Origin: an uncultured Bacteroidales bacterium
Lineage (GTDB): Bacteria > Bacteroidota > Bacteroidia > Bacteroidales > Paludibacteraceae
DNA length: 60,550 bases
Assembly: GCA_900319035.1 (NCBI GenBank)
Contig: ONMU01000012.1
Span: forward strand, 1 to 60,550
Reading direction: 5' to 3'
In this document: piece by piece, positions 1-60,550 of the stretch
Layout of the letters: the number at the start of each line of letters is the position of its first letter
Numbering within the stretch: position 1 is the first letter of the stretch
Program-made: the position numbers and the translations under genes
Notes under the pieces: generated by a model
What the model was told of the DNA's origin: nothing
Database searches by the model: none
What the model saw: only the letters and a program-made list of their open reading frames with translations

Positions 1-149
1 AAGAAGCGAACGAAACTATCTATTGGCTAAAAGTACTTTACGGTTCAGAACTGATAACAAAGACTCAATATGGTGAGCTGCTGAATGATGTCTCTGAATT
101 ATATCGTATTATAACTGCATGCATTAAGACTGCAAAAAATAACCAATGA
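1..149 (+). CDS. Four-helix-bundle (S23-type) protein, C-terminal end only
   Basis: The window opens inside a gene. The third frame is open from base 3 and codes 48 residues beginning EANETIYWLKVLYG and ending AKNNQ before TGA at 147-149. A helical stretch with the ANETxYWL pattern is typical of the C-terminal half of the small four-helix-bundle family (TIGR02436, once called S23), usually about 120 residues. These proteins form pentamers and have no settled function. The start lies outside the window. The last codons and the stop lie inside a 7-base tandem repeat, so the extreme C-terminus is repeat-derived. The family call rests on a short stretch and is moderately secure. Confidence 0.65.
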   Translation, partial: EANETIYWLKVLYGSELITKTQYGELLNDVSELYRIITACIKTAKNNQ

Positions 150-168
150 CCAATAACCAATTACCAAT
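141..168 (+). repeat. Heptamer tandem array (4 units, NACCAAT)
   Basis: Four adjacent 7-base units, AACCAAT, GACCAAT, AACCAAT and TACCAAT, differ only at the first base. The array overlaps the stop codon of the preceding gene. It is the first of many period-7 to period-9 arrays in this window. Confidence 0.85.
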
Positions 169-235
169 TTAAAAAGTCCAATCTTCGTTTTTAGATTAAA
201 AATCTAAGTTTTTTAACGAATATTTGGCTTTTTTC

Positions 236-266
236 TTGTATATGTCATATTTTTTTTGTAACTTTG
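236..266 (+). promoter_or_regulatory. Bacteroidetes-type promoter
   Basis: TTG at 236-238 is followed by 20 bases and TAACTTTG at 259-266, matching the Bacteroidetes -33 and -7 elements. It precedes the gene starting at 324 and probably drives the group 324-2584, possibly further. Confidence 0.7.
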
Positions 267-323
267 CGCACTGAATTGTGAATTATAAAAACACAGGTGC
301 AAAATTGAAGCCAAGATAAGGAC

Positions 324-1472
324 ATGATGAGTTTTGATGAAATACAGAAATGGAAAGATACCGCTATAGGATTGAAAGTGCATCAGCATATTTTCAGTAT
401 AGCGGATTTCTATTTCCATCCAGCTGTTTTCTGGAAACGATATGACAAGTTGTCAAACAAGGATAAGGCTATTCAATTCGGTACATACGTGGCTTTATTT
501 GTGCTGATTCTATTATGTTGCGGTGTAGTATCGAGTGCGTTTGAAGGGATTAAGGTGGTACTTATGGAGTTATTGCGAGTATCAATTTGTTTTGTACTCA
601 TTATTTTAGCTCTGATGATAGCAATGTATAAATCCATTTCAAAAAAAGTAATTTTGAAAGGATTGGTACTTGGAATATATTTATATCTACTATTTGCTCC
701 TATCCAATTATTATTTCTGCTGATTTTTAGAAATGCAGAGAGCTATTTGTTTTATGCATTGGCTTTATTAGTGTCGATTGTGATAGATATATATGTGATG
801 GTAGTACCTTGCATAGCTTTTCTCCCCAAGAAAGATGAAAAATGGAAATACGTGATAGCAGGGATACTACTTGCTTCTTTGTGCGATGTGTTTTGTGTGA
901 AATTTGATATTCGTGAAGCGGATGGGGTGTATAGAGATGTAATTGCACAAGAACGATTTGAAATGGGGAAATCTCTTCAAACAGCATATCGAATACCGAC
1001 AATGGTGGCTACGACAATAGATCAGTCAGTAACTCGATATTTTTTCTCAACTCCAATAGATACCGTATCGACGATGGATGCCAACGATGCAGAATATTTT
1101 GCACAGTTGCAGGCAGATATTGATACATTAAAGTGTATCATCCCGCAGATGGAATATAGGATAAATCAAGATTTTTTCAATTATGCATATATACTTAAGA
1201 AAAGTATTTTGTTTGTGCATAAAAATCGAATATACCGATATAATCCCGTAGTCAAGAGACAATACACCGAATATGGATTGATGGAATGGCGAGCGTTCAA
1301 CGACGAGTGTGAGGAGATGAATAAGAACCTTATAGAAACGGAGATTAAATATATTGAGAAATTTGAACGTGCTCAAAGTGTCAAATGCATTCGTTTCCTA
1401 TATCGTCCATTTTTATTGTGGACATTTATAGATGAGCGTTACATAAAAGGGGAGGAGCATGAAGATGAATAA
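324..1472 (+). CDS. Unrecognised polytopic membrane protein
   Basis: 382 residues that I do not recognise. A short cytoplasmic-looking N-terminus is followed by about five hydrophobic segments (roughly residues 50-70, 80-105, 112-135, 138-165 and 172-190) and then a charged, partly helical C-terminal region of about 190 residues. The start may be ATG 324 or the adjacent ATG 327; upstream AAGATAAGGAC is only a weak ribosome-binding site. It is the first gene of a tight group: the next gene overlaps its end by 14 bases, which suggests joint translation. The strong A+T content resembles the other accessory genes to the right. A role as the membrane part of a complex with the next two genes is inference. 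Confidence 0.75.
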   Translation: MMSFDEIQKWKDTAIGLKVHQHIFSIADFYFHPAVFWKRYDKLSNKDKAIQFGTYVALFVLILLCCGVVSSAFEGIKVVLMELLRVSICFVLIILALMIAMYKSISKKVILKGLVLGIYLYLLFAPIQLLFLLIFRNAESYLFYALALLVSIVIDIYVMVVPCIAFLPKKDEKWKYVIAGILLASLCDVFCVKFDIREADGVYRDVIAQERFEMGKSLQTAYRIPTMVATTIDQSVTRYFFSTPIDTVSTMDANDAEYFAQLQADIDTLKCIIPQMEYRINQDFFNYAYILKKSILFVHKNRIYRYNPVVKRQYTEYGLMEWRAFNDECEEMNKNLIETEIKYIEKFERAQSVKCIRFLYRPFLLWTFIDERYIKGEEHEDE

Positions 1473-1767
1473 AAAGAAGAAAACATCACAAAATAGCATG
1501 TTCGTGAAGGTGCTCAAACTACTTGGCAGTAGGTGGGGCAGTATTGTTGCGATTATAGGCATCTTGGGGTGTGGATACGAAGCGGGGTGTATATGCGAAG
1601 GAAATAGATTGAGATTGGATCATATACGCATCGAGAATACTGCTCAGAAAGAGCAAATGCTAGAGTTGCATGCGTTGCAAGAGAAGGTGTTAAACTTGGA
1701 GGCAGATTTACGCGATTGTGAACAAGAAAGGAAGAGAAATGAAAGCAGAAAAGATATTAAACCTTGA
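1459..1767 (+). CDS. Small single-span membrane protein with coiled coil
   Basis: 102 residues. A basic N-terminus (KKKK) precedes one probable transmembrane helix around residues 28-45, then a Glu/Leu-rich amphipathic stretch (about 50-100) that looks coiled-coil. The topology suggests a membrane-anchored rod. The start is supported by GGAGGAG a few bases upstream, one of the few clear Shine-Dalgarno sequences here; it lies inside the end of the previous gene. The 3' end overlaps the next gene by 29 bases. No family recognised. The layout, one helix followed by a coiled coil, recalls small phage spanin or LysB-like products, but nothing else nearby is phage-like, so I do not call it that. 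Confidence 0.65.
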   Translation: MKMNKKKKTSQNSMFVKVLKLLGSRWGSIVAIIGILGCGYEAGCICEGNRLRLDHIRIENTAQKEQMLELHALQEKVLNLEADLRDCEQERKRNESRKDIKP

Positions 1768-2584
1768 GGCGGTTAATAAAAAGCTGCAAGAGGGTATTCG
1801 CATGCTTCCAGAAGAAAGCCAAGAGCAATTACGCTCATCAGCAGAAGAATTGGACAATATTACAGCGGAACATCTTTTGCTGAAGAAAGGTTTGCGGGTG
1901 ATGCTGATTGTCTTGTATACGATTATCATCGTGCTTGCCGCTCTGTTTATATCATTTGGTATTTATTCGGGAGAACTAGAAGATACAATATATGAAAAAA
2001 ACGCTATTATTTCCCGCTATCAAAAGCAGGACTCGTTGTATAGCAAGTTGTTAGATAAGAACGATGCGTTAGACAATGTCTCCTATCGAATTCTGAATGG
2101 GGAGCCAGTGACATATCATCAACTGCTACATATGTATGATTCCTTGCAAGAAAAATATTATACTGAGCAACTGAACTATGAGCGATTGCAAGAAGTTCTC
2201 TCATTAATCAGCGGACTCTATCCATATAAAGTTAGTTATGAAGGTGGACACACAAAGGTATCCGGACCGAATTATAAACATCAAATGGTGGAAGCTAAGG
2301 CATTGATTGATTCATTGAATCGAAAAAACATGACATGCCGAAACGATTACGAGTTGGCTAAATTAAAATTGGAATTGATATTGAAGAATTATCCAATTGA
2401 ATTATGGCAAGATTCGAATATGCTGTACATCAAAGCTTCAAAACTGGATTCCGCGCTAATGTTATTGCCTTATTATCGGGATAATTTGAAATATGATGCA
2501 GATAAAAAGACGTGGAATATTATCACTATAAGAGAAAGGGAGATAATTACTGAACGTGAAGTTAAAAGGAAAAAGAAGAAATAA
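1739..2584 (+). CDS. Membrane-anchored coiled-coil protein, unrecognised
   Basis: 281 residues from ATG 1739, chosen because GGAAGAG lies just upstream; an in-frame ATG at 1718 would add seven residues. A cytoplasmic helical N-terminus (about 50 residues) is followed by a transmembrane helix near residues 53-77 and an extracytoplasmic region dominated by long helices, ending in a basic KRKKKK tail. It overlaps the preceding gene by 29 bases. The three genes 324-2584 therefore encode one polytopic and two single-span proteins with coiled coils, and probably form one envelope complex. Function unknown. Confidence 0.68.
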   Translation: MKAEKILNLEAVNKKLQEGIRMLPEESQEQLRSSAEELDNITAEHLLLKKGLRVMLIVLYTIIIVLAALFISFGIYSGELEDTIYEKNAIISRYQKQDSLYSKLLDKNDALDNVSYRILNGEPVTYHQLLHMYDSLQEKYYTEQLNYERLQEVLSLISGLYPYKVSYEGGHTKVSGPNYKHQMVEAKALIDSLNRKNMTCRNDYELAKLKLELILKNYPIELWQDSNMLYIKASKLDSALMLLPYYRDNLKYDADKKTWNIITIREREIITEREVKRKKKK

Positions 2585-2650
2585 ACAGAAAAGGATATGG
2601 AAGTACGAGTGTGGTTGGGATATAAGAATATAAATAAAAGCCGATAAATT

Positions 2651-3118
2651 ATGCAAAAACTGATTATAACATGTAATAACAATGCACATACAGGAAAAAC
2701 AACTGCATTGCGTGGCGTGTATGAGTTGTTGAAAGAGAAAGGGTATGAGCACAAAGATATTGCAGGACCTGGAATGGGGCCGAATTATGACGTGAAGGCA
2801 ATCTTTACGATCAATGGTATGCATGTCGGTGTTGAGACAATGGGTGATAATACAAGCAGCGATGTGCATCAAGAGAGCCTTAAAGACTTCATGCAATCTG
2901 ATTGTGTGATTATTATTACGGCAACTCGTCTGCGCGGAGAAACACGTGCAAATGTCCGTGAGTTTTATCAGGAGCATGATGAATATTTGCCGATATGGAT
3001 GAAGCATGATTATACATTAGAAGAACGCCTCCAACCGATATTAAATCGCCGGTATGCAGAAAGAGTAGTGAGATTCGTAGAAGAATGGTTATGTGGGGCT
3101 TATCAGCAACCGAAATAA
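2651..3118 (+). CDS. Small P-loop NTPase-like protein
   Basis: 155 residues. The N-terminal beta strand QKLIITC leads into NNNAHTGKTT (residues 9-18), a Walker A motif in which the first glycine is replaced by Asn. DCVIIITATR (about residues 84-93) fits a Walker-B-position strand without the usual acidic pair. Size and layout resemble small kinase-like or ParA/dethiobiotin-synthetase-like folds; no specific family recognised. It ends 9 bases before the ABC-3C genes and lies 66 bases after the membrane group, so it could belong to either. A role as an accessory NTPase of the ABC-3C locus is possible but unproven. Confidence 0.65.
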   Translation: MQKLIITCNNNAHTGKTTALRGVYELLKEKGYEHKDIAGPGMGPNYDVKAIFTINGMHVGVETMGDNTSSDVHQESLKDFMQSDCVIIITATRLRGETRANVREFYQEHDEYLPIWMKHDYTLEERLQPILNRRYAERVVRFVEEWLCGAYQQPK

Positions 3119-3127
3119 AACTAAGAA

Positions 3128-4051
3128 ATGGATGACAAAGAACAATATATAGCATATACAATTTTTAAATCAAAGGTTGTGCTTGCTGATGGAAATAGTT
3201 TCGAACAATTGTTTACGGAGCTGATGGTTCGTCGGTATTCAGATTTTAAACAGGTTAAGCCACAGGGGCAAATAGGAGATAAGAGTTGCGATGGCATGTC
3301 ACTTGCGGAAGGATTGTATTGTCAAGTATATGCTCCGGAAGATATAAGCAAGAATGATGAAGAGAGCGCTAAGAAGTTTGAACATGATTTTACCAATCTG
3401 TTGTCCTATTGGGAAGGAGAAGGGTTCGTTATTCGTAAGTTTAGGTATGTGGTAAATGATAAAGGAAAGGGAGTAGGACCAACAACACATGCTCGTATTC
3501 AAGCCGAACGATTAAAGCATCTGGATATAGACATACAATTATGGACTACCAGCGATATTGAGCGATTCTTTTCAGAATTGAGTTCCGAGAGTATAATGCA
3601 GATTATAGGCTTTGTCCCGATTCCATCTGCAGCATTTTGCGAAAATGCAGCACTTAATGAAGTTGTTAGTCATTTGATGACGATTGAGAAACCACCATTA
3701 ATACCAACGTTATCCATAACTCCAGATACTGAACGAAAGATACAATTTAATCATTTGAATGCAGATATAGAGCGATTTCTAAACAATGGATTAATACATG
3801 CCGGACAAGTAGAGGAATTTTTTGATAACAACAATTTTGGACAACGAGAAATATTGCGCGATAAATTTAGCGGTTTATATAATGAGGCGATGGAAACAGT
3901 GCCAGATGCGGAGAATCATCCTAACGAGGTGTTCTTGTATATTTATCAAAAAGCATCCCCAACACCACTGAAAAGCCCAACCCAGATAGCAGTACAGGCA
4001 TTAATGTCGTATTATTTTGAGACATGCGATATATTTAAGAAGCCAGAATGA
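3128..4051 (+). CDS. ABC-3C system effector-type protein with nuclease-like N-terminus
   Basis: 307 residues. The N-terminal half contains FEQLFTELMVRRY (about 25-37), then QIGDKSCDG (about 47-55) and LYCQVYAPED (about 62-71). This follows the layout of restriction-endonuclease-fold cores (GD...DG...QxK), except that the expected Lys is Tyr in QVY. The C-terminal half is a helical module of the kind that ends ABC-3C effector components. Placement confirms the assignment: its stop overlaps the start of an MC6-like middle component (ATGA at 4048-4051), which overlaps a DUF2326 ATPase. ABC-3C systems are predicted nucleic-acid-sensing conflict systems. Whether this nuclease-like domain is active is uncertain because of the Lys-to-Tyr change. 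Confidence 0.65.
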   Translation: MDDKEQYIAYTIFKSKVVLADGNSFEQLFTELMVRRYSDFKQVKPQGQIGDKSCDGMSLAEGLYCQVYAPEDISKNDEESAKKFEHDFTNLLSYWEGEGFVIRKFRYVVNDKGKGVGPTTHARIQAERLKHLDIDIQLWTTSDIERFFSELSSESIMQIIGFVPIPSAAFCENAALNEVVSHLMTIEKPPLIPTLSITPDTERKIQFNHLNADIERFLNNGLIHAGQVEEFFDNNNFGQREILRDKFSGLYNEAMETVPDAENHPNEVFLYIYQKASPTPLKSPTQIAVQALMSYYFETCDIFKKPE

Positions 4052-4296
4052 TATTACCAAATAAACATATTCGTTTTTCAGAGTCAATTTTGGGTTTAGC
4101 CGGATATCTGTTGAGTCGCATCCAAGAGAGAGGAAATTGTTCAGTAGATGAATTATGGAACGATTGTCAGCATGAAATATCCGGATTTCGATTATTGGCA
4201 AACCAAAGTTTTGACAACATAATCAGAGCGGTTGATCTGCTCTATATGATGGGGATAGTAGAGTTAAACGCAGAAGGAAGGATAGAAAAAGTATGA
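4048..4296 (+). CDS. ABC-three-component system middle component (MC6-like)
   Basis: 82 residues beginning MILPNKHIRFSESILGLAGY. This opening (MILPxKHIxxSxSxLGLG) is characteristic of the small ABC-3C middle component 6. The fold expected is a short winged-helix-like adaptor linking ATPase and effector. It overlaps both neighbours by four bases (ATGA at 4048 and again at 4293), so the three proteins are translationally coupled. No Shine-Dalgarno is needed or seen. Confidence 0.75.
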   Translation: MILPNKHIRFSESILGLAGYLLSRIQERGNCSVDELWNDCQHEISGFRLLANQSFDNIIRAVDLLYMMGIVELNAEGRIEKV

Positions 4297-6023
4297 GACT
4301 CATTTCATTATCATCAAACATGCCAAGTTTCAAAACGATACAATTCAATGAACATGGCATATCTCTTATTACAGCGATGCGTCGAGACTCATCGCCAGGC
4401 AATACATATAATAGCGTAGGTAAGTCGTTAAGTATTTACCTCATACATTTCTGTCTTGGAGCGAACTGCACTACTGACTTTAAGGAAAAATTACAAGGTT
4501 GGGAATTTACATTGAAATTCAAGATAGACGATACTATACATACGAGCACGCGAAAGGTATCTCAATCCACCAAAATAATTTTTGATAATGTGGAGATGAT
4601 GAAATCTGAATTCACAAAACAGCTGGGTGAAACAATCTTCCAGATAGATGAAGAAAGTCCTAAATTATTGTCATTTAGAGATTTAATATGTCATTTTATC
4701 CGAAAAGGTGATGCCGGTTATGTGCGGTTCGACAGATTTGTAGAAAAAGAGCAAGATGATACCGCATTGATTAGTATCGGTTATCTGTTGGGTTTGGATC
4801 CTACGATAATAGAGAAAAAAAGGGCGTTGAAGAAGAGTTTAGATACGCTAAAAAGTCAAAGTGGAAATTTGGCGAATGACTCGGTACTTGAGAAGGTATT
4901 TTTGGGAACGATTAATCAATCAGAAATAGATATAAAGATAGCGGAGTTAGAAGGCCAAAAAGAGCAATTAGAGAGGGGACTCCGTGATTTTGTTATAGCA
5001 GAAGATTATGGACAAATCAAGAAAGAAGCCGACAATTTGTCTATGCAATTGGCTCAATGGAGGAATAAATTGACAAAATATAAAATCGCGTTAAACAACA
5101 TAGCGCAAAGCATAACAATACGTCCAGATTTAAGCCGACAAGCAGTAATAGACTTTTATAGAGAAGCAGAGATTGAATTAGGAGATGCCATTGTTCGCAG
5201 ATTAGAGGAGGTAGAGGCGTTTAATCAGAGTTTGATAACTGATAGAAATCGTATATTAGCAGTTCAGAAAACAAAGTATGAAGAGTTATTGGAGCAGGCC
5301 GAAGAACAAATATCAAACTTGTCGGAATTAGAGAACGAAAAATTAAAGTATCTTCAAGCACATGGCGCATTGGAAGAATATACAAGTGTAAATGAGCTAC
5401 TGGCAGAGATAACAAGTAGGTTGGATAAACTAAACAACTATCGCCAGATGTCCTCAAATTATGAGGTGGAGATGGAGCATGTAAAGCAAGAGATGTCTCG
5501 TGAAAACATTCGAGCCAGCGAATATCTGGAATCTATCTCATCGCACAAGAATAGGTTGCTAATGAGTTTCATGGAAATCGTGCATCGGTTTTACAACGAT
5601 AGATCAGCAGGGTTGATAATCGCTAATAATACAGGAGAGAATAAGCAACGATTTAAAATCGAAGCACATATAGCAGATGATACGGGAGATGGAATAAGTA
5701 ACATAAAAATATTCTGCTTTGATTGGACGATGCTTGCTGTGCAATGCAATCACAACGTAAAGTTCATAGCACATGATTCAAGGGTATTATCTGATGTCGA
5801 TCCTCGTCAACAAGCAGAATTGATACGTACGGCCTATGAGTATTGTCGAAGGTATGATTGTCAGTATATCTTGACAATAAATAACAGCACCATTGATGCG
5901 ATACGAGGAGAATTAGGAGATGAGTTTACGGATTTGGTTGAAAGGAATGAGGTCCTACGATTAGATGATCGTTCAGAAGCTGGAAAATTGCTTGGCATGC
6001 AAGTTGATTTGCAATATGAATAA
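4293..6023 (+). CDS. DUF2326 SMC-like ABC ATPase of ABC-3C system
   Basis: 576 residues. MRLISLSSNMPSFKTIQF and NTYNSVGKSL (Walker A, residues 37-46; Lys44) are diagnostic of the DUF2326 ATPases, which have a split ABC head joined by a long coiled coil. The coiled coil spans about residues 170-440 (Glu/Lys/Leu-rich heptads). The C-terminal head half carries IFCFDWTMLA and FIAHDSRVLSDVDPRQ, matching the family's Walker B and D-loop region. Length is normal for the family. It is the last gene of the ABC-3C operon. Such ATPases are thought to recognise DNA or DNA-protein structures and release the effector; that is family knowledge, not visible here. Confidence 0.85.
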   Translation: MRLISLSSNMPSFKTIQFNEHGISLITAMRRDSSPGNTYNSVGKSLSIYLIHFCLGANCTTDFKEKLQGWEFTLKFKIDDTIHTSTRKVSQSTKIIFDNVEMMKSEFTKQLGETIFQIDEESPKLLSFRDLICHFIRKGDAGYVRFDRFVEKEQDDTALISIGYLLGLDPTIIEKKRALKKSLDTLKSQSGNLANDSVLEKVFLGTINQSEIDIKIAELEGQKEQLERGLRDFVIAEDYGQIKKEADNLSMQLAQWRNKLTKYKIALNNIAQSITIRPDLSRQAVIDFYREAEIELGDAIVRRLEEVEAFNQSLITDRNRILAVQKTKYEELLEQAEEQISNLSELENEKLKYLQAHGALEEYTSVNELLAEITSRLDKLNNYRQMSSNYEVEMEHVKQEMSRENIRASEYLESISSHKNRLLMSFMEIVHRFYNDRSAGLIIANNTGENKQRFKIEAHIADDTGDGISNIKIFCFDWTMLAVQCNHNVKFIAHDSRVLSDVDPRQQAELIRTAYEYCRRYDCQYILTINNSTIDAIRGELGDEFTDLVERNEVLRLDDRSEAGKLLGMQVDLQYE

Positions 6024-6157
6024 AAGTTAAGGATTTATGCGAATATTGTTAGTTGGCAGATATAAGAAAAATTTTAGACCTACAGTCGTCGTTTTTCTGA
6101 GAATGTAAAGATGAAAATGCATACTTTTCGCTGCAAAATCAAATTATTTTGCAAAAA

Positions 6158-6201
6158 TATCCCAATACACTTGTGTATATGGGATTTTTTTTGTAATTTT
6201 G
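6158..6201 (+). promoter_or_regulatory. Terminator hairpin fused to a promoter
   Basis: Arms ATCCCA/ATACAC (6159-6170) and GTGTAT/TGGGAT (6173-6185, one bulged A at 6179) form a stem followed by eight T, a plausible rho-independent terminator for the ABC-3C operon. The same bases carry a promoter for the next gene: TTG at 6171-6173 in the hairpin tip, 20 bases, then TAATTTTG at 6194-6201. An almost identical arrangement recurs at 10664-10707. Confidence 0.65.
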
Positions 6202-6272
6202 CACAAAACAGAGAGTAATAATTATTGAAATAGGTGAACGATAATGATATAAATATAATAGAAATTTAAATT

Positions 6273-9200
6273 ATGGAATTTATATTAGGAATCTTGGCAT
6301 CGGTGGTGGCAAATAATTTGCCGACCATACGTGAATTGGTGGAACGGAATAAGACATTACAACAGAGACTGGATGATTGCTTCAAAAAGGCAGTGGAGAG
6401 GTGGAGTGCACCCCAAGAACTGAAGCAGAGTACGCTATTGGAGCCTATTCGTTTTACAAGCAAGTTGAAAGACTATATAGAGCATCCGGAGAGAGGAATG
6501 CATTCGTTGGACAAAGAATTGATGCGATTGTGGGTGGAGGCTATTATGGGCGATGCTGATTGTAGTACGTATATTCTGTCAATAAAAGATGATTTGATTC
6601 TTGCAATTCAGAAGGATGGATTTCAAAATGTGCTTGAACATTTGGAGAAAATGATGCAAGAACAAAACGAGGCTAGCCATAAGATAAATGATTTATGGCG
6701 TAGAGGCGGAAAGACTGTAAAACAATTCTGGGACGAGGTGTCGATTTTTGAAAAAGGTGAAAAACAGTTGCCTTATTTAACGATTATGGGTGGACGAGTA
6801 TCTGAGGCAGAAACTATATGGAAGGCAACCGAGATATCTGAATTAGTTGTGATAGAGTCTCAAAGCCGGTTAGAATCGAAAGCGTTTGCTGCAGCTGCTA
6901 TATTGAATAACGGAGGACATACAGATAATGTGATAGTCGTTGAGAATAGGGATCTCTATGATCAATTAGTCAATGGGGAAATGCGATATGTGATAATCAC
7001 AAGTATAGTCGCCAATCATCAGTTAGCTGTGGCAAAGGGGCATAGCGTAATCTATTGTGTAGGACCACAGGATAACTATGTGGATGATCATATTGTGCTT
7101 CCGGAAATTGATAGAAATGTATTCATCTCATCATTGAAAGAATCGGGATTAAATGATGATGAGGTAAAAAAGTTGGCATTAGATTCAGCAAAGGACATCA
7201 ATATATTGTGGCGAATATTAGGTGTGGTGATGACTCCTCCGGCATGGGAAACAGATGCAACGATTATGAAATTCATACCGGTTATGTTAGTCGGGAGATG
7301 GGATGAAGCCAGTGATGCAGACCGGCAATTATTGAAAGAGTTGTCAGGAAGTGAATCGTATGAATCGTATCGACGGGATATAAATGCTATAATTTTGGCA
7401 GACGAATCTCCGCTAAAGAAGATAGGGACTGTGTTTGTGGTCAAATCGCTTTATGCGATGTATAAGCGTTATTTTCGTTATGTGACAGATGTGGATATAG
7501 AGCGGTTCCTCGAATATGCTGACGTGGCATTGGAAGATGTGGATAAAGATGCTATTGCGAAGATGGAATCGCAAGAGTTGCAATATTGGCGTGCAAACAG
7601 GATGTTTTCATCGGATCTACGAAAGGGTATTGTGGAAGGGTTGGCATTAATATCCATAATGCAAGAAGATACAGGAAAAGACAAGACCATTGAGAGATGG
7701 CTAAGTGCTAAATTGAAAGAATTTGATTTGCAGAAGTATCTCAGTCACAGGCGTAATATGCAATGGATAGCCGAAGCGTCACCTAAAGCATTTTTGGAAT
7801 TTATTGAAAATGACATCCAGAAGGGTTCTCCCATACTAAATGAGATTTTTGTTATTCGTCCGGATCGATTTGGTTTGACTGATACACAAATTTATTACAC
7901 AGAGTTGCTGTTCGGGCTGGAGTGTATTGCATGGAATGAGGATTATTTACCTCAGGTGACGCAGATACTATTGCATTTGTGTGCATACAAGAATGATAGC
8001 AATTGGGACAATCGTCCATCCCATTCATTGGAGAGAATATACCGCTTTGTAATGCCATGTACGTGCGCTCCCTCGGGGAAACGAATAACCATATTGAGAA
8101 GTCTACAAAGGCGTTATCCCGACGCGGTTCATGATGTGTGCCTGTCATGGCTAAAAGGATTGAATAGTGAAGTTTATTTTACAACACAGAACTTCCGATG
8201 GAGATGGAGCGCCCGGAGACCGGACTACTATAGTAAAGGAGTTCAGAGGTATCCTGCCAATGACCAGTTACGTGAGATGTACGAGATGATGATTACTAAT
8301 TTCGAATGGAGGGAAGATAACATTGTTGAACTGTTGGAGTTGTCAATGCATCAATATATGACGAGTCTCCGAAAGGATATTATTGATTCTGTTCGAGCAC
8401 GTTTGGAAGGGATAAAAGGAAATGATACGATATGCAAAGAACTGCGTGAAGAGATATATCGCCATTGGGAGTGTAAAGATACATGGTGGAGTCTAAAAGG
8501 TGAGAATTTGCAATTGTATAGAGACCTGTTGCATGATTTAACATTGCAGGATGTAATAAATGCCAACAAGCATCTTTTCGATGATATCTATCTGAATGAT
8601 CCTGATTCGGGCATAGATTATCTTACAGAGAATTCGGCGGATAAAGCTATGAAATATCGTGCAAAGATAGAGGAGAAGATAATAAAAGAGAGAGGGCTGG
8701 ATGGCATATGGGAATTAGAGAAGGTGGCCAAGTCAGGTGCCGCTGTAGCAAGTGGTTTCGCAGAACTGACAGGAGACCAGTATCGTGCTATAGTTTATGA
8801 ACGGTATTGTAATGGCGGATTGAGCGAAGCATTTGTAAAGCAGTATTTCTCCAATTTGTACTATATGAATAAGGATAATAAGGAAGCATATGCGAGTTAT
8901 ATCCGTGAGATGATGGAGATGAATCCTGATCGTATAGCCGTGGTAATGTATGCTCCCGGATTTTATCGTGAGTATGCCGATATGGTGGAAAGCTTGTCGG
9001 ATACTATCAGTTTGGATTATTGGCAGAATGTACAGAGGAGTGGAGTATATGGATCGGAAGATGTGCCATTTATCATAGACCGTCTAATCCGCAGCAAACG
9101 GTATGGCGATGTACTATTCTTTATGAGCCAGAAAGAAGTCTTGGCAATGATGAGTAGCAAGCAGAAAGTGGAAGCATTATATGCAATTTTTAGAACCGAG

Positions 9201-9956
9201 GGATTGTTGGTGATGTCACGTCAAGCATTTCATGTGGGGCGTGTGCTGGAAACTGTGGAGATAGACGGAGATGCTGATCTGCAGCAGAAGGTAGAGTGTA
9301 TTGAGTTCTACTTGTATGAGCGTTTGGAGCATTATTTGAAGGACGAACATAATCATTTCCGAAAGGCTATTAATACGAAGCCGGAATTGATGATGGAAAT
9401 CATCTCTGCAATTTTTAAATCCAATGTAGAACCTGACGAGCCGATTACCGAAAGTGAGAGAGTCAATAATGAGTTTATGTGGCGAATAGCCTTTAATTTC
9501 TGGTATAAGTATGATGATGTGCCATGCACCAATGCAGATGGTATAATTGATGGTGCAATACTGAGAGAGTATCTGAAGCGCGTTGAAGAGATTGCAAAAG
9601 AAGTACACAGAGAGAATGTGCTGCCGATTGTTGTTGGAAAGATTTTAGGCAATTTCCCGGAAGATGAGGATTATCCAAGCCAATTGCTCTGTGATTTGGT
9701 GGAGGAGTATAGTGATGATGCAATTGATACCGAGATAGGGTGTGCGATTCATAATCGGAGAAGTTTCTCAACACGCTCTCCGTTCGCCGGAGGTACAGTG
9801 GAGCGGAACCATATTGAAACATTGCAAAAATATAGGGAAAGAGCTGTGCTGCGTTCACTGCGGTTTGTAAAGATATTGGATTCTGCGATTCGAGGTTTTG
9901 AGCGTTCTGCCAAACAAAATGACTATGAAGGGCAGATGAATAATTTTGAGTATTAA
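6273..9956 (+). CDS. Large STAND-like protein lacking a P-loop
   Basis: 1227 residues, not assigned to a named family. The N-terminus has a hydrophobic helix (ILGILASVVANNL, 4-16) and a helical domain to about 150. Residues about 170-330 alternate strands and helices (LTIMGG, ELVVIES, NVIVVEN, YVIITS, SVIYCVG) in a Rossmann/P-loop-like pattern, but there is no GxxxxGK[ST]; this looks like a degenerate NTPase-like domain. The remainder is all-helical, probably HEAT/TPR-like repeats. The C-terminus has NRRSFSTRSPFAGGT..ER, a conserved-looking module I associate with large proteins of defence islands (memory, low certainty). It has its own promoter and is followed closely by a HEPN-like gene, suggesting a sensor-effector pair. 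Confidence 0.7.
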   Translation: MEFILGILASVVANNLPTIRELVERNKTLQQRLDDCFKKAVERWSAPQELKQSTLLEPIRFTSKLKDYIEHPERGMHSLDKELMRLWVEAIMGDADCSTYILSIKDDLILAIQKDGFQNVLEHLEKMMQEQNEASHKINDLWRRGGKTVKQFWDEVSIFEKGEKQLPYLTIMGGRVSEAETIWKATEISELVVIESQSRLESKAFAAAAILNNGGHTDNVIVVENRDLYDQLVNGEMRYVIITSIVANHQLAVAKGHSVIYCVGPQDNYVDDHIVLPEIDRNVFISSLKESGLNDDEVKKLALDSAKDINILWRILGVVMTPPAWETDATIMKFIPVMLVGRWDEASDADRQLLKELSGSESYESYRRDINAIILADESPLKKIGTVFVVKSLYAMYKRYFRYVTDVDIERFLEYADVALEDVDKDAIAKMESQELQYWRANRMFSSDLRKGIVEGLALISIMQEDTGKDKTIERWLSAKLKEFDLQKYLSHRRNMQWIAEASPKAFLEFIENDIQKGSPILNEIFVIRPDRFGLTDTQIYYTELLFGLECIAWNEDYLPQVTQILLHLCAYKNDSNWDNRPSHSLERIYRFVMPCTCAPSGKRITILRSLQRRYPDAVHDVCLSWLKGLNSEVYFTTQNFRWRWSARRPDYYSKGVQRYPANDQLREMYEMMITNFEWREDNIVELLELSMHQYMTSLRKDIIDSVRARLEGIKGNDTICKELREEIYRHWECKDTWWSLKGENLQLYRDLLHDLTLQDVINANKHLFDDIYLNDPDSGIDYLTENSADKAMKYRAKIEEKIIKERGLDGIWELEKVAKSGAAVASGFAELTGDQYRAIVYERYCNGGLSEAFVKQYFSNLYYMNKDNKEAYASYIREMMEMNPDRIAVVMYAPGFYREYADMVESLSDTISLDYWQNVQRSGVYGSEDVPFIIDRLIRSKRYGDVLFFMSQKEVLAMMSSKQKVEALYAIFRTEGLLVMSRQAFHVGRVLETVEIDGDADLQQKVECIEFYLYERLEHYLKDEHNHFRKAINTKPELMMEIISAIFKSNVEPDEPITESERVNNEFMWRIAFNFWYKYDDVPCTNADGIIDGAILREYLKRVEEIAKEVHRENVLPIVVGKILGNFPEDEDYPSQLLCDLVEEYSDDAIDTEIGCAIHNRRSFSTRSPFAGGTVERNHIETLQKYRERAVLRSLRFVKILDSAIRGFERSAKQNDYEGQMNNFEY

Positions 9957-9992
9957 AAAGTGCAGCAGTGCATTATTGTAAGAGCAAGGCAT

Positions 9993-10607
9993 ATGATGGA
10001 AGTGAATCAACAATGGAAGAATTTCTTTGATAGAGATATATTGAGAGACAGCGTGAACATTATCGCGTTGTATATCACCATGTATGAGTTATTGGAAGAT
10101 ACACTTATTTCCCGCCCCAAGGATTTCTTTACTGTGCTTGAATACGATGAAAGAGCCAAGAAACAGTATGAAGAGCATGTGCTTTCTTTATATGATGTAT
10201 CGGCGTGTCCAGGGATAAATTCCAAGAATAAAGAGTTGATCGCTTCATTACTTTGGTTTAAGAAGATGGACGCGATTGACGATAATGATATTCAAACATT
10301 TGCCAATCTGCGGACAACACGAAATGAAGTGACACATCAAATGTTACATGCGATTGCCGAGGGTGGGAGTAAATATTTGATACAACTGATGGAATTATAT
10401 AAGTTGTTTTGTAAGATAGAACGGTGGTGGATTTTGGAGATTGAGGTTCCCATTGGTGAAGAGATTCCGTTAGATTGTGAGATAAAAGAGGAAGATGTGA
10501 TGTCCGGAAATATGATTATATTGAATGCGATGATTGATATTTTGGCGAACGATAGTAATGCTAATTATAAAGAGGTGTGTGAAGCAATCGGAGTACCAGT
10601 TAAGTAG
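9993..10607 (+). CDS. HEPN-like domain protein
   Basis: 204 residues from ATG 9993 (ATG 9996 is equally possible; a GTG at 9960 is less likely, being only three bases after the previous stop and lacking a signal). The protein is all-helical. LRTTRNEVTHQM (about residues 106-117 from this start) contains R-N-x3-H, fitting the Rx4-6H signature of HEPN domains, many of which are RNases or RNase-related dimers in toxin-antitoxin, Abi and CRISPR effectors. It lies 36 bases after the 1227-residue gene and shares its promoter, so it is probably its partner or effector. The motif is short, so the call is moderate. Confidence 0.55.
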   Translation: MMEVNQQWKNFFDRDILRDSVNIIALYITMYELLEDTLISRPKDFFTVLEYDERAKKQYEEHVLSLYDVSACPGINSKNKELIASLLWFKKMDAIDDNDIQTFANLRTTRNEVTHQMLHAIAEGGSKYLIQLMELYKLFCKIERWWILEIEVPIGEEIPLDCEIKEEDVMSGNMIILNAMIDILANDSNANYKEVCEAIGVPVK

Positions 10608-10663
10608 TATCAGAGGCTGGTTGTAGTGAATTATCGTTGTAAAACGAAGAAAAATCGCATTTT

Positions 10664-10707
10664 ATTCCCCATATGCTTGCATATGTGGGAATTTTTTTGT
10701 ACCTTTG
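10664..10707 (+). promoter_or_regulatory. Terminator hairpin fused to a promoter (second copy of this layout)
   Basis: Arms ATTCCCC/ATATGC (10664-10676) and GCATAT/GTGGGAAT (10679-10692, one bulged T at 10686) are followed by a T tract. TTG at 10677-10679 lies at the hairpin tip; 20 bases later is TACCTTTG at 10700-10707. The element ends the HEPN gene transcript and starts the aminotransferase transcript. Confidence 0.72.
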
Positions 10708-10728
10708 CACACCAAATTGTGAATATAC

Positions 10729-11850
10729 ATGAAAGTAGACTTTTTGTCCTTAAAGGACGTAACAAACATGCACGGAGAGGAAATCCGTGAGGCAGCGAGA
10801 CGAGTGATCGATAGCGGATGGTATCTGCAAGGCAAAGAGAATGAACTCTTTGAACAGCACTATGCCGACTATATCGGTACCAAGTATTGTATCGGTTGTG
10901 CCAATGGTTTGGATGCGCTTATATGGATCTGGCGTGCGTATATCGAGCTTGGTGTGATGCAGCCCGGTGATGAGGTGATCCTTCCGGCAAACACGTATAT
11001 TGCAACCCATCTGGGTATTACGGAGAACGGACTCGTACCGGTATGCGTGGAACCCGATCCGCGTACGTTAGAGATAGATGACAGCCTTATTGAGGCTGCT
11101 ATCACACCAAGAACGAAGGCTATCTGCATTGTGCATCTATACGGAAGATGCGCTTGTACGCAAAAAATCTTTGATTTATGCGAGAAGTATAACTTGAAAC
11201 TTGTTGAAGACAACGCTCAAGCGCATGGTTGCCGCTTTAACGATAAGAGAACCGGTTCGCTTGGTGATGCAGCAGGACATTCTTTCTATCCAGGTAAGAA
11301 CTTGGGTGCATTGGGTGATGCAGGAGCAGTGACGACGAATGATCCGGAACTGGCTGCTGCGGTGCGTGCTTTGGCGAACTATGGCTCACAGCGCAAGTAT
11401 GTGTTCAAATATGCGGGACGAAACAGCCGTTTGGACGAGATACAGGCTGCGATTTTGGACGTAAAACTAAAGTATTTAGACGAAGATATTGCAAAACGTC
11501 AAGAGGTTGCCGCGTACTACTACGACCATATATCCAATCCGCTAATAGAACTTCCGGTACGACTCGACGATGCGCAGAATGTGTATCATTTGTTCCCGAT
11601 CATTGTGAAGGATGGCAAACGCGATGCGCTACACGATTATCTTGCAGAGAAGGGGATTGGCACCGTCATCCATTATCCCATTGCGCCGCATAAGCAGGAG
11701 TGCTATGCGCGCGAGTCCTGGAACATCCCGCAGCTGTCGCTGCCCATCACCGAGTTCCTTGCCGATGCCGAACTCTCCCTGCCCATCAGTCCGTGCATGA
11801 CGAAGGAACAGATGGAGTGGGTGGTTGAGTGTATCAACAAATTTGAGTGA
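10729..11850 (+). CDS. DegT/DnrJ/EryC1/StrS-type sugar aminotransferase
   Basis: 373 residues, full length for the family. It probably transfers an amino group to a dTDP- or UDP-linked keto-sugar (FdtB/QdtB-like enzymes make 3-amino sugars). Visible signatures: [14 protein letters not shown] near residues 58-71, [14 protein letters not shown] near 83-96, VEDNAQAHG near 164-172, and [17 protein letters not shown] near 181-197, whose Lys is the expected PLP-binding residue. ANYGSQRKY and [10 protein letters not shown] follow as usual. Base composition is richer in G+C than the defence genes on either side, so it looks like part of the core glycan locus continued at wecB (25603). The exact sugar cannot be told. 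Confidence 0.88.
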
Positions 11851-12272
11851 TGGTTTTCGCTTCGCTCTATATCGGTGACTCGCAGACCATGGCAGCCGAA
11901 GCAGGAGTCCTCGGAGTCCCCTTTGTGCGCTTCAACGACTTCGTTGGACGCATCGGTTACCTCCGCGAACTGGAAGATGTCTATGAACTCGGTTACGGAA
12001 TCCATGCCACGCCATTGGCTACCGATAGCCCCATCTATCGCAATGACGGATCGGCTCAACCGAGTGGAGTCGAGGAATTGTATAAGCGCGTAGAGCAACT
12101 CGTCTCCATGCCATCCGAAGAGCGCCGAGCCACTTTCCAATCCCGTCGTCAAAAGATGTTGTCCGAAAAGATCGATTGTGCTAAGTTCTTAACTTGGTTT
12201 ATTGAATCCTATCCGCAGAGCGCAGAGCAGACACGGAAGGCAGATATCTCCTTCTGGGATAGATTTAAATAA
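11851..12272 (+). pseudogene. 5'-truncated DUF354-family gene
   Basis: Directly after the aminotransferase stop, an open frame reads VFASLYIGDSQTMAAEAGVL, then VPFVRFNDFVG, and ends SFWDRFK. This is the C-terminal third of DUF354 proteins (WecB-like glycan enzymes of about 340-360 residues), where the segment normally sits as 'ASLFIGDSQTMAAEA'. The first two thirds are missing; a GTG at 11847 could start it, overlapping the aminotransferase stop, but no functional enzyme is expected. The clean junction points to a deletion fusing the two genes. The fragment itself is not frameshifted, so the event may be recent. Confidence 0.78.
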
Positions 12273-12382
12273 GCTTGTCATCCTTGGGCTTGTTCCTTTA
12301 AGGAATATATTAAATTATAAAATACGCTAAAAGGAACAAGCTGTCTCCAACAGCAACCCACAATGGCTTGGAAGCTGGGTAG
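12273..12382. other. Intergenic, long inverted repeat
   Basis: Arms GCTTGTTCCTTT (12289-12300) and AAAGGAACAAGC (12330-12341) enclose an A+T-rich loop of about 29 bases. No gene is visible. With the decayed remnant that follows, this looks like scar sequence at the left end of the defence block. Confidence 0.5.
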
Positions 12383-12567
12383 ATGTGTTTCTCGAGGGAT
12401 GTGGCATCGTTTATGCGGTATCTGGACGGAGCGAAGAGTGGGGAAGCAAGCATGGTACAGAGTCTTGCGACACAAGCCGAGATATTCGGGAAGCTGGATG
12501 AGTTTATATTTGGGAAGCGGTGAAGGCTGCGCTGAAGAATGCGGAGTTCTGGAGGAGTTTTAAATGA
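12383..12567 (+). pseudogene. Decayed gene remnant with one frameshift
   Basis: From ATG 12383 one frame reads protein-like sequence (ASFMRYLDGAKSGEASMVQS, then LDEFIFGK) to a TGA at 12521. A one-base shift near 12514 continues with EAVKAALKNAEFWRSFK and stops at 12565-12567, giving a coherent C-terminal end. A third frame is also open across this stretch, but its Trp/Cys/Arg-rich product looks spurious. I take this to be the 3' end of a lost gene of unknown family. There is no function to assign. Confidence 0.45.
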
Positions 12568-12609
12568 TATCCGTGATTATTGGAAGTGAAACTTTAAATA
12601 TTGAATATT

Positions 12610-13995
12610 ATGACAAATAAAGAACATTGGTTATTGTATTTTGAGGATAAGCGTTTTCGTCAAAAATCAGCGACAATCCCAAGTGATGGAAGAAATCCGT
12701 TTGAAAATGATTACGGACGATTGATTTCAAGTGCTCCAATTCGTCGATTACAGGATAAGACGCAAGTGTTTCCCCTGGATAAAAATGATTATATTAGAAC
12801 TCGTTTAACGCACTCATTAGAGGTTTCATATATAGCGAGTTCTTTAGGGCAGAGCATAGAAAAATTTCTAATTGAAGAAAAAGAGGATATTAGCCAGCAT
12901 AAACGCGGATATTTAAGTTCGTTGTTGAGAACATGTGGTTTGATTCATGATCTTGGTAATCCACCCTTTGGTCATTTTGGAGAAATTGCTATTCAAGACT
13001 ATTTCAAGAAATTTTTTGATGAAAATCCTAAAATTGCCAGGAAATTTTCAGCGCAGGAGCGAGCGGATTTTGAGAATTTTGATGGAAATATACAAACATT
13101 CAGAATATTGTCGAAACTATATTATTTCGGCGATGAGTTTGGTTATAATTTATCATATTCTGCTCTTGCAACCATCGTAAAATATCCATCAGATTCTATT
13201 AACGGCAACAAGGGTTCAAGTAGTCCTCAAATAGCTTGTAAGAAAGCGGGATATTTTGCTTCAGAAGAAAGCCACTATAATCAAATCAATGATTATTTAC
13301 AATTAAATCATCGTAGGCATCCTGCAACTTATTTATTAGAGGCAGCTGATGATATTGCATATAGTGCAGCAGACATTGAGGATGGCGTAAAGCAGGGGAT
13401 CATATCAATTGAAGATATCGAAGAATTATTTGATAAATATCTTACAGAGAATAAGAGCGAAATTCTTAATTACATTAAGTCGTTAAAGCAAGAGTATCCA
13501 GAAAGAGGAAAACTGCGTGATTCTATCATTGTGCAGAAGATTCGTATATTTACGCAGCGTATAATGATAAGTAGTGTGATTGACACATTTATTGCTAATT
13601 ATGAGACAATAATGAAAGGTGAAATCGAGGATGAGTTGATAAATATATCGAATGCAAAAGATGTACGTAAAGTATATAAGAAGATACAGTCGAAAATATT
13701 TATGAGCAAATCTATTCTAAAAAAAGAGATTGCAGGAAGAGAAGCTATAATGGGACTGCTGAATATCTTCGTAAATGCTGCATTAACAGATAATTTTAAG
13801 GAAGATGGTGGGAATACTTTGGAATGCAGATTATATAATTTAATATCACCTTCATATAGGTTGGTGTACGAACAATATGAGAAATATAATAACCCGTTAT
13901 ATTGTAAATTGCGGTTGGTTGTGGATTTTGTAGCAGGAATGACGGATTCTTATGCAGTAGATCTATATCAAGAACTTAAAGGAATCAAATTATGA
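12610..13995 (+). CDS. dGTPase-like HD-domain dNTP triphosphohydrolase
   Basis: 461 residues from ATG 12610 (a TTG at 12601 is not needed). The HD metal-binding set is visible: RTRLTHSLEV (His68), GLIHDLGNPPFGHFGE (His113-Asp114) and YLLEAADDIAYSAADIEDGV (Asp248). RRLQDKTQVFPL at 45-56 matches dGTPases. The family converts dNTPs to deoxynucleosides and triphosphate; defence members starve phages of dNTPs. Length is normal. The gene is clearly A+T-richer than core genes to the right, suggesting transfer. Its last bases overlap the start of a nucleotidyltransferase gene (ATGA), so the two are coupled. Housekeeping Dgt is not excluded, but the context argues for defence. Confidence 0.88.
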   Translation: MTNKEHWLLYFEDKRFRQKSATIPSDGRNPFENDYGRLISSAPIRRLQDKTQVFPLDKNDYIRTRLTHSLEVSYIASSLGQSIEKFLIEEKEDISQHKRGYLSSLLRTCGLIHDLGNPPFGHFGEIAIQDYFKKFFDENPKIARKFSAQERADFENFDGNIQTFRILSKLYYFGDEFGYNLSYSALATIVKYPSDSINGNKGSSSPQIACKKAGYFASEESHYNQINDYLQLNHRRHPATYLLEAADDIAYSAADIEDGVKQGIISIEDIEELFDKYLTENKSEILNYIKSLKQEYPERGKLRDSIIVQKIRIFTQRIMISSVIDTFIANYETIMKGEIEDELINISNAKDVRKVYKKIQSKIFMSKSILKKEIAGREAIMGLLNIFVNAALTDNFKEDGGNTLECRLYNLISPSYRLVYEQYEKYNNPLYCKLRLVVDFVAGMTDSYAVDLYQELKGIKL

Positions 13996-14795
13996 GTGCA
14001 TTAACTGCAAATAATGCAACTGTAAAATTTTTTAAAGAACAATTATTGAGGTTACTAAGAAGCAACTCTGAATTGTCTGCTACCATATACGAAGTCTTTA
14101 TTAATGGGGGCTATGCATATGTGGTAGGTGGTTATGTGCGTGATTTGTTAAATAATACGCAAAGTAGAGACGTTGATATAATTATTGATTTGCCTAAGGA
14201 TAAGTTTGAAAGAATAATAAATACATATTGTACGAATTATTCGATTAATAGACATGGTGGGATAAAAATTCATATTGGTGATTTTTCCGTTGATATGTGG
14301 CGTATAGACGATAATTGGGCATTCAAAAATGAGTTAGTTAATTATAATGAGAATAACGTGTTAGAGAGCATAGCGGCAGGTTGTTTTTACGACTATGATG
14401 CGTTAGTCGTAAATATGCTTTCTGGTGGCTATAATATCCACTATTATACAGATTGTATAAGAAAAAAACAATTGGCAATTCTTAGACAAAATCCGAATTA
14501 TTCAAATCTTAATCCAACAGTTGAAGCGAATATTTTACGTGCGTTTTATTTAAAAAAGACTCAAAATCTAGATTTTTCATCGAGTGTTTCAAATTACATT
14601 ATCAATAAGATGCCGACAATATCTTTGGATATAAAAGAATCTCTACAGAAGCTATTAGACATAAAAAAAGGATACCCCAAATATGAAATATTAACAATGG
14701 ATTATATAAAACAAGAATACAGTAAGTTGCTATATTCTAATAATCAAATAACGAATGAACACTATCTTCTTTCTTATGATTTTTTGTTGTCTTAG
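13992..14795 (+). CDS. Pol-beta-fold nucleotidyltransferase (CCA-transferase-like head)
   Basis: 267 residues. YAYVVGGYVRDLLNNTQSRD (residues 41-60) followed by VDIIID and FSVDMWR (Asp101) reproduces the GG...DxD...D catalytic core of poly(A) polymerase/CCA-adding enzyme heads (Asp60, Asp62, Asp101). A NLNPTVEANILRAFYL-like helix matches the RNA-binding neck (RAFYL instead of the usual RALRF). The protein is shorter than tRNA CCA enzymes (about 400 or more) and lacks their HD and tail regions, so it is not the housekeeping enzyme. It overlaps the dGTPase gene by four bases, implying a joint function: for example modifying an RNA or protein, with the HD enzyme consuming nucleotides. That is inference. 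Confidence 0.8.
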   Translation: MSALTANNATVKFFKEQLLRLLRSNSELSATIYEVFINGGYAYVVGGYVRDLLNNTQSRDVDIIIDLPKDKFERIINTYCTNYSINRHGGIKIHIGDFSVDMWRIDDNWAFKNELVNYNENNVLESIAAGCFYDYDALVVNMLSGGYNIHYYTDCIRKKQLAILRQNPNYSNLNPTVEANILRAFYLKKTQNLDFSSSVSNYIINKMPTISLDIKESLQKLLDIKKGYPKYEILTMDYIKQEYSKLLYSNNQITNEHYLLSYDFLLS

Positions 14796-14804
14796 ATTGT
14801 AGTG

Positions 14805-14823
14805 TTTGTATGTCTCATACAAA
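14805..14823 (+). repeat. Perfect 8-bp inverted repeat, possible operator or weak terminator
   Basis: TTTGTATG and CATACAAA flank TCT in the 85-base gap between the nucleotidyltransferase and the KAP gene. No T tract follows. TTTG of the left arm lies 20 bases before a weak TAATAGTG, so it could be part of the promoter of the operon that starts at 14881. Confidence 0.4.
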
Positions 14824-14880
14824 TTAATAATAGTGGCTGGGGTGGCACATGATTAGGAAAAATACCAAAAAATATGCAAA

Positions 14881-17442
14881 ATGAAGAAAAAAATAGGATT
14901 TTGGGCATTTGTGTGGCGTGAAATGAAAAAAGTGTCCGTGAAGGAGATTTTCTCATTCGTTATGGTCATCGTGGGGATATGTGCTGTTCTCTTCGCTATT
15001 GCGCCTCATATTGAAGCTTTTTTGAAAGATTGGTTGGTTAAGTGGGTGGAGCCTTTGGATGAATGGCCTGTGATAGCAGCAATTTATGTGGTTACGCTAT
15101 TGGGAATTGGAGCCTATCTGCATGAATATTTCAAAAATATTCGTCTTTCAGCTCATTGGTGGGGATTTTGGATTATAGTAACCATCATATACACATACTA
15201 TCGAGCAATCAATCAATCGGTATTCGAATTTTGGAATATAGGGTGGTGGGGATGGATGGATATCCTTTATGTAATAGATATGGTTATCGTAATGAGCGAT
15301 ATATCATATATTCTCCATGCATGGAAACAAGAGCGTGACGTTGCTGATTCGAGAAGTGAGCTACTGAGAGATGATGCAATAACAAAACGGAGCGAAGACC
15401 TATTAAGATACGCAGGTATAGCGGATGAGTTGAAAAGTAGAATTGATGAAGTGGATTTGAGTAATCGTGCATATAGCGTTGGTATAGCCGGAGAATGGGG
15501 AATTGGTAAGAGCTCATTGCTAAACTTATTCGCAAATAATGCAGAAGAGGATGGGCAGATTGTAGTCCGTTTTGCTCCGAGAAGTGCCAAAAATGTAGAC
15601 TTGATACAGGAAGAGTTTTTCTCGGTATTTACCCATGAGTTAAGAAAGTATAGTTTTATGGCCGATAGAATAATCGGTAAATATGCCTATGCATTGAACC
15701 TACATACCTCAACGAGATGGGTATATGCTATCTTAGACTGGTTCGAAAACTGGACTGCGGAATCAGAGCGTGAAAAGATAAATGCCATTGTCCGTTCAAT
15801 AGGAAAGCGAGTTTATGTGATAATTGAGGATTTGGACAGATTGACAGGAAAAGAGATATTAGAGGTGTTGAAACTGATAGATGCGAATGGCAACTTTTGT
15901 AATACAGTGTTTATTACTGCTTATGATAAAACATATGTGAACGGTGTGTTGCAGAGGGAGATTGATTATGAAGGGGCAAACAGAGATTTTACGGATAAGT
16001 ATTTCCAATACGAATGGCCGCTATTTAAACAGCAACCGATAGACATATACAGGTATTTGTACCAAAACATATATCTCTGGGTTATTCGGGAGTGTAAAGA
16101 TAAAGGTCTCACAGATTTGCAAGGTCAAATAGACCAAGAGTGGACACACGTGTATGGGAAATTGATAGACCATTTAGCGACGCTACGTCAGGCAAAACGT
16201 TATATCAATCTATTCCGGTCGTCTTATAGAAAAGTGATAAAGAATGTTGATTTTGCAGATTTTGTAGTGGTTACATTGATACGGTTCTTAGATATGGATG
16301 CATATCGAGATATTTATATGAAGAAATATCTGGCATTTGAGGGAAAAATATTTACAGACAGAAAAGCTTATCGGTTAGGGGATAAGTACAAGGAATATGC
16401 TGTATCAAAGAAAATACATAATTTATCATTCTTGGTAGAATCTCTATTTCCGAATGAAGGAAGTTATCGTCAATTTGATTCCCAATATAATAGAATCAAC
16501 CGAGCAGATGCCTTTGATAATTATTTTTTCAATGAGATAGAAGGAAAGTTGTATTATGAGGATATTAATCTCATGATGATTGAGGCGACACTAGATGACG
16601 CATTGGCGCGTTTTGATACCTATATTCATGTTGATAATCCACAACAACGTTTGGAGAGTATTCAAGAATTTTTGATGTTCCGTGATCCAAAATGGGTACA
16701 GTCGGAAGAGCGTTTGACGCGTTATGTATGCCTTGTGATTTATGCAGTTGAGAAGATCAACAATTTCTATATCTTATCAACTTTGAATGGGATCTTACTG
16801 CTGAGGAAAATGGAATCTTATGAAGGTATAATGAGTCGAGATGAATACAGGGAAGGAGTGATGAATGCTTTTGATATAATGCTGAAACATGCTCCGATAG
16901 CAGTCAATATGTATATGAGTACGCGTTTGAGAGATCGCTATGCAGAAAGAGAATCAGACGAACTAATATATATCGACCCCATTGAGTTTGACCAGTTGAT
17001 GGTAAGTGAATCGCAAAAACAATATGATTCTTTATGGGGGAACGTAAGATGGAGTGCATCCCAATCATTAAAGATGGCTGCAAGTATAGAGAGAGAGGGC
17101 GAGGGACAAAAGAAATTGAGGTTAAAACAACTGAAGACAATGGTGCTATTGCATCCGGATGATTATGCAAAAAGCATGATGCATTTTGATACCCAATCGT
17201 CGAACAAAACATACATGATAGTGAGTCTGTTGTTTATAGAACTGGTTATAGAAGCCATTGGAGAAAAGAGATTGAAGAAATGGATACAGAGTATGGTGAA
17301 TGAGGATATACGATATATTGTAGAAAGATTGTGTACAGAGAGGGTAAATGGCAATAGGGCTGCGTTGCGTATTGAACAATATGTTGAGAATCCTGAGCAG
17401 CACTTGGATTTGGTGGCAGAGTTGATGAAGAAAGTTAATTAA
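14881..17442 (+). CDS. KAP-family membrane P-loop NTPase
   Basis: 853 residues. Four hydrophobic segments (about 24-45, 63-80, 93-108, 126-146) precede the NTPase domain. Walker A is GEWGIGKS (204-211) and Walker B VYVIIEDLDR (311-320), with FAPRSAKN and FITAYD as in KAP NTPases; the intramembrane hairpins before or within the P-loop domain are a KAP hallmark. After residue about 400 comes a long helical region without recognised motif. KAP NTPases are predicted signalling ATPases at the membrane and recur in phage-defence loci. The gene is followed after 17 bases by the STAND gene and probably heads the five-gene operon to 23878. Confidence 0.85.
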   Translation: MKKKIGFWAFVWREMKKVSVKEIFSFVMVIVGICAVLFAIAPHIEAFLKDWLVKWVEPLDEWPVIAAIYVVTLLGIGAYLHEYFKNIRLSAHWWGFWIIVTIIYTYYRAINQSVFEFWNIGWWGWMDILYVIDMVIVMSDISYILHAWKQERDVADSRSELLRDDAITKRSEDLLRYAGIADELKSRIDEVDLSNRAYSVGIAGEWGIGKSSLLNLFANNAEEDGQIVVRFAPRSAKNVDLIQEEFFSVFTHELRKYSFMADRIIGKYAYALNLHTSTRWVYAILDWFENWTAESEREKINAIVRSIGKRVYVIIEDLDRLTGKEILEVLKLIDANGNFCNTVFITAYDKTYVNGVLQREIDYEGANRDFTDKYFQYEWPLFKQQPIDIYRYLYQNIYLWVIRECKDKGLTDLQGQIDQEWTHVYGKLIDHLATLRQAKRYINLFRSSYRKVIKNVDFADFVVVTLIRFLDMDAYRDIYMKKYLAFEGKIFTDRKAYRLGDKYKEYAVSKKIHNLSFLVESLFPNEGSYRQFDSQYNRINRADAFDNYFFNEIEGKLYYEDINLMMIEATLDDALARFDTYIHVDNPQQRLESIQEFLMFRDPKWVQSEERLTRYVCLVIYAVEKINNFYILSTLNGILLLRKMESYEGIMSRDEYREGVMNAFDIMLKHAPIAVNMYMSTRLRDRYAERESDELIYIDPIEFDQLMVSESQKQYDSLWGNVRWSASQSLKMAASIEREGEGQKKLRLKQLKTMVLLHPDDYAKSMMHFDTQSSNKTYMIVSLLFIELVIEAIGEKRLKKWIQSMVNEDIRYIVERLCTERVNGNRAALRIEQYVENPEQHLDLVAELMKKVN

Positions 17443-17459
17443 GAGAATATGATTGATGT

Positions 17460-20400
17460 ATGGACGAGAAGGATAGGATAATAGAGCAACACGGGGATCG
17501 GAATGTGGCGATTATTGCAGAGAATGGGTCAAAGGTTGAAGTGAATCAGTCTTTAATGCAGACTTCTGCGGATGTGTCTCGTCCGTTGGAGATACATGGA
17601 AGTAAGATCGGAGATAGTCATATAGATAGGAAAGAGACGAAAGAGTTATTGGAGTGGGTACATATAGAACAAGAACCCAAAGACGAAAATAAACGGATTA
17701 CACTTTTGTTAGGTGCAGCCGGTAGCGGTAAGTCCGTTATCATGAAAGATGTGCTACTTGCGCTGCAAAAAGAGCAGAAATGTGAGGTAATAGCTTTAAA
17801 ATCGGATATTATCTATGATGATGAAGGTGATAAGAGTCTGGATGAACGAGCCAATTTAGGCAAATCCATAAAGCAATATATTGAAGAATCAGCCAAGAAA
17901 CAAAGGACGGTATTGCTAATAGATCAAGTAGATGCCCTTTCTGTGGTGCTATCTTCCCATCGTAAGCCATTGGCAGAAATCATGAGTTTGGTGACTGCGG
18001 CATCTAAGATAGAGAATGTCCGAATTATTATGTCATGCCGACAATATGATTTCTACTACGATCAATCGTTTGCTGAATTACAGACAAGCAATAAGGTTTT
18101 CGTGGAAGGACTGAGTGATGATGAGGTACTGCGGGTGTTGAAAGAAAATGGAATGCCGACAGAGAATATACCAACGGAGTTGATGCGGTTATTGAAGAAT
18201 CCGTTGCACCTGTCGTTGTACTACATCATAAATTCTACTATCACGCAGAAGAAAATAAGAACGTTGTCTGACTTGTACTCTTGTTTGTGGGATAAGATGC
18301 TGAATAGTTATTCGGGTAAACCGAAAGATATCGTTGAGTTCTTATGGACGTTTGCTTATAACTTATATACCCGTCAAACATTATCTCTACATCCCAGCTT
18401 GATTCCATCGGAATGGCATCATGTGGGGAATTTCTTACAATCGAACGGTTTTATTGTGAAGAACAATGGTGTGTGGCAGTTTATGCACCAGACATTATTT
18501 GACTATGTATTTGCTCGCTTGTTCTTTGAGAAGCACCAAACACTGAATGATATCTTCAAAGACCAACATCAAGGGTTGTTTGTGCGGAATCAACTGAAGC
18601 AGGTGTTGGACTATCAGCGCGCAACGGATCCGAGAGGTTTTATTAGGAATGTAAGAACAATATTGTTTGAGAAGGAGCCGGATGGTTTTAAGTATCTATA
18701 CCGATTCCATATTCGTCATCTGGTATTGTCGATGTTGGCAAGTTATGAACCGCTTAATCGACAAGAAGAGATCCTCATCGAAAAGGAAATATTCAAGAAA
18801 AAGGAGTATCGGTATCACTTCACCAATGCGACGATAACGTTAGCCGGGTTCAATGTGTATAAAAAGTGGTTAGAAGACCAAGGTGGCTTTTTTGCGGCAG
18901 AAGAAGATTCGCAGCGATATATGCTAACGATAATCAGTAAGGTGATATACGGATATAAGAACGAAGTGTTGTCGTATGTGCGGGAATTGTGTGATCCCCG
19001 ATTAAAAGACGAATATCGAAAGAGATTGATTATTATCATTGACAGGTTGGGGTATGTTGAGTGGAGCAAGGATTTGTCATATGTGATAGACTATTTCGAT
19101 AAAGAGGATAGTGATATCATATTTGCGACGCTACTGCACTCGAATATAGATCAAGTGACGTTGGTGAGTGAACGGGTGAAGAGATGCGTTCGCTCCATAT
19201 ACCAGAACGAGCCGGAGGATGTATTGCGATTCCATCCAACCATTCCGCATGAGGTGCATCTGCTATATGATGATTTACGAAAGAAGTATCCAAAGGTTGC
19301 GTATGATTTGGCGTATGATTTGGTGCGTTATATAGCCGAGTTGTCTGTGGAGGATTTTCAAGATGAATTAAAATCTTCACAAGCATTTTGGACATATAAT
19401 CGCAAGGATTCGTTGGCTAATCGGTTCCACGAAGAAATGACGGATGACATGATGGATTATTTAGAGGGGAATGTCGGAAAAATGTCAGATGCAGAGTACG
19501 TGTTGGAGTTGGATAAATTGACAAAAACGAACTTGGCTATATTGCATGTGGTTGCATCTGCGGCAATGAAGGTGTCGGTTGACAAACACGAGAGATATGT
19601 GTTTGAATATCTGAAGACCAATATCAATCGCAATTATCATTCTTCAACGTTAAAGTTTTATCATATTGAATTGTTCAAGGCTTGGCTATCTGTTAATACA
19701 TCTGATAAGGCATTAGGGGAATTGCTGGATGTTATTAGAACGATTCATCCAGATTGGGAGAAAGTGGCATGGCCGTACGAGAATCGAAAGGTGCCTTTGA
19801 CGCGAGTTGGTTTTACGCAAGCACAATACTATAAAAACGTGCCGGAGGAGAAACTACGGCAATATCCGGAAATATACCGGTTTTATAAGGAAAGTAAAGA
19901 GAAATACGGGAATCTTGAATGTGAGGAACCGCATGGAGTACAAGTACATATCGGATATACGTCCGTCAAACGCGGTGTAATGGATCATCTTAAAAATGAT
20001 GAGGATTTCATGAAAATGATGCGAGCGTATGTTACGGACGATTTACATGATTTTGAGAAGCCTACATTGTCGGGAGTATCAGGAGAAATGGCAGCAAGAG
20101 TCGCTGATGAACCGGATAGATACTATAGGATATACGAGAAGGCACTATCGGATAGAACCATTTCAATCCAGTATTGTATGGACGGAGTGGAAGCACTGAT
20201 GAAGGCCGAGTATATCAAAGAGAGGATAGACACATTATATGTTCGGTTGATAAATGAGGCATTATGCAGACCCGATACGAAGCAACCGGCAACGAATATC
20301 ACATTATGCCGTTTCTGCGACTACTATACGAAGAATCCGCAGAAGCACATGCCAAGAGGGGTTTTTGACTATGTAAAATCGGTGGCGTTGCATCCCACGA

Positions 20401-21365
20401 GCGATGTAGATGAAGCAGTGGATATTGATTATAATATACCGATTAACCGTGAGCGAGGACGTGCTATTTGGGTGCTGATGGAATGTCTGTATGATGAGGA
20501 GTATGTGAGTGAAATCTTTCCAACGTTATTTGCAATCGTGCCGGAAGCATCGGTAACGAGTAAAGTGGGAATGCTATTTATGATGGCATATCTGCTGAAT
20601 GTGGATAGGAAAAAGACGTTGGAGTTGTTTCTTGAGGTAACGAAGGATTATAATCATAACTACTTTACTTTGCCAATTCATAATGGCAATCCGTTATTGT
20701 ACTTGATTCGGACGAATTTTAATGAGTTAGTGCCATATTTAACAGCTGCAACAAAGTGCGAGAAGGGCAATGATGTTACAGCGAACTTGTTATTCCGTGC
20801 TTGGATTTTAGGAAATGAAACTGCAAAGTCGATGTTGCTGGATTTCGCAGACCAATCACCGATTGCGAGAAATCAGCTGATAGATATGATAGCGCGAAAT
20901 TGCAGTAGGGATTTTGTGAATCCGATGTATGAGGTGCTGTTGCGGTATCTGAATTATAAGGACGAGAATCTAGGACAAAAATACGATTATGTGTTTGAGC
21001 ATTTAAGTGCGTGGAAATCGTTCTTCCCAACACGTGAATATCTGGATAAGTTCCAACGTTCGGAGGTGAGTATGTATTGCAGTCATTATATACATAATTA
21101 TTTGAAGTTCTTGGCTAATGAAGATCCTGAGTATTGCTTGAGTTTTTTGGCGAACTATTATGCTCAGCGTGCGAAAATACAAAATATGGAGTATTATGAG
21201 TTGCGCGAGATAACTGAGATTTTGATTGCAGCATATAATAATGTGCGGACATACGACATCGACAATGAGTCGTTGGAGCGTGCAATGGATATGTTGGATG
21301 AGTTGCTGGAGAAGGAGGATGTAAACAGTTATTTGGACAAGTGTTTGAACACGTTAGCGGAGTAG
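17460..21365 (+). CDS. STAND-family NTPase (NLR-like) with N-terminal beta motif and helical repeats
   Basis: 1301 residues. Order: a short Gly/Asn-containing motif at residues 10-30 (QHGDRNVAIIAENGSKVEV is its core); NTPase with Walker A GAAGSGKS (85-92), Walker B VLLIDQVD (151-158) and sensor IIMSCRQYDF (189-198); NPLHLSLYY (247-255), as in STAND helical domains; a winged helix with WQFMHQTLFDYVFARLF (339-355); then about 900 residues of HEAT/TPR-like helices as the likely sensor. There is no effector domain in the protein; the next gene is a TIR whose C-terminus matches the N-terminal motif. It is therefore probably an NLR-like phage sensor that recruits a separate TIR effector. The trigger is unknown. 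Confidence 0.85.
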   Translation: MDEKDRIIEQHGDRNVAIIAENGSKVEVNQSLMQTSADVSRPLEIHGSKIGDSHIDRKETKELLEWVHIEQEPKDENKRITLLLGAAGSGKSVIMKDVLLALQKEQKCEVIALKSDIIYDDEGDKSLDERANLGKSIKQYIEESAKKQRTVLLIDQVDALSVVLSSHRKPLAEIMSLVTAASKIENVRIIMSCRQYDFYYDQSFAELQTSNKVFVEGLSDDEVLRVLKENGMPTENIPTELMRLLKNPLHLSLYYIINSTITQKKIRTLSDLYSCLWDKMLNSYSGKPKDIVEFLWTFAYNLYTRQTLSLHPSLIPSEWHHVGNFLQSNGFIVKNNGVWQFMHQTLFDYVFARLFFEKHQTLNDIFKDQHQGLFVRNQLKQVLDYQRATDPRGFIRNVRTILFEKEPDGFKYLYRFHIRHLVLSMLASYEPLNRQEEILIEKEIFKKKEYRYHFTNATITLAGFNVYKKWLEDQGGFFAAEEDSQRYMLTIISKVIYGYKNEVLSYVRELCDPRLKDEYRKRLIIIIDRLGYVEWSKDLSYVIDYFDKEDSDIIFATLLHSNIDQVTLVSERVKRCVRSIYQNEPEDVLRFHPTIPHEVHLLYDDLRKKYPKVAYDLAYDLVRYIAELSVEDFQDELKSSQAFWTYNRKDSLANRFHEEMTDDMMDYLEGNVGKMSDAEYVLELDKLTKTNLAILHVVASAAMKVSVDKHERYVFEYLKTNINRNYHSSTLKFYHIELFKAWLSVNTSDKALGELLDVIRTIHPDWEKVAWPYENRKVPLTRVGFTQAQYYKNVPEEKLRQYPEIYRFYKESKEKYGNLECEEPHGVQVHIGYTSVKRGVMDHLKNDEDFMKMMRAYVTDDLHDFEKPTLSGVSGEMAARVADEPDRYYRIYEKALSDRTISIQYCMDGVEALMKAEYIKERIDTLYVRLINEALCRPDTKQPATNITLCRFCDYYTKNPQKHMPRGVFDYVKSVALHPTSDVDEAVDIDYNIPINRERGRAIWVLMECLYDEEYVSEIFPTLFAIVPEASVTSKVGMLFMMAYLLNVDRKKTLELFLEVTKDYNHNYFTLPIHNGNPLLYLIRTNFNELVPYLTAATKCEKGNDVTANLLFRAWILGNETAKSMLLDFADQSPIARNQLIDMIARNCSRDFVNPMYEVLLRYLNYKDENLGQKYDYVFEHLSAWKSFFPTREYLDKFQRSEVSMYCSHYIHNYLKFLANEDPEYCLSFLANYYAQRAKIQNMEYYELREITEILIAAYNNVRTYDIDNESLERAMDMLDELLEKEDVNSYLDKCLNTLAE

Positions 21366-21368
21366 GAT

Positions 21369-22043
21369 ATGGAGATTTATATATCATATAGTTGGGCGCC
21401 ACCGATAAAAGCTATCATGAGGAATTGGCTGTGTCCTATTTTGAAGGCTAACCATGTAGATTATATCATCGATGAGAAAGATTGCGGATATGGACATGAT
21501 ATAGTAAAGTTTGAAAAAGAAATAGGCAAGGCAGATAATGTGTTGATTATGGTATCGAAATCGTATTTCAAGTCGAATAATTGTATGTACGAAATGGCAT
21601 TGATCATGAAGTATACTAACCTGAGGAAGAATCGCTTGTGGGTCAGTGCTGATGATTTTAATAGGGATGAGAATGAGTATGATGCCATATTTGAGAGTTG
21701 GAATAAAGAGTTAGCAAGAATCAACAAGAAACTAACAGGAGATGTGAATAGGGATAGATACTACAATGAGAAGATAGAAAAGATAAAACTAATTCTTCAA
21801 TATTTTCCAGATGCATGGCAGCAGATTATGAATAAGAACACCTTGTCGTTTGAGAAAATATCGGCGAATAACTTTCAGGAGCTGTTGGAATATATAAAGA
21901 AGGAAGTTCTACTGGAAGAACCAAACTCCGATTTGCCAATGGATATTGGGGACGCACCTGGAGGGACTACAATTATCCAAAATGGAAATAATTGTGTGGC
22001 TGCGACGATTAATAATGGAGGAACGATGACGATAAATATGTAA
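21369..22043 (+). CDS. TIR-domain effector with C-terminal amyloid-like motif
   Basis: 224 residues. EIYISYSW (2-9), DEKDCGYG (35-42) and VLIMVSKSYFKSNNCMYEMA (58-77) define a TIR domain; Glu75 sits where catalytic NADase glutamate is found. Bacterial TIR effectors usually degrade NAD+ or make cyclic ADP-ribose signals. After a helical stretch and a linker, the C-terminus has an Asn/Gly-rich segment (204-224; core QNGNNCVAATINNGGTMTI) that aligns without gaps to residues 10-30 of the STAND protein encoded 3 bases upstream. GGAG lies just before ATG 21369. No signal peptide. The operon position and shared motif mark it as the STAND protein's effector. Confidence 0.87.
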   Translation: MEIYISYSWAPPIKAIMRNWLCPILKANHVDYIIDEKDCGYGHDIVKFEKEIGKADNVLIMVSKSYFKSNNCMYEMALIMKYTNLRKNRLWVSADDFNRDENEYDAIFESWNKELARINKKLTGDVNRDRYYNEKIEKIKLILQYFPDAWQQIMNKNTLSFEKISANNFQELLEYIKKEVLLEEPNSDLPMDIGDAPGGTTIIQNGNNCVAATINNGGTMTINM

Positions 22044-22065
22044 ACGACAGAGAGTAGTTTTACAA

Positions 22066-22788
22066 ATGAAACGGATGGAGGATAAGAAACTTGAATATTA
22101 TTTGGAGCGGAAGGATGTTATAGAGCGGTATTTTCGTGGTGGGCAGTTCGTGGATGCGAAGCGGGAGGTGTTGCGGTTGAGGAAGGAGATGGAAGAGGAT
22201 GCAGATGTGCCGAAGGATTTGCTGAGTGATATTTACTACAAGTTATATCATTTGGCATGGATGCAGGAAGACAAGGAAAATGCATTTAAGTTCGCAGAAA
22301 AGGCAGCTGAGCTTCATCCGAATGCAGAAGGGAAGTTGCAAATATATAGCAATTTAGCGACTAATGCACTGCAAAGGGACTTGTTGGACGAGGCGAATCA
22401 GTATGTAGAGAAATGTGTAGGCTTGCTGTCGGAAAACACGCCCAATGCGTGGTATGTGTGTTATCTCAAGGGAAAGATTCAGTTGAAAAAAGGAGATCAG
22501 AAAGCCGCATTAGAGGAGTTTACGAGTTCGGCAAAAGAGGCAAATCGAATGCATTTGCCATACGGTGAGATTGCTGCGACTATCTATGTCGCGGAAGTGC
22601 TCTTTCAACTGGGATTGAAGCATAACGCATTGTCGGAGATTGCGCGAATAGAAATGTATGCCAAACGAACAAGGCAGTTGCAGCAATACTTACGGGTGTT
22701 AATTAAGAAGGCGCAGTTGCTATATCGTATGGGAAGCAAAGATGAGGCTGAACAAGTAGTGCTAACTATTCCTGAGTTTGATGACTGA
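22066..22788 (+). CDS. TPR-repeat protein
   Basis: 240 residues, wholly helical, with about five tetratricopeptide repeats: the AWMQEDKENAFKFAEKAAEL and YLKGKIQLKKGDQKAALEEF segments are typical, and GSKDEAEQVV closes the series. TPR proteins are scaffolds; none of the residues suggest catalysis. It lies 22 bases after the TIR gene and its end overlaps the FRG gene, so it may bind and control FRG or connect it to the STAND-TIR complex. The start could be ATG 22066 or ATG 22075. Function is inferred from context only. Confidence 0.8.
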   Translation: MKRMEDKKLEYYLERKDVIERYFRGGQFVDAKREVLRLRKEMEEDADVPKDLLSDIYYKLYHLAWMQEDKENAFKFAEKAAELHPNAEGKLQIYSNLATNALQRDLLDEANQYVEKCVGLLSENTPNAWYVCYLKGKIQLKKGDQKAALEEFTSSAKEANRMHLPYGEIAATIYVAEVLFQLGLKHNALSEIARIEMYAKRTRQLQQYLRVLIKKAQLLYRMGSKDEAEQVVLTIPEFDD

Positions 22789-23878
22789 TATGACAGAAGA
22801 AGAGAAACGTGCTTTGCCAACGATTTTGGATGTGCTGGAAGAGTTGGCTGAGAAGGAATATTTTTGGCATAAGGATTGGGCGCGACAGCCTAATTTCTTA
22901 GCACCTCATTTTGCAGAAGATGGGGAGTATATGATAACTGCTATAAAGTCCCATTCAAGGCAGTATAAGTTATTGCCGGGTTCGCAATCGACTTTTACTT
23001 TATATCGGGGACAAAACAGATATTTTTCCAATTGCGTTCCTTCACTATATCGGAAACCGAAGGCGTATACGGAGGATGAGTGGACGGTGATTAGTCGTGT
23101 GCGGACTGCGGAGTTCATGTGGATTTTGATTAAACATCCGGTGGTTAGGGAGATGCAATCGAGGATCGTTGTGGATTTGGTTCCCTTGGCGCAGCATTAT
23201 GGTTTTCCAACAGAATACATGGATATCACAAATAATAAATGGGTGGCTGCTTTCTTTGCTGTGACGCAATTTGATGATGACACCTATACACCTGTGGATG
23301 AGCAATTTGAGGAAGGGGTAGGTGTGTTCTATGTGGCAGATCCGAAAGAAAATATGGCACAACAGCAATTGTGGTTTGAAGACAAATTACAGACGTTGGG
23401 CTTTCAGTATTTTGCGCGACCCACGAGGCAATACTCGATGGTTTATCGAATGGATGAGAAGGAGGATTTTAACCAGATCGTGGGATGGAGAAAGATTTTG
23501 TTCAGGCATGATAGACGAGCTTCGGAGATTGTGTATAACATGGCATGGAATCAGGAGCGTTGGTTTCCAAAGGATGTGCTTTCGGATAAGGCGCGGATGA
23601 TTCGTTCGGACGGGTATGAAGTGTCAGAAGGTGCAATTAAATTGGCGATACCGAAATTTAATCTATCGCAATCTGAGGATGAGGTAAAAGCGATATTAGA
23701 GCGAAATGGTTTGAGGTGGCATGCGGGAGATGAGATTGCAGCCGATTATACGGAGGTGGAAATAGCTGATGATTGGCGGCAGTGGTGTGAGTTCGGACGT
23801 GCGGATTTAATGAGGAGAATTAAACAACCGTTTTGGTTGTATGACTTGCCGGAGGGAGTGTTAAAGAAAAATGGCTAA
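22781..23878 (+). CDS. FRG-domain protein, likely toxin-like effector
   Basis: 365 residues from ATG 22781 (ATG 22790 also possible; both lie at the end of the TPR gene, whose stop is at 22786-22788). The domain is named for its Y/F-R-G motif, seen as LYRGQNRYFSNCVPSLYR (74-91). LAQHYGFPTEYMDITNNKW (136-154) then AAFFA is the second conserved block. FRG proteins are common in phages, toxin loci and defence islands; their activity is not settled. As the last gene of the operon it may be a second effector beside TIR. The 3' end is followed by a C8A7 tract and the Fic control region. Confidence 0.83.
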   Translation: MTDMTEEEKRALPTILDVLEELAEKEYFWHKDWARQPNFLAPHFAEDGEYMITAIKSHSRQYKLLPGSQSTFTLYRGQNRYFSNCVPSLYRKPKAYTEDEWTVISRVRTAEFMWILIKHPVVREMQSRIVVDLVPLAQHYGFPTEYMDITNNKWVAAFFAVTQFDDDTYTPVDEQFEEGVGVFYVADPKENMAQQQLWFEDKLQTLGFQYFARPTRQYSMVYRMDEKEDFNQIVGWRKILFRHDRRASEIVYNMAWNQERWFPKDVLSDKARMIRSDGYEVSEGAIKLAIPKFNLSQSEDEVKAILERNGLRWHAGDEIAADYTEVEIADDWRQWCEFGRADLMRRIKQPFWLYDLPEGVLKKNG

Positions 23879-23886
23879 CGATGATT

Positions 23887-23901
23887 CCCCCCCCAAAAAA
23901 A
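23887..23901 (+). repeat. Homopolymer pair C8 A7
   Basis: Eight C followed directly by seven A lie nine bases after the FRG stop codon. Such tracts are slippage-prone and also error-prone in sequencing. No reading frame crosses it. Confidence 0.7.
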
Positions 23902-23911
23902 GATAAGATAA

Positions 23912-24000
23912 TCGCAGAAAATTTAGTAAAAATTAGAAATATTCGCGAAAATTTTAGTAAAAGAGGCGATTTAATTTGTTTATTCGCAAAAATTTTCGTA
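23912..24000 (+). promoter_or_regulatory. Three operator-like repeats before the Fic gene
   Basis: TCGCAGAAAATTTAGTA (23912-23928), TCGCGAAAATTTTAGTA (23943-23959) and TCGCAAAAATTTTCGTA (23984-24000) are the same 17-base element on the same strand. Starts are 31 and 41 bases apart, about three and four helix turns, so all face one side of DNA. The third copy fills the promoter spacer and first bases of -7. Binding by the N-terminal DNA-binding-like part of the Fic protein would give autoregulation; that is inference. Confidence 0.65.
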
Positions 24001-24006
24001 TCTTTG
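23975..24006 (+). promoter_or_regulatory. Fic gene promoter
   Basis: TTTG at 23975-23978, 20 bases, TATCTTTG at 23999-24006. It lies downstream of an in-frame ATG at 23976, which is why ATG 24030 is taken as the Fic start. Confidence 0.8.
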
Positions 24007-24029
24007 CAGCGGATTTTGTAAAAAAGCAT

Positions 24030-25508
24030 ATGGCAGGGATAGATTTATACAAGGAGATCGTGTTCGGATCGGCAGACTCGACAACGGCTCAACGGATATC
24101 AGACCTGGAGAAGCAAGGTAAATTGCGGAAGATTGCTCCACGTCTGTACACTACCAACATGAAAGATAGTCCGGAGGCGATTGTGCGACGTAACCTGATA
24201 GAGATATTGGTATGGCGTTTTCCGAATGCAATAATCAGTCACCGCAGTGCGTACGAGATGCGTCCTACCGGTGCCGGTGAGTTATTCCTGACAACGACGC
24301 AGAACAGACGCATAACCGACTTGCCGGGATTGGGCGTGAACCTGATCAAAGGGCATGGGGCGCTGAAGAGCGACATTCCCTACATGGGCATATACATCTC
24401 GTCGGAGAGCCGATGGATACTGGAGGTGCTGGAGTCGTCGCGTAAGAGTGGGGACGAGAGTAAGAGTCTGCCGCAGACATTTGTGGAGGAGCGGCTGGAG
24501 AAGATGATGCTGCAGCAAGGTGAAGCGAAGCTGAATGCATTCCGTGATCAGACGCGTGAAGTGGCGCAAGAGTTGGGGTTGACGAAGGAGTTTGAGAAGT
24601 TGAACAAGATCATATCGGCCTTGCTATCGACGCATCAAGCAGACGTGCTGCAATCGGCATCGGCAGTGGCTACGGCAGCCGGAGAACCGTATGATGCGTC
24701 ACGATTGGAGCTGTTTGACGTGCTGTTTGAGCAACTGAACAATCGGTTCTTCACGAGTCTGCCGGTGCGTTATCCGGACGAGGAGAGTTTTCGGATGTTT
24801 GCGTTCTTTGAGAGTTATTTCTCGAACTACATCGAGGGGACGGAGTTTATTGTGGATGAGGCGAAAGAGATCATCGATTCGGGACTGCCGAAGCCGCGAC
24901 GCGATGAGGATTCGCATGATATATTAGGTACGTATCGGGTGGTGAGCAACCGTGAGGAGATGAGTCGTGTACCGCACAGCAAGCAGGAACTGTTTGATCT
25001 GTTGCGTCATCGTCATGCGGTGCTGTTGCAGGGTCGTCCGAGTATGCAGCCGGGGATGTTCAAGCAGCAGAATAACCGAGCCGGAGACACGGTGTTTGTG
25101 GATGCGCGGTTGGTACAAGGGACATTGGCAAAGGGTTTTCAACGGTATGAGGCGCTGCAGGATCCGGTGGCCAGGGCGATATTCATGATGTTCATGATCA
25201 GCGAGGTGCATCCGTTCAACGACGGGAATGGACGAATGGCGCGAGTGATGATGAATGCGGAACTGGTGCATGCTGACCAGTGCCGGATCATCGTGCCGAC
25301 AGTGTTCAGGTTGGATTATCTGCTGACGCTGCGTAAGTTGAGTAGGCAGAAGAATCCCGAGGCGTATATCCAGGTAATGCAGAAACTGCATGCTTTCAGT
25401 CAGAACCTTTACGGCTTTGATTATGAGGCGATAAATCGGTATCTATTGGCGTGCAATGCGTATGAGGAGCCGGAGAATGCGCGGCTGATTGTGACGGAGA
25501 GGGAGTAA
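24030..25508 (+). CDS. Fic-family protein with N-terminal AbiEi-like winged helix
   Basis: 492 residues. Residues 1-100 (YKEIVFGSADSTTAQRISDL, GKLRKIAPRLYTTNMKD, ISHRSAYEMRPT) resemble the AbiEi-type antitoxin wing-helix seen in Abi systems. The catalytic motif HPFNDGNGRMAR starts at His394, with all residues for AMP or other nucleotide transfer. FSNYIEGTEF includes S-x3-E-G (Ser265, Glu269), the inhibitory-helix signature of self-inhibited Fic enzymes. This makes it an auto-inhibited AMPylator or similar, with its own DNA-binding-like head that may bind the three repeats upstream. Longer N-terminal version from 23976 would begin inside the promoter. G+C is higher than in the defence genes before it. 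Confidence 0.88.
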   Translation: MAGIDLYKEIVFGSADSTTAQRISDLEKQGKLRKIAPRLYTTNMKDSPEAIVRRNLIEILVWRFPNAIISHRSAYEMRPTGAGELFLTTTQNRRITDLPGLGVNLIKGHGALKSDIPYMGIYISSESRWILEVLESSRKSGDESKSLPQTFVEERLEKMMLQQGEAKLNAFRDQTREVAQELGLTKEFEKLNKIISALLSTHQADVLQSASAVATAAGEPYDASRLELFDVLFEQLNNRFFTSLPVRYPDEESFRMFAFFESYFSNYIEGTEFIVDEAKEIIDSGLPKPRRDEDSHDILGTYRVVSNREEMSRVPHSKQELFDLLRHRHAVLLQGRPSMQPGMFKQQNNRAGDTVFVDARLVQGTLAKGFQRYEALQDPVARAIFMMFMISEVHPFNDGNGRMARVMMNAELVHADQCRIIVPTVFRLDYLLTLRKLSRQKNPEAYIQVMQKLHAFSQNLYGFDYEAINRYLLACNAYEEPENARLIVTERE

Positions 25509-25602
25509 CCATCCGGAATATCCGGAGAGTTCAAATTGAGGTAGGCAACCATTTGAATTTTTCTAATAGTTTAACGAGAATAAGAAGATAATTAAATAGC
25601 AT

Positions 25603-26844
25603 ATGAAGATAACATTGATTGCAGGGGCGAGGCCCAATTTTATGAAGATCGCAGCGCTGATACATGCCATTCAGGCGGCACAGCAGCAAGGAAAGAATGT
25701 CCAGTTCAGGTTGGTGCATACAGGGCAGCACTATGACAAGAACATGAGTGACACGTTCTTTGAGGAGTTGGGGATTCCGGCTCCGGATGTGAACCTCGGT
25801 TGCGGTGGCGGTACACAGGCTGAACAGACGGCGCATATCATGGTGGCGTTTGAAAAAGAGTTGTTAGAGCATCCGACGGATGTGGTGCTGGTTGTGGGAG
25901 ATGTGACGAGCACTATGGCTTGCTCGATTGTGGCGAAGAAACTGAACACCAAAGTGTGCCATGTGGAGGCAGGTATCAGGTCTTGGGATCTGACCATGCC
26001 GGAGGAGATTAACCGCATGGTGACGGACAGTTTGGCGGATTATATGTTCACGACGAGCGAGGTGGCAAATAGGAACCTTGTACGGCAAGGAGCCTCTCTG
26101 ATGAATGATGGAATGAGCGAGGCGAAGCCTCTCAATGATGCGAATGGTGTATTGCCGGAGGATAAGTATGCCTATGAACGCGTGCCACAGAAAGTTTGGC
26201 ATGTGGGCAATGTGATGATTGATACGCTGTTGGCGAACAGAGCACGGTTTAGAAAGCCGGAAGTGTGGGATGAGTTGGGACTGAAAGAGAAAGAGTTTGT
26301 GGTGATGACTATGCACCGTCCGGCTAACGTGGATGAAGAGAACCATCTGCGCGCTATGATGGAGCAGATCATTGATAATGTGCATGGATTGCCGGTAATC
26401 TTCCCGATACATCCGAGAACGGCTAAGCTATTCTATAATCTTTGGAAGCCTACCTCCGACTCCTCCCTAAAGGGAAGAGAGGTATGCGAGGACTCTGAAG
26501 ATATTTTAGCAAAGCGTTTCCCGAATCTGCATATTGTGGAGCCGTTGGGGTATTTGGAGTTCAATTATCTGGTGGAACGCGCGAAAGCAGTGGTGACGGA
26601 TAGCGGTGGTATTACTGAAGAGACGACCGTAATGGGAGTGCCGTGTATCACGTTGAGGGATAACACTGAGCGGCCGGAGACCTGTACGGTGGGAACGAAT
26701 GAGTTGATCGGTACGAAACCCGAGGCTATCAAGCCTGCGCTAGACAAACTTTTTGCCGGAGAGTGGAAGAAAGGTGCGATACCGGAGTTGTGGGACGGAC
26801 ACGCTGCCGAAAGAATAGTTGAGATTCTTTCGGGATTGGAATAG
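25603..26844 (+). CDS. wecB: UDP-N-acetylglucosamine 2-epimerase (non-hydrolysing)
   Basis: 413 residues. It interconverts UDP-GlcNAc and UDP-ManNAc for surface glycan synthesis. Signatures: AGARPNFMKIAAL (7-19), HTGQHYD (45-51), GDVTSTMACS, CHVEAGIRSWDLTMPEEINR and TDSGGITEETTVMGVP, all as in WecB. About 30 residues longer than usual: residues about 283-300 (PTSDSSLKGREV...) have no counterpart in the family and are coded by a palindromic repeat of the type found between and inside neighbouring genes. The insertion sits before the FPNLHIVEPLGYLEF segment, on the surface of the second Rossmann domain, so activity may be retained. Operates in the cytoplasm. Confidence 0.9.
   Translation: MKITLIAGARPNFMKIAALIHAIQAAQQQGKNVQFRLVHTGQHYDKNMSDTFFEELGIPAPDVNLGCGGGTQAEQTAHIMVAFEKELLEHPTDVVLVVGDVTSTMACSIVAKKLNTKVCHVEAGIRSWDLTMPEEINRMVTDSLADYMFTTSEVANRNLVRQGASLMNDGMSEAKPLNDANGVLPEDKYAYERVPQKVWHVGNVMIDTLLANRARFRKPEVWDELGLKEKEFVVMTMHRPANVDEENHLRAMMEQIIDNVHGLPVIFPIHPRTAKLFYNLWKPTSDSSLKGREVCEDSEDILAKRFPNLHIVEPLGYLEFNYLVERAKAVVTDSGGITEETTVMGVPCITLRDNTERPETCTVGTNELIGTKPEAIKPALDKLFAGEWKKGAIPELWDGHAAERIVEILSGLE
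26449..26486 (+). repeat. REP-like palindromic element inside wecB
   Basis: CCTACCTCCGACTCCTCCCT, then AAAGGGAAGAGAGG. The core CCTCCGACTCCTCC recurs on the other strand near 58590, and CT-rich arms with AAGGG-type returns recur at 26848 and 27049. It is translated in frame. Confidence 0.65.
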
Positions 26845-26878
26845 GCCTACCCCTAACCCTTTCTAAAAGAAGGGGAAT
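26845..26878 (+). repeat. REP-like palindromic element after wecB
   Basis: GGCCTACCCCTAACCCTTTC, then TAAAAGAAGGGGAAT: arms CCCCTaacCCTTTCT and AGAAGGGG. It directly follows the wecB stop codon and may serve as a transcript end. Confidence 0.65.
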
Positions 26879-26895
26879 AAAAGAGTAGAACATCA

Positions 26896-27987
26896 GTGAT
26901 AAAGGTATTGACATATAACGAGATTGATCGAGGAGAATGGAGTAGGCTTGTGCACACAAGTGCTACGGGAACGTGGTTTCAGACACCGGAGGCGTATGAG
27001 TTCTTCGAAAGCATGCCGAATCTATTCCGATCTTTCGTCGTAGGAGTAGCCTCCAATCTCCCTTCCCTTCAGGGAAGGGTCGGGGATAGGCTTCTTTTAC
27101 GCGGGGTGTGCGTCGGGTACGTGACAGTGGAGAAAAATCCTATTAAGCAGTACTTTACGCGAAGGGCGATTATTATTGGTGGACCATGTTTTGCTGATGA
27201 TTGTACAGCAGAAGAAGTCGAACTTCTTATGAACGGCTTGAAGGAGTTAATGAGTGAACGAATTAACGGTGCTCCAATATACATCGAGACGCGGAATTTT
27301 AATGATTACTCCAAATGGCGCAATGCTTTTGAACATTGTGGAGGCCATCCTAGGCGGAGGCCGCTCCTTCCATTCCGTTGGAAGGACGCTCCGGGATTTG
27401 AATATAAAAAGCATTTGAATTTTCATGTGGATTGCACGGATAAGGAAAAGATGTGGGAGCGGTTGAGTAAGACCCGGCAGAAACAAATTCGTCGTGCTAT
27501 GCGGAGCGGAGTAGAGGTAGTGGAACCGGCGGAAGAGGATGTGAAGAAATGGTATGCTATTCTGCAGGAAATGTATCGTCAAAAAGTGAAGTTGCCTTTG
27601 CTTCCGATGGATTTCTTTTTGAATGCGTACCGAAGCGGAAACGCAAAATACTTGATGGTGAAATACAACGGAGAGGTGATAGGCGGTTTGATGTTTGAGA
27701 TGGACGAGAAGAGTGTGTACGAATGGTATGTCTGCGGTTTAGATAGCGCGTATGAGAGACAATATCCTTCTGTTGTTGCGACATATGCCGGAATGGAATA
27801 TGCAAACGCTCACGGGAGAAGATGTTGCGATTTGATGGGAGCAGGAGAACCGGGAGTGCACTATGGCGTGCGTGATTTTAAAGAACGATTCGGCGGCGAA
27901 TTGGTGGAATACGGTCGGTTCGTATGCGTGCGCGAACCTATATTATATAAGATAGGGGTGTTGGGAGTGAAGATGATGAGAGGATGA
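26896..27987 (+). CDS. FemAB/GNAT-like acyltransferase carrying two in-frame repeat insertions
   Basis: 363 residues from GTG 26896; no upstream ATG fits. W..L...S..GTWFQTPEAYEFF at the start, LNFHVD with RQKQIRRAMRSGVEV, and YEWYVCGLDSAYERQYPSVV mark the FemAB/GNAT-fold peptidyl or N-acyl transferases used in cell-wall or glycan modification. Two stretches look foreign: about residues 52-70 (ASNLPSLQGRVGDRLLLRG) and 148-166 (GGHPRRRPLLPFRWKDAPG). Both coincide with palindromic DNA (27049-27095 and 27337-27394) and interrupt otherwise continuous family sequence. The last codons run into an 8-base tandem repeat. It may act on the glycan or peptide made by the wecB locus; substrate unknown. Confidence 0.75.
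   Translation: MIKVLTYNEIDRGEWSRLVHTSATGTWFQTPEAYEFFESMPNLFRSFVVGVASNLPSLQGRVGDRLLLRGVCVGYVTVEKNPIKQYFTRRAIIIGGPCFADDCTAEEVELLMNGLKELMSERINGAPIYIETRNFNDYSKWRNAFEHCGGHPRRRPLLPFRWKDAPGFEYKKHLNFHVDCTDKEKMWERLSKTRQKQIRRAMRSGVEVVEPAEEDVKKWYAILQEMYRQKVKLPLLPMDFFLNAYRSGNAKYLMVKYNGEVIGGLMFEMDEKSVYEWYVCGLDSAYERQYPSVVATYAGMEYANAHGRRCCDLMGAGEPGVHYGVRDFKERFGGELVEYGRFVCVREPILYKIGVLGVKMMRG
27049..27095 (+). repeat. REP-like element inside the FemAB-like gene
   Basis: GCCTCCAATCTCCCTTCCCT and its return AGGGAAGGGTCGGGGATAGGC form a hairpin with arms CCTTCCCT and AGGGAAGG. Translated in frame. Confidence 0.65.
27337..27394 (+). repeat. Second palindromic insertion inside the FemAB-like gene
   Basis: GGAGGCC occurs twice (27340 and 27356 region) and CCTTCCA and TGGAAGG flank a 6-base loop before GACGCTCC. 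It is a different repeat type from that at 27049 but is also read in frame. Confidence 0.55.
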
Positions 27988-28071
27988 GTGGATGAGAGGA
28001 TGAGAGGATGAGAGGATGAGTGGATTAGTGGATTAGTGGATTAGAGGGTGAGTGGATGAGAGGATTAGAGG
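27973..28071 (+). repeat. Octamer minisatellite, about 12 units of WGGATKAG
   Basis: Units AGGATGAG, TGGATGAG, TGGATTAG and AGGATTAG follow without gaps from inside the last codons of the FemAB-like gene, across its TGA (27985-27987), to 28068. Period 8 is not a multiple of 3, so copy changes before the stop would alter the C-terminus. Nothing else is seen in the gap up to the rpmB promoter. Confidence 0.9.
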
Positions 28072-28141
28072 GGGAATATTTTATGTTTTTTGCTAATTTT
28101 GGTGAAGAAATGAAGAAAAATTTCATTTTCTTGTAAAAAAA

Positions 28142-28173
28142 TTTGCGTATGTCAAAAAAAAGCAGTACCTTTG
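28142..28173 (+). promoter_or_regulatory. rpmB promoter
   Basis: TTTG at 28142-28145, 20 bases, TACCTTTG at 28166-28173. The spacer contains ATGTC, eight A and GCAG, identical to the spacer of the tRNA-Lys promoter at 32262-32293. Confidence 0.85.
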
Positions 28174-28238
28174 CGCGATTTTTCGTGTAAATGTGCGAAG
28201 AATACCTGAATTAGAAAAAATATAAAATATATAATACA

Positions 28239-28475
28239 ATGTCAAAGATTTGTCAAATTACAGGCAAGAAAGCCATGGGCGGCTGCAACGTTTCGCACTC
28301 GAAACGTCACACCAAACGCAGTTTTGATGTGAACTTATTCCGCCGCAAGTTCTACTGGGTAGAACAAGATGTATGGATCGAGCTGAACGTGAGTGCAGCA
28401 GGTCTGAGAACAATTAACAAGATCGGCCTCGACAACGCGCTGAAACAAGCTGCGGAGAAGGGCTATCTCAATTAA
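28239..28475 (+). CDS. rpmB: 50S ribosomal protein L28
   Basis: 78 residues, full length. [20 protein letters not shown] and [12 protein letters not shown] identify bacterial L28, a small protein of the large subunit near the E site; the C-terminal [13 protein letters not shown]-type segment is seen as [13 protein letters not shown]. It heads the group rpmB-rpmG-DUF4295, which is conserved in Bacteroidetes, and is preceded by a strong promoter with a 65-base leader. Cys residues of the zinc-binding version are only partly present. Confidence 0.97.
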
Positions 28476-28492
28476 ACGAAAGGAGTTGAAGT

Positions 28493-28681
28493 ATGGCAAA
28501 GAAAACAAAAGAAGCCCGCGTTCAAGTAATCCTTGAGTGCACAGAGCAAAAAGCCAGCGGAGTTCCGGGAATGTCTCGTTACATCACCACCAAGAACCGT
28601 AAGAACACTCCGGATCGTTTGGAGCTCATGAAGTACAATCCCTATTTGAAGAAATACACTCTTCACAAGGAGATTAAGTAA
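28493..28681 (+). CDS. rpmG: 50S ribosomal protein L33
   Basis: 62 residues. [20 protein letters not shown], then [20 protein letters not shown] and [14 protein letters not shown] are typical of L33; only one of the four zinc cysteines is present, so this is the zinc-independent form. GAAAGGAG at 28479-28486 precedes the start. It lies 17 bases after rpmB, as in other Bacteroidetes. Confidence 0.97.
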
Positions 28682-28710
28682 TTAACCCTAATTTAGAAAG
28701 GCTTAGAACT

Positions 28711-28863
28711 ATGGCAAAGAAAGCGGTTGCGACCCTTCAAACCGGTAACTCCGGACGCGCGCACTCTAAGTGCATCAAGATGGTTAAGTCGCCTAAAACG
28801 GGTGCTTACGTCTTCCAAGAGGAAATCGTTCTGAACGAGAAGGTTAACGAGTTCTTCAAGTAA
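28711..28863 (+). CDS. DUF4295 small basic protein
   Basis: 50 residues: MAKKAVATLQTGNSGRAHSK, then CIKMVKSPKTGAYVFQEEIV and LNEKVNEFFK. This Bacteroidetes-only family almost always follows rpmB and rpmG and is suspected to be ribosome-associated; its function is not established. In many relatives ftsY is the next gene, but here a terminator follows and ftsY is absent. Confidence 0.92.
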   Translation: MAKKAVATLQTGNSGRAHSKCIKMVKSPKTGAYVFQEEIVLNEKVNEFFK

Positions 28864-28872
28864 AAAACGAAA

Positions 28873-28910
28873 ATGCGTACTACCCCAATGGAGCGGTACG
28901 CATTTTTTTT
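28873..28910 (+). terminator. Rho-independent terminator of the rpmB operon
   Basis: Arms ATGCGTAC (28873-28880) and GTACGCAT (28896-28903) with a 15-base loop, then a run of T to 28910. A longer reading frame of the next gene would begin inside this hairpin and is not used. Confidence 0.9.
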
Positions 28911-28920
28911 ATTTCAGACC

Positions 28921-29844
28921 ATGCTTGGCATCATCATCAATCCCAAATCCGGCAAGCGTTTTTATCGAGCACAGCGGATGTACTTGTGGAAACTTCTTCG
29001 TAAGCGTCATCAACCGTTTGCTTATCGCGTGACCCAATATGCCGGTCATGCTATCGAATTGGCACGTGAGTTAGTGGAAAAGGGATACGATGAGATACTT
29101 GTTTTAGGCGGAGACGGAACGCTGTCCGAAACAGTGAACGGCATCATGCGATCGGGGCTGACGGTAGCGCAACGTGCGCGGATACAGATAGGTCTGATGC
29201 CCCGTGGCACAGGAAATGACTGGAGCCGGTATTGGTCGCTTACCAAGAACCATCAAGAGTCTCTGTCTCGCTTCTTTGAGGGAACGGGTCATCCGATAGA
29301 TATTGGCTGCGTTACTTATTGGCGCAACGGCATTGAGCACCATCGTTATTTCATCAATTCGGTCGGCTTTGGAGTGGATGCGCTATGTTGCCAGAAGGCA
29401 GAGACGATCAAGCGATATATCGGTTCCCATCATGTAAACTATGTCATAGGACTTATCGATGCCATTATGGAGCATCAGTCGCAGCATATGGTTCTTACGG
29501 TGGATGGCAAAGAGGCGGTGAATGATCTGCTTTTTACGATGAATATCGGCAACGGGCCGTTCTCGGGAGGAGGTATTCGCCAAAATCCTCAAGCAGATCC
29601 GACGGATGGTGTTTTTCATGCGATGTTTGTTCGCAAGCCGACTTTCGGACAGGTTCTCAAGGCCTTGCCAAACCTCTTCAATGGTCGATTGACCGAACTG
29701 CCGTTTGTTTATCCTATTGTGGGCAAAGAGGTAGAGATAGCCTATGACAAGCATCTTCTCTTTGAAGCGGACGGGATATTAGAGCACATCGTCGGTCCAT
29801 GTACAATAAGTTGCATCCATCACGCATTGCAGTTTAGATGCTGA
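28921..29844 (+). CDS. Diacylglycerol kinase-family lipid kinase (YegS/DgkB-like)
   Basis: 307 residues from ATG 28921, chosen because the in-frame ATG at 28873 is inside the terminator. MLGIIINPKSGKR is the usual start; ILVLGGDGTLSETVNGIM (near 57-74) is the nucleotide-binding GGDGT motif; GLMPRGTGNDWSR (about 92-104) and NSVGFGVDALC follow the DAGK catalytic fold. These enzymes phosphorylate diacylglycerol, sphingoid or related lipids at the cytoplasmic membrane, recycling lipids or making membrane precursors. The stop codon is followed at once by a heptamer array that separates it from the next gene. Confidence 0.88.
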   Translation: MLGIIINPKSGKRFYRAQRMYLWKLLRKRHQPFAYRVTQYAGHAIELARELVEKGYDEILVLGGDGTLSETVNGIMRSGLTVAQRARIQIGLMPRGTGNDWSRYWSLTKNHQESLSRFFEGTGHPIDIGCVTYWRNGIEHHRYFINSVGFGVDALCCQKAETIKRYIGSHHVNYVIGLIDAIMEHQSQHMVLTVDGKEAVNDLLFTMNIGNGPFSGGGIRQNPQADPTDGVFHAMFVRKPTFGQVLKALPNLFNGRLTELPFVYPIVGKEVEIAYDKHLLFEADGILEHIVGPCTISCIHHALQFRC

Positions 29845-29886
29845 TGAAAGATGAAAAATGAAAGGTGAAAAGTGAAAGGTGAAAAG
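29845..29886 (+). repeat. Heptamer tandem array (6 units, TGAAARR)
   Basis: TGAAAGA, TGAAAAA, TGAAAGG, TGAAAAG, TGAAAGG and TGAAAAG follow the stop codon of the lipid kinase directly and end eight bases before the ATG of the next gene. Confidence 0.9.
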
Positions 29887-29894
29887 TGATTATT

Positions 29895-30806
29895 ATGCAG
29901 ATTGCACAACAAGGAAGTAATAGAATATATACGCGTGAGACGGACGCAAATGGAAAGACTTATATTCGCGTGACGGGTACTAACCGTGACGAGAACCGTG
30001 CGTTCATCTACATGGCGCGCCATTTTCATGCATTGGGTTTACCTGTGCCGGAACTGTACAGCGTGAGTGAGGATGAGATGAGTTATACGCAGGAGGATTT
30101 AGGCGACACACTGCTCTTCGATCATCTGGAGCCCACCTTATTAGAACGCGCTATACGTGCGCTCGCGCACATACAGGTGACGGGCGCGAAGGATTTCAAT
30201 TGGTCGGTTTGTTTTCCTGTTCCGGCGATGGACGAACGTTCTATCCGGTGGGATCTGAACTACTTCAAGTACTGTTTCCTGAAGGGCACGAAGTTGGAGT
30301 TCTCTGAGCCTAAGTTAGAGGATGATTTTGACAGTTTGGTGAAATTCATTCTGGCGCAACCTGCAGAGACGTTCCTGTATCGGGATTTTCAGAGCCGGAA
30401 TGTCATGATACGTGACGGACAACCGTACTTCATCGATTTCCAAGGCGGAAGGCGCGGACCGACGCAGTACGATGTAGCTTCGTTCTTATGGCAGGCAAAA
30501 GCGAAGATTGCTCCTGAGTTAAGAGAGAAGCTGATTGACGCTTATCTGGAAGAACTCAAGCAGCTTCAGCCGAGCTTGGCTGAAACAGCGTGGAGAGCTG
30601 CCTTGCCGCACTTCGTCCTGTTCCGCACGTTGCAGGTCTTAGGCGCTTATGGCTATCGAGGCTATTTCGAGCGCAAGCCGCATTTCTTGGAGTCGATACC
30701 CTTGGCGCTGAAGAACCTGCATGAGCTATTTGAAAAGAACCCTGAGTTACAAACCCAATATCCTTATTTATATGCTATCAGTAACGATTTACTCGTTCTC
30801 GTTTAA
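29895..30806 (+). CDS. AmgK-like sugar kinase / phosphotransferase
   Basis: 303 residues from ATG 29895; GTG 29886 lies in the repeat array and is less likely. The aminoglycoside-phosphotransferase fold is shown by SYTQEDLGDTLLFDHL (about 62-77), FLYRDFQSRNVMI (catalytic Asp164; the usual His is Tyr), YFIDFQGGRRGPTQYDVASF (metal-binding Asp). This is the pattern of AmgK, which phosphorylates MurNAc/GlcNAc at C1 in peptidoglycan recycling. The following RapZ-like gene overlaps its end and a MurU-like uridylyltransferase comes next, strengthening the idea of an amino-sugar salvage operon. In many Bacteroidetes kinase and RapZ parts are one polypeptide. Substrate not proven. Confidence 0.8.
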   Translation: MQIAQQGSNRIYTRETDANGKTYIRVTGTNRDENRAFIYMARHFHALGLPVPELYSVSEDEMSYTQEDLGDTLLFDHLEPTLLERAIRALAHIQVTGAKDFNWSVCFPVPAMDERSIRWDLNYFKYCFLKGTKLEFSEPKLEDDFDSLVKFILAQPAETFLYRDFQSRNVMIRDGQPYFIDFQGGRRGPTQYDVASFLWQAKAKIAPELREKLIDAYLEELKQLQPSLAETAWRAALPHFVLFRTLQVLGAYGYRGYFERKPHFLESIPLALKNLHELFEKNPELQTQYPYLYAISNDLLVLV

Positions 30807-31173
30807 GAAAGGAATACCATCCGATGATTCAGGCAACGGAGGCGGTTATGTCTTCGATTGCCGTTCTACGCACAATCCCGGCAAGTACGAAGAGTATAAA
30901 ACGCTGACGGGAATGGATCAGCCGGTGATTGTTTTTTTAGAGAAAGACGGTGAGATACTCACCTTCTTGGAGTCGGTGGATAAGTTAGTGGACCATCATG
31001 TAGAGCGGTTCATAGAGCGCGATTTTGAACATATGCAGGTTGCTTTCGGCTGTACGGGCGGACAGCACCGTTCTGTCTATTGTGCGGAGCATCTGGCGAA
31101 ACATCTCAAAGAGAAATACGATGTCCGTATTCGTCTTATTCATAGAGAAAGAGGCATCGACCGTAATTTTTAA
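30772..31173 (+). CDS. RapZ C-terminal-domain protein
   Basis: 133 residues from ATG 30772, overlapping the kinase gene by 35 bases. SVTIYSFSFKKGIPSDDSGN, YVFDCRSTHNPG and VAFGCTGGQHRSVYCAEHLA (about 87-106) match the C-terminal half of RapZ, whose GCTGGxHRSV loop binds glucosamine-6-phosphate in enterobacteria; the N-terminal P-loop half of RapZ is missing. Here it may sense an amino-sugar phosphate for the kinase and nucleotidyltransferase on either side. An upstream ATG (30721) in the same frame would lengthen the overlap and is less likely. Confidence 0.82.
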   Translation: MLSVTIYSFSFKKGIPSDDSGNGGGYVFDCRSTHNPGKYEEYKTLTGMDQPVIVFLEKDGEILTFLESVDKLVDHHVERFIERDFEHMQVAFGCTGGQHRSVYCAEHLAKHLKEKYDVRIRLIHRERGIDRNF

Positions 31174-31176
31174 TTC

Positions 31177-31205
31177 GTAAATGGTAAATGGTTCAATGGT
31201 ACATG
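31177..31205 (+). repeat. Short heptamer-like array around the MurU-like start
   Basis: GTAAATG, GTAAATG, GTTCAATG and GTACATG. Two of the ATG triplets are in frame with the next gene (31181 and 31196), so the start site itself is repeat-derived. Confidence 0.6.
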
Positions 31206-31939
31206 GATTGATTTTTGCCGCAGGTTTGGGCACGCGCCTTAAACCGCTCACCGATACGATGCCCAAGGCGCTTGTGCCGTTAGCAGGTAAACCGCTGCTC
31301 CAGTGGCAGGTAGAGAAACTGCGTGATGCAGGGATTACCGACATCATCGTGAACGTGCATCATTTTCCCGATATGATCATCGATACTATCCGTGAAAACC
31401 AAGGGTGGAACTGTAATATCGCAGTTTCCGACGAACGGGAGATGTTGCTCGATACCGGAGGGGGACTAAAGAAGGTGAGAGGTGAAAGGTTAAAGGTGAA
31501 AGGTGAGCCTATTCTTGCGTGCAATGTGGATATCTTGTCGAATATCGATTTGCGCGCATTGATAAGCGCCTATGAGCGTACGGGTGTCAGCCAATTGGTG
31601 GTTTCCAAACGAGAGACGCAACGCTACCTCTGTTTCGATGAGAAAGATAGGATGTGCGGATGGACGAATATCAAGACGGGTGAGGTAAGACCGAATAATG
31701 GCACATGGAAGATAGAGGATGCGCAATTATTGGCTTTTAGCGGAATGCAAATCCTCAGTCCCGATGTTTTGGCGATGTTGGACACCATGAAAGAGGATAA
31801 GTTTTCGCTCATTGATTTCTATTTGTCTATTTGTGGGAAAGCGGAACTGAAAGCGTTTGTGCCGAACGACTACCGGATGATGGATGTCGGTAAGATCGAT
31901 CAGATAGAAGAGGCAGAGATTTTTGCAGAGAGCTTGTGA
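31196..31939 (+). CDS. MurU-like sugar-1-phosphate nucleotidyltransferase
   Basis: 247 residues from ATG 31196 (31181 would add five repeat-coded residues). HGLIFAAGLGTRLKPLTD and MPKALVPLAGKPLLQWQ are the nucleotide-binding signature of sugar nucleotidylyltransferases; VNVHHFPD and DVDIL-like ACNVDILSNID supply the metal-binding Asp. Closest in layout to MurU, which makes UDP-MurNAc from MurNAc-1-phosphate, and to mannose-1-phosphate guanylyltransferases. The kinase before it favours MurU. Residues about 93-104 (KKVRGERLKVKGEP) are coded by five heptamers of the same type that fill the spacer at 29845, so a repeat has entered the gene. Confidence 0.82.
   Translation: MVHGLIFAAGLGTRLKPLTDTMPKALVPLAGKPLLQWQVEKLRDAGITDIIVNVHHFPDMIIDTIRENQGWNCNIAVSDEREMLLDTGGGLKKVRGERLKVKGEPILACNVDILSNIDLRALISAYERTGVSQLVVSKRETQRYLCFDEKDRMCGWTNIKTGEVRPNNGTWKIEDAQLLAFSGMQILSPDVLAMLDTMKEDKFSLIDFYLSICGKAELKAFVPNDYRMMDVGKIDQIEEAEIFAESL
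31474..31508 (+). repeat. Heptamer array inside the MurU-like gene (5 units, GGTGAAA type)
   Basis: GGTGAGA, GGTGAAA, GGTTAAA, GGTGAAA and GGTGAGC. The same unit in a shifted register forms the array at 29845. Total length 35 keeps the frame only together with flanking changes. Confidence 0.8.
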
Positions 31940-32021
31940 GAGGCTCGAAAATAGCATTTGCTATAATCGTTCGAGCAAAGCGAGATAAGAACTCTCTCGA
32001 GAGTTTGAGGACGGGGAATAA

Positions 32022-32047
32022 AAAAAAGGTGCTCATTGCACCTTTTT
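32022..32047. terminator. Bidirectional terminator between MurU-like gene and tRNA-Lys
   Basis: AAAAAGGTGC (to about 32032) and GCACCTTTTT (32038-32047) flank a 5-base loop, with A and T tracts on the two sides, so it can end transcripts from either direction. Confidence 0.85.
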
Positions 32048-32048
32048 G

Positions 32049-32121
32049 TGTCCCCCGAGAGGCTCGAACTCTCGACCCACTGATTAAGAGTCAGTTGCTC
32101 TACCAACTGAGCTAGGGAGAC
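32049..32121 (-). tRNA. tRNA-Lys (CTT anticodon)
   Basis: On the minus strand a cloverleaf is formed: acceptor GTCTCCC pairing with GGGGGAC (one G-U), D-arm AGCTCAGTTGGTAGAGC, anticodon stem ACTGA/TCAGT enclosing CTCTTAA (anticodon CTT), T-arm with GGTTCGA-like GAGTTCGAGCC, and discriminator A. CCA is not encoded. It is transcribed from the promoter at 32262-32293, leaving a leader of about 140 bases. Confidence 0.95.
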
Positions 32122-32261
32122 TTCGCGCTAAGCGCGACTCAATACGATTCGCAACGAAGTTGCTCATAGGAATTTTCGTCGCCTTCTCGCTCTCCCCAAA
32201 AATTAGAAATTTTCGGGGACCCCATAGGAGCCTTGAATCACTAATTTTTGAAAAGCGGGTG
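32122..32261 (-). other. Structured leader of tRNA-Lys
   Basis: No protein gene is seen. On the tRNA strand it contains CCCCGAAAATT and AATTTTTGGGG arms, and TCGCGC TTA GCGCGA directly before the tRNA 5' end. The last hairpin may guide 5' processing. Confidence 0.5.
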
Positions 32262-32293
32262 CAAAGGTACTGCTTTTTTTTGACATGACCAAA
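32262..32293 (-). promoter_or_regulatory. tRNA-Lys promoter
   Basis: On the minus strand: TTTG (32293-32290), 20 bases, TACCTTTG (32269-32262). The stretch TTTGGTCATGTCAAAAA is shared with the rRNA promoter at 60251, and from ATGTC to CTTTGC it is identical to the rpmB promoter. Confidence 0.88.
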
Positions 32294-32349
32294 TATTTTT
32301 GAAAAAAAATGCAAATATGGGGTCATTTTATGCTTTTTTTAGAAAATAT

Positions 32350-32381
32350 ATGGTGATTTTAATTATTTTTTTATACCTTTG
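32350..32381 (+). promoter_or_regulatory. Promoter of the L12-like membrane protein gene
   Basis: A clear TACCTTTG at 32374-32381 with only a weak -33 element (TGGTG near 32351). The leader to ATG 32461 is about 70 bases. Confidence 0.6.
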
Positions 32382-32460
32382 CGCAAAATTTTGGAATAAT
32401 TAGGAACAAATACTTACAATAATTACCAATACATTTTATTAACCAAATACAATTACAGTT

Positions 32461-33912
32461 ATGTTTATCATTATTCTCATTGCTTTGTTTGTATGCGGAT
32501 GGTATTTCTTGTGGAAAAAGAAATATTTCATCCTCATCGAGAGTGCCGGCGAAAACGCAGACGGCATCAAACAAGTCCTCAAAACCCAATTAGAGATTTC
32601 GCTTACTGAAGCGGAAGAGTTAGCAGGAAGCCTCCCGAAGACCGTACGTGGTGGTAATTTCCTGAATGCTAAGATGGTGGTGAAAGCCATCAATGAGGCA
32701 GGCGGTAGTGCTAAGTTGCTTACTTCTGGCGAAGATGCGCTGGCAAAGGACGAGCAACCCGAAGTGGACGAGAACGGTAAGAAAAAGAAAGGACCGGACT
32801 CCGATGCTAAGCACTCGATGGGTGAATATGCCTTCACGCCGGAAGACGTAGATGCTGTCAAGGGCTCGAAAGATAAAGCCTATGCCAAACTGGTTGAGGC
32901 AATGAATGTAGGCGGTGATAATTTCTATCCCGAGACACTTGCTGAAACCCAACAGATGGACGCTTTGTTGGATGAGTCCGAGAAAGCCGCCAAGGGTATC
33001 AAAGACATTGAGTATCATAAGATGCTCAAAGAGATGCGTGGTATCGTAGGATGGTCGTCTCGTCGTCACTTCAATTTCTCATGGGGTATCATCCTCGGTT
33101 CGCTCATCACGATCGGTGTTGTTCTATGGATCGGTCACAGCAACCAGGAAGATAAGAAGCATGCGAAAGAGCAGGTGGAAAAAGTAGAAGCATGGAACGT
33201 AAAAGACACCCTTTCGCTGGATAAAGCTATGCAGATGGCGAACTATGAGAACCATCTCCAGTCGCCGGCTCTCTATCGTGCATACGAAATCAATACGAAA
33301 GAGAATCTGATTGCCTCCTGCAAGAAGAATATTGAGGAAGAAAAAGCCCGTCAAGACACGGCTTCCACCAAAGAGATAAAGGCAAATATCCAGAAATGGA
33401 TAGACATGAATGAAAAGGAAATCGCACGGCACAACGAGGAACTGAAGGAGATTAGATGCTGGGACAACAAAGATACCAAGAAAGCCGCACTCGAGCGTAC
33501 CAAGAAGAGCTATAAGTACGCACGCAAGTCCGCATTCACGAGTATCATCTGGTCGATCATCTTCTTAGCGCTTATTCCGCTCTATATCTTCGCGAACTAC
33601 TCATGGGGATATGTCATCACACGTACCCGTACGGAGTCGGCATTCTTGCAGAAGTTCTATGCTTGGACAGCCAAATTATCTGCCGGTATGTTCGCTCTCG
33701 GAGGCGCTATCCATTTGATTGACAGCAGACCGGTTGATTCGTCCGGTGCGCGTGTCGGCTTCTCTAACGATGGAGCTATCAATGCCATTCTGATGACGGC
33801 GAAGCTCTTCCTGCTGGTGGGTGCAGTAGTGCTCATTGCTTTCGTATCTCTCGCCATCATGATCTATAGCATCATCGTCGGTCTCAAGCGTAATTATGGT
33901 TCAAAGGCATAA
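32461..33912 (+). CDS. Membrane protein with ribosomal-L7/L12-C-terminal-like domain
   Basis: 483 residues. A first transmembrane helix (about 2-18) is followed by residues 22-88 (FILIESAGENADGIKQVLKT, SLTEAEELAGSLPKTVRGG, AINEAGGSAKLL), which match the order and spacing of the L7/L12 C-terminal domain (GAGxxKIxVIKxVRExTGLGLKEAKxLV..PK.V...EAGA.VEL). A charged linker, a second helix near 205-225, an extended helical region, and three or four more membrane helices near 355-380, 405-425 and 440-475 follow. L12-like folds outside ribosomes bind proteins by their helices; here it may recruit a cytosolic partner to the membrane. Whole-protein function unknown. Own promoter and terminator. Confidence 0.75.
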   Translation: MFIIILIALFVCGWYFLWKKKYFILIESAGENADGIKQVLKTQLEISLTEAEELAGSLPKTVRGGNFLNAKMVVKAINEAGGSAKLLTSGEDALAKDEQPEVDENGKKKKGPDSDAKHSMGEYAFTPEDVDAVKGSKDKAYAKLVEAMNVGGDNFYPETLAETQQMDALLDESEKAAKGIKDIEYHKMLKEMRGIVGWSSRRHFNFSWGIILGSLITIGVVLWIGHSNQEDKKHAKEQVEKVEAWNVKDTLSLDKAMQMANYENHLQSPALYRAYEINTKENLIASCKKNIEEEKARQDTASTKEIKANIQKWIDMNEKEIARHNEELKEIRCWDNKDTKKAALERTKKSYKYARKSAFTSIIWSIIFLALIPLYIFANYSWGYVITRTRTESAFLQKFYAWTAKLSAGMFALGGAIHLIDSRPVDSSGARVGFSNDGAINAILMTAKLFLLVGAVVLIAFVSLAIMIYSIIVGLKRNYGSKA

Positions 33913-33933
33913 TGGAGAATGCCCAAATTGATC

Positions 33934-33964
33934 AAAAGCACCTCTTGTTAGGTGCTTTTTTTTA
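33934..33964 (+). terminator. Rho-independent terminator
   Basis: AAAAGCACCT and AGGTGCTTTT flank CTTGTT and continue into a long T tract. Confidence 0.92.
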
Positions 33965-33980
33965 TTATTTTAATAAAAAG

Positions 33981-34012
33981 TTTGCGTATATGCAATTTTT
34001 TTCGTATCTTTG
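33981..34012 (+). promoter_or_regulatory. murC promoter
   Basis: TTTG (33981-33984) inside TTTGCGTATATGCAAT, a near palindrome, 20 bases, TATCTTTG (34005-34012), followed by GCAGCCGATTTG as in two other promoters. Confidence 0.9.
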
Positions 34013-34035
34013 CAGCCGATTTGTGTTAAGAAACT

Positions 34036-35463
34036 ATGATTAGTCAAGCGGATATACAGAATTTCTTTTTTTTAGGTATCGGAGGAATCGGTATCAGCGC
34101 CTTAGCGCGTTATTTTCATCATCGCGGATATGCGGTGTCGGGTTACGACCGTACGCCTTCGGGATTGACGAAAGAGCTGGAGAGTGAAGGAATCTCCATT
34201 ACGTATGAGGACGATCCTTCTTTCTTGCAGAACTCGTCTATCTCCTTCAATCCGAAGCATACACTTGTCGTGCGTACGCCCGCTGTTCCCGAGGATTGTG
34301 CTATCTATACCTATCTGCGTGAACAGGGTTATTCTATCCGCAAGAGGGCAGAGGTATTGGGGCTGGTGACATATGGTCTGAAAGCGCTCTGTGTGGCAGG
34401 TACGCACGGTAAGACGACGACCAGCACGATGTTGGCTCATCTTCTCTATCAGTCGGAAATAGGCACGAATGCTTTCTTGGGCGGTATTAGCATGAACTAC
34501 GGCACGAATATCCTGCTTCAGAAGGACAGCAGTTATGTGGTGGTAGAGGCGGACGAGTACGACCGTTCTTTCCATCAGTTGAGGCCGTACATGTCGGTGG
34601 TGACGGCAGTGGATGCCGACCATCTGGATATATACGGTACGCCTGAAGCCTATCGTGAGGCGTTTGCGGACTACACGGCCTTGATTACCGGCGCTTTGGT
34701 TATGAAGCACGGCATCGCTCTGAAGCCGAAGTTGCAGAAGGGCGTGAAATGCTATACGTACGGGGTTTTGACCGATGCACCGAAGCCGAAGGACTTGAAT
34801 TTCTATGCGGATCATATTCGTGTGGAGAAAGGGCAGATATACTTCGATTTCCATATTGACATCCCTGCTAATACCACAAATACGATACCGGACGTGAAGT
34901 TAGGCGTGCCGGTATATGTCAATATCGAGAATGCGGTAGCGGCTATGTCGGTAGCGTGGTTGAACGGTTTGTCGGAGAACGAATTGAGAAACGGCATTGC
35001 CTCGTTTAGAGGAGTGAGCCGCCGGTTCAATATCCATGTGAATGCGCCGAAAGTAGCTTATGTCGATGACTACGCGCATCATCCCGAGGAGATAGCTACT
35101 GCTATCGATTCAATCCGTAAGTTGTACCCCAAACGCCGTTTCATCGGTGTATTCCAACCGCATCTCTATACCCGTACACGCGATTTCGCAGATGAGTTTG
35201 CACGCGTGCTCAGTACACTGGACGAAGCGGTGTTGCTGCCTATCTATCCTGCGCGTGAGCTGCCGATAGAAGGTGTGAACAGCGAGATGCTCTTGGCCAA
35301 AATGACCAATACCGACAAACGGATAGTACAGAAAGCGGATTTGGTGGATTATCTTCGCCGGCGTGTGAAGGAGTCCCAAGAACCGGTAGTGGTACTCACC
35401 ATCGGAGCAGGAGACATCGATCGTCTTGTGCCTGAAATAACGAAAGCAATTTGTAATTTGTAA
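34036..35463 (+). CDS. murC: UDP-N-acetylmuramate--L-alanine ligase
   Basis: 475 residues. It adds L-Ala to UDP-MurNAc in the cytoplasm, the first amino-acid step of peptidoglycan synthesis. FFLGIGGIGISALARYF (about 11-27) is the UDP-sugar Rossmann loop, VAGTHGKTTTSTMLAHLL the ATP-binding P-loop, EADEYDRSF and YDDYAHHPEEI-like VDDYAHHPEEIATAI the Mur ligase motifs. It is the first gene of the shortened dcw cluster and has its own promoter. The last codons (AICNL-stop) are coded by the heptamer array shared with ftsQ. Confidence 0.95.
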   Translation: MISQADIQNFFFLGIGGIGISALARYFHHRGYAVSGYDRTPSGLTKELESEGISITYEDDPSFLQNSSISFNPKHTLVVRTPAVPEDCAIYTYLREQGYSIRKRAEVLGLVTYGLKALCVAGTHGKTTTSTMLAHLLYQSEIGTNAFLGGISMNYGTNILLQKDSSYVVVEADEYDRSFHQLRPYMSVVTAVDADHLDIYGTPEAYREAFADYTALITGALVMKHGIALKPKLQKGVKCYTYGVLTDAPKPKDLNFYADHIRVEKGQIYFDFHIDIPANTTNTIPDVKLGVPVYVNIENAVAAMSVAWLNGLSENELRNGIASFRGVSRRFNIHVNAPKVAYVDDYAHHPEEIATAIDSIRKLYPKRRFIGVFQPHLYTRTRDFADEFARVLSTLDEAVLLPIYPARELPIEGVNSEMLLAKMTNTDKRIVQKADLVDYLRRRVKESQEPVVVLTIGAGDIDRLVPEITKAICNL

Positions 35464-35481
35464 TTTATAATTTGTAATTTG
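35447..35481 (+). repeat. Heptamer array spanning murC stop and ftsQ start (5 units, TAATTTG)
   Basis: CAATTTG, TAATTTG, TAATTTA, TAATTTG, TAATTTG. The murC TAA (35461-35463) and the ftsQ TTG start (35479-35481) both lie in the array. Confidence 0.9.
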
Positions 35482-36231
35482 ACCAAAGCACAAATCATAT
35501 GGAAAAGCATCGGAGTATGCCTGACAGCGCTGCTTCTGGTGGGGGCTGTGATCAGTGGTTTTCGGATGACGCCAACTGACGCGCCTTGTGTCTCTATGCG
35601 CTATCTGATAGAGGATAAATCGGAGCGGATGTACCTTACGGAGTCGGAGTTGAATATGCTCCTTTATGCCGAGGACGTGTATCCTTTGGGGCGTAAGTTG
35701 AACTTGGTCTCGCTGCATCGTATAGAGCGTGCGATCAAAGCACATCCGATGGTTCGAACGGCAGAGTGTTACCTCACGCCGCGCAATGAGGTGCGTGTAC
35801 AGATCACCCAGAGGGTGCCGATGTTACGTGTGCAGACGAATACGGACACATGGCTCGTGGATACAGACAGGCGTGTGATGCAAGCGAGGGCGGCTGTCAA
35901 AGATACCGTTCTGATCGTGACCGGCAATGTGGGCACGCAGATGGCGGTGACGCAGTTGGCGGATTTTGCGGAGTGGCTTCAAGAGAACAAGTATTGGAAC
36001 GCTCGTGTGCATCATCTGTACGTACAATCACCGTTTATGCTCTATCTCTATCTGAAGGATGCGAATGGTAAGATGCAGAACGAGCGTTTAGTGCTCGGCG
36101 CTATGAGCGGCTATGAGCGTAAGTTGAAGAAAATGCGGACGTTCATGGAGAATGCCGGTCAAGCCATAGAAGGCAAGAACTACAGGGAGTTCGATCTCCG
36201 TTTTAAGGGACAAGTGATAGGTCGATATTAA
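35479..36231 (+). CDS. ftsQ: Cell division protein FtsQ
   Basis: 250 residues from TTG 35479; no in-frame ATG precedes the transmembrane helix, so a TTG start is needed. One membrane helix (about 8-30, ending ...GAVISGF), then a POTRA-like domain (LTESELNMLLY, LHRIERAIKAHPMVRTAECY, VRVQITQRVPMLRV) and a beta domain, as in FtsQ/DivIB. It links the divisome parts in the periplasm. Position between murC and ftsA is the canonical one. Start codon inside a tandem repeat suggests low or variable initiation. Confidence 0.88.
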   Translation: MTKAQIIWKSIGVCLTALLLVGAVISGFRMTPTDAPCVSMRYLIEDKSERMYLTESELNMLLYAEDVYPLGRKLNLVSLHRIERAIKAHPMVRTAECYLTPRNEVRVQITQRVPMLRVQTNTDTWLVDTDRRVMQARAAVKDTVLIVTGNVGTQMAVTQLADFAEWLQENKYWNARVHHLYVQSPFMLYLYLKDANGKMQNERLVLGAMSGYERKLKKMRTFMENAGQAIEGKNYREFDLRFKGQVIGRY

Positions 36232-36258
36232 CATTAAACAATAAACCTTACACAACAA

Positions 36259-37542
36259 ATGGCAAGAAAACAAGTACAGACAGCGGATTCTCTTCCTTTG
36301 GTAGCAATCGATTTAGGAAGCGACAGTGTCAGGGCGATGGCGGCACAACGCATAGCGCCTGATCTGTTTCGCGTGTTGGGAGTGGAAGAGCGTCCCCAGA
36401 AATTAGGCAATCTCTGCGTAGAGCAGGGGATTATTACGCAGTCGAGCAATGCGGGATACGTGATTGCAGAGGTGCTCAAACTGTTAGCAAACCGAATAGG
36501 CGTTCCTGAACTGCCGACGGCGTTTGTGTCCGTGGGCGGACAATCGATGCAGATCGTAGCCGTTCATTCGCGTCGTGACCAAGTGCGTCGCAAAGAAGTC
36601 AGCCAAGAGCTGTTAGACGAGATGGAGCGTGAATGCAAAGAGAAGATCGAGTCGCGCAATCCCGAGGTTGCAGTGCTCGGACTCGTGCCTTCGTTCTTTA
36701 AGTTAGATGGCGTAGAGCAGGACGAGATGCCTTCTCCCGAGCAAAGGGCGGCACTCGTGGAAGCGCACTATATCGCTTTCTATGGACGTAAGATGATGGA
36801 TACGCAGTTACAGAAATCGTTCTCACAGGCAGGACGAAGCATCGAGCATGTGTTCGTACGTCCCGAGACTTTGCTCTCGGCGTTCGCTACCTGCGATGGA
36901 AACCATGTGCTGATGAACGGTTGTGCGGTGTTGGACTTCGGCGCACAGACGACCAGCCTGACTGCATACAAAGGTGGACAGTACTTACTGAACAAAGTAG
37001 TGCCCAAAGGAGGCTATCATATCACCCGCATGTTGGAACAGCAGGGTATCAGTTTCGCGACAGCTGAGGTGCTCAAACGCAAGTATGGTTGCGCTTCGCC
37101 TGCGTGTGTGGAGAAGAACGTGCGCTTACGCGTGCCCGCGACTCCTGAGATGGGCGGCGATTTGGTGATAGCTACTGTTGAGTTGGCAGAGACCATCGAA
37201 CTGAAGTTACAAGAGATCCTCGCCCCGCTGATGGAGGAACTCCGGAAAGTGGAGAGCCGAATCACCACGCTGTATATCACCGGCGGCGGTTCGATGATGG
37301 CGGGATTGTTGGATTATATCCAAAGCCTGACTTCGTTACGCGTGCAATACGGAGCGCATAACTTACTGCTGCATCGCGATACAGAGGACAAATACCTCTC
37401 GCCGGAATATACCTCGTTGGTGGGAACGATCCTGCTTGGTCAGGATTATCGGGATACCCACCGGAACCAACTCGTTCAGAGACCGGGTTTCTTCGAGAGG
37501 GTCAAAGAATCGACACTCGATATGTTTATTGATCAAAATTGA
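36259..37542 (+). CDS. ftsA: Cell division protein FtsA
   Basis: 427 residues. Actin-fold ATPase tethering FtsZ to the membrane. AIDLGSDSVRAMAAQ (about 16-30) is phosphate 1, FVSVGGQSMQI, VLDFGAQTTSLTAYKGG (phosphate 2) and YITGGGSMMAGLLDY (adenosine motif) are present. A C-terminal amphipathic segment (ERVKESTLDMFI) may be the membrane-targeting helix. Starts 27 bases after ftsQ; its stop overlaps the spacer before ftsZ. Confidence 0.94.
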   Translation: MARKQVQTADSLPLVAIDLGSDSVRAMAAQRIAPDLFRVLGVEERPQKLGNLCVEQGIITQSSNAGYVIAEVLKLLANRIGVPELPTAFVSVGGQSMQIVAVHSRRDQVRRKEVSQELLDEMERECKEKIESRNPEVAVLGLVPSFFKLDGVEQDEMPSPEQRAALVEAHYIAFYGRKMMDTQLQKSFSQAGRSIEHVFVRPETLLSAFATCDGNHVLMNGCAVLDFGAQTTSLTAYKGGQYLLNKVVPKGGYHITRMLEQQGISFATAEVLKRKYGCASPACVEKNVRLRVPATPEMGGDLVIATVELAETIELKLQEILAPLMEELRKVESRITTLYITGGGSMMAGLLDYIQSLTSLRVQYGAHNLLLHRDTEDKYLSPEYTSLVGTILLGQDYRDTHRNQLVQRPGFFERVKESTLDMFIDQN

Positions 37543-37562
37543 AAATAGTAAATTACAAGAAT

Positions 37563-38807
37563 ATGGAAGATCTTATTACATTACCCCTTGAGGGACTGAC
37601 AGAAGATAGTATTATCAAGGTCATCGGAGTTGGCGGTGGTGGTTGCAATGCTGTCAATTATATGCATCGTCAGGGATTGAAGGACGTCTCTTTCCTCGTG
37701 TGCAACACGGATCGTCAGGTGCTTATCAAAAGCTCCGTTCCGAGCAAACTGCAGTTAGGACCGGGTTTAGGTGCCGGTGGTGATCCTGAAACCGCACGTC
37801 AGTATGCCGAGGAGAGCCGTGATCATATCCGTGAGGCGCTCAATGATGGCACGCAGATGTTGTTCCTTGCTGCCGGTATGGGCGGTGGAACCGGAACGGG
37901 TGCTTCGTCCGTAGTAGCCGAAGTGGCACAAGAAATGGGTATCCTCACTGTGGGTATCGTGACGATTCCTTTTGCTTTCGAGGGCAAGAAGAAGATCGAG
38001 AAAGCGATGACCGGTGTGGCTCGTTTGGCGAAGCACGTAGATGCACTGCTGATCATCAATAATGAGAAACTCAAACAGATCTATCCGGAACTCAACCTCC
38101 TCAATGCGTTCTCCAAATCGGATGACGTAGTAGCGAACGCAGCGCGAGCTATAGCAGAGATCATCACCGTTCCTGGATATATCAACACCGACTTTGCGGA
38201 CGTGCGTAATACGCTGCGTAAGGGTGGAGTAGCGATCATGAATATCGGTCGTGCTTCCGGTGAGAAACGTATTACCAACGCCATCAACGATGCACTGAAC
38301 TCGCCGTTAGTGAATACCAACGACGTACATGGGGCAGAGCGCATTCTCCTTCAGTTCTATTGCTCCACCGAGCACGCCATCGTCATGGAAGAGATTGATC
38401 AGATCAACGATTTCGTACAAGAAGTGGGCGATAACATCGAGGTACAATGGGGTGCTTCTATTGATGAGACACTCGGAGAAGAAGTACGCGTAACGGTCAT
38501 AGCTACCGGCTATAAAGTGGACGGACTGCCTTCTGAGGAAGAAGAGGAAGGAAAGAAATCCATCTCCGAAGCGATAGAGGCTAACTATCCGACTCAGCAA
38601 CCCAAACCGATGGAAGATGAGAAAACAACGCTCATTGACCTGAGTGACACCTTGCGCGAGGAGGGAATCCAAGTCCCGCAAGAACCGCGGGAGCGAGTTG
38701 CTTCCACTTCAGCGGAAGAGGTGGTGATCACCGTAGAGGACGAACCCAAACAGGAAGAGCCCGAGAAACCTGTCCGCAGAGCTTTCGGATGGATTAGGAG
38801 GAGTTAA
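37563..38807 (+). CDS. ftsZ: Cell division GTPase FtsZ
   Basis: 414 residues from ATG 37563 (a TTG at 37539 overlapping the ftsA stop is rejected). IKVIGVGGGGCNAVNYM (about 16-32), the tubulin signature GMGGGTGTGAS (about 98-108), and NTDRQVL near 49-55 define it. It polymerises into the Z-ring. The C-terminal linker after about residue 330 is acidic (EEEEEGKK) and the end, PVRRAFGWIRRS, serves as the basic tip. Last gene of this dcw fragment. Confidence 0.97.
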   Translation: MEDLITLPLEGLTEDSIIKVIGVGGGGCNAVNYMHRQGLKDVSFLVCNTDRQVLIKSSVPSKLQLGPGLGAGGDPETARQYAEESRDHIREALNDGTQMLFLAAGMGGGTGTGASSVVAEVAQEMGILTVGIVTIPFAFEGKKKIEKAMTGVARLAKHVDALLIINNEKLKQIYPELNLLNAFSKSDDVVANAARAIAEIITVPGYINTDFADVRNTLRKGGVAIMNIGRASGEKRITNAINDALNSPLVNTNDVHGAERILLQFYCSTEHAIVMEEIDQINDFVQEVGDNIEVQWGASIDETLGEEVRVTVIATGYKVDGLPSEEEEEGKKSISEAIEANYPTQQPKPMEDEKTTLIDLSDTLREEGIQVPQEPRERVASTSAEEVVITVEDEPKQEEPEKPVRRAFGWIRRS

Positions 38808-38810
38808 AGA

Positions 38811-38852
38811 TCATTTGACATTGGATATTTTACATTGGAAATTTGATATTTA
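38811..38852 (+). repeat. Period-7 array between ftsZ and the Wzz-like gene (6 degenerate units)
   Basis: ATCATTT, GACATTG, GATATTT, TACATTG, GAAATTT and GATATTT: period 7 is clear, the unit more degenerate than elsewhere. Confidence 0.65.
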
Positions 38853-38859
38853 AGATTAT

Positions 38860-39837
38860 ATGGAAAAGGAAGGATTAGTGCCCGAAACGGGCAGAGAAAT
38901 GAATTTTTTTGACCTGTGCGTGCTATGTGGTCGCGCGATAGGTCGTGGATGTGCCGCTTTGGGACGTTTGTTGGGATACATGCTTCGTCTCACGTACCGG
39001 TATTGGTGGATTGTGATCACGCTGGTGGTATTGGCTGCAGCTGCGGCTTTGTACTACACCCGTGAGGAGAACACGATCTACAAAGCCAACGCAGTAGCAT
39101 TCCTCAATGGTGTCTCTATTCAGCAGTTTGAGCAGGCATATGCGCCTCTTCGTTCGGGTCGTTTGTTGCCTGCTGACTCCCGTGTGCTGCAACTGATGAC
39201 GGAGCGAAAAGTATCTTATTTTGATACCTATCGCATCGTCGATTGTTTGGGAGACAGCATAGCGGATTATATTGATTTCAAGAGTAAGTCTTCTCCGACG
39301 GACACGGTGAACGTCCAGATGCAAGATCGTATCTGTCTGCAGTTCCGTATCAAGGCGCGTGACTTACATCTCCTGCCCGAGGTGGAGCAAGAGATGTTGT
39401 CAATCCTCAATAATAATGAGGCTTTGCAACGCGCGTATGAGGTTTATCTGCAAGGTCTGAAGGAGCAAGTGAGATTCAACCATTCGCAGTTAGTGAAACT
39501 GGATAGTTTGACAACCCATTACTATTTCCACGGTCATCCGGGGGCAGAACCGCTTGGAACGGTACGCGAAGGAATGGTATTTATGGGTGACTGGAGAGTG
39601 CATCTCTTCTTGGGTGAAATCTATTCACATCAGACCCATACAGACAAAATGGATCTTCGGATGCAGTTTGCTACGGCGCCGGTGGTATTGGAGAACCATT
39701 TTACACTGGATCCCAAACCCGTTAATGAGCGCAAGAAATGCCTCTTCCTCTTTGTTCTGATGGGATGGATCGGAGGCTGCGTATTAGCGGAACTGATAGA
39801 TAAACGCAAAGCTATTTGCGCTTGGCTAAAGAAATAA
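38860..39837 (+). CDS. Wzz/chain-length-determinant-like inner-membrane protein
   Basis: 325 residues. A transmembrane helix at about 46-65 (WWIVITLVVLAAAAALYY), a periplasmic region of about 220 residues with a coiled-coil part (VEQEMLSILNNNEALQRAYE), and a second membrane helix near 289-308 (KCLFLFVLMGWIGGCVLAEL) make the two-helix layout of Wzz-type proteins, which set polysaccharide chain length. The Pro-rich motif of classical Wzz is weak, so this is a fold-level call. Its last 26 bases overlap the 3' end of the convergent dedA gene. Confidence 0.6.
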   Translation: MEKEGLVPETGREMNFFDLCVLCGRAIGRGCAALGRLLGYMLRLTYRYWWIVITLVVLAAAAALYYTREENTIYKANAVAFLNGVSIQQFEQAYAPLRSGRLLPADSRVLQLMTERKVSYFDTYRIVDCLGDSIADYIDFKSKSSPTDTVNVQMQDRICLQFRIKARDLHLLPEVEQEMLSILNNNEALQRAYEVYLQGLKEQVRFNHSQLVKLDSLTTHYYFHGHPGAEPLGTVREGMVFMGDWRVHLFLGEIYSHQTHTDKMDLRMQFATAPVVLENHFTLDPKPVNERKKCLFLFVLMGWIGGCVLAELIDKRKAICAWLKK

Positions 39838-40465
39838 GATATTTAGCTGTATAAAAGAGAACAACTGCTCCAAGCAGAACCAGTATAGCCACGCTCAGTT
39901 CGTGGCTATATTCTTTTATGAGACTCATCTGTCCGGCAGCTATATAGCCCAAAGCAGCCAAGATGCAATTCCAAATGAACGCGCCCAAGAAAGTCCACCA
40001 GAGGAATGCACCGAAGTTCATTCGGCTCAGTCCCGCAGGAATGGAGATGAGTTGGCGAATACCCGGAATGAAACGACCGATGAAGGTGGAGACATTTCCT
40101 TTTTCGCGGAAGTACTCTTCTGCGCGTTGGATCTTCTCGCTGGAGAGAAGGCACATGTGTCCGAGTTTGCTGTCGGCGAACTTATAGATGATGAGTCTGC
40201 CAAGCCAAACGGAGAGGGCATAGTTGATGATGGCGCCTATCATTGCTCCCAACGTACCGAAAAGCACGATGATCAGCACATCAACGGGATAGTTACCCGT
40301 GGCGCATAAGACACTATCCGGTTGTCCGGCAACAAAGGCGGCAGGAGGAATCACCACTTCACTCGGGAAGGGAATAAACGAACTCTCCACCGCCATCAGC
40401 GCGGTAATCGACGCATAGTTCATATGCGCCGAATACCACGAGATGATGTTATCAATAAAACTCAT
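39812..40465 (-). CDS. DedA-family membrane protein
   Basis: 217 residues. Multiple membrane helices with ESSFIPFPSEVVIPPAAF near the N-terminus and FIGRFIPGIRQLISIPAGLS, then FLWWTFLGAFIWN: the E-x6-8-P and GRFxPxxR motifs of DedA/SNARE-associated proteins. These act in lipid-carrier (undecaprenyl phosphate or phospholipid) translocation driven by ion gradients. Last gene of the reverse group lepA-antiporter-dedA; the 3' end overlaps the Wzz-like gene on the other strand. Confidence 0.9.
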   Translation of the reverse strand: MSFIDNIISWYSAHMNYASITALMAVESSFIPFPSEVVIPPAAFVAGQPDSVLCATGNYPVDVLIIVLFGTLGAMIGAIINYALSVWLGRLIIYKFADSKLGHMCLLSSEKIQRAEEYFREKGNVSTFIGRFIPGIRQLISIPAGLSRMNFGAFLWWTFLGAFIWNCILAALGYIAAGQMSLIKEYSHELSVAILVLLGAVVLFYTAKYLISLAKRK

Positions 40466-40501
40466 TGTTTTATTTACGATTTAACGATTTACGGTCAATC
40501 A

Positions 40502-41812
40502 TCAATGAATAAGCAGTACTTGGGTGATGATATATACCGGCAGGAGGACGATGAGCGAGAACTTGATCATGTATCCGAAGAAGGACGGCATGTCGATTCC
40601 CTCTTGCTCAGCGATGGATTTCACCATGAAGTTAGGTCCGTTACCAATATATGTCAGAGATCCAAAGAAGACTGCACCCATCGAGATCGCTTTCATGTAC
40701 TCCGGAGCGATACCGGCTACAGCCTCTACGCCTTCAGGAATAGGCAGCGTCGTAGCGGTAGCATGGAATACCATGGCTGTCGGAGCGTTGTCGAGGAATG
40801 CTGAGAGGGCACCTGTGCAGTAAACGAATTCCCAAGCGTGTTGAACAGGAAGCGGGTGTTGCTGCAAGAACATCAGAGCCGGAGTCATCGTAGCGAAGAT
40901 GCCTAAGAAGACACATGCTACCTCCAAGATAGGAGTCCAGCTGTAGTTGTTGTTGACACGAACAGCTTTCTTGGTGGTGAACCAGCTGGCAGCGATGATG
41001 AGTATATAACACCACTCACGCAGCAACTTGAGATACCAAGGCGCATCGTGCTCGCCCATAGCGGGGATATACGTCGAGTTGATGAACATCGTGCAGAGCA
41101 CTACGCAGATCAACCAGAAGACGTTGATCAGACCCGTAATACGCAACTGGCGTGCCTCACGCACATCGGCGCGGATGTTCTGAAGCGGCTCTTTCTTGTA
41201 GTAGTAAAGGTCCACTACGTAGTAGATGATGAGCAGCAGAGCGCCTGTGATCAACCATTCGAATACCATGTTCTGCAACCACCATGTGAACGGCGTACCT
41301 TTCTGGAAGAGCAGGAACAAAGGAGGATCACCAAGCGGCGAAAGCAAACCACCGCAGTTAGCAACGATGGCGATGAAGAACAGCACGGTGTGCGCTTTGT
41401 ACTTACGCTGTTTGATGGTACTCAGCAGCAAACGGATAAGCAACATAGCTGCTCCGGTTGTTCCCATGAACGAAGCCAAAAACCATCCGATAGCCATGAT
41501 CACCGTGTTGGTCATCGGGGTCGCTTTCAGGTCACCTCGAATACAGATACCACCGGTGGTGACAAAGAGCGCCATCAGCAACAAAATGAACGGCACGTAG
41601 TCGTAGATCATCTGATGCTCGATGTCGTGCGTCATTCCGTTGCAGCAAAGCCACACAGCTACCGGTACGCCGAGAATCAGAGATACATACAACTTGTGCA
41701 GATTGTGCTCCCACCATTCGCCAACATGCGGAATGAGCGGAAGTACGGCGATGCAAAGCAGCATCACCACGAACGGGATTAACATCCACGCGGGAATCAA
41801 ATGCTCAAGCAT
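40502..41812 (-). CDS. Na+/H+ antiporter-type transporter (NhaD/ArsB-like)
   Basis: 436 residues, about twelve membrane helices. IVANCGGLLSPLGDPPLFLL is the conserved loop of the ion-transporter superfamily members called sodium:proton antiporters in Bacteroidetes; VCVFLGIFATMTPAL and FLDNAPTAMVF (second hairpin with Asn-Ala-Pro-Thr) match NhaD-like permeases. Expected to exchange Na+ for H+ across the inner membrane. It sits 36 bases before dedA and 51 after lepA on the reverse strand, so probably co-transcribed with both. Confidence 0.85.
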   Translation of the reverse strand: MLEHLIPAWMLIPFVVMLLCIAVLPLIPHVGEWWEHNLHKLYVSLILGVPVAVWLCCNGMTHDIEHQMIYDYVPFILLLMALFVTTGGICIRGDLKATPMTNTVIMAIGWFLASFMGTTGAAMLLIRLLLSTIKQRKYKAHTVLFFIAIVANCGGLLSPLGDPPLFLLFQKGTPFTWWLQNMVFEWLITGALLLIIYYVVDLYYYKKEPLQNIRADVREARQLRITGLINVFWLICVVLCTMFINSTYIPAMGEHDAPWYLKLLREWCYILIIAASWFTTKKAVRVNNNYSWTPILEVACVFLGIFATMTPALMFLQQHPLPVQHAWEFVYCTGALSAFLDNAPTAMVFHATATTLPIPEGVEAVAGIAPEYMKAISMGAVFFGSLTYIGNGPNFMVKSIAEQEGIDMPSFFGYMIKFSLIVLLPVYIITQVLLIH

Positions 41813-41821
41813 AATGTGATT

Positions 41822-41860
41822 TGAAATTAAAAATTAAAGTTATAAATTAAAAATTATTTT
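41822..41860 (-). repeat. Period-7 A+T array between lepA and the antiporter gene
   Basis: Units close to AAAATTA repeat about five times with one short unit; it fills the whole spacer. Confidence 0.55.
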
Positions 41861-41863
41861 TCA

Positions 41864-43642
41864 TTAATCCAGTTTCAAAACGGCAAGGAAGGCTTTCTGT
41901 GGCACTTCGACGTTGCCGATCTGTTTCATACGTTTCTTACCGCGTTTCTGTTTTTCCAACAGTTTGCGCTTACGGCTCACGTCACCACCGTAACACTTAG
42001 CAAGCACATCCTTGCGGACCTGCTTCACCGTCTCACGGGCAATGATCTTAGCGCCGATAGCGGCTTGAATAGCGATGTCGAACTGCTGACGAGGTAAGAG
42101 CTCTTTGAGTTTCTCACACATCCGGCGACCGAAATCCACGGCATTGTCCCGATGGGTGAGGGTAGAGAGTGCATCGACCTGCTCGCCGTTCAATAGTATA
42201 TCCAGCTTCACGAGGTTAGACGGTCGGAAGCCGTTCATATGCCAATCGAAGGAGGCGTAGCCTTTGGAGATAGACTTCAGTTTGTCGTAGAAATCGATCA
42301 CGATCTCACCAAGCGGCATGTCGAAAAGGAGCTCCATTCGGTTGCCGGAGATATACTCCTGTTTGACGAGTTCGCCTCGTTTGCCGAGACAGAGCGTCAT
42401 GATCGGACCGATATAATCGGCTGTGGTGATCACGGATGCGCGGATATACGGTTCCTCAATACGGTCTATCTCCGTCAGATCCGGCATGCCGGCAGGGTTG
42501 TGTACCTCGACCATTCCGCCGTCTTTGGTATAGACGTTGTACGAAACGTTCGGAACGGTGGTGATCACGTCCATGTCGAACTCACGATCGAGACGCTCTT
42601 GGATGATCTCCATGTGCAAGAGACCTAAGAATCCGCAACGGAAACCGAAGCCCAATGCCATCGAAGACTCGGGCTGAAAGGTCAGAGACGCATCGTTGAG
42701 TTGCAGTTTTTCCAAGGAGGCACGCAAATCTTCGTAGTCTTCACTCTCAATAGGATACACGCCCGCGAAGACCATCGGTTTGGCTTCCTCGAAACCGTCA
42801 ATCGCTTTGTCACAAGGACGCGCTACATGTGTGATGGTATCGCCGACTTTGACTTCCGTGGAGGTTTTGATACCCGAGATGATGTAACCCACATTTCCCG
42901 CAGAAATCTCCTTGCGGGGATTCATGTCGAGTTTGAGAATACCTATCTCGTCGGCATCGTACTCTTTGCCGGTATTGACGAAGCGCACTTGGTCTCCGCT
43001 TCGCAACGTGCCGTTCACTACTTTGAAGTAAGCGATGATGCCTCGGAAGGAGTTGAACACGGAGTCAAAGACAAGACACTGGAGCGGCGCATTCGGGTCA
43101 CCTTTCGGAGCCGGAATACGCTCTATGATGGCATCCAAGATCTCCGGCACACCTTCTCCTGTCTTGGCGGAGCAACGAAGAATCTCCTCACGTTTGCAGC
43201 CCAAGAGATCGACGATCTCGTCCTCTACGCGTTCGGGCATCGCATTGTCCATGTCGCATTTATTGAGGACAGGAATGATCTCCAGATCATGCTCGATTGC
43301 CATGTATAGGTTCGAGATGGTCTGTGCTTGTACGCCTTGCGTAGCGTCCACGACGAGCACGGCTCCTTCGCACGCCGCAATCGAACGGGAGACTTCATAG
43401 CTGAAGTCCACGTGCCCCGGAGTGTCAATCAGGTTAAGGGTGTACCCTTTGTGCTGCATCTGAATAGCGTGCGATTTGATGGTAATACCGCGCTCTTTCT
43501 CCAGATCCATGTCGTCCAACACCTGATTCTCCATCTGCCGCACATCGACCGTCTGCGTGATCTCTAACATACGATCCGCAAGGGTACTTTTACCATGATC
43601 GATGTAATTAAATCGGCTGCAAAGGTACAAAAAATTTTGCAT
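41864..43642 (-). CDS. lepA: Elongation factor 4 (LepA), with abnormal 5' end
   Basis: 592 residues as the longest frame. LepA back-translocates stalled ribosomes or aids 30S assembly. [13 protein letters not shown] (P-loop), [12 protein letters not shown] (G3), NKCDMDN (G4), the EF-G-like domains and the LepA-specific C-terminus ([20 protein letters not shown]) are intact. The start is odd: the only in-frame ATG before the P-loop (43642-43640) is between the -33 and -7 elements of a perfect promoter, and the residues it codes ([13 protein letters not shown]) replace the usual NIRNFCIIAH. Transcripts from that promoter would lack a normal start. Either an upstream promoter is used, or the 5' end has been lost or misassembled. 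Confidence 0.9.
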
Positions 43643-43651
43643 ATATGCAAA
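43620..43651 (-). promoter_or_regulatory. Promoter overlapping the start of lepA
   Basis: On the minus strand: TTTGCATATATGCAAA (43651-43636), a perfect 16-base palindrome that supplies -33, then TACCTTTG (43627-43620), with GCAGCCGATTT after it as in the murC promoter. Confidence 0.8.
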
Positions 43652-43731
43652 TAATTTAATTAAAAATTAATAATTAATAATGAATATCTCAATAATTCAA
43701 TTAAAAATTAATAATTAATAATGAATATCTC
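43650..43731 (+). repeat. 41-base tandem duplication
   Basis: Two adjacent 41-base copies (43650-43690 and 43691-43731) differ at one base (TTTAAT versus TTCAAT). Each contains TTAATAATTAATAATG, itself period 7. Confidence 0.9.
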
Positions 43732-43990
43732 GTATAGGAGTGTTGAGCTTGTTAAAAAACGGGAAAAAGGCCTCAAAAAGTATATATACGTAGTATATAT
43801 AGTATAAAGCACATTTTTGACAAAAAACGGCTTGTATCCTTGGGGTATCCTTTGGGAATGTTTGGGGTATCATTTGGCGCGATATCGTGTTTAGATCGTG
43901 AAAGTGTGTACCAAAGCTCGTGCAGGCTCCGAGTGAATGTGTTTCAAATGTGTTTTAATGTGGTTTTTTATTAAAAAAGTGAGGCGGATG
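43732..43990. other. Intergenic region without a recognised gene
   Basis: Between the diverging lepA and histidine kinase genes. It contains TATATATACG/GTATATATAG alternating stretches near 43780-43805 and two copies of TTGGGGTATC followed by CTTTGG or ATTTGG (near 43841 and 43862). No coding sequence, RNA gene or known riboswitch seen. Confidence 0.5.
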
Positions 43991-44022
43991 TTTGCATATA
44001 TGCAAAAAAAGTTGTAACTTTG
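43991..44022 (+). promoter_or_regulatory. Histidine kinase promoter
   Basis: TTTGCATATATGCAAA (43991-44006), perfect palindrome including -33 TTTG, then 20-base spacing to TAACTTTG (44015-44022), followed by GTAGCCGAATTTG. Confidence 0.9.
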
Positions 44023-44044
44023 TAGCCGAATTTGAAATAAGACC

Positions 44045-45994
44045 ATGAGGAAGTGGATAGTTTGGATAGGATGTATGCTGTTGGTGGCGTGTCAGGCGGG
44101 ATTCTCGGATGAGGGACGTTTGGCAAAACGGCAGACACATGCGGAAGAAAGGACGGCGTTGCTATGCGATGCCTTGGATCGTGGTGTGCCTATCGATTCG
44201 ATCCGGTTTATTGCGGAGAAAGACGATGATCTGTTCTTCTATATCTTTGATGCGCGGCAGATGGTCTATTGGTCTTCGAACAGGCTTGCGGCGGATGAAG
44301 TGTATATATACGCCTATGACACATGGCGGGATATGCATTTTGCGAATGCAGAAGCGAAAGCTCGTTGGACCAAGACGAATCGGTATAATGTGTTGACGGT
44401 CTTGCCGATTCGTTATACTACCGAGCCGGAGGAAGAGGAGAGCAAGCCGTTTACGATCCATACGGCAGGTTTCTATTTCTATCTCTGTATCGCTTTGTTG
44501 GGCTTGGTTTTCTTAGTCGGCGTATGGGGTTTAGTGCGTTACAAAGGAATACGCAACATGCCGCTTTCGACGCGAATAATGTATGTCATCCTCGCGTGCG
44601 TGCTCGCGGTATTTATATATATATTTGTGATGTCCGTTCGGTATGTGCATCGCACGTATGAGCAGCATCAGCGGCATGATTTGCAGATGCGGTCGGAGTA
44701 TATTCAGTCTTATCTGAGGTCGCTTTATTACTGGGATGTGGCGCTTTTGCCGTCTCAGGCGCAAGGTCTGGAAGTGGATCTGCATGACTTGGCTTTGGAT
44801 ATGAATCAGGATATGCACGTCTATTCGCTTTCGGGTGAGTTGATTGCTTCTTCTACGCCGGCTTTGTTCCGTGAAGGAAGGCTCTCACGTCGTATGGCGC
44901 CTGAGGCACTTTTTGCGGAAGATCACTCGGTATTGTGTTTGGAGCAGATAGGCGGACATCCGTATTTGGTGTCGTATGTGCCTTTCCATAACGGTTCGTT
45001 TGTGACGATAGGGTATATAGCGGTTCCGTATTTCTTGAGCGAACAGACGCGTAAGGAAGAAGTGGATGTGCTGTTGGCTCGGTTGTTGCCACCTTATATC
45101 ATTGTGCTGATATTGGCGTTGCTGTTCTCGTTCTGGGCGGCACGATCCATGACTGCTCCTATTCATCTGATGATCGATAAGATGCGGCATTTCGAAATGG
45201 GCGCTAAGACGAACCATATCGAGTATCCGTATCACGATGAGTTGGGCGAGTTGGTGGAGCGTTATAACCTGCTGGTGAAGAAAGTGGAAGAATCGGCGGA
45301 ACAGTTAGCGAAAGCGGAACGTGAGAGCGCTTGGCGAACGATGGCAAGGCAGATTGCGCATGAGATCAATAATCCTTTGACGCCGATGAAGTTGTCCGTG
45401 CAGAAACTGCAACTCAAACACGGAACGGATCAGTTTGACGCTTATTTTGACAAGACGACGAAGATGTTGATCTCTGAAATCGATAACCTCGCGCATATAG
45501 CGCAGTCGTTCTCGGCTTTTGCCAAACAGCCGGAAGTCGTGACGAGCGAAGTGGATGTGGCTGAGAAACTGTCGCATGTCATTACGCTACAACGTGAGAA
45601 CGACGAACAGATCCCTGTTCGTTATGTCGGACCGGATTCGGGTGTCATGGGACTTGCGGACAAAGAGCAGATCTCGCAGGTCTTTGTGAATATCATTCGT
45701 AACGCTATTCAGGCGGTAAGCGGAGCAGGGCTTGCTCAAAACGGCGACATCATCGTTGTGCTTAACGCCTTGTATTCGGAGAAGGAGATGGAGATCCGGA
45801 TCTCCGATAACGGACCCGGTATTCCGCAGGATATTCAGGAGAAGATCTTCCGTCCGAACTTCACCACGAAGTCCAACGGAAACGGTCTCGGGCTCGCTAT
45901 TTCCAAACATATAGTGGAAGGTTCCGGCGGACGGATTGCATTTGAGACTTCGCCGAAAGGAACCACTTTCTATATTTATTTGCGCAAAAAGTGA
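44045..45994 (+). CDS. NtrY-like sensor histidine kinase
   Basis: 649 residues. N-terminus MLLVACQAG resembles a lipobox (Cys16) but may simply be a signal anchor. Membrane helices near 138-160, 175-197 and 350-372 bracket a periplasmic sensor of about 150 residues; a HAMP-like linker (MTAPIHLMIDKMRHFEMGAK) leads to the H-box ARQIAHEINNPLTPMKLSVQ (His439) and the N, G1 and G2 boxes (NIIRNAIQA, ISDNGPGIP, GNGLGLAISKHIV). HEINNPLTP is the NtrB/NtrY-type H-box. No response regulator lies nearby, so its partner is elsewhere. Monocistronic with its own promoter. Confidence 0.9.
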   Translation: MRKWIVWIGCMLLVACQAGFSDEGRLAKRQTHAEERTALLCDALDRGVPIDSIRFIAEKDDDLFFYIFDARQMVYWSSNRLAADEVYIYAYDTWRDMHFANAEAKARWTKTNRYNVLTVLPIRYTTEPEEEESKPFTIHTAGFYFYLCIALLGLVFLVGVWGLVRYKGIRNMPLSTRIMYVILACVLAVFIYIFVMSVRYVHRTYEQHQRHDLQMRSEYIQSYLRSLYYWDVALLPSQAQGLEVDLHDLALDMNQDMHVYSLSGELIASSTPALFREGRLSRRMAPEALFAEDHSVLCLEQIGGHPYLVSYVPFHNGSFVTIGYIAVPYFLSEQTRKEEVDVLLARLLPPYIIVLILALLFSFWAARSMTAPIHLMIDKMRHFEMGAKTNHIEYPYHDELGELVERYNLLVKKVEESAEQLAKAERESAWRTMARQIAHEINNPLTPMKLSVQKLQLKHGTDQFDAYFDKTTKMLISEIDNLAHIAQSFSAFAKQPEVVTSEVDVAEKLSHVITLQRENDEQIPVRYVGPDSGVMGLADKEQISQVFVNIIRNAIQAVSGAGLAQNGDIIVVLNALYSEKEMEIRISDNGPGIPQDIQEKIFRPNFTTKSNGNGLGLAISKHIVEGSGGRIAFETSPKGTTFYIYLRKK

Positions 45995-46022
45995 CAGACT
46001 TTTTGCGTTTTTATCAGTAATG

Positions 46023-46057
46023 TTTGTAATACTGTGACAAAAAATGCCGTACTTTTG
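46023..46057 (+). promoter_or_regulatory. Promoter of the outer-membrane beta-barrel gene
   Basis: TACTTTTG at 46050-46057 with TTTG at 46023-46026; spacing of 23 is longer than the 20 seen elsewhere, so this is a weaker match. Confidence 0.55.
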
Positions 46058-46082
46058 CACAAAATTTTTAAATGCAAGTACT

Positions 46083-48617
46083 ATGAATATCAAAGATGTT
46101 ATCAAATTAGGGCTGTGGCTGTTATTGGTTTTTGCCCTTTCAGAAAACTGCTATGCAGAAACGATCAAAGGTTCTGTCAAGGATGTCAATGGTCATCCGA
46201 TGCCGTTTGTCACCATCTCTGTTCTTGACAAAGATTCCGTTCTTCTAACCGGCGATATTACCGACGAGCAGGGAAAATACGAGATCGAAATTTCAAATGT
46301 CAAATCTCAAATTTCAAATTTTCTCATCCAGGCCTCCTATGTCGGTTATCAGACCGTTTTTGGAGGACCGGATTTTGTGCTGCGCGAAGAGACCGAACGT
46401 CTTGCGGAAGTGGAAGTGAAAGCCAAGAAACCGCTTATTGAACGACAGATGGACAAGTTGGTGGTGAACGTCTCTGCTTCGCCGCTTTCGGCAGGCTCCA
46501 ACGGAAACGATATTCTCCGTCGTTCGCCGGGTGTGCGGATCGACAAAGACGGTAATATTACCGTAAACGGTAAAGGTGTGGAGATCTGGATTGACGGCAA
46601 GCCCTCTTACCTGAGCGGACAACAACTCAAAGCGATGCTTGACGGAACGGACGGCAACACGATCGAGAAGATAGAGATCATCTCTAATCCTTCCGCCAAA
46701 TACGATGCTTCGGGGCAAGGCGGCATCATCAATATCAAGACCAAAAAGAATATGATGAAAGGTCTGAACGGAATGCTTTCAGCCGGTTATGGAGGTATGT
46801 ATTTCGGCGATGTCAAACGATGGCTGAACAACGATATGTTCTCGCTCAACCTCAATTATCGGGGCGAGAAGACCTATACTTTCGGTCAACTGACGCAGGT
46901 CTTTGCGCAGAATGATGCGGATTTTGAGACTCGCCGCACATCCCCTGCTGTCGGTGGAGCCAAGGCAATGGAGAACTATTCGTATTCGGGCTATGACATT
47001 GAGTTTCAGTACTATATGATGAAATTGGGCAACGACTGGTATATTGATTCTGCCAATACGTTCGGTTTCATTCTGCAAGTCCCGTATATGCGAATCAAGC
47101 AAGACATCATCGATGATCGTAACATCGGTTATACCGTTATAGGTTCGGACACGACGTTCAGTCGTACTTCCACTAACACTTCGACGCAGGCTCCGCAGCA
47201 CACGGCGAACCTCAACTTCACGCACACGTTTAATGAGGCGTTGGAGAGAGAACTGACCGTCAATGTGGATTATAACCGTTATTCGTCCCGCGCAAAGAAC
47301 ATACAGAAATCGGATTTTGGCATTCGTTCGTTGGACTTGGATCTGCGTTCTCGTCAGACAGCGCAAATATTCTCGGCGAAGTTGGATTTTCAGACCAAGT
47401 TCTGGCAAACCGGCATGATCGAGACGGGTGTCAAATATGCCCTTTCTTCGACCGATAACCATATGACGACGGACTCCATGGTCAATAGTATTCTCCGTCC
47501 GCAAGCCGTTTCGGATTTCCGTTACCAAGAGCATGTAGCTGCGGCTTATATCTCCGTCGGCAAGCAGTTTGGCGAACACTGGTCGGTCAAACTTGGTCTG
47601 CGCGGAGAGTACACGTTCTCGCACGGCAACTGGACATCGGCGGACTCGATCACGAACAAGTCGTATTTTGATCCGTTCCCCACGGCCTATGTCGGTTATA
47701 CCTCCAAACCGCTGGGTAAGTTGCAGCAACCGATAGCTGTGTCTGCATCGTACACAAGGCGCATCAAACGACCGAACTACTGGATGCTGAATCCTTTCCG
47801 GACATATGTGGATGCGTATAGTTATCAGGAGGGCAACACGGATCTCTCGCCGGAGTTTAACAACGATGTGGAGCTGCATTTCAGCTGGACGCAATACCTC
47901 AATCTGACTTTCAATTTTGCACACACGCAGAATATGTTCAACCGCAAGACGGATATCCTTGCCGACGGAACGGGCAGAATGCGTTGGGTTAATTTCGGTA
48001 CTTGTACCACGCACGGTGGAAACATCTCTCTGACCGAGTTGCCGCTTGTACCGAAGTTTGCTAACTCTCAAACCGCCGAAGGCGAAAACTCCCGAACAGC
48101 GAAGCGTGACATGGTGGGTGCTTGGTTAGCCTTAACCATCAATGCAGGCTGGTATCATTTCCTCAATAAATCATACGAAAAGAGGCCGGACGGTAAGCCG
48201 GTTTATGAACTTGGCAATCACTACGGTTATATAGGCGGCACGCTCTCGGCTTATTTGCCCAAAGATTGGACCATGACCTTTGACGGCAACTGGTCTTCGC
48301 CGATGACAACCGGTTATGAGCGGCAGGAGAGTACGTATTATCTGTCTTTCGGTATCCGGAAGATGTACATGAAAAAGGGTCTTATCTTCAACCTCAATGT
48401 GCAAGATCTTGCTCGTTCGATGCGTTTCACGACTACCGATATGGGACAGCAACCCGGTTACACGAGTTGGTATCAACAGACCGTTCGGCAGCAACGTGTC
48501 ATGTTTTCGATCACATGGCTGTTCGGTCGTCAGCAGCAACATAAACACCGCCGTGTGGGCGAGCTTGACGAGTCTTCGCGTCTTGGCGGAGGTGAGGGAG
48601 TGTCTGCAGGAAAGTGA
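46083..48617 (+). CDS. Outer-membrane beta-barrel protein (TonB-receptor-like, CarboxypepD-reg N-terminus)
   Basis: 844 residues from ATG 46083 (an in-frame ATG at 46044 precedes the -7 box and is rejected). Signal peptide about 1-25 (LLLVFALSENCYA). TIKGSVKDVNGHPMPFVTIS begins a carboxypeptidase-regulatory-like beta-sandwich; SSAGSNGNDILRRSPGVRID and IEIISNPSAKYDASGQGGII resemble the plug of TonB-dependent receptors; the rest is a beta-barrel (outer membrane beta-barrel family, PF14905-like). Residues about 70-79 (SNVKSQISNF) are coded by a heptamer array. Substrate unknown; no SusD-like partner is next to it. Confidence 0.88.
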   Translation: MNIKDVIKLGLWLLLVFALSENCYAETIKGSVKDVNGHPMPFVTISVLDKDSVLLTGDITDEQGKYEIEISNVKSQISNFLIQASYVGYQTVFGGPDFVLREETERLAEVEVKAKKPLIERQMDKLVVNVSASPLSAGSNGNDILRRSPGVRIDKDGNITVNGKGVEIWIDGKPSYLSGQQLKAMLDGTDGNTIEKIEIISNPSAKYDASGQGGIINIKTKKNMMKGLNGMLSAGYGGMYFGDVKRWLNNDMFSLNLNYRGEKTYTFGQLTQVFAQNDADFETRRTSPAVGGAKAMENYSYSGYDIEFQYYMMKLGNDWYIDSANTFGFILQVPYMRIKQDIIDDRNIGYTVIGSDTTFSRTSTNTSTQAPQHTANLNFTHTFNEALERELTVNVDYNRYSSRAKNIQKSDFGIRSLDLDLRSRQTAQIFSAKLDFQTKFWQTGMIETGVKYALSSTDNHMTTDSMVNSILRPQAVSDFRYQEHVAAAYISVGKQFGEHWSVKLGLRGEYTFSHGNWTSADSITNKSYFDPFPTAYVGYTSKPLGKLQQPIAVSASYTRRIKRPNYWMLNPFRTYVDAYSYQEGNTDLSPEFNNDVELHFSWTQYLNLTFNFAHTQNMFNRKTDILADGTGRMRWVNFGTCTTHGGNISLTELPLVPKFANSQTAEGENSRTAKRDMVGAWLALTINAGWYHFLNKSYEKRPDGKPVYELGNHYGYIGGTLSAYLPKDWTMTFDGNWSSPMTTGYERQESTYYLSFGIRKMYMKKGLIFNLNVQDLARSMRFTTTDMGQQPGYTSWYQQTVRQQRVMFSITWLFGRQQQHKHRRVGELDESSRLGGGEGVSAGK
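46291..46318 (+). repeat. Heptamer array inside the outer-membrane gene (4 units, TTTCAAA)
   Basis: TTTCAAA, TGTCAAA, TCTCAAA, TTTCAAA within the carboxypeptidase-like domain, in a loop between strands judging from the surrounding sequence. Confidence 0.8.
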
Positions 48618-48642
48618 TTTTCGAAAAATTATTGCAAAAATA

Positions 48643-48674
48643 TTTGCATATTTGAAAAAAAAGCAGTAACTTTG
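48643..48674 (+). promoter_or_regulatory. gdhA promoter
   Basis: TTTG (48643-48646) in TTTGCATATTTGAAAA, 20-base spacing to TAACTTTG (48667-48674). Confidence 0.9.
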
Positions 48675-48735
48675 TACCCGAATTTATTAGAACTCTAATA
48701 AACATGATATAATAACCTGAAAAACACACATTATT

Positions 48736-50079
48736 ATGAAAGTACAAAACATTATGCAGCAGTTGGCTGCGAAACATCCGGGTGAAGCAGAGTATCTGCA
48801 GGCAGTACAAGAAGTGCTGGAGTCGATTGAAGAGGTGTACAACCAACACCCCGAGTTTGAGGCAGCTAAGATCGTGGAGCGTATGGTTGAACCCGACCGT
48901 ATCTTCACGTTCCGCGTGACGTGGATTGATGACCAAGGCGAAGTGCAGACGAACCTTGGTTACCGCGTGCAGTTCAACTCCGCTATCGGTCCGTACAAAG
49001 GCGGTTTGCGTTTCCACAGAGCTGTGACGCCGTCGATGCTGAAGTTCTTGGGCTTCGAGCAGACTTTCAAGAATGCGCTGACAACCCTTCCGATGGGCGG
49101 TGCGAAAGGTGGCTCGGACTTTGATCCGGTCGGCAAATCCGACGCAGAGATCATGCGTTTCTGCCAAGCTTTCATGCTCGAACTGTGGCGTTGCATCGGT
49201 CCGGATCAGGACATCCCCGCAGGAGACGTCGGCGTTGGAGGACGTGAGATAGGATTCCTCAACGGCATGTACCAGAAGCTCGCGCGCGAATATCATACAG
49301 GTGTCCTTACCGGTAAGGGCATGACGTGGGGCGGTTCGATCCTCCGTCCGGAGGCTACCGGTTACGGCGCTTTGTACTTCACGCAACATCTGCTCCATAA
49401 GGCAGGCAAAGATATTAAAGGCAAACGGGTGGCCCTCTCGGGCTTCGGAAACGTAGCATGGGGCGCTGCTAAGAAGGCAGTGGAGTTAGGCGCCAAAGTG
49501 GTAGCTATCTCCGGTCCGGACGGTGTGGTTGCCATCAAAGATGGTATTAGCCAAGAGATGATCGATTACATGCTTGTCATGCGTGCTTCGAACCGCAATA
49601 AAGTGCAAGACATGAGCGATAAGTTCCCGTCTCTCTGTACCTTTACAGCAGGCAAGAAAGCATGGTCTGTTCCGTGCGACATCGCCCTGCCGTGTGCCTT
49701 CCAGAACGAGCTCTCTGAGGAGGATGCAAAGGAACTGAAAGCCAACGGTTGTTGGTGTTGCTGCGAGGTGTCGAACATGGGCTGTCAGCCGGGTGCGATC
49801 CATTTCTTCCAACACAACGGCATACTTTTTGCTCCGGGTAAGGCAGTGAACGCAGGAGGTGTGGCTACTTCCGGTCTCGAAATGACACAGAATGCCGAGC
49901 ACCTCTCTTGGAAAGCCGAAGAAGTGGACGAGCGTCTCCATCATATCATGGAGTCGATCCACGAGCAATGTGTTCGTTACGGCACACAACCCGATGGCTC
50001 GATTGACTACGTCAAGGGCGCTAACATCGCCGGATTCATGAAGGTTGCGACAGCTATGTTGGAGCAAGGAATAATTTAA
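48736..50079 (+). CDS. gdhA: NADP-specific glutamate dehydrogenase
   Basis: 447 residues, the usual length of the hexameric bacterial enzyme, which forms glutamate from 2-oxoglutarate and ammonia. PYKGGLRFHRAVTPSMLKFL (substrate site), LPMGGAKGGSDFDPVGKSDA (catalytic Lys) and FGNVAWGAAKKAVELGAKV (Rossmann nucleotide site) are intact. Main ammonia-assimilation route in Bacteroidales. No operator or riboswitch visible in the 60-base leader. The stop is followed by an octamer array before kbl. Confidence 0.97.
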   Translation: MKVQNIMQQLAAKHPGEAEYLQAVQEVLESIEEVYNQHPEFEAAKIVERMVEPDRIFTFRVTWIDDQGEVQTNLGYRVQFNSAIGPYKGGLRFHRAVTPSMLKFLGFEQTFKNALTTLPMGGAKGGSDFDPVGKSDAEIMRFCQAFMLELWRCIGPDQDIPAGDVGVGGREIGFLNGMYQKLAREYHTGVLTGKGMTWGGSILRPEATGYGALYFTQHLLHKAGKDIKGKRVALSGFGNVAWGAAKKAVELGAKVVAISGPDGVVAIKDGISQEMIDYMLVMRASNRNKVQDMSDKFPSLCTFTAGKKAWSVPCDIALPCAFQNELSEEDAKELKANGCWCCCEVSNMGCQPGAIHFFQHNGILFAPGKAVNAGGVATSGLEMTQNAEHLSWKAEEVDERLHHIMESIHEQCVRYGTQPDGSIDYVKGANIAGFMKVATAMLEQGII

Positions 50080-50086
50080 TAACGGT

Positions 50087-50118
50087 CGTGATCTCGAAAT
50101 CTCGTGATCTCGTGATCT
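50087..50118 (+). repeat. Octamer array before kbl (4 units, CGTGATCT)
   Basis: CGTGATCT, CGAAATCT, CGTGATCT, CGTGATCT fill the gdhA-kbl spacer. Confidence 0.85.
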
Positions 50119-50135
50119 CGAAAAAAATAACAACT

Positions 50136-51326
50136 ATGTACGCTGATTTTCAACAACACCTGCAAAAAACGCTGAATGAGATTCGCGAAGCAGGACTTTA
50201 TAAGAACGAGCGCGTGATCATTACTCCGCAGTCTTCTGGCATTGCTGTAGAAGGCGGACAGGAAGTCATCAACTTCTGCGCGAACAACTACCTCGGACTC
50301 GCTGATAACAAAGAGCTTATCGAGGCCGCTAAAGCCCGTATGGATGCGCGCGGTTATGGTATGGCTTCGGTGCGTTTCATCTGCGGTACGCAGGACACCC
50401 ACAAGGAACTCGAGCGTGTCATCTCCGATTTCTTCGGAACGGAAGACACAATCCTTTATGCCGCTTGTTTTGATGCGAACGGAGGACTTTTCGAACCGCT
50501 GCTGACGGAAGAGGATGCCATCATCTCCGATGCGCTCAACCATGCGTCTATCATCGATGGTGTGCGTCTTTGCAAGGCGGTGCGTTACCGTTATGCTAAC
50601 GGTGACATGAACGACTTGGAGGAGCAACTCAAGAAAGCGCAAGCACAGCGCTTCCGTATCATCGCTACCGATGGTGTCTTCTCCATGGACGGCAATGTGT
50701 GTCCGCTGGATAAGATCTACGAGCTTGCACAGAAATACAACGCTCTCGTCATGGTGGATGAGTCGCACTCCGCAGGAGTAGTCGGCAAGACCGGACACGG
50801 TGTGACCGAGTTGTACAACATGCGCGGTAAGATTGAGATTATCACCGGCACGCTTGGTAAGGCCTTTGGCGGTTCGGTCGGCGGTTTTACTACCGGTAAG
50901 AAAGAGATCATCGACCTGCTGCGTCAACGCAGTCGTCCGTATCTCTTCTCGAACTCCATTCCGCCGATGATTGCTGCGGCAGGTATCAAGACCTTCGAGA
51001 TCCTCACGCGATCCAACGAGCTGCAAGATCGTTTGCATGAGAACACCGCGTACTTCGTCGAGAAAATGCGTGCCGCAGGCTTCGACATCAAACCGACGCA
51101 GTCGGCTATCTGTGCGGTTATGCTGTACGACGCCCGTCTCTCGCAGGACTTCGCAGCTGCCCTCCAGAAAGAAGGCATCTACGTCACCGGATTCTATTAT
51201 CCGGTTGTGCCGAAGGGTCAGGCGCGTATCCGCGTACAGGTGTCCGCTGCGCACACACGTGAACAATTAGATAAATGTATCGCCGCCTTCACCAAAATTG
51301 GCAAAGAGTTGGCTGTATTACACTAG
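50136..51326 (+). CDS. kbl: Glycine C-acetyltransferase (2-amino-3-ketobutyrate CoA ligase)
   Basis: 396 residues from ATG 50136; a longer frame from 50088 runs through the repeat array and is rejected. PLP enzyme converting 2-amino-3-ketobutyrate and CoA to glycine and acetyl-CoA. FCANNYLGLADN (near 45-56), YGMASVRFICGTQ (near 68-80), VMVDESHSAGVVGKTG and ITGTLGKAFGGSVGG (PLP Lys) are visible. Paired with tdh 33 bases downstream, giving the threonine-to-glycine pathway. The kbl stop lies in a nonamer array. Confidence 0.96.
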   Translation: MYADFQQHLQKTLNEIREAGLYKNERVIITPQSSGIAVEGGQEVINFCANNYLGLADNKELIEAAKARMDARGYGMASVRFICGTQDTHKELERVISDFFGTEDTILYAACFDANGGLFEPLLTEEDAIISDALNHASIIDGVRLCKAVRYRYANGDMNDLEEQLKKAQAQRFRIIATDGVFSMDGNVCPLDKIYELAQKYNALVMVDESHSAGVVGKTGHGVTELYNMRGKIEIITGTLGKAFGGSVGGFTTGKKEIIDLLRQRSRPYLFSNSIPPMIAAAGIKTFEILTRSNELQDRLHENTAYFVEKMRAAGFDIKPTQSAICAVMLYDARLSQDFAAALQKEGIYVTGFYYPVVPKGQARIRVQVSAAHTREQLDKCIAAFTKIGKELAVLH

Positions 51327-51357
51327 ATAGACTAGATAGACTAGACAGACTAGAAAA
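51322..51357 (+). repeat. Nonamer array between kbl and tdh (4 units, ACTAGATAG)
   Basis: ACTAGATAG, ACTAGATAG, ACTAGACAG, ACTAGAAAA: covers the kbl stop and reaches three bases before the tdh ATG. CTAG-based, like the array before dnaK. Confidence 0.88.
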
Positions 51358-51359
51358 AA

Positions 51360-52385
51360 ATGAAAGCATTAGTCAAGAGATTTCCAGAGCCCGGCATCTG
51401 GATGGAAGATGTCCCGATGCCGGAAATGGGCGTCAATGATGTCCTGATCAAAGTCACCAAAGCCGCTATCTGCGGAACGGATCTGCATATGTATAAGTGG
51501 GACGCATGGTCTCAATCACACTGCAAACCGCCTTACACCATGGGACATGAGTTCGTGGGTATTGTGGCAGACTGCGGTCCCGGTGTTCGCAACTTCAAAA
51601 TAGGCGACCGTGTGACGGCGGAAGGACATATTACGTGCGGACACTGCCGTAACTGCCGCCGAGGTATGGGGCATGTATGCGAGAACACCATCTCCCTTGG
51701 TATCATGGGACGTGACGGCTGTTTCGCAGAGTTCGTCTCTGTGCCGGAATCGAATGTGGTACATGTTCATCCGCGTATTCCCGATGATTTCGCGGCTATC
51801 ATGGATCCGTTCGGTAACGCCACGCACACCGCTTTGGCTTTCCCGCTGCTGGGCGAGGATGTGCTCATCACAGGAGCAGGACTCATCGGCACGATGGCGG
51901 CAGGTATCTGTCGTTATGCCGGAGCGAAGAACATCGTCGTTACCGACATCAATCCGCTCCGTCTGGAGATTGCCAAGAAAATGGGCGCTACCCTTACCGT
52001 TGATGGCTCCAAAGGTGAGACGATCCAAGATGCGATGTTCCAACTCGGTATCCGTGGTTTCGATGTGGGCTTGGAGATGTCCGGCGCACCCTCTGCCTTC
52101 AACGACATGATCGAGCATATGTACAAAGGTGCGAACATTGCGCAGCTCGGTATCCTGCCGTCGGAGACCAAGGTCAATTGGTCGGATGTGATCTTCAACG
52201 CTCTAACGATCAAAGGAATAACCGGACGTCGTATGTGGGAGACTTGGTACCAGATGGAGCAGATGCTCCTTGGCGGACTCGATCTCTCGCCGGTGATCAC
52301 CCACCGCTACCAGTTCAAAGATTTCCAAAAGGGTTTCGATGTCATGGTAAGCGGCCAATGTGGAAAAGTTTTATTGGAATGGTAA
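51360..52385 (+). CDS. tdh: L-threonine 3-dehydrogenase
   Basis: 341 residues. Zinc alcohol-dehydrogenase family: ICGTDLHMYKWDAWSQ with catalytic Cys, MGHEFVGIV, the structural zinc Cys set in CGHCRNCRRGMGHVC, and the NAD Rossmann loop ITGAGLIGTMAAGI. Oxidises L-threonine to 2-amino-3-ketobutyrate, the substrate of the kbl product upstream. Full length. Ends two bases before the M16 protease gene, so the three may be co-transcribed. Confidence 0.96.
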   Translation: MKALVKRFPEPGIWMEDVPMPEMGVNDVLIKVTKAAICGTDLHMYKWDAWSQSHCKPPYTMGHEFVGIVADCGPGVRNFKIGDRVTAEGHITCGHCRNCRRGMGHVCENTISLGIMGRDGCFAEFVSVPESNVVHVHPRIPDDFAAIMDPFGNATHTALAFPLLGEDVLITGAGLIGTMAAGICRYAGAKNIVVTDINPLRLEIAKKMGATLTVDGSKGETIQDAMFQLGIRGFDVGLEMSGAPSAFNDMIEHMYKGANIAQLGILPSETKVNWSDVIFNALTIKGITGRRMWETWYQMEQMLLGGLDLSPVITHRYQFKDFQKGFDVMVSGQCGKVLLEW

Positions 52386-52387
52386 AT

Positions 52388-55318
52388 ATGAAAAAGATTT
52401 TCTTTAGCGTTTTGCTGCTTGTCTGCGGCATCGCAACGATGGCTGCACAACTGCCTGAAGGCTTGCAGCAGTACACTTTGAACAACGGGCTCACCGTCAT
52501 GCTCTGGGAAGACCAAGACCTGCCCGATGTGTTTGGAGCTACCGTCACTCGTGCCGGTTCGATTGACGAACCCGAGACAGCGACCGGTTTGGCTCACTAT
52601 CTGGAGCATATGCTCTTCAAAGGCACCGACCGTATGGGTGCGCTCAATTGGGAGAAAGAGAAACCCTATTACGAGCATATCATCGCCCTCTATGACACCC
52701 TCGCGATGACGAATGACCCCAAGGAACGCGATGCTATTCAGCTCAAAATCAACGAACAGAGTATTCTCGCGGCTCAGTATGGAGCAACTGATGAGTTCTC
52801 GAACCTGATTCAGTCCATCGGTGGCGAAGGGCTCAATGCCGCTACCTCGTATGACTACACGTTCTATCATAACAGCTTCCCTGCTTACCAGATGGAGCGT
52901 TGGCTTACGCTCTATGCCGATCGTCTGACGAATCCGGTCTTCCGTTCGTTCCAAGCCGAGCTGGAGAACGTCTTCGAGGAGTATAACATGTACTCCGACG
53001 ATAACGGCCAGCATGTGAATAAGTTCGTTGCTGCCGAAGCCTGCAAAGGTACCCCGTACGAGCGGGACATCATCGGTTATCCGCAGGACCTCAAGAACCC
53101 CAAGATGCGTCAGCTCATCGAGTTCTTCAATACGTGGTATGTGCCTAATAACATGGCACTTATCCTCGTCGGTAACTTCCATTCCGAGGAGGTGAAACCG
53201 CTCATTGAGAAGATCTTCGGTGCCATGGAGTCCAAACCGCTGCCTGCTCGTAACACATGGACGGACACCGAGTACGCTAAAGACGAGCGTTTCAAAGCGC
53301 GTCTGGGCTATTACCCGATGCTCATCGAGGAATACAAAGGTGTCAAGACCGGTGACAAAGACGAGCTGGCCCTTCAGATCGCTTGCGAACTGCTCTCCAA
53401 CGATATGGGTATCGGTCTCTTGGACGAACTGCAGTCTGACAACGAGTTCCTCGCTGTGCAAGCTTCGCTCCGTCCGGCACGTGAGATGGGACGAATCCAA
53501 ATCATGGCAATCCCGTTCCTCAACACCTCTTCGCGTGAGTATAACTCCATGAAAGAGACCGAGAACTCCGTGAAGAAAGCCATGGACAAACTGCTCAAAG
53601 GTGAGGTGTCCGACGAACTCTTTGAGTCCGTTCGCCGCAGTCTCCTTCAGGAGTACGACCGTTCGATGGAGTACCAGTACACCAAATCGATGATGCTTCT
53701 CCAGAGCTTCGCTTATCAAGTGCCGCTGGAGAAAATGTTTGCCGAGAAAGAGGAAGTAGCTAAAATAACTAAAGCCGAAGTGCTGGCTGTGGCTAAGACC
53801 TATTTCTCTGCTCCTAAGAAAACCTTCGAGATCACCGAAGGAAACCCCAAGAAAGAGAAACTCGCCAAACCGCAGATCAAACCCCTCGAACCTGGTAAAG
53901 GACAGTCGGAGTATTACCAAAACTTCTCCTCTATCCCGGCAGGCAAACTCGTGCCGAAGTTCGTGGACCTCAAGGACATCGATCAGGATCGTTTTGCGGA
54001 AAACGTGTACGTCTATGTCACCCCGAACCCCAAGAACCATATCTTCACCCTCAAACTCAAATACGGTATCGGTACGTACGAGAAACCGCTGCTTGATTTT
54101 GCAGTCAATATGATGAATGAGGCAGGTATCAAAGGTGCACCGGGTACCAAAGGTACATCCGTCAATGAGTTCCGTGAGAAACTGGCGAAACTCGGTGCTA
54201 CTTGTACCTATTCCGCTACGCCGAGCTACGTGGTAGTCTATATCGAAGGCGATGAGGCGCATCTCCAAGAGATCATCTCCCTCGTCAACCTCCATATGAA
54301 CTTCCCCGAGTTCTCCTCTGAGGGACATAAGAAACTGAATGCCATCGTTGGACGTGAACTCAGTTCCCGTTGGTACTTGGAGCGTAAGAACTCCGACATG
54401 CGTGCCGCTGCGGCGCTCGAATATGTCATGTACGGCGACAACTCGCATTTCATTAAACGTGTGCCCGAACGTAACATCTTCGATCCCGCTATGGGTATCA
54501 TCCTCGTTGAGGAAGACTTGGAGGCGGAGTGGAAGAAAGCCCTCGGTTACGAGTTGGAGATCCACTATGCCGGACAGCTCCCTGCGGACTCCGTCAAGTT
54601 GGCGCTTTATCAGCATATGTCTGTCTCGAACCCTGCTAACCCCACTACTTCGCCGGTGGATCGTCCGCGTACGAAGTTCAACAAGACCGAGCTCTATTTC
54701 CTTTCGGACCCGGATATGCAGCAGGCGAAGATCTACTTCCTCATCGAAGGTGCGCCTTATTCCATCAACGAAGCCGTTCAGTATGAGGCGTTTAACGAGT
54801 ATTTCGGTGGTGGCTTCTCCGGTCTCGTCATGAATGAGATCCGTGAGAAACGTTCGATGGCTTATACCGCTGTCGGTGCGTTCCGTACTCCGGCTATCCA
54901 GCAGCGTAACACCTATTTCTTCGGCTACGTCGGTACGCAGTCCGATAAGGTCAACGACGCCATCAATGTGTACTGCTCGCTGCTCGATTCGATGCCGCGC
55001 AATCCGGAGAACATCGGTAACATCCGTACGATCTTGCGTCAGTCTATGCTCTCGAATCATCCCACTTTCCGCTCCAAGAGCGAGGTAATGACCAATTGGA
55101 TGAGACTCGGCTATCAGATCGACCCGGCTACCCTTCAGATCCGTCAAGTGCAGAAACTCAAATTCGAAGACATCGAGCGTTTCTACGAAGAGCATATCCA
55201 AGGCAAACCCGTGAAGATCCTCGTCATCGGCGACCCCAAACTCATTGACCAGAAAGCCCTCAAAGCGAAGTTCGGTAAGGTCAATAAGTTGAACGGAGAC
55301 AAGATCTTCGGAGAATAA
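52388..55318 (+). CDS. M16-family zinc metalloprotease (periplasmic, PqqL-like)
   Basis: 976 residues from ATG 52388. Signal peptide about 1-20 (KKIFFSVLLLVCGIATMAAQ). GLAHYLEHMLFKGTDRMG has the inverted zinc motif HxxEH (His70, Glu73, His74), and ELENVFEEYNMYSDD supplies the distal Glu. Two M16 repeats follow each other, the second without HxxEH, which is normal for the family. Likely degrades peptides in the periplasm. The opposite strand is also open for over 960 codons across this gene, an effect of codon bias. Confidence 0.92.
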   Translation: MKKIFFSVLLLVCGIATMAAQLPEGLQQYTLNNGLTVMLWEDQDLPDVFGATVTRAGSIDEPETATGLAHYLEHMLFKGTDRMGALNWEKEKPYYEHIIALYDTLAMTNDPKERDAIQLKINEQSILAAQYGATDEFSNLIQSIGGEGLNAATSYDYTFYHNSFPAYQMERWLTLYADRLTNPVFRSFQAELENVFEEYNMYSDDNGQHVNKFVAAEACKGTPYERDIIGYPQDLKNPKMRQLIEFFNTWYVPNNMALILVGNFHSEEVKPLIEKIFGAMESKPLPARNTWTDTEYAKDERFKARLGYYPMLIEEYKGVKTGDKDELALQIACELLSNDMGIGLLDELQSDNEFLAVQASLRPAREMGRIQIMAIPFLNTSSREYNSMKETENSVKKAMDKLLKGEVSDELFESVRRSLLQEYDRSMEYQYTKSMMLLQSFAYQVPLEKMFAEKEEVAKITKAEVLAVAKTYFSAPKKTFEITEGNPKKEKLAKPQIKPLEPGKGQSEYYQNFSSIPAGKLVPKFVDLKDIDQDRFAENVYVYVTPNPKNHIFTLKLKYGIGTYEKPLLDFAVNMMNEAGIKGAPGTKGTSVNEFREKLAKLGATCTYSATPSYVVVYIEGDEAHLQEIISLVNLHMNFPEFSSEGHKKLNAIVGRELSSRWYLERKNSDMRAAAALEYVMYGDNSHFIKRVPERNIFDPAMGIILVEEDLEAEWKKALGYELEIHYAGQLPADSVKLALYQHMSVSNPANPTTSPVDRPRTKFNKTELYFLSDPDMQQAKIYFLIEGAPYSINEAVQYEAFNEYFGGGFSGLVMNEIREKRSMAYTAVGAFRTPAIQQRNTYFFGYVGTQSDKVNDAINVYCSLLDSMPRNPENIGNIRTILRQSMLSNHPTFRSKSEVMTNWMRLGYQIDPATLQIRQVQKLKFEDIERFYEEHIQGKPVKILVIGDPKLIDQKALKAKFGKVNKLNGDKIFGE

Positions 55319-55347
55319 AATGTCTCAATGACTAAATAAATGACCCA

Positions 55348-56277
55348 ATGGTAAATGATAAAATGGTAAATAACGATAATTTACGAACCCATCGCAGTGG
55401 GTTCGTAAATATCGTTGGCAATCCCAACGTCGGCAAATCGACCCTCATGAACGCCTTGGTGGGTGAACGCCTTTCGATCATCACATCGAAGGCGCAAACC
55501 ACCCGCCATCGTATCATGGGTATCGTCAACGGCGAGGATTTCCAGATGGTCTATTCCGACACTCCGGGTGTCCTCTCGCCGAACTACCAACTCCAGCGTC
55601 AGATGCTTGAGTTCTCCCGTTCTGCCCTTGTGGACGCGGACGTCCTCTTGTATGTCACCGAGCCGCAAGACACCATTGATCGCAATCCCGATTTCATCGA
55701 GAAAGTAAAGAAGATGTCTTCCGCGGGTACTCGTGTGTTCCTTATAATAAACAAAATAGATCTCACGACACAGGAGACCCTTGAGTCCCTCGTCGCTTTC
55801 TGGCACACCCAGTTGCCGGAAGCCGAGATTTTCCCTATTTCGGCACAAGAGCGTTTCGGTATTTCGCAGCTCTTTGATGCTATAAAAAACGCGCTTCCCG
55901 AATGTCCACCTTTCTTCCCGAAAGACCAGCTGACCGACAAGCCCGCACGCTTCTTTGTCAACGAGATCATCCGCGAGAAGATCCTCCAGAACTACGACAA
56001 AGAGATCCCGTACTCTGTTGAAGTCGAAGTAGAATCCTTCAAAGAAGAGGACAAACTAATCCGCATTGACGCAGTGATATATTGCGAAAGAGACAGCCAA
56101 AAAGGCATCATCATCGGCAAAGCCGGTTCTGCCCTCAAGCGCGTCGGCTCGCAAGCACGCAAGGACATCGAGGACTTCTTCCAAAAACAGGTCTTCCTCC
56201 AGCTCTTCGTCAAAGTGGACAAGGATTGGCGTTCCAACACCAACCGCCTCAAGCACTACGGCTACGATCTCTCCTGA
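55348..56277 (+). CDS. era: GTPase Era
   Basis: 309 residues from ATG 55348; ATG 55363 is an alternative since the upstream sequence is repetitive. Era binds the 16S rRNA 3' end and couples 30S maturation to growth. GNPNVGKSTLMNALVGE (G1), TTRHRIMG (G2), DTPGVLSP (G3), NKID (G4), and the KH domain with IIGKAGSALKRVGSQARKDI are present. An unusual 19-bp hairpin spans codons about 9-23 (see findings). A terminator follows at 56298. Confidence 0.95.
   Translation: MVNDKMVNNDNLRTHRSGFVNIVGNPNVGKSTLMNALVGERLSIITSKAQTTRHRIMGIVNGEDFQMVYSDTPGVLSPNYQLQRQMLEFSRSALVDADVLLYVTEPQDTIDRNPDFIEKVKKMSSAGTRVFLIINKIDLTTQETLESLVAFWHTQLPEAEIFPISAQERFGISQLFDAIKNALPECPPFFPKDQLTDKPARFFVNEIIREKILQNYDKEIPYSVEVEVESFKEEDKLIRIDAVIYCERDSQKGIIIGKAGSALKRVGSQARKDIEDFFQKQVFLQLFVKVDKDWRSNTNRLKHYGYDLS
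55373..55416 (+). repeat. Long hairpin in the first codons of era
   Basis: ATTTACGAACCCA (55379-55391) and TGGGTTCGTAAAT (55398-55410) pair perfectly around TCGCAG; AACGAT (55372-55377) and ATCGTT (55411-55416) extend the stem beyond one bulged A. Confidence 0.9.
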
Positions 56278-56297
56278 TAATCAATCCGCCTTTATCT

Positions 56298-56322
56298 ATC
56301 CGCCAATCTTGGCGGATTTTTT
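56298..56322 (+). terminator. Rho-independent terminator after era
   Basis: ATCCGCCAA (56298-56306) and TTGGCGGAT (56309-56317) flank a TC loop and are followed by T. Confidence 0.93.
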
Positions 56323-56377
56323 ATGTCCTGTTCCCGGTGGTATTCCGCCGGATATATGTCATTTCCCCTTCTCCTTC

Positions 56378-56430
56378 TGCCATTTTGTCAGCCTTTTTCT
56401 GCCAAATCCCCTTTGGCACGCCTTTTGTCA
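56378..56430 (+). promoter_or_regulatory. Sigma54-like promoter and upstream dyad before dnaK
   Basis: TTTGGCACG (56412-56420), then CCTTTTGT (56421-56428): GG at 56415-56416 and GT at 56427-56428 are 10 bases apart, as GG and GC are in sigma54 promoters. Upstream TGCCATTTTGTCA (56378-56390) is a TGNCA-N3-TGNCA dyad, a possible activator site. No TAnnTTTG promoter or CIRCE element is seen before dnaK. Confidence 0.5.
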
Positions 56431-56450
56431 TTATCAGGGTGACTAGTCTC

Positions 56451-56504
56451 CTAGTGCATCTAGTACATCTAGAAAATCTAGTGCATCTAGTGCGACTAGT
56501 AAAC
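56451..56504 (+). repeat. Nonamer array in the dnaK leader (6 units, CTAGTGCAT)
   Basis: CTAGTGCAT, CTAGTACAT, CTAGAAAAT, CTAGTGCAT, CTAGTGCGA, CTAGTAAAC. The tetramer CTAG recurs every nine bases. Confidence 0.92.
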
Positions 56505-56541
56505 TAAAAATCGAAAATTAATTAAAGAAAGGAAACATACT

Positions 56542-58464
56542 ATGTCTAAAATTATTGGAATTGACCTCGGTACCACGAACTCGTGTGTAGCCGTAATGGA
56601 GGGTAACGAACCGATCGTTATCGCAAACGCTGAAGGTAAACGTACTACGCCTTCTGTAGTCGGATTCATCGATGGCGGTGAGCGTAAAGTGGGTGACCCT
56701 GCTAAACGTCAAGCAATCACAAACCCGACCAAAACTATCTATTCTATCAAGCGTTTCATGGGTGAAACCTATGATCGTCTCCAATCTGAGATCGCACGCG
56801 TTCCTTATAAGGTAGTGAAAGGCGATAATAACACTCCCCGTGTGGACATCGACGGACGTCTCTACACCCCGCAGGAGATCTCGGCGATCATCCTTCAGAA
56901 GATGAAGAAAACCGCTGAGGACTACCTCGGACAAGAGGTGACCGAAGCTGTCATCACAGTACCTGCTTACTTCAACGACTCGCAACGTCAGGCTACCAAG
57001 GAAGCCGGCGAGATCGCAGGTCTCAACGTACGTCGTATCGTCAACGAGCCGACCGCAGCTGCTTTGGCTTACGGACTCGACAAGTCCAACAAGGATATGA
57101 AGATCGTTGTCTTCGACTGCGGTGGTGGTACTCACGATGTATCCGTGCTCGAGCTCGGTGATGGTGTCTTCGAGGTAAAAGCAACCGATGGTGATACACA
57201 CCTTGGTGGTGACGATTTCGATCATCGTATCATCGATTGGTTAGTTTCCGAGTTCAAAGCAGAGAACGGCGGAGCTGACCTTTCCAAAGACCCGATGGCT
57301 ATGCAGCGTCTGAAAGAGGCTGCTGAGAAAGCAAAAATCGAGCTTTCGTCCTCTACCTCTACGGAAATCAACCTGCCGTATATCATGCCGGTGAACGGCG
57401 TTCCGGCTCACCTCGTTAAGACCCTGACGCGTGCTAAGTTCGAGCAACTCATCGACGATCTGATCCAGCGTACCATCGCTCCGTGTCGTACTGCGCTCCA
57501 GAACGCAGGCCTCACAACCTCCGATATCGACGAAATCATCCTTGTTGGTGGTTCGACTCGTATCCCGGCTATCCAGGATGCCGTACAGAAATTCTTCGGC
57601 AAAGCTCCGTCTAAGGGCGTTAACCCCGACGAGGTAGTAGCAGTCGGAGCAGCGATCCAAGGTGGTGTCCTCACAGGCGATGTAAAGGATGTCCTCCTGC
57701 TCGATGTAACCCCGCTGTCGCTCGGTATCGAGACCATGGGCGGTGTCATGACCAAGATGATCGAGGCCAATACTACCATCCCGACCAAGAAGACCGAGAC
57801 CTTCACTACCGCTGTCGATAATCAGCCGTCTGTAGAGATCAAAGTGCTCCAAGGTGAGCGTCCGATGGCGGCTCAGAACAAGCAGATCGGTATCTTCCAC
57901 CTCGATGGTATCATGCCGGCACGTCGTGGCGAACCGCAGATCGAAGTAACTTTCGATATCGATGCCAACGGTATCTTGAACGTCACCGCGAAGGACAAAG
58001 CTACCGGTAAGGAGCAGAAGATCCGTATCGAAGCATCGTCCGGTCTCTCTGACGACGAGATCAAGCGAATGAAAGCCGAAGCTGAAGCCAACGCTGAAGC
58101 CGATAAGAAAGCCAAAGAGCAGGCTGACAAACTCAACAAAGCCGACGCGGCTATCTTCCAAACGGAGAAGCAACTCGCTGAGTTCGGTGATAAGATCCCG
58201 GCTGACAAGAAGGCGCCGATTGAGAAAGCCTTGGCTGACCTCAAAGACGCGTACGCTAAACGTGACGCCGATGCCTGCGAAGCAGCCAACAATGCTTTGA
58301 TGTCCGCCTTCCAAGCTGCCTCCGCTGAGATGTACGCTGCTCAACAGCAAGCACAGCAATCCGGTCAAGCCGGCCCGCAAGCAGGTCCGACCGACAACAC
58401 CAACAACGGTGGTTCCAACGGTCAGCCCACCGCCGAGGACGTCGACTTCGAAGAAGTCAAATAA
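56542..58464 (+). CDS. dnaK: Chaperone DnaK (Hsp70)
   Basis: 640 residues. [20 protein letters not shown], the phosphate-2 loop [20 protein letters not shown] (Cys and His at positions that are Leu and Phe in many bacteria but usual in Bacteroidetes), [14 protein letters not shown] and the substrate domain [20 protein letters not shown] are all present. The C-terminal lid ends in a Gln/Gly-rich tail and EDVDFEEVK. No dnaJ or grpE is adjacent. The leader contains the nonamer array and a possible sigma54-type promoter. Confidence 0.98.
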
Positions 58465-58704
58465 TAGCGTCTATGCATTGCGCATCTATGCGCAATTCTC
58501 TCTCCCCCTCTCCCTCACCGGAGTGGGGGATTTTCTGTTTTCCCTTTCCCTTCTCCCTGTCCTCCGTTCGGCATTTCCCCTCCATGGAGGAGTCGGAGGG
58601 GGCTTCCTTATCTCCGATTTTCTCTCTTTTTCTTCATTTTTTTCCTTTTCCTCTTGCATATATCAGGAACTAAAGGCATAGCACGCACTTTTTTCGCATA
58701 AATA
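58465..58704 (+). other. Intergenic after dnaK: hairpin and two REP-like elements
   Basis: ATTGCGCA and TGCGCAAT (58475-58494) form a perfect 8-bp hairpin soon after the dnaK stop, a possible terminator without a T run. TCCCCCTCTCCCTC...GAGTGGGGGA (58502-58530) and CCCCTCCATGGAGGAG with TCGGAGGGGG (58577-58602) are REP-like; the second shares its core with the element in wecB. No gene seen. Confidence 0.6.
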
Positions 58705-58736
58705 TTTGCATATATCAAATATTTTTACTAACTTTG
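58705..58736 (+). promoter_or_regulatory. Promoter of the TonB-C lipoprotein gene
   Basis: TTTGCATATATCAAAT (58705-58720) with -33 TTTG, 20-base spacing to TAACTTTG (58729-58736). Confidence 0.9.
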
Positions 58737-58778
58737 CACCGTCAAACAACTTGATAACTAACTTTAATATTTACACGT

Positions 58779-59390
58779 ATGAAAAAACTTTTCTTTCCCG
58801 CAATCATCGTCATCTCTTTGACGTTTTTTGCATGTCAATCCAAGCCTGCCGCAGATAATTCGGCAGACGAGTCCGCTAACGTAGAATCTGCTGAGCAGAT
58901 CTCCGAGCAGCCCGTTGAAGAGGCTCCTCTTGCCGAAGAGCCGACTGACTCGATCCCCGCAACAGACTCCCTCGCTACCGACTCCCTCGCTACCGACTCC
59001 CTTGCAGTGGAACCTCTCGCTGAACAACCTGCTCCCGAGCAACCCGCAGAAGAACCCGTCGATGAACAAGAAACGGTCTTTTTGATCGTGGACAAAATGC
59101 CGGTACCTCCTTTCTCCAAAGAAGAGTTAGTTAACGAACTTGCTAAATGGCTTGACGATGTGGACCCAGAGGCGAATGACTGCCGTGTGATGGTCAGAGT
59201 GGTAGTAGAAAAGGATGGCAAGGTCACTCATCCTGAGGTTTTGCGCAGTAGTGGCTATGAGAAAGTCGATGCTTATGCCCTCAAACGTGTTCTGGAAAAA
59301 ATGCCGAAGTTCAAAGAACCGGCTATGAAGGGTGGAAAACCGTGTCGCGCTTATTTCACAGTACCCGTTTACTTTAAAAAGAAATCGTAA
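58779..59390 (+). CDS. Lipoprotein with TonB C-terminal-like domain
   Basis: 203 residues. LTFFACQS is a lipobox (Cys19), so it is lipid-anchored. Residues about 25-100 are a low-complexity Glu/Pro/Ala linker with DSLAT repeated (TDSLATDSLATDSLA). Residues about 120-200 (VMVRVVVEKDGKVTHPEVLR, AYALKRVLEKMPKFKEPAMK, YFTVPVYFK) match the TonB C-terminal fold, which in such lipoproteins is thought to bind partner proteins or peptidoglycan rather than transmit energy. No ExbB/ExbD nearby. The DSLAT units are coded by an imperfect 15-base repeat. Confidence 0.85.
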   Translation: MKKLFFPAIIVISLTFFACQSKPAADNSADESANVESAEQISEQPVEEAPLAEEPTDSIPATDSLATDSLATDSLAVEPLAEQPAPEQPAEEPVDEQETVFLIVDKMPVPPFSKEELVNELAKWLDDVDPEANDCRVMVRVVVEKDGKVTHPEVLRSSGYEKVDAYALKRVLEKMPKFKEPAMKGGKPCRAYFTVPVYFKKKS

Positions 59391-59413
59391 ATCATTCTTA
59401 AAACTGTATCGTT

Positions 59414-60052
59414 ATGAAAAAAATTGACATCATGGCTACCATCAAGGATGGAATCGCCATCGCTCTGGTTAATTTCCTGAGTCTTATTTTAACCACTATT
59501 CTGTACGTCCTGACAATCTGGATCCCGTATCTCAACGTCGGAACGACGATCGCTATGTGCTCCCTCACCGCTGAAATGGCAAAGGGTGGAGCTATCAACC
59601 CCTTCTTTATCTTCAAAAGCGAGTATCGCAAGAACATGGGCGAGTTCTTCATCCTCATGTCTCTTATGATGGGTGCGATGAGTGTCGGATTCATGTTTAT
59701 GTTCATCCCGGGATTCGTTATTTCCATTGCTTTCGGCTTCGCAGCTGTCCTCTTTGTGGATAAAGACATGTCGGCTTTGGAGGCTCTCCGCGAATCCAAC
59801 CGCATCACCTTTGGCAATAAATGGCGCATTTTCTTCTCCAAATTCGCCCTTTGCATCTGCCTCTTTATAGCTGTTGCGATCATCGACGCTATCTTCGGTA
59901 TCGGCGAAGTTCAGTGGTTAGAGTCCATCGGTACGATCATCAACGTGCTCATCATCCTCTTCTTCATTCCCGCTCTTTATGGCGTAGAAGCTTCGATCTA
60001 CAAACAACTTACCGCTTCTGACGATGCTAAAGATGCTCCTGTAGCAGAGTAA
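59414..60052 (+). CDS. Small polytopic membrane protein, unrecognised
   Basis: 212 residues with about five membrane helices (17-40, 45-60, 78-115 as a hairpin, 140-165, 172-192). The GTTIAMCSLTAEMAKGG and ALEALRESNRITFGNKWRIF segments resemble DUF975/Yip1-like or glycerophosphodiester-phosphodiesterase membrane-domain families, but I cannot choose. Twenty-four bases after the lipoprotein gene, so co-transcribed; ends before a terminator. Confidence 0.7.
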   Translation: MKKIDIMATIKDGIAIALVNFLSLILTTILYVLTIWIPYLNVGTTIAMCSLTAEMAKGGAINPFFIFKSEYRKNMGEFFILMSLMMGAMSVGFMFMFIPGFVISIAFGFAAVLFVDKDMSALEALRESNRITFGNKWRIFFSKFALCICLFIAVAIIDAIFGIGEVQWLESIGTIINVLIILFFIPALYGVEASIYKQLTASDDAKDAPVAE

Positions 60053-60081
60053 TACGCGTACGCGTGCGCACGTACACGCGT
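60053..60081 (+). repeat. GC-rich inverted repeat after the membrane protein gene
   Basis: ACGCGTACGCG and CACGTACACGCGT-type arms, alternating CG/AC, directly after the stop. May strengthen the terminator that follows. Confidence 0.5.
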
Positions 60082-60105
60082 TCCTTATAATATAATATAT
60101 AGAAT

Positions 60106-60137
60106 GCCCCCTTTCCTCGTGAAAGGGGCTTTTTTTG
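60106..60137 (+). terminator. Rho-independent terminator before the rRNA operon
   Basis: GCCCCCTTTC and GAAAGGGGC flank CTCGT, followed by seven T. Confidence 0.93.
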
Positions 60138-60250
60138 CCCTTTTTGCCAAAACAACAGAAAAACCGCAAAAAACAACAAAAATATTATCTATTGATAATC
60201 AATGAGTTACAAAGAAAGTGCATTTTTTAGTGCATTTTTTTGCAAAAATA

Positions 60251-60282
60251 TTTGGTCATGTCAAAAATTTGTACTACCTTTG
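60251..60282 (+). promoter_or_regulatory. rRNA operon promoter
   Basis: TTTG (60251-60254), 20 bases, TACCTTTG (60275-60282). TTTGGTCATGTCAAAAA and the following CCGCTTT are shared with the tRNA-Lys promoter. Confidence 0.93.
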
Positions 60283-60502
60283 CATCCGCTTTCGCTCAAA
60301 AATGGATCACCTCCTAACGAGCCTAAGCAAAAACGTGATCTTTGAAAGATTGTCTATTCATAACAAGATGTAGTACAAGAACTGAATAGAGTAGTGATTG
60401 CGAATATTCATTATTCATTAATCATTATTCATTAATATGGTTCCCGAAAAATTCTACACTTGATAAATTCGATTATTCTGAGCTATCTTATAAATTTCTT
60501 TT
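60283..60502 (+). ncRNA. 16S rRNA leader (pre-rRNA 5' segment)
   Basis: About 220 bases without a gene. TGGATCACCTCCT (60303-60315) equals the 3' end of bacterial 16S rRNA. GTGATCTTTGAAAGATTG (60335-60352) resembles a boxA antitermination site (CTTTGA). Heptamers ATTCATT, ATTCATT, AATCATT and ATTCATT lie at 60406-60433. Confidence 0.75.
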
Positions 60503-60550
60503 TACAACGAAGAGTTTGATCCTGGCTCAGGATGAACGCTAGCGACAGGC
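60503..60550 (+). rRNA. rrs: 16S ribosomal RNA, 5' end
   Basis: AGAGTTTGATCCTGGCTCAG, the universal 16S 5' primer site, starts at 60511 and is followed by GATGAACGCTAGCGACAGGC as in Bacteroidales. The gene runs off the window. The exact mature 5' end is estimated. Confidence 0.97.

What the first reader, a model, noticed from the sequence alone, without database searches (positions are those of the whole stretch)
17487..22040. STAND NTPase and TIR effector share a short matching motif at opposite ends
Residues 10-30 of the STAND protein (17487-17549) and residues 204-224, the extreme C-terminus, of the TIR protein (21978-22040) align over 21 positions without gaps: Q, G, V, A, N, G, N identical and most other positions Asn/Gly/beta-branched in both. 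The STAND NTPase has no effector domain, and the TIR protein no sensor. Prion-like signalling motifs (bacterial amyloid signalling sequences, and HET-s/RHIM in fungi and animals) are placed exactly so: N-terminus of the NLR, C-terminus of the neighbouring effector. I infer that STAND oligomers template TIR assembly and NAD+ loss. This pair, with its size and extra partners, may be undescribed.
Basis: partly seen in the sequence, partly recalled or inferred. Interest (0 to 1): 0.92.

Follow-up and report, generated by a model that had tools for sequence, protein, structure and literature searches.

The report
Matched motif couples immune sensor, effector
Two neighbouring bacterial genes, a large sensor-like NTPase and a probable NAD-cutting TIR enzyme, carry the same short motif at opposite ends, and related gene pairs have either both copies or neither, so the motif very probably lets the sensor switch on the enzyme, perhaps by prion-like stacking.

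Summary
In detail: STAND residues 10-30 and TIR residues 204-224 match gaplessly, 7 of 21 identical. Their score, 36, is reached by 0 of 247 adjacent gene pairs and 0.26% of 30,000 random head-tail pairs. Alone that is modest; homologues make it convincing. Of 81 loci with a STAND relative, 15 carry a recognisable head motif. Of the 13 with a downstream gene, 12 have a TIR neighbour with the motif; L055 has no partner. Six other TIR-adjacent STANDs lack it on both sides; one extra TIR-like gene in L052 lacks it. The relatives closest to the window's clade lack both copies. Cognate motifs resemble each other more than permuted ones; the TIR tail is conserved (50%) behind a variable linker (20%). 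PLD-like proteins and a 68-aa membrane-like peptide carry the motif too. This is the logic of bacterial amyloid signalling (BASS) pairs, but no Pfam or NCBIfam family fits and the RHIM core is absent; BASS1-10 profiles were not available. Amyloid formation and NAD+ loss are inferred. A review already mentions BASS with TIR: a new variant of a known kind.

The parts
17460..21365 (+). STAND NTPase (1301 aa): motif head, P-loop NTPase, ~860-residue C-terminal region aligned in full-length homologues (presumed sensor)
   Evidence: Pfam nSTAND1 29.6 bits (cut-off 27.1), nSTAND_NTPase5 33.8 (cut-off 34), NACHT 23.6 (cut-off 26.7); homologues, alignment
17487..17549 (+). STAND-side signalling motif, residues 10-30
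   Evidence: pairwise match to the TIR tail; motif in the head of 15 of 81 homologue loci
17712..17735 (+). Walker A / P-loop G-A-A-G-S-G-K-S of the STAND
   Evidence: read from the sequence; A87, G88, G90, K91 invariant in the 5-row alignment
21369..22043 (+). TIR effector (224 aa), starts 3 bases after the STAND stop
   Evidence: Pfam TIR_2 39.8 bits, cut-off 28; gap from coordinates
21582..21593 (+). C72-x-x-E75 of the TIR domain, putative catalytic glutamate
   Evidence: C72 and E75 invariant in 16 of 16 aligned TIR effectors; catalytic role recalled from TIR NADases, not tested
21903..21968 (+). variable linker between TIR body and tail motif
   Evidence: mean pairwise identity 20% in 13 effectors, against 45% in the body and 50% in the tail
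21978..22040 (+). TIR-side signalling motif, residues 204-224, extreme C-terminus
   Evidence: with the STAND motif one of only two hits of motif profile A3 in the whole 2.48 Mb genome (the profile contains both)

Best explanation
A two-gene immune (abortive-infection-like) module in which a STAND receptor activates a separate TIR enzyme through a shared ~22-residue homotypic motif. The C-terminal region of the STAND senses a trigger (inferred); the NTPase oligomerises (inferred from STAND biology) and brings its N-terminal motifs together; these form a small beta-arch/cross-beta nucleus onto which the C-terminal motifs of TIR proteins stack (inferred); the clustered TIR domains become active NADases and deplete NAD+ (inferred from the conserved Cys-x-x-Glu and from known TIR enzymes). 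Shown here: the matched motif and its placement, the tail as a conserved island, joint presence or absence on both proteins, cognate-pair similarity, overlapping or nearly touching genes, and the same motif on other kinds of partner.
For: (1) A profile made from 13 effector tails and no STAND sequence finds the STAND heads of 15 of 81 scanned loci at i-E 5e-9 to 0.03 among 1,107 proteins from 87 loci; the first unrelated protein comes at E 1.2. The reciprocal profile of 13 STAND heads finds the effector motifs of these loci except those of L046 and the window. (2) Of 13 motif-bearing STANDs with a downstream gene, 12 have a TIR neighbour bearing the motif; 6 TIR-adjacent STANDs have it on neither side. 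In L046 the tail is called by pairwise score (47), not by the profile. (3) Window and L046 nest (SH-aLRT 98, quick tree) with L047, L048, L049, which have TIR neighbours, other STAND N-termini and no motif on either protein. (4) Cognate similarity beats permuted pairs: 14 pairs p=0.0001; 12 pairs without window and L046 p=0.015. (5) Tail identity 50% against linker 20% in 13 TIR effectors. (6) tblastn with two natural motif peptides of other species (L073 tail, L051 head) finds, among 72,556 plasmid records, exactly the Segatella copri effector tail (E 0.03) and STAND head (E 5e-4). (7) In a Nostoc plasmid protein a SEFIR/TIR domain is fused in front of the same STAND core. (8) Two hydrophobic triplets (+6 to +8, +15 to +17), set apart by a polar stretch with 31 of 34 N11 and invariant G13, after an invariant Q0-x-G2, fit strand-turn-strand. 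(9) STAND and effector genes lie -14 to +5 bases apart in 15 of 16 pairs measured.
Against: No fibril, seeding, NADase or phage data exist here. No structure was predicted (tool switched off). The window's own copies are too divergent for the family profile, so some STANDs counted as motif-less could hold a divergent motif; I saw none by eye in the heads and tails of the six TIR-adjacent ones. L055 has a (weak) motif STAND and no other motif protein in its 17.8 kb. In L052 a second TIR-like gene (+2) lacks the motif. In L103 the effector motif is internal (383-402 of 496) and in L071/L072 the STAND motif follows a hydrophobic N-terminal segment, so the terminal position is not absolute. On the STAND side the motif (45%) is hardly more conserved than its linker (41%). 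Kinship is not controlled in the cognate test. The tree gives only 2-3 independent switches; head and tail labels were entered as equal (as one search had them), so one search counts switches and does not test concordance, and the place of L049 is unsure (long branch).
Confidence: 0.62

Rival explanations
1. The shared motif is a homotypic or heterotypic beta docking element (strand pairing or a solenoid rung in a finite complex), not an amyloid: it recruits TIR to the STAND oligomer, or holds it inactive, without open-ended templating.
For: All comparative evidence shows coupling, not fibrils. The best library matches are weak repeats of strand-loop-strand or curlin type (TIGR04415 E 0.009; Curlin_rpt E 0.0066; each 1 of 34 members).
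Against: The same motif on both partners, at NLR head and effector tail, is the published arrangement of amyloid signalling motifs (PMC12261475 introduction); closed docking pairs are usually two different surfaces (general knowledge).
Confidence: 0.28
2. The similarity is a relic of a duplicated or shared ancestral segment, or of low-complexity Asn/Gly sequence, without function.
For: The window pair alone is only moderately beyond chance (0.257% of random pairs), and the family profile misses it.
Against: Tail conserved behind a variable linker; both or neither in TIR pairs; cognate similarity; the motif also on PLD-like and membrane-like proteins.
Confidence: 0.03
3. STAND and TIR are coupled by contacts between their folded domains; the motif only tunes localisation or stability.
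For: L047, L048, L049, L056 and L059 have STAND-TIR neighbours without the motif, so other couplings exist.
Against: In L047, L048 and L049 a different N-terminal segment of about 150-180 residues takes the place of the motif, as if one coupling module had replaced another.
Confidence: 0.07

Closest known systems
BASS (bacterial amyloid signalling sequences) in NLR/Bell gene pairs
   Same: Short motif at the N-terminus of an NLR-like STAND and the C-terminus of the effector encoded next door; similar length (20-40 residues for BASS).
   Different: Effector is TIR instead of Bell; the hosts found here are mostly Bacteroidales, where BASS were described mainly in multicellular Actinobacteria and Cyanobacteria; consensus Q-x-G-x-K-S-[IV]-Y-[IV]-E-x-N-x-G-x-I-x-I. 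The review notes BASS with TIR or CHAT as the less frequent case.
BASS3 / RHIM / PP motifs
   Same: Window STAND head matches the BASS3 peptide printed in PMC8086366 at 6 of 9 core positions.
   Different: (I/V)-Q-(I/V)-G core in 0 of 34 motifs; the score lies between the 95% and 99% quantiles of shuffled motifs; no Pfam RHIM or PP hit.
Fungal HET-S/NWD2, sigma and PUASM signalosomes
   Same: NLR head and effector tail share a motif; pairs or triplets of collocated genes (PMC12261475 introduction).
   Different: Motif sequence and effector; no Pfam HET-S, PP or sigma hit.
Fused TIR/SEFIR-STAND proteins (e.g. Nostoc sp. C057 plasmid)
   Same: Same STAND core with a TIR-like effector.
   Different: Effector covalently fused in front of the core, where the window STAND has its motif.
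Curli (CsgA/CsgB) repeats
   Same: Weak Curlin_rpt match of the window STAND motif.
   Different: Below the curated cut-off, 1 of 34 members; single copy in a protein without such repeats.

Membership tests
BASS / NLR amyloid signalling pair | Similar motif at NLR N-terminus and C-terminus of the neighbouring effector | tested here: met
BASS / NLR amyloid signalling pair | Match to one of the BASS1-10 profile HMMs | not testable with these tools
   profiles not held and the founding paper not held; no credible Pfam or NCBIfam match
BASS / NLR amyloid signalling pair | Bell (helical, membrane-targeting) effector | tested here: not met
   effector is TIR; the review allows TIR as a rarer effector
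BASS / NLR amyloid signalling pair | Peptides form fibrils and the NLR motif seeds the effector motif | not testable with these tools
   needs the bench
RHIM / PP / BASS3 | (I,V)-Q-(I,V)-G core | tested here: not met
   0 of 34 motifs; core definition from PMC7885112 (passages)
Curlin repeat (PF07012) | Score above the curated cut-off | tested here: not met
   16.8 bits against 20.7, 1 of 34 members
STAND NTPase | Walker A and STAND-type NTPase profile | tested here: met
   nSTAND1 29.6 bits, cut-off 27.1; G88, G90, K91 invariant in 5 rows
STAND NTPase | Ligand-driven oligomerisation | not testable with these tools
   no structure or assay
TIR NADase | TIR fold profile | tested here: met
   TIR_2 39.8 bits, cut-off 28
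TIR NADase | Catalytic glutamate kept | tested here: met
   E75 invariant in 16 of 16 aligned effectors; its catalytic role is recalled
TIR NADase | NAD+ cleavage | not testable with these tools
   needs an assay

The most novel reading that the evidence does not exclude
A previously unnamed family of signalling-amyloid motif in single-celled gut, rumen and oral Bacteroidales works as a standard plug: one STAND sensor recruits several different executioners that share only the motif, namely a TIR enzyme, a PLD-like (nuclease or phospholipase) protein and a one-pass membrane peptide, and motif and counter-motif are exchanged as a matched set in evolution. Amyloid signalling would then not be tied to multicellularity or to pore-forming effectors.
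Probability: 0.42. Interest if true: 0.77.

Novelty: new variant of a known kind. Interest (0 to 1): 0.66.

Why it matters
It would extend prion-like immune signalling, known mainly from fungi, animals and multicellular bacteria, to ordinary Bacteroidales (Segatella copri, Porphyromonas pasteri, Prevotella pallens among the loci; their human habitat is recalled) and to an enzyme effector whose output, NAD+ loss, is easy to assay. The natural collection of matched and motif-less pairs makes specificity and templating directly testable.

Tried and rejected
Curli relationship: the window STAND motif hits Curlin_rpt at E 0.0066 as a 24-mer and 0.042 in a 60-residue context, but an unrelated family scored E 0.0093 for another head in the same scan, so I treat it as chance level. 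RHIM/BASS3 homology: left as unproven. Beta-helix tail fibres: profile A3 gives only E of 0.71 or worse in PDB sequences. Phage origin: no STAND relative in the phage collection (S. copri query), no motif tail there, 0 matches of one motif DNA pattern in viral contigs, none with the window STAND alone and 1 motif-less STAND relative with the alignment (L126); no relative of the L053 PLD-like protein. The five TIR relatives from viral contigs were not examined further. KAP, TPR, FRG and Fic neighbours as part of the module: at E 1e-5 relatives occur only in L050, L072, L074 (Fic), L051 (KAP, FRG) and L052 (TPR, FRG) of 86 other loci. Motif elsewhere in Bacteroidota: 3 of 395 phylum genomes and 3 of 393 order genomes have a hit, each count including the window's own genome; P. 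pasteri is the other certain one and the rest lie at E about 0.005 in frames of 24-51 aa. Rows left out of A3: the divergent heads of L055 and L058, and L134 (found later). Amyloid predictors were not run; PMC8086366 (passages) reports that generic predictors do poorly on BASS.

Full report
WHAT WAS CLAIMED AND WHAT IS THERE. The STAND ORF (17460-21365, 1301 aa) and the TIR ORF (21369-22043, 224 aa) are separated by 3 bases. Pfam finds STAND/NACHT-type NTPase profiles in the first and TIR_2 (39.8 bits, cut-off 28) in the second.

CHANCE. The local score of STAND head against TIR tail is 36. Of 5,000 double shuffles 0.06% reach that. Of 30,000 random head-tail pairs from 517 proteins in loci without the motif, 0.257% do; of 247 adjacent co-directional pairs none does. 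In the window each is the other's best partner among 56 ORFs. This is suggestive, not overwhelming.

HOMOLOGUES. A scan of 84,980 species genomes with five aligned STANDs returned 156 relatives, of which the best 80 were kept as loci; a viral-contig scan added one. Most relatives outside the motif group have a longer N-terminus; of the examples given to Pfam only L105 (Mrr_cat) passes a cut-off among the Bacteroidota, while L122 (Mrr_cat_2) and L104 (DUF4365) match below theirs. A group of Bacteroidales instead has a short head with the consensus [IV]-N-Q-x-G-x-K-S-[IV]-Y-[IV]-E-x-N-x-G-x-I-x-I, and the next gene carries the same motif, as a rule at its end. Examples are Porphyromonas pasteri, Prevotella pallens, a Segatella copri plasmid, and MAGs from rumen, gut and other sources.

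CROSS-DETECTION. A profile of 13 effector tails, containing no STAND sequence, finds 15 of the 81 STAND heads (E 5e-9 to 0.03) among 1,107 proteins of 87 loci, before the first unrelated protein at E 1.2. It also finds internal motifs in L053, L121 and L103. The reverse profile of 13 STAND heads finds the effector motifs, first unrelated protein at E 2.5. Both profiles miss the window pair and the L046 tail (E 2 or worse, or not listed). With the pooled profile A3 the whole window genome has exactly two hits, the two in question; A3 contains both, so this shows specificity, not sensitivity. Without its own two sequences the profile misses the window's copies. They form a subclass with L046 (46% identical STAND), whose pair scores 47; the window/L046 cross scores are 38 and 29, against a 99% null quantile of 31 (the null is gapped local, the pair scores ungapped).

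BOTH OR NEITHER. Genes -2 to +3 of each STAND were checked. Of 81 STAND loci 15 bear the motif in the head (i-E up to 0.05). Two of these (L054, L072) are cut at the contig end. Of the other 13, 12 have a TIR protein next door with the motif. In L046 the tail is called by pairwise score only; in L103 the motif is internal, 383-402 of 496; in L057 and L073 the effector is split into two frames. L055, a weak motif, has no partner. L052 has a second TIR-like gene (+2) without the motif. Of the 66 STANDs without the motif, six have a TIR neighbour by a local TIR profile (L047, L048, L049, L056, L059, L100) and none of these has the motif; L049's TIR gene is broken and its open piece is not called by Pfam. 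Because the profile misses divergent copies such as the window's, I also looked by eye at the heads and tails of these six and saw none. L121 has motif proteins two and three genes upstream of a STAND without the motif; that contig starts inside them. With the window and S. copri added, 14 STAND-TIR pairs have both, 6 neither. The sequences are related: the tree needs 3 changes among these 20 rows, 2 of them independent on well-supported branches; head and tail were entered with equal labels, so this counts switches only.

THE WINDOW'S CLADE. Window and L046 join L047, L048 and L049 with SH-aLRT 98 in a quick tree; L049 is a long branch whose place is unsure. These three have TIR neighbours without the tail, and their STANDs have a different N-terminal segment of 150-180 residues that Pfam does not name with confidence. 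Head and tail motifs were thus gained, swapped or lost together near the window.

COVARIATION AND CONSTRAINT. Cognate head-tail similarity exceeds permuted pairings: mean 50.6 against 41.8 for 14 pairs (p 0.0001, 20,000 permutations), 52.1 against 48.6 for 12 pairs without window and L046 (p 0.015); kinship is not controlled and second partners (L058, L071) were left out. In 13 TIR effectors the body is 45% identical, the linker 20%, the tail 50%. On the STAND side the motif (45%) is not clearly more conserved than its linker (41%). Two natural motif peptides from other species, used as tblastn queries against 72,556 plasmid records, each hit one place only: the S. copri effector tail and the S. 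copri STAND head.

ANATOMY OF THE MOTIF. Over the 34 copies of A3, Q0, G2 and G13 are invariant and N11 is present in 31; positions +6 to +8 and +15 to +17 are hydrophobic in 74-100%, and between them lies a polar stretch with the N-x-G. The heads of L055 and L058 were not in A3, and L058 lacks G13. The pattern suits strand-turn-strand, as expected of a beta-arch; no structure could be predicted.

OTHER PARTNERS. The motif also sits in PLD-like proteins (L053:12139-13326 and L121:905-2464, PLDc_2 77 and 75 bits, motif between an unnamed ~210-residue domain and the PLD domain, with a further segment between in L121), at the tail of a 249-aa protein with the same unnamed domain (L071), at the tail of a 332-aa open-ended frame without a Pfam match (L121), and at the end of a 68-aa peptide with one hydrophobic helix-like stretch (L058). 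One locus can hold STAND, TIR and a third motif protein (L053, L058, L071). In L071 and L072 the STAND carries a hydrophobic, membrane-like N-terminal segment before the motif. Membrane character and the unnamed domain were judged by eye.

FUSION EVIDENCE. In Nostoc sp. C057 a SEFIR/TIR domain is fused directly in front of the same STAND core (28% identity, E 6e-30; SEFIR E 3.9e-15). This supports TIR as effector of this STAND and the head position as the effector slot.

MECHANISM. Most likely the STAND oligomerises on a trigger, its clustered heads form a cross-beta nucleus, TIR tails stack on it, and clustered TIR domains cleave NAD+. Coupling by the motif is strongly supported; cross-beta templating is inferred by analogy with NLR amyloid signalling; NADase activity is inferred from E75 (invariant in 16 of 16). 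Trigger and phage defence are unknown.

KNOWN OR NEW. NLR/effector pairs with amyloid motifs are known in fungi and, as ten BASS families, in bacteria, mainly with Bell effectors in Actinobacteria and Cyanobacteria; the review PMC7889193 (passages seen) says BASS occur less often with TIR or CHAT, and PMC12261475 (introduction and one results section seen) speaks of pairs or triplets. The founding paper (J Mol Biol 2020) is not held. Eight full-text searches listed no paper on this motif or on such Bacteroidales TIR pairs, as far as the listed titles and abstracts and the passages I opened show; the library lacks most subscription journals. No Pfam or NCBIfam family explains the motif; the RHIM core is absent in 34 of 34. 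I therefore file it as a new variant of a known kind, with BASS1-10 membership untested.

Noticed in passing
L053:12139-13326; L121:905-2464; L071:12149-12898: Unnamed ~210-residue domain followed by the signalling motif, with or without a C-terminal PLD-like domain, encoded beside or near motif-bearing proteins.
   Followed up: partly
L058:12126-12332: 68-aa peptide: one hydrophobic, helix-like stretch plus the motif, third gene after STAND and TIR in a Tannerella MAG; possible minimal membrane effector.
   Followed up: partly
L057:10890-12103; L073:10944-12156: The ~400-aa TIR effector is split into two frames in P. pallens and P. pasteri although the tail motif is intact: pseudogene, sequencing error or programmed frameshift.
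   Followed up: no
L071:6635-7100; L072:6617-7080: STAND with a hydrophobic, membrane-like N-terminal segment preceding the motif: possible membrane-anchored sensor variant.
   Followed up: no
L134 (contig G636:C342): Truncated STAND head with a clear motif in another genome of the window's family; grouped with L058 in the tree; partner gene beyond the contig end.
   Followed up: partly
L052:12401-13372: Second TIR-like gene without the motif, directly after the motif-bearing TIR gene.
   Followed up: no
window 22066-23878: TPR and FRG-domain genes follow the TIR gene; a similar TPR-FRG pair lies downstream of the STAND-TIR pair in L052 (14505-16319), and an FRG-related protein precedes the STAND in L051 (5030-6958).
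   Followed up: partly
window 23976-25508: Fic protein with a close relative directly upstream of the STAND in L050 (3906-5429, E 2.6e-207) and weak relatives upstream of the STANDs in L072 and L074.
   Followed up: no
window 14881-17442: KAP P-loop NTPase with hydrophobic N-terminal segments ends 17 bases before the STAND start; among the 86 other loci searched it has one relative, L051:16399-17883, in the same locus as a motif STAND.
   Followed up: partly
window 12601-14795: dGTPase-like HD protein and a poly(A)-polymerase-head protein upstream of KAP; the stretch looks like a defence island.
   Followed up: no
L103:10920-12410: TIR effector with the motif internal and a C-terminal segment of ~94 residues that recurs, by eye, in the L121 PLD-like protein.
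   Followed up: no
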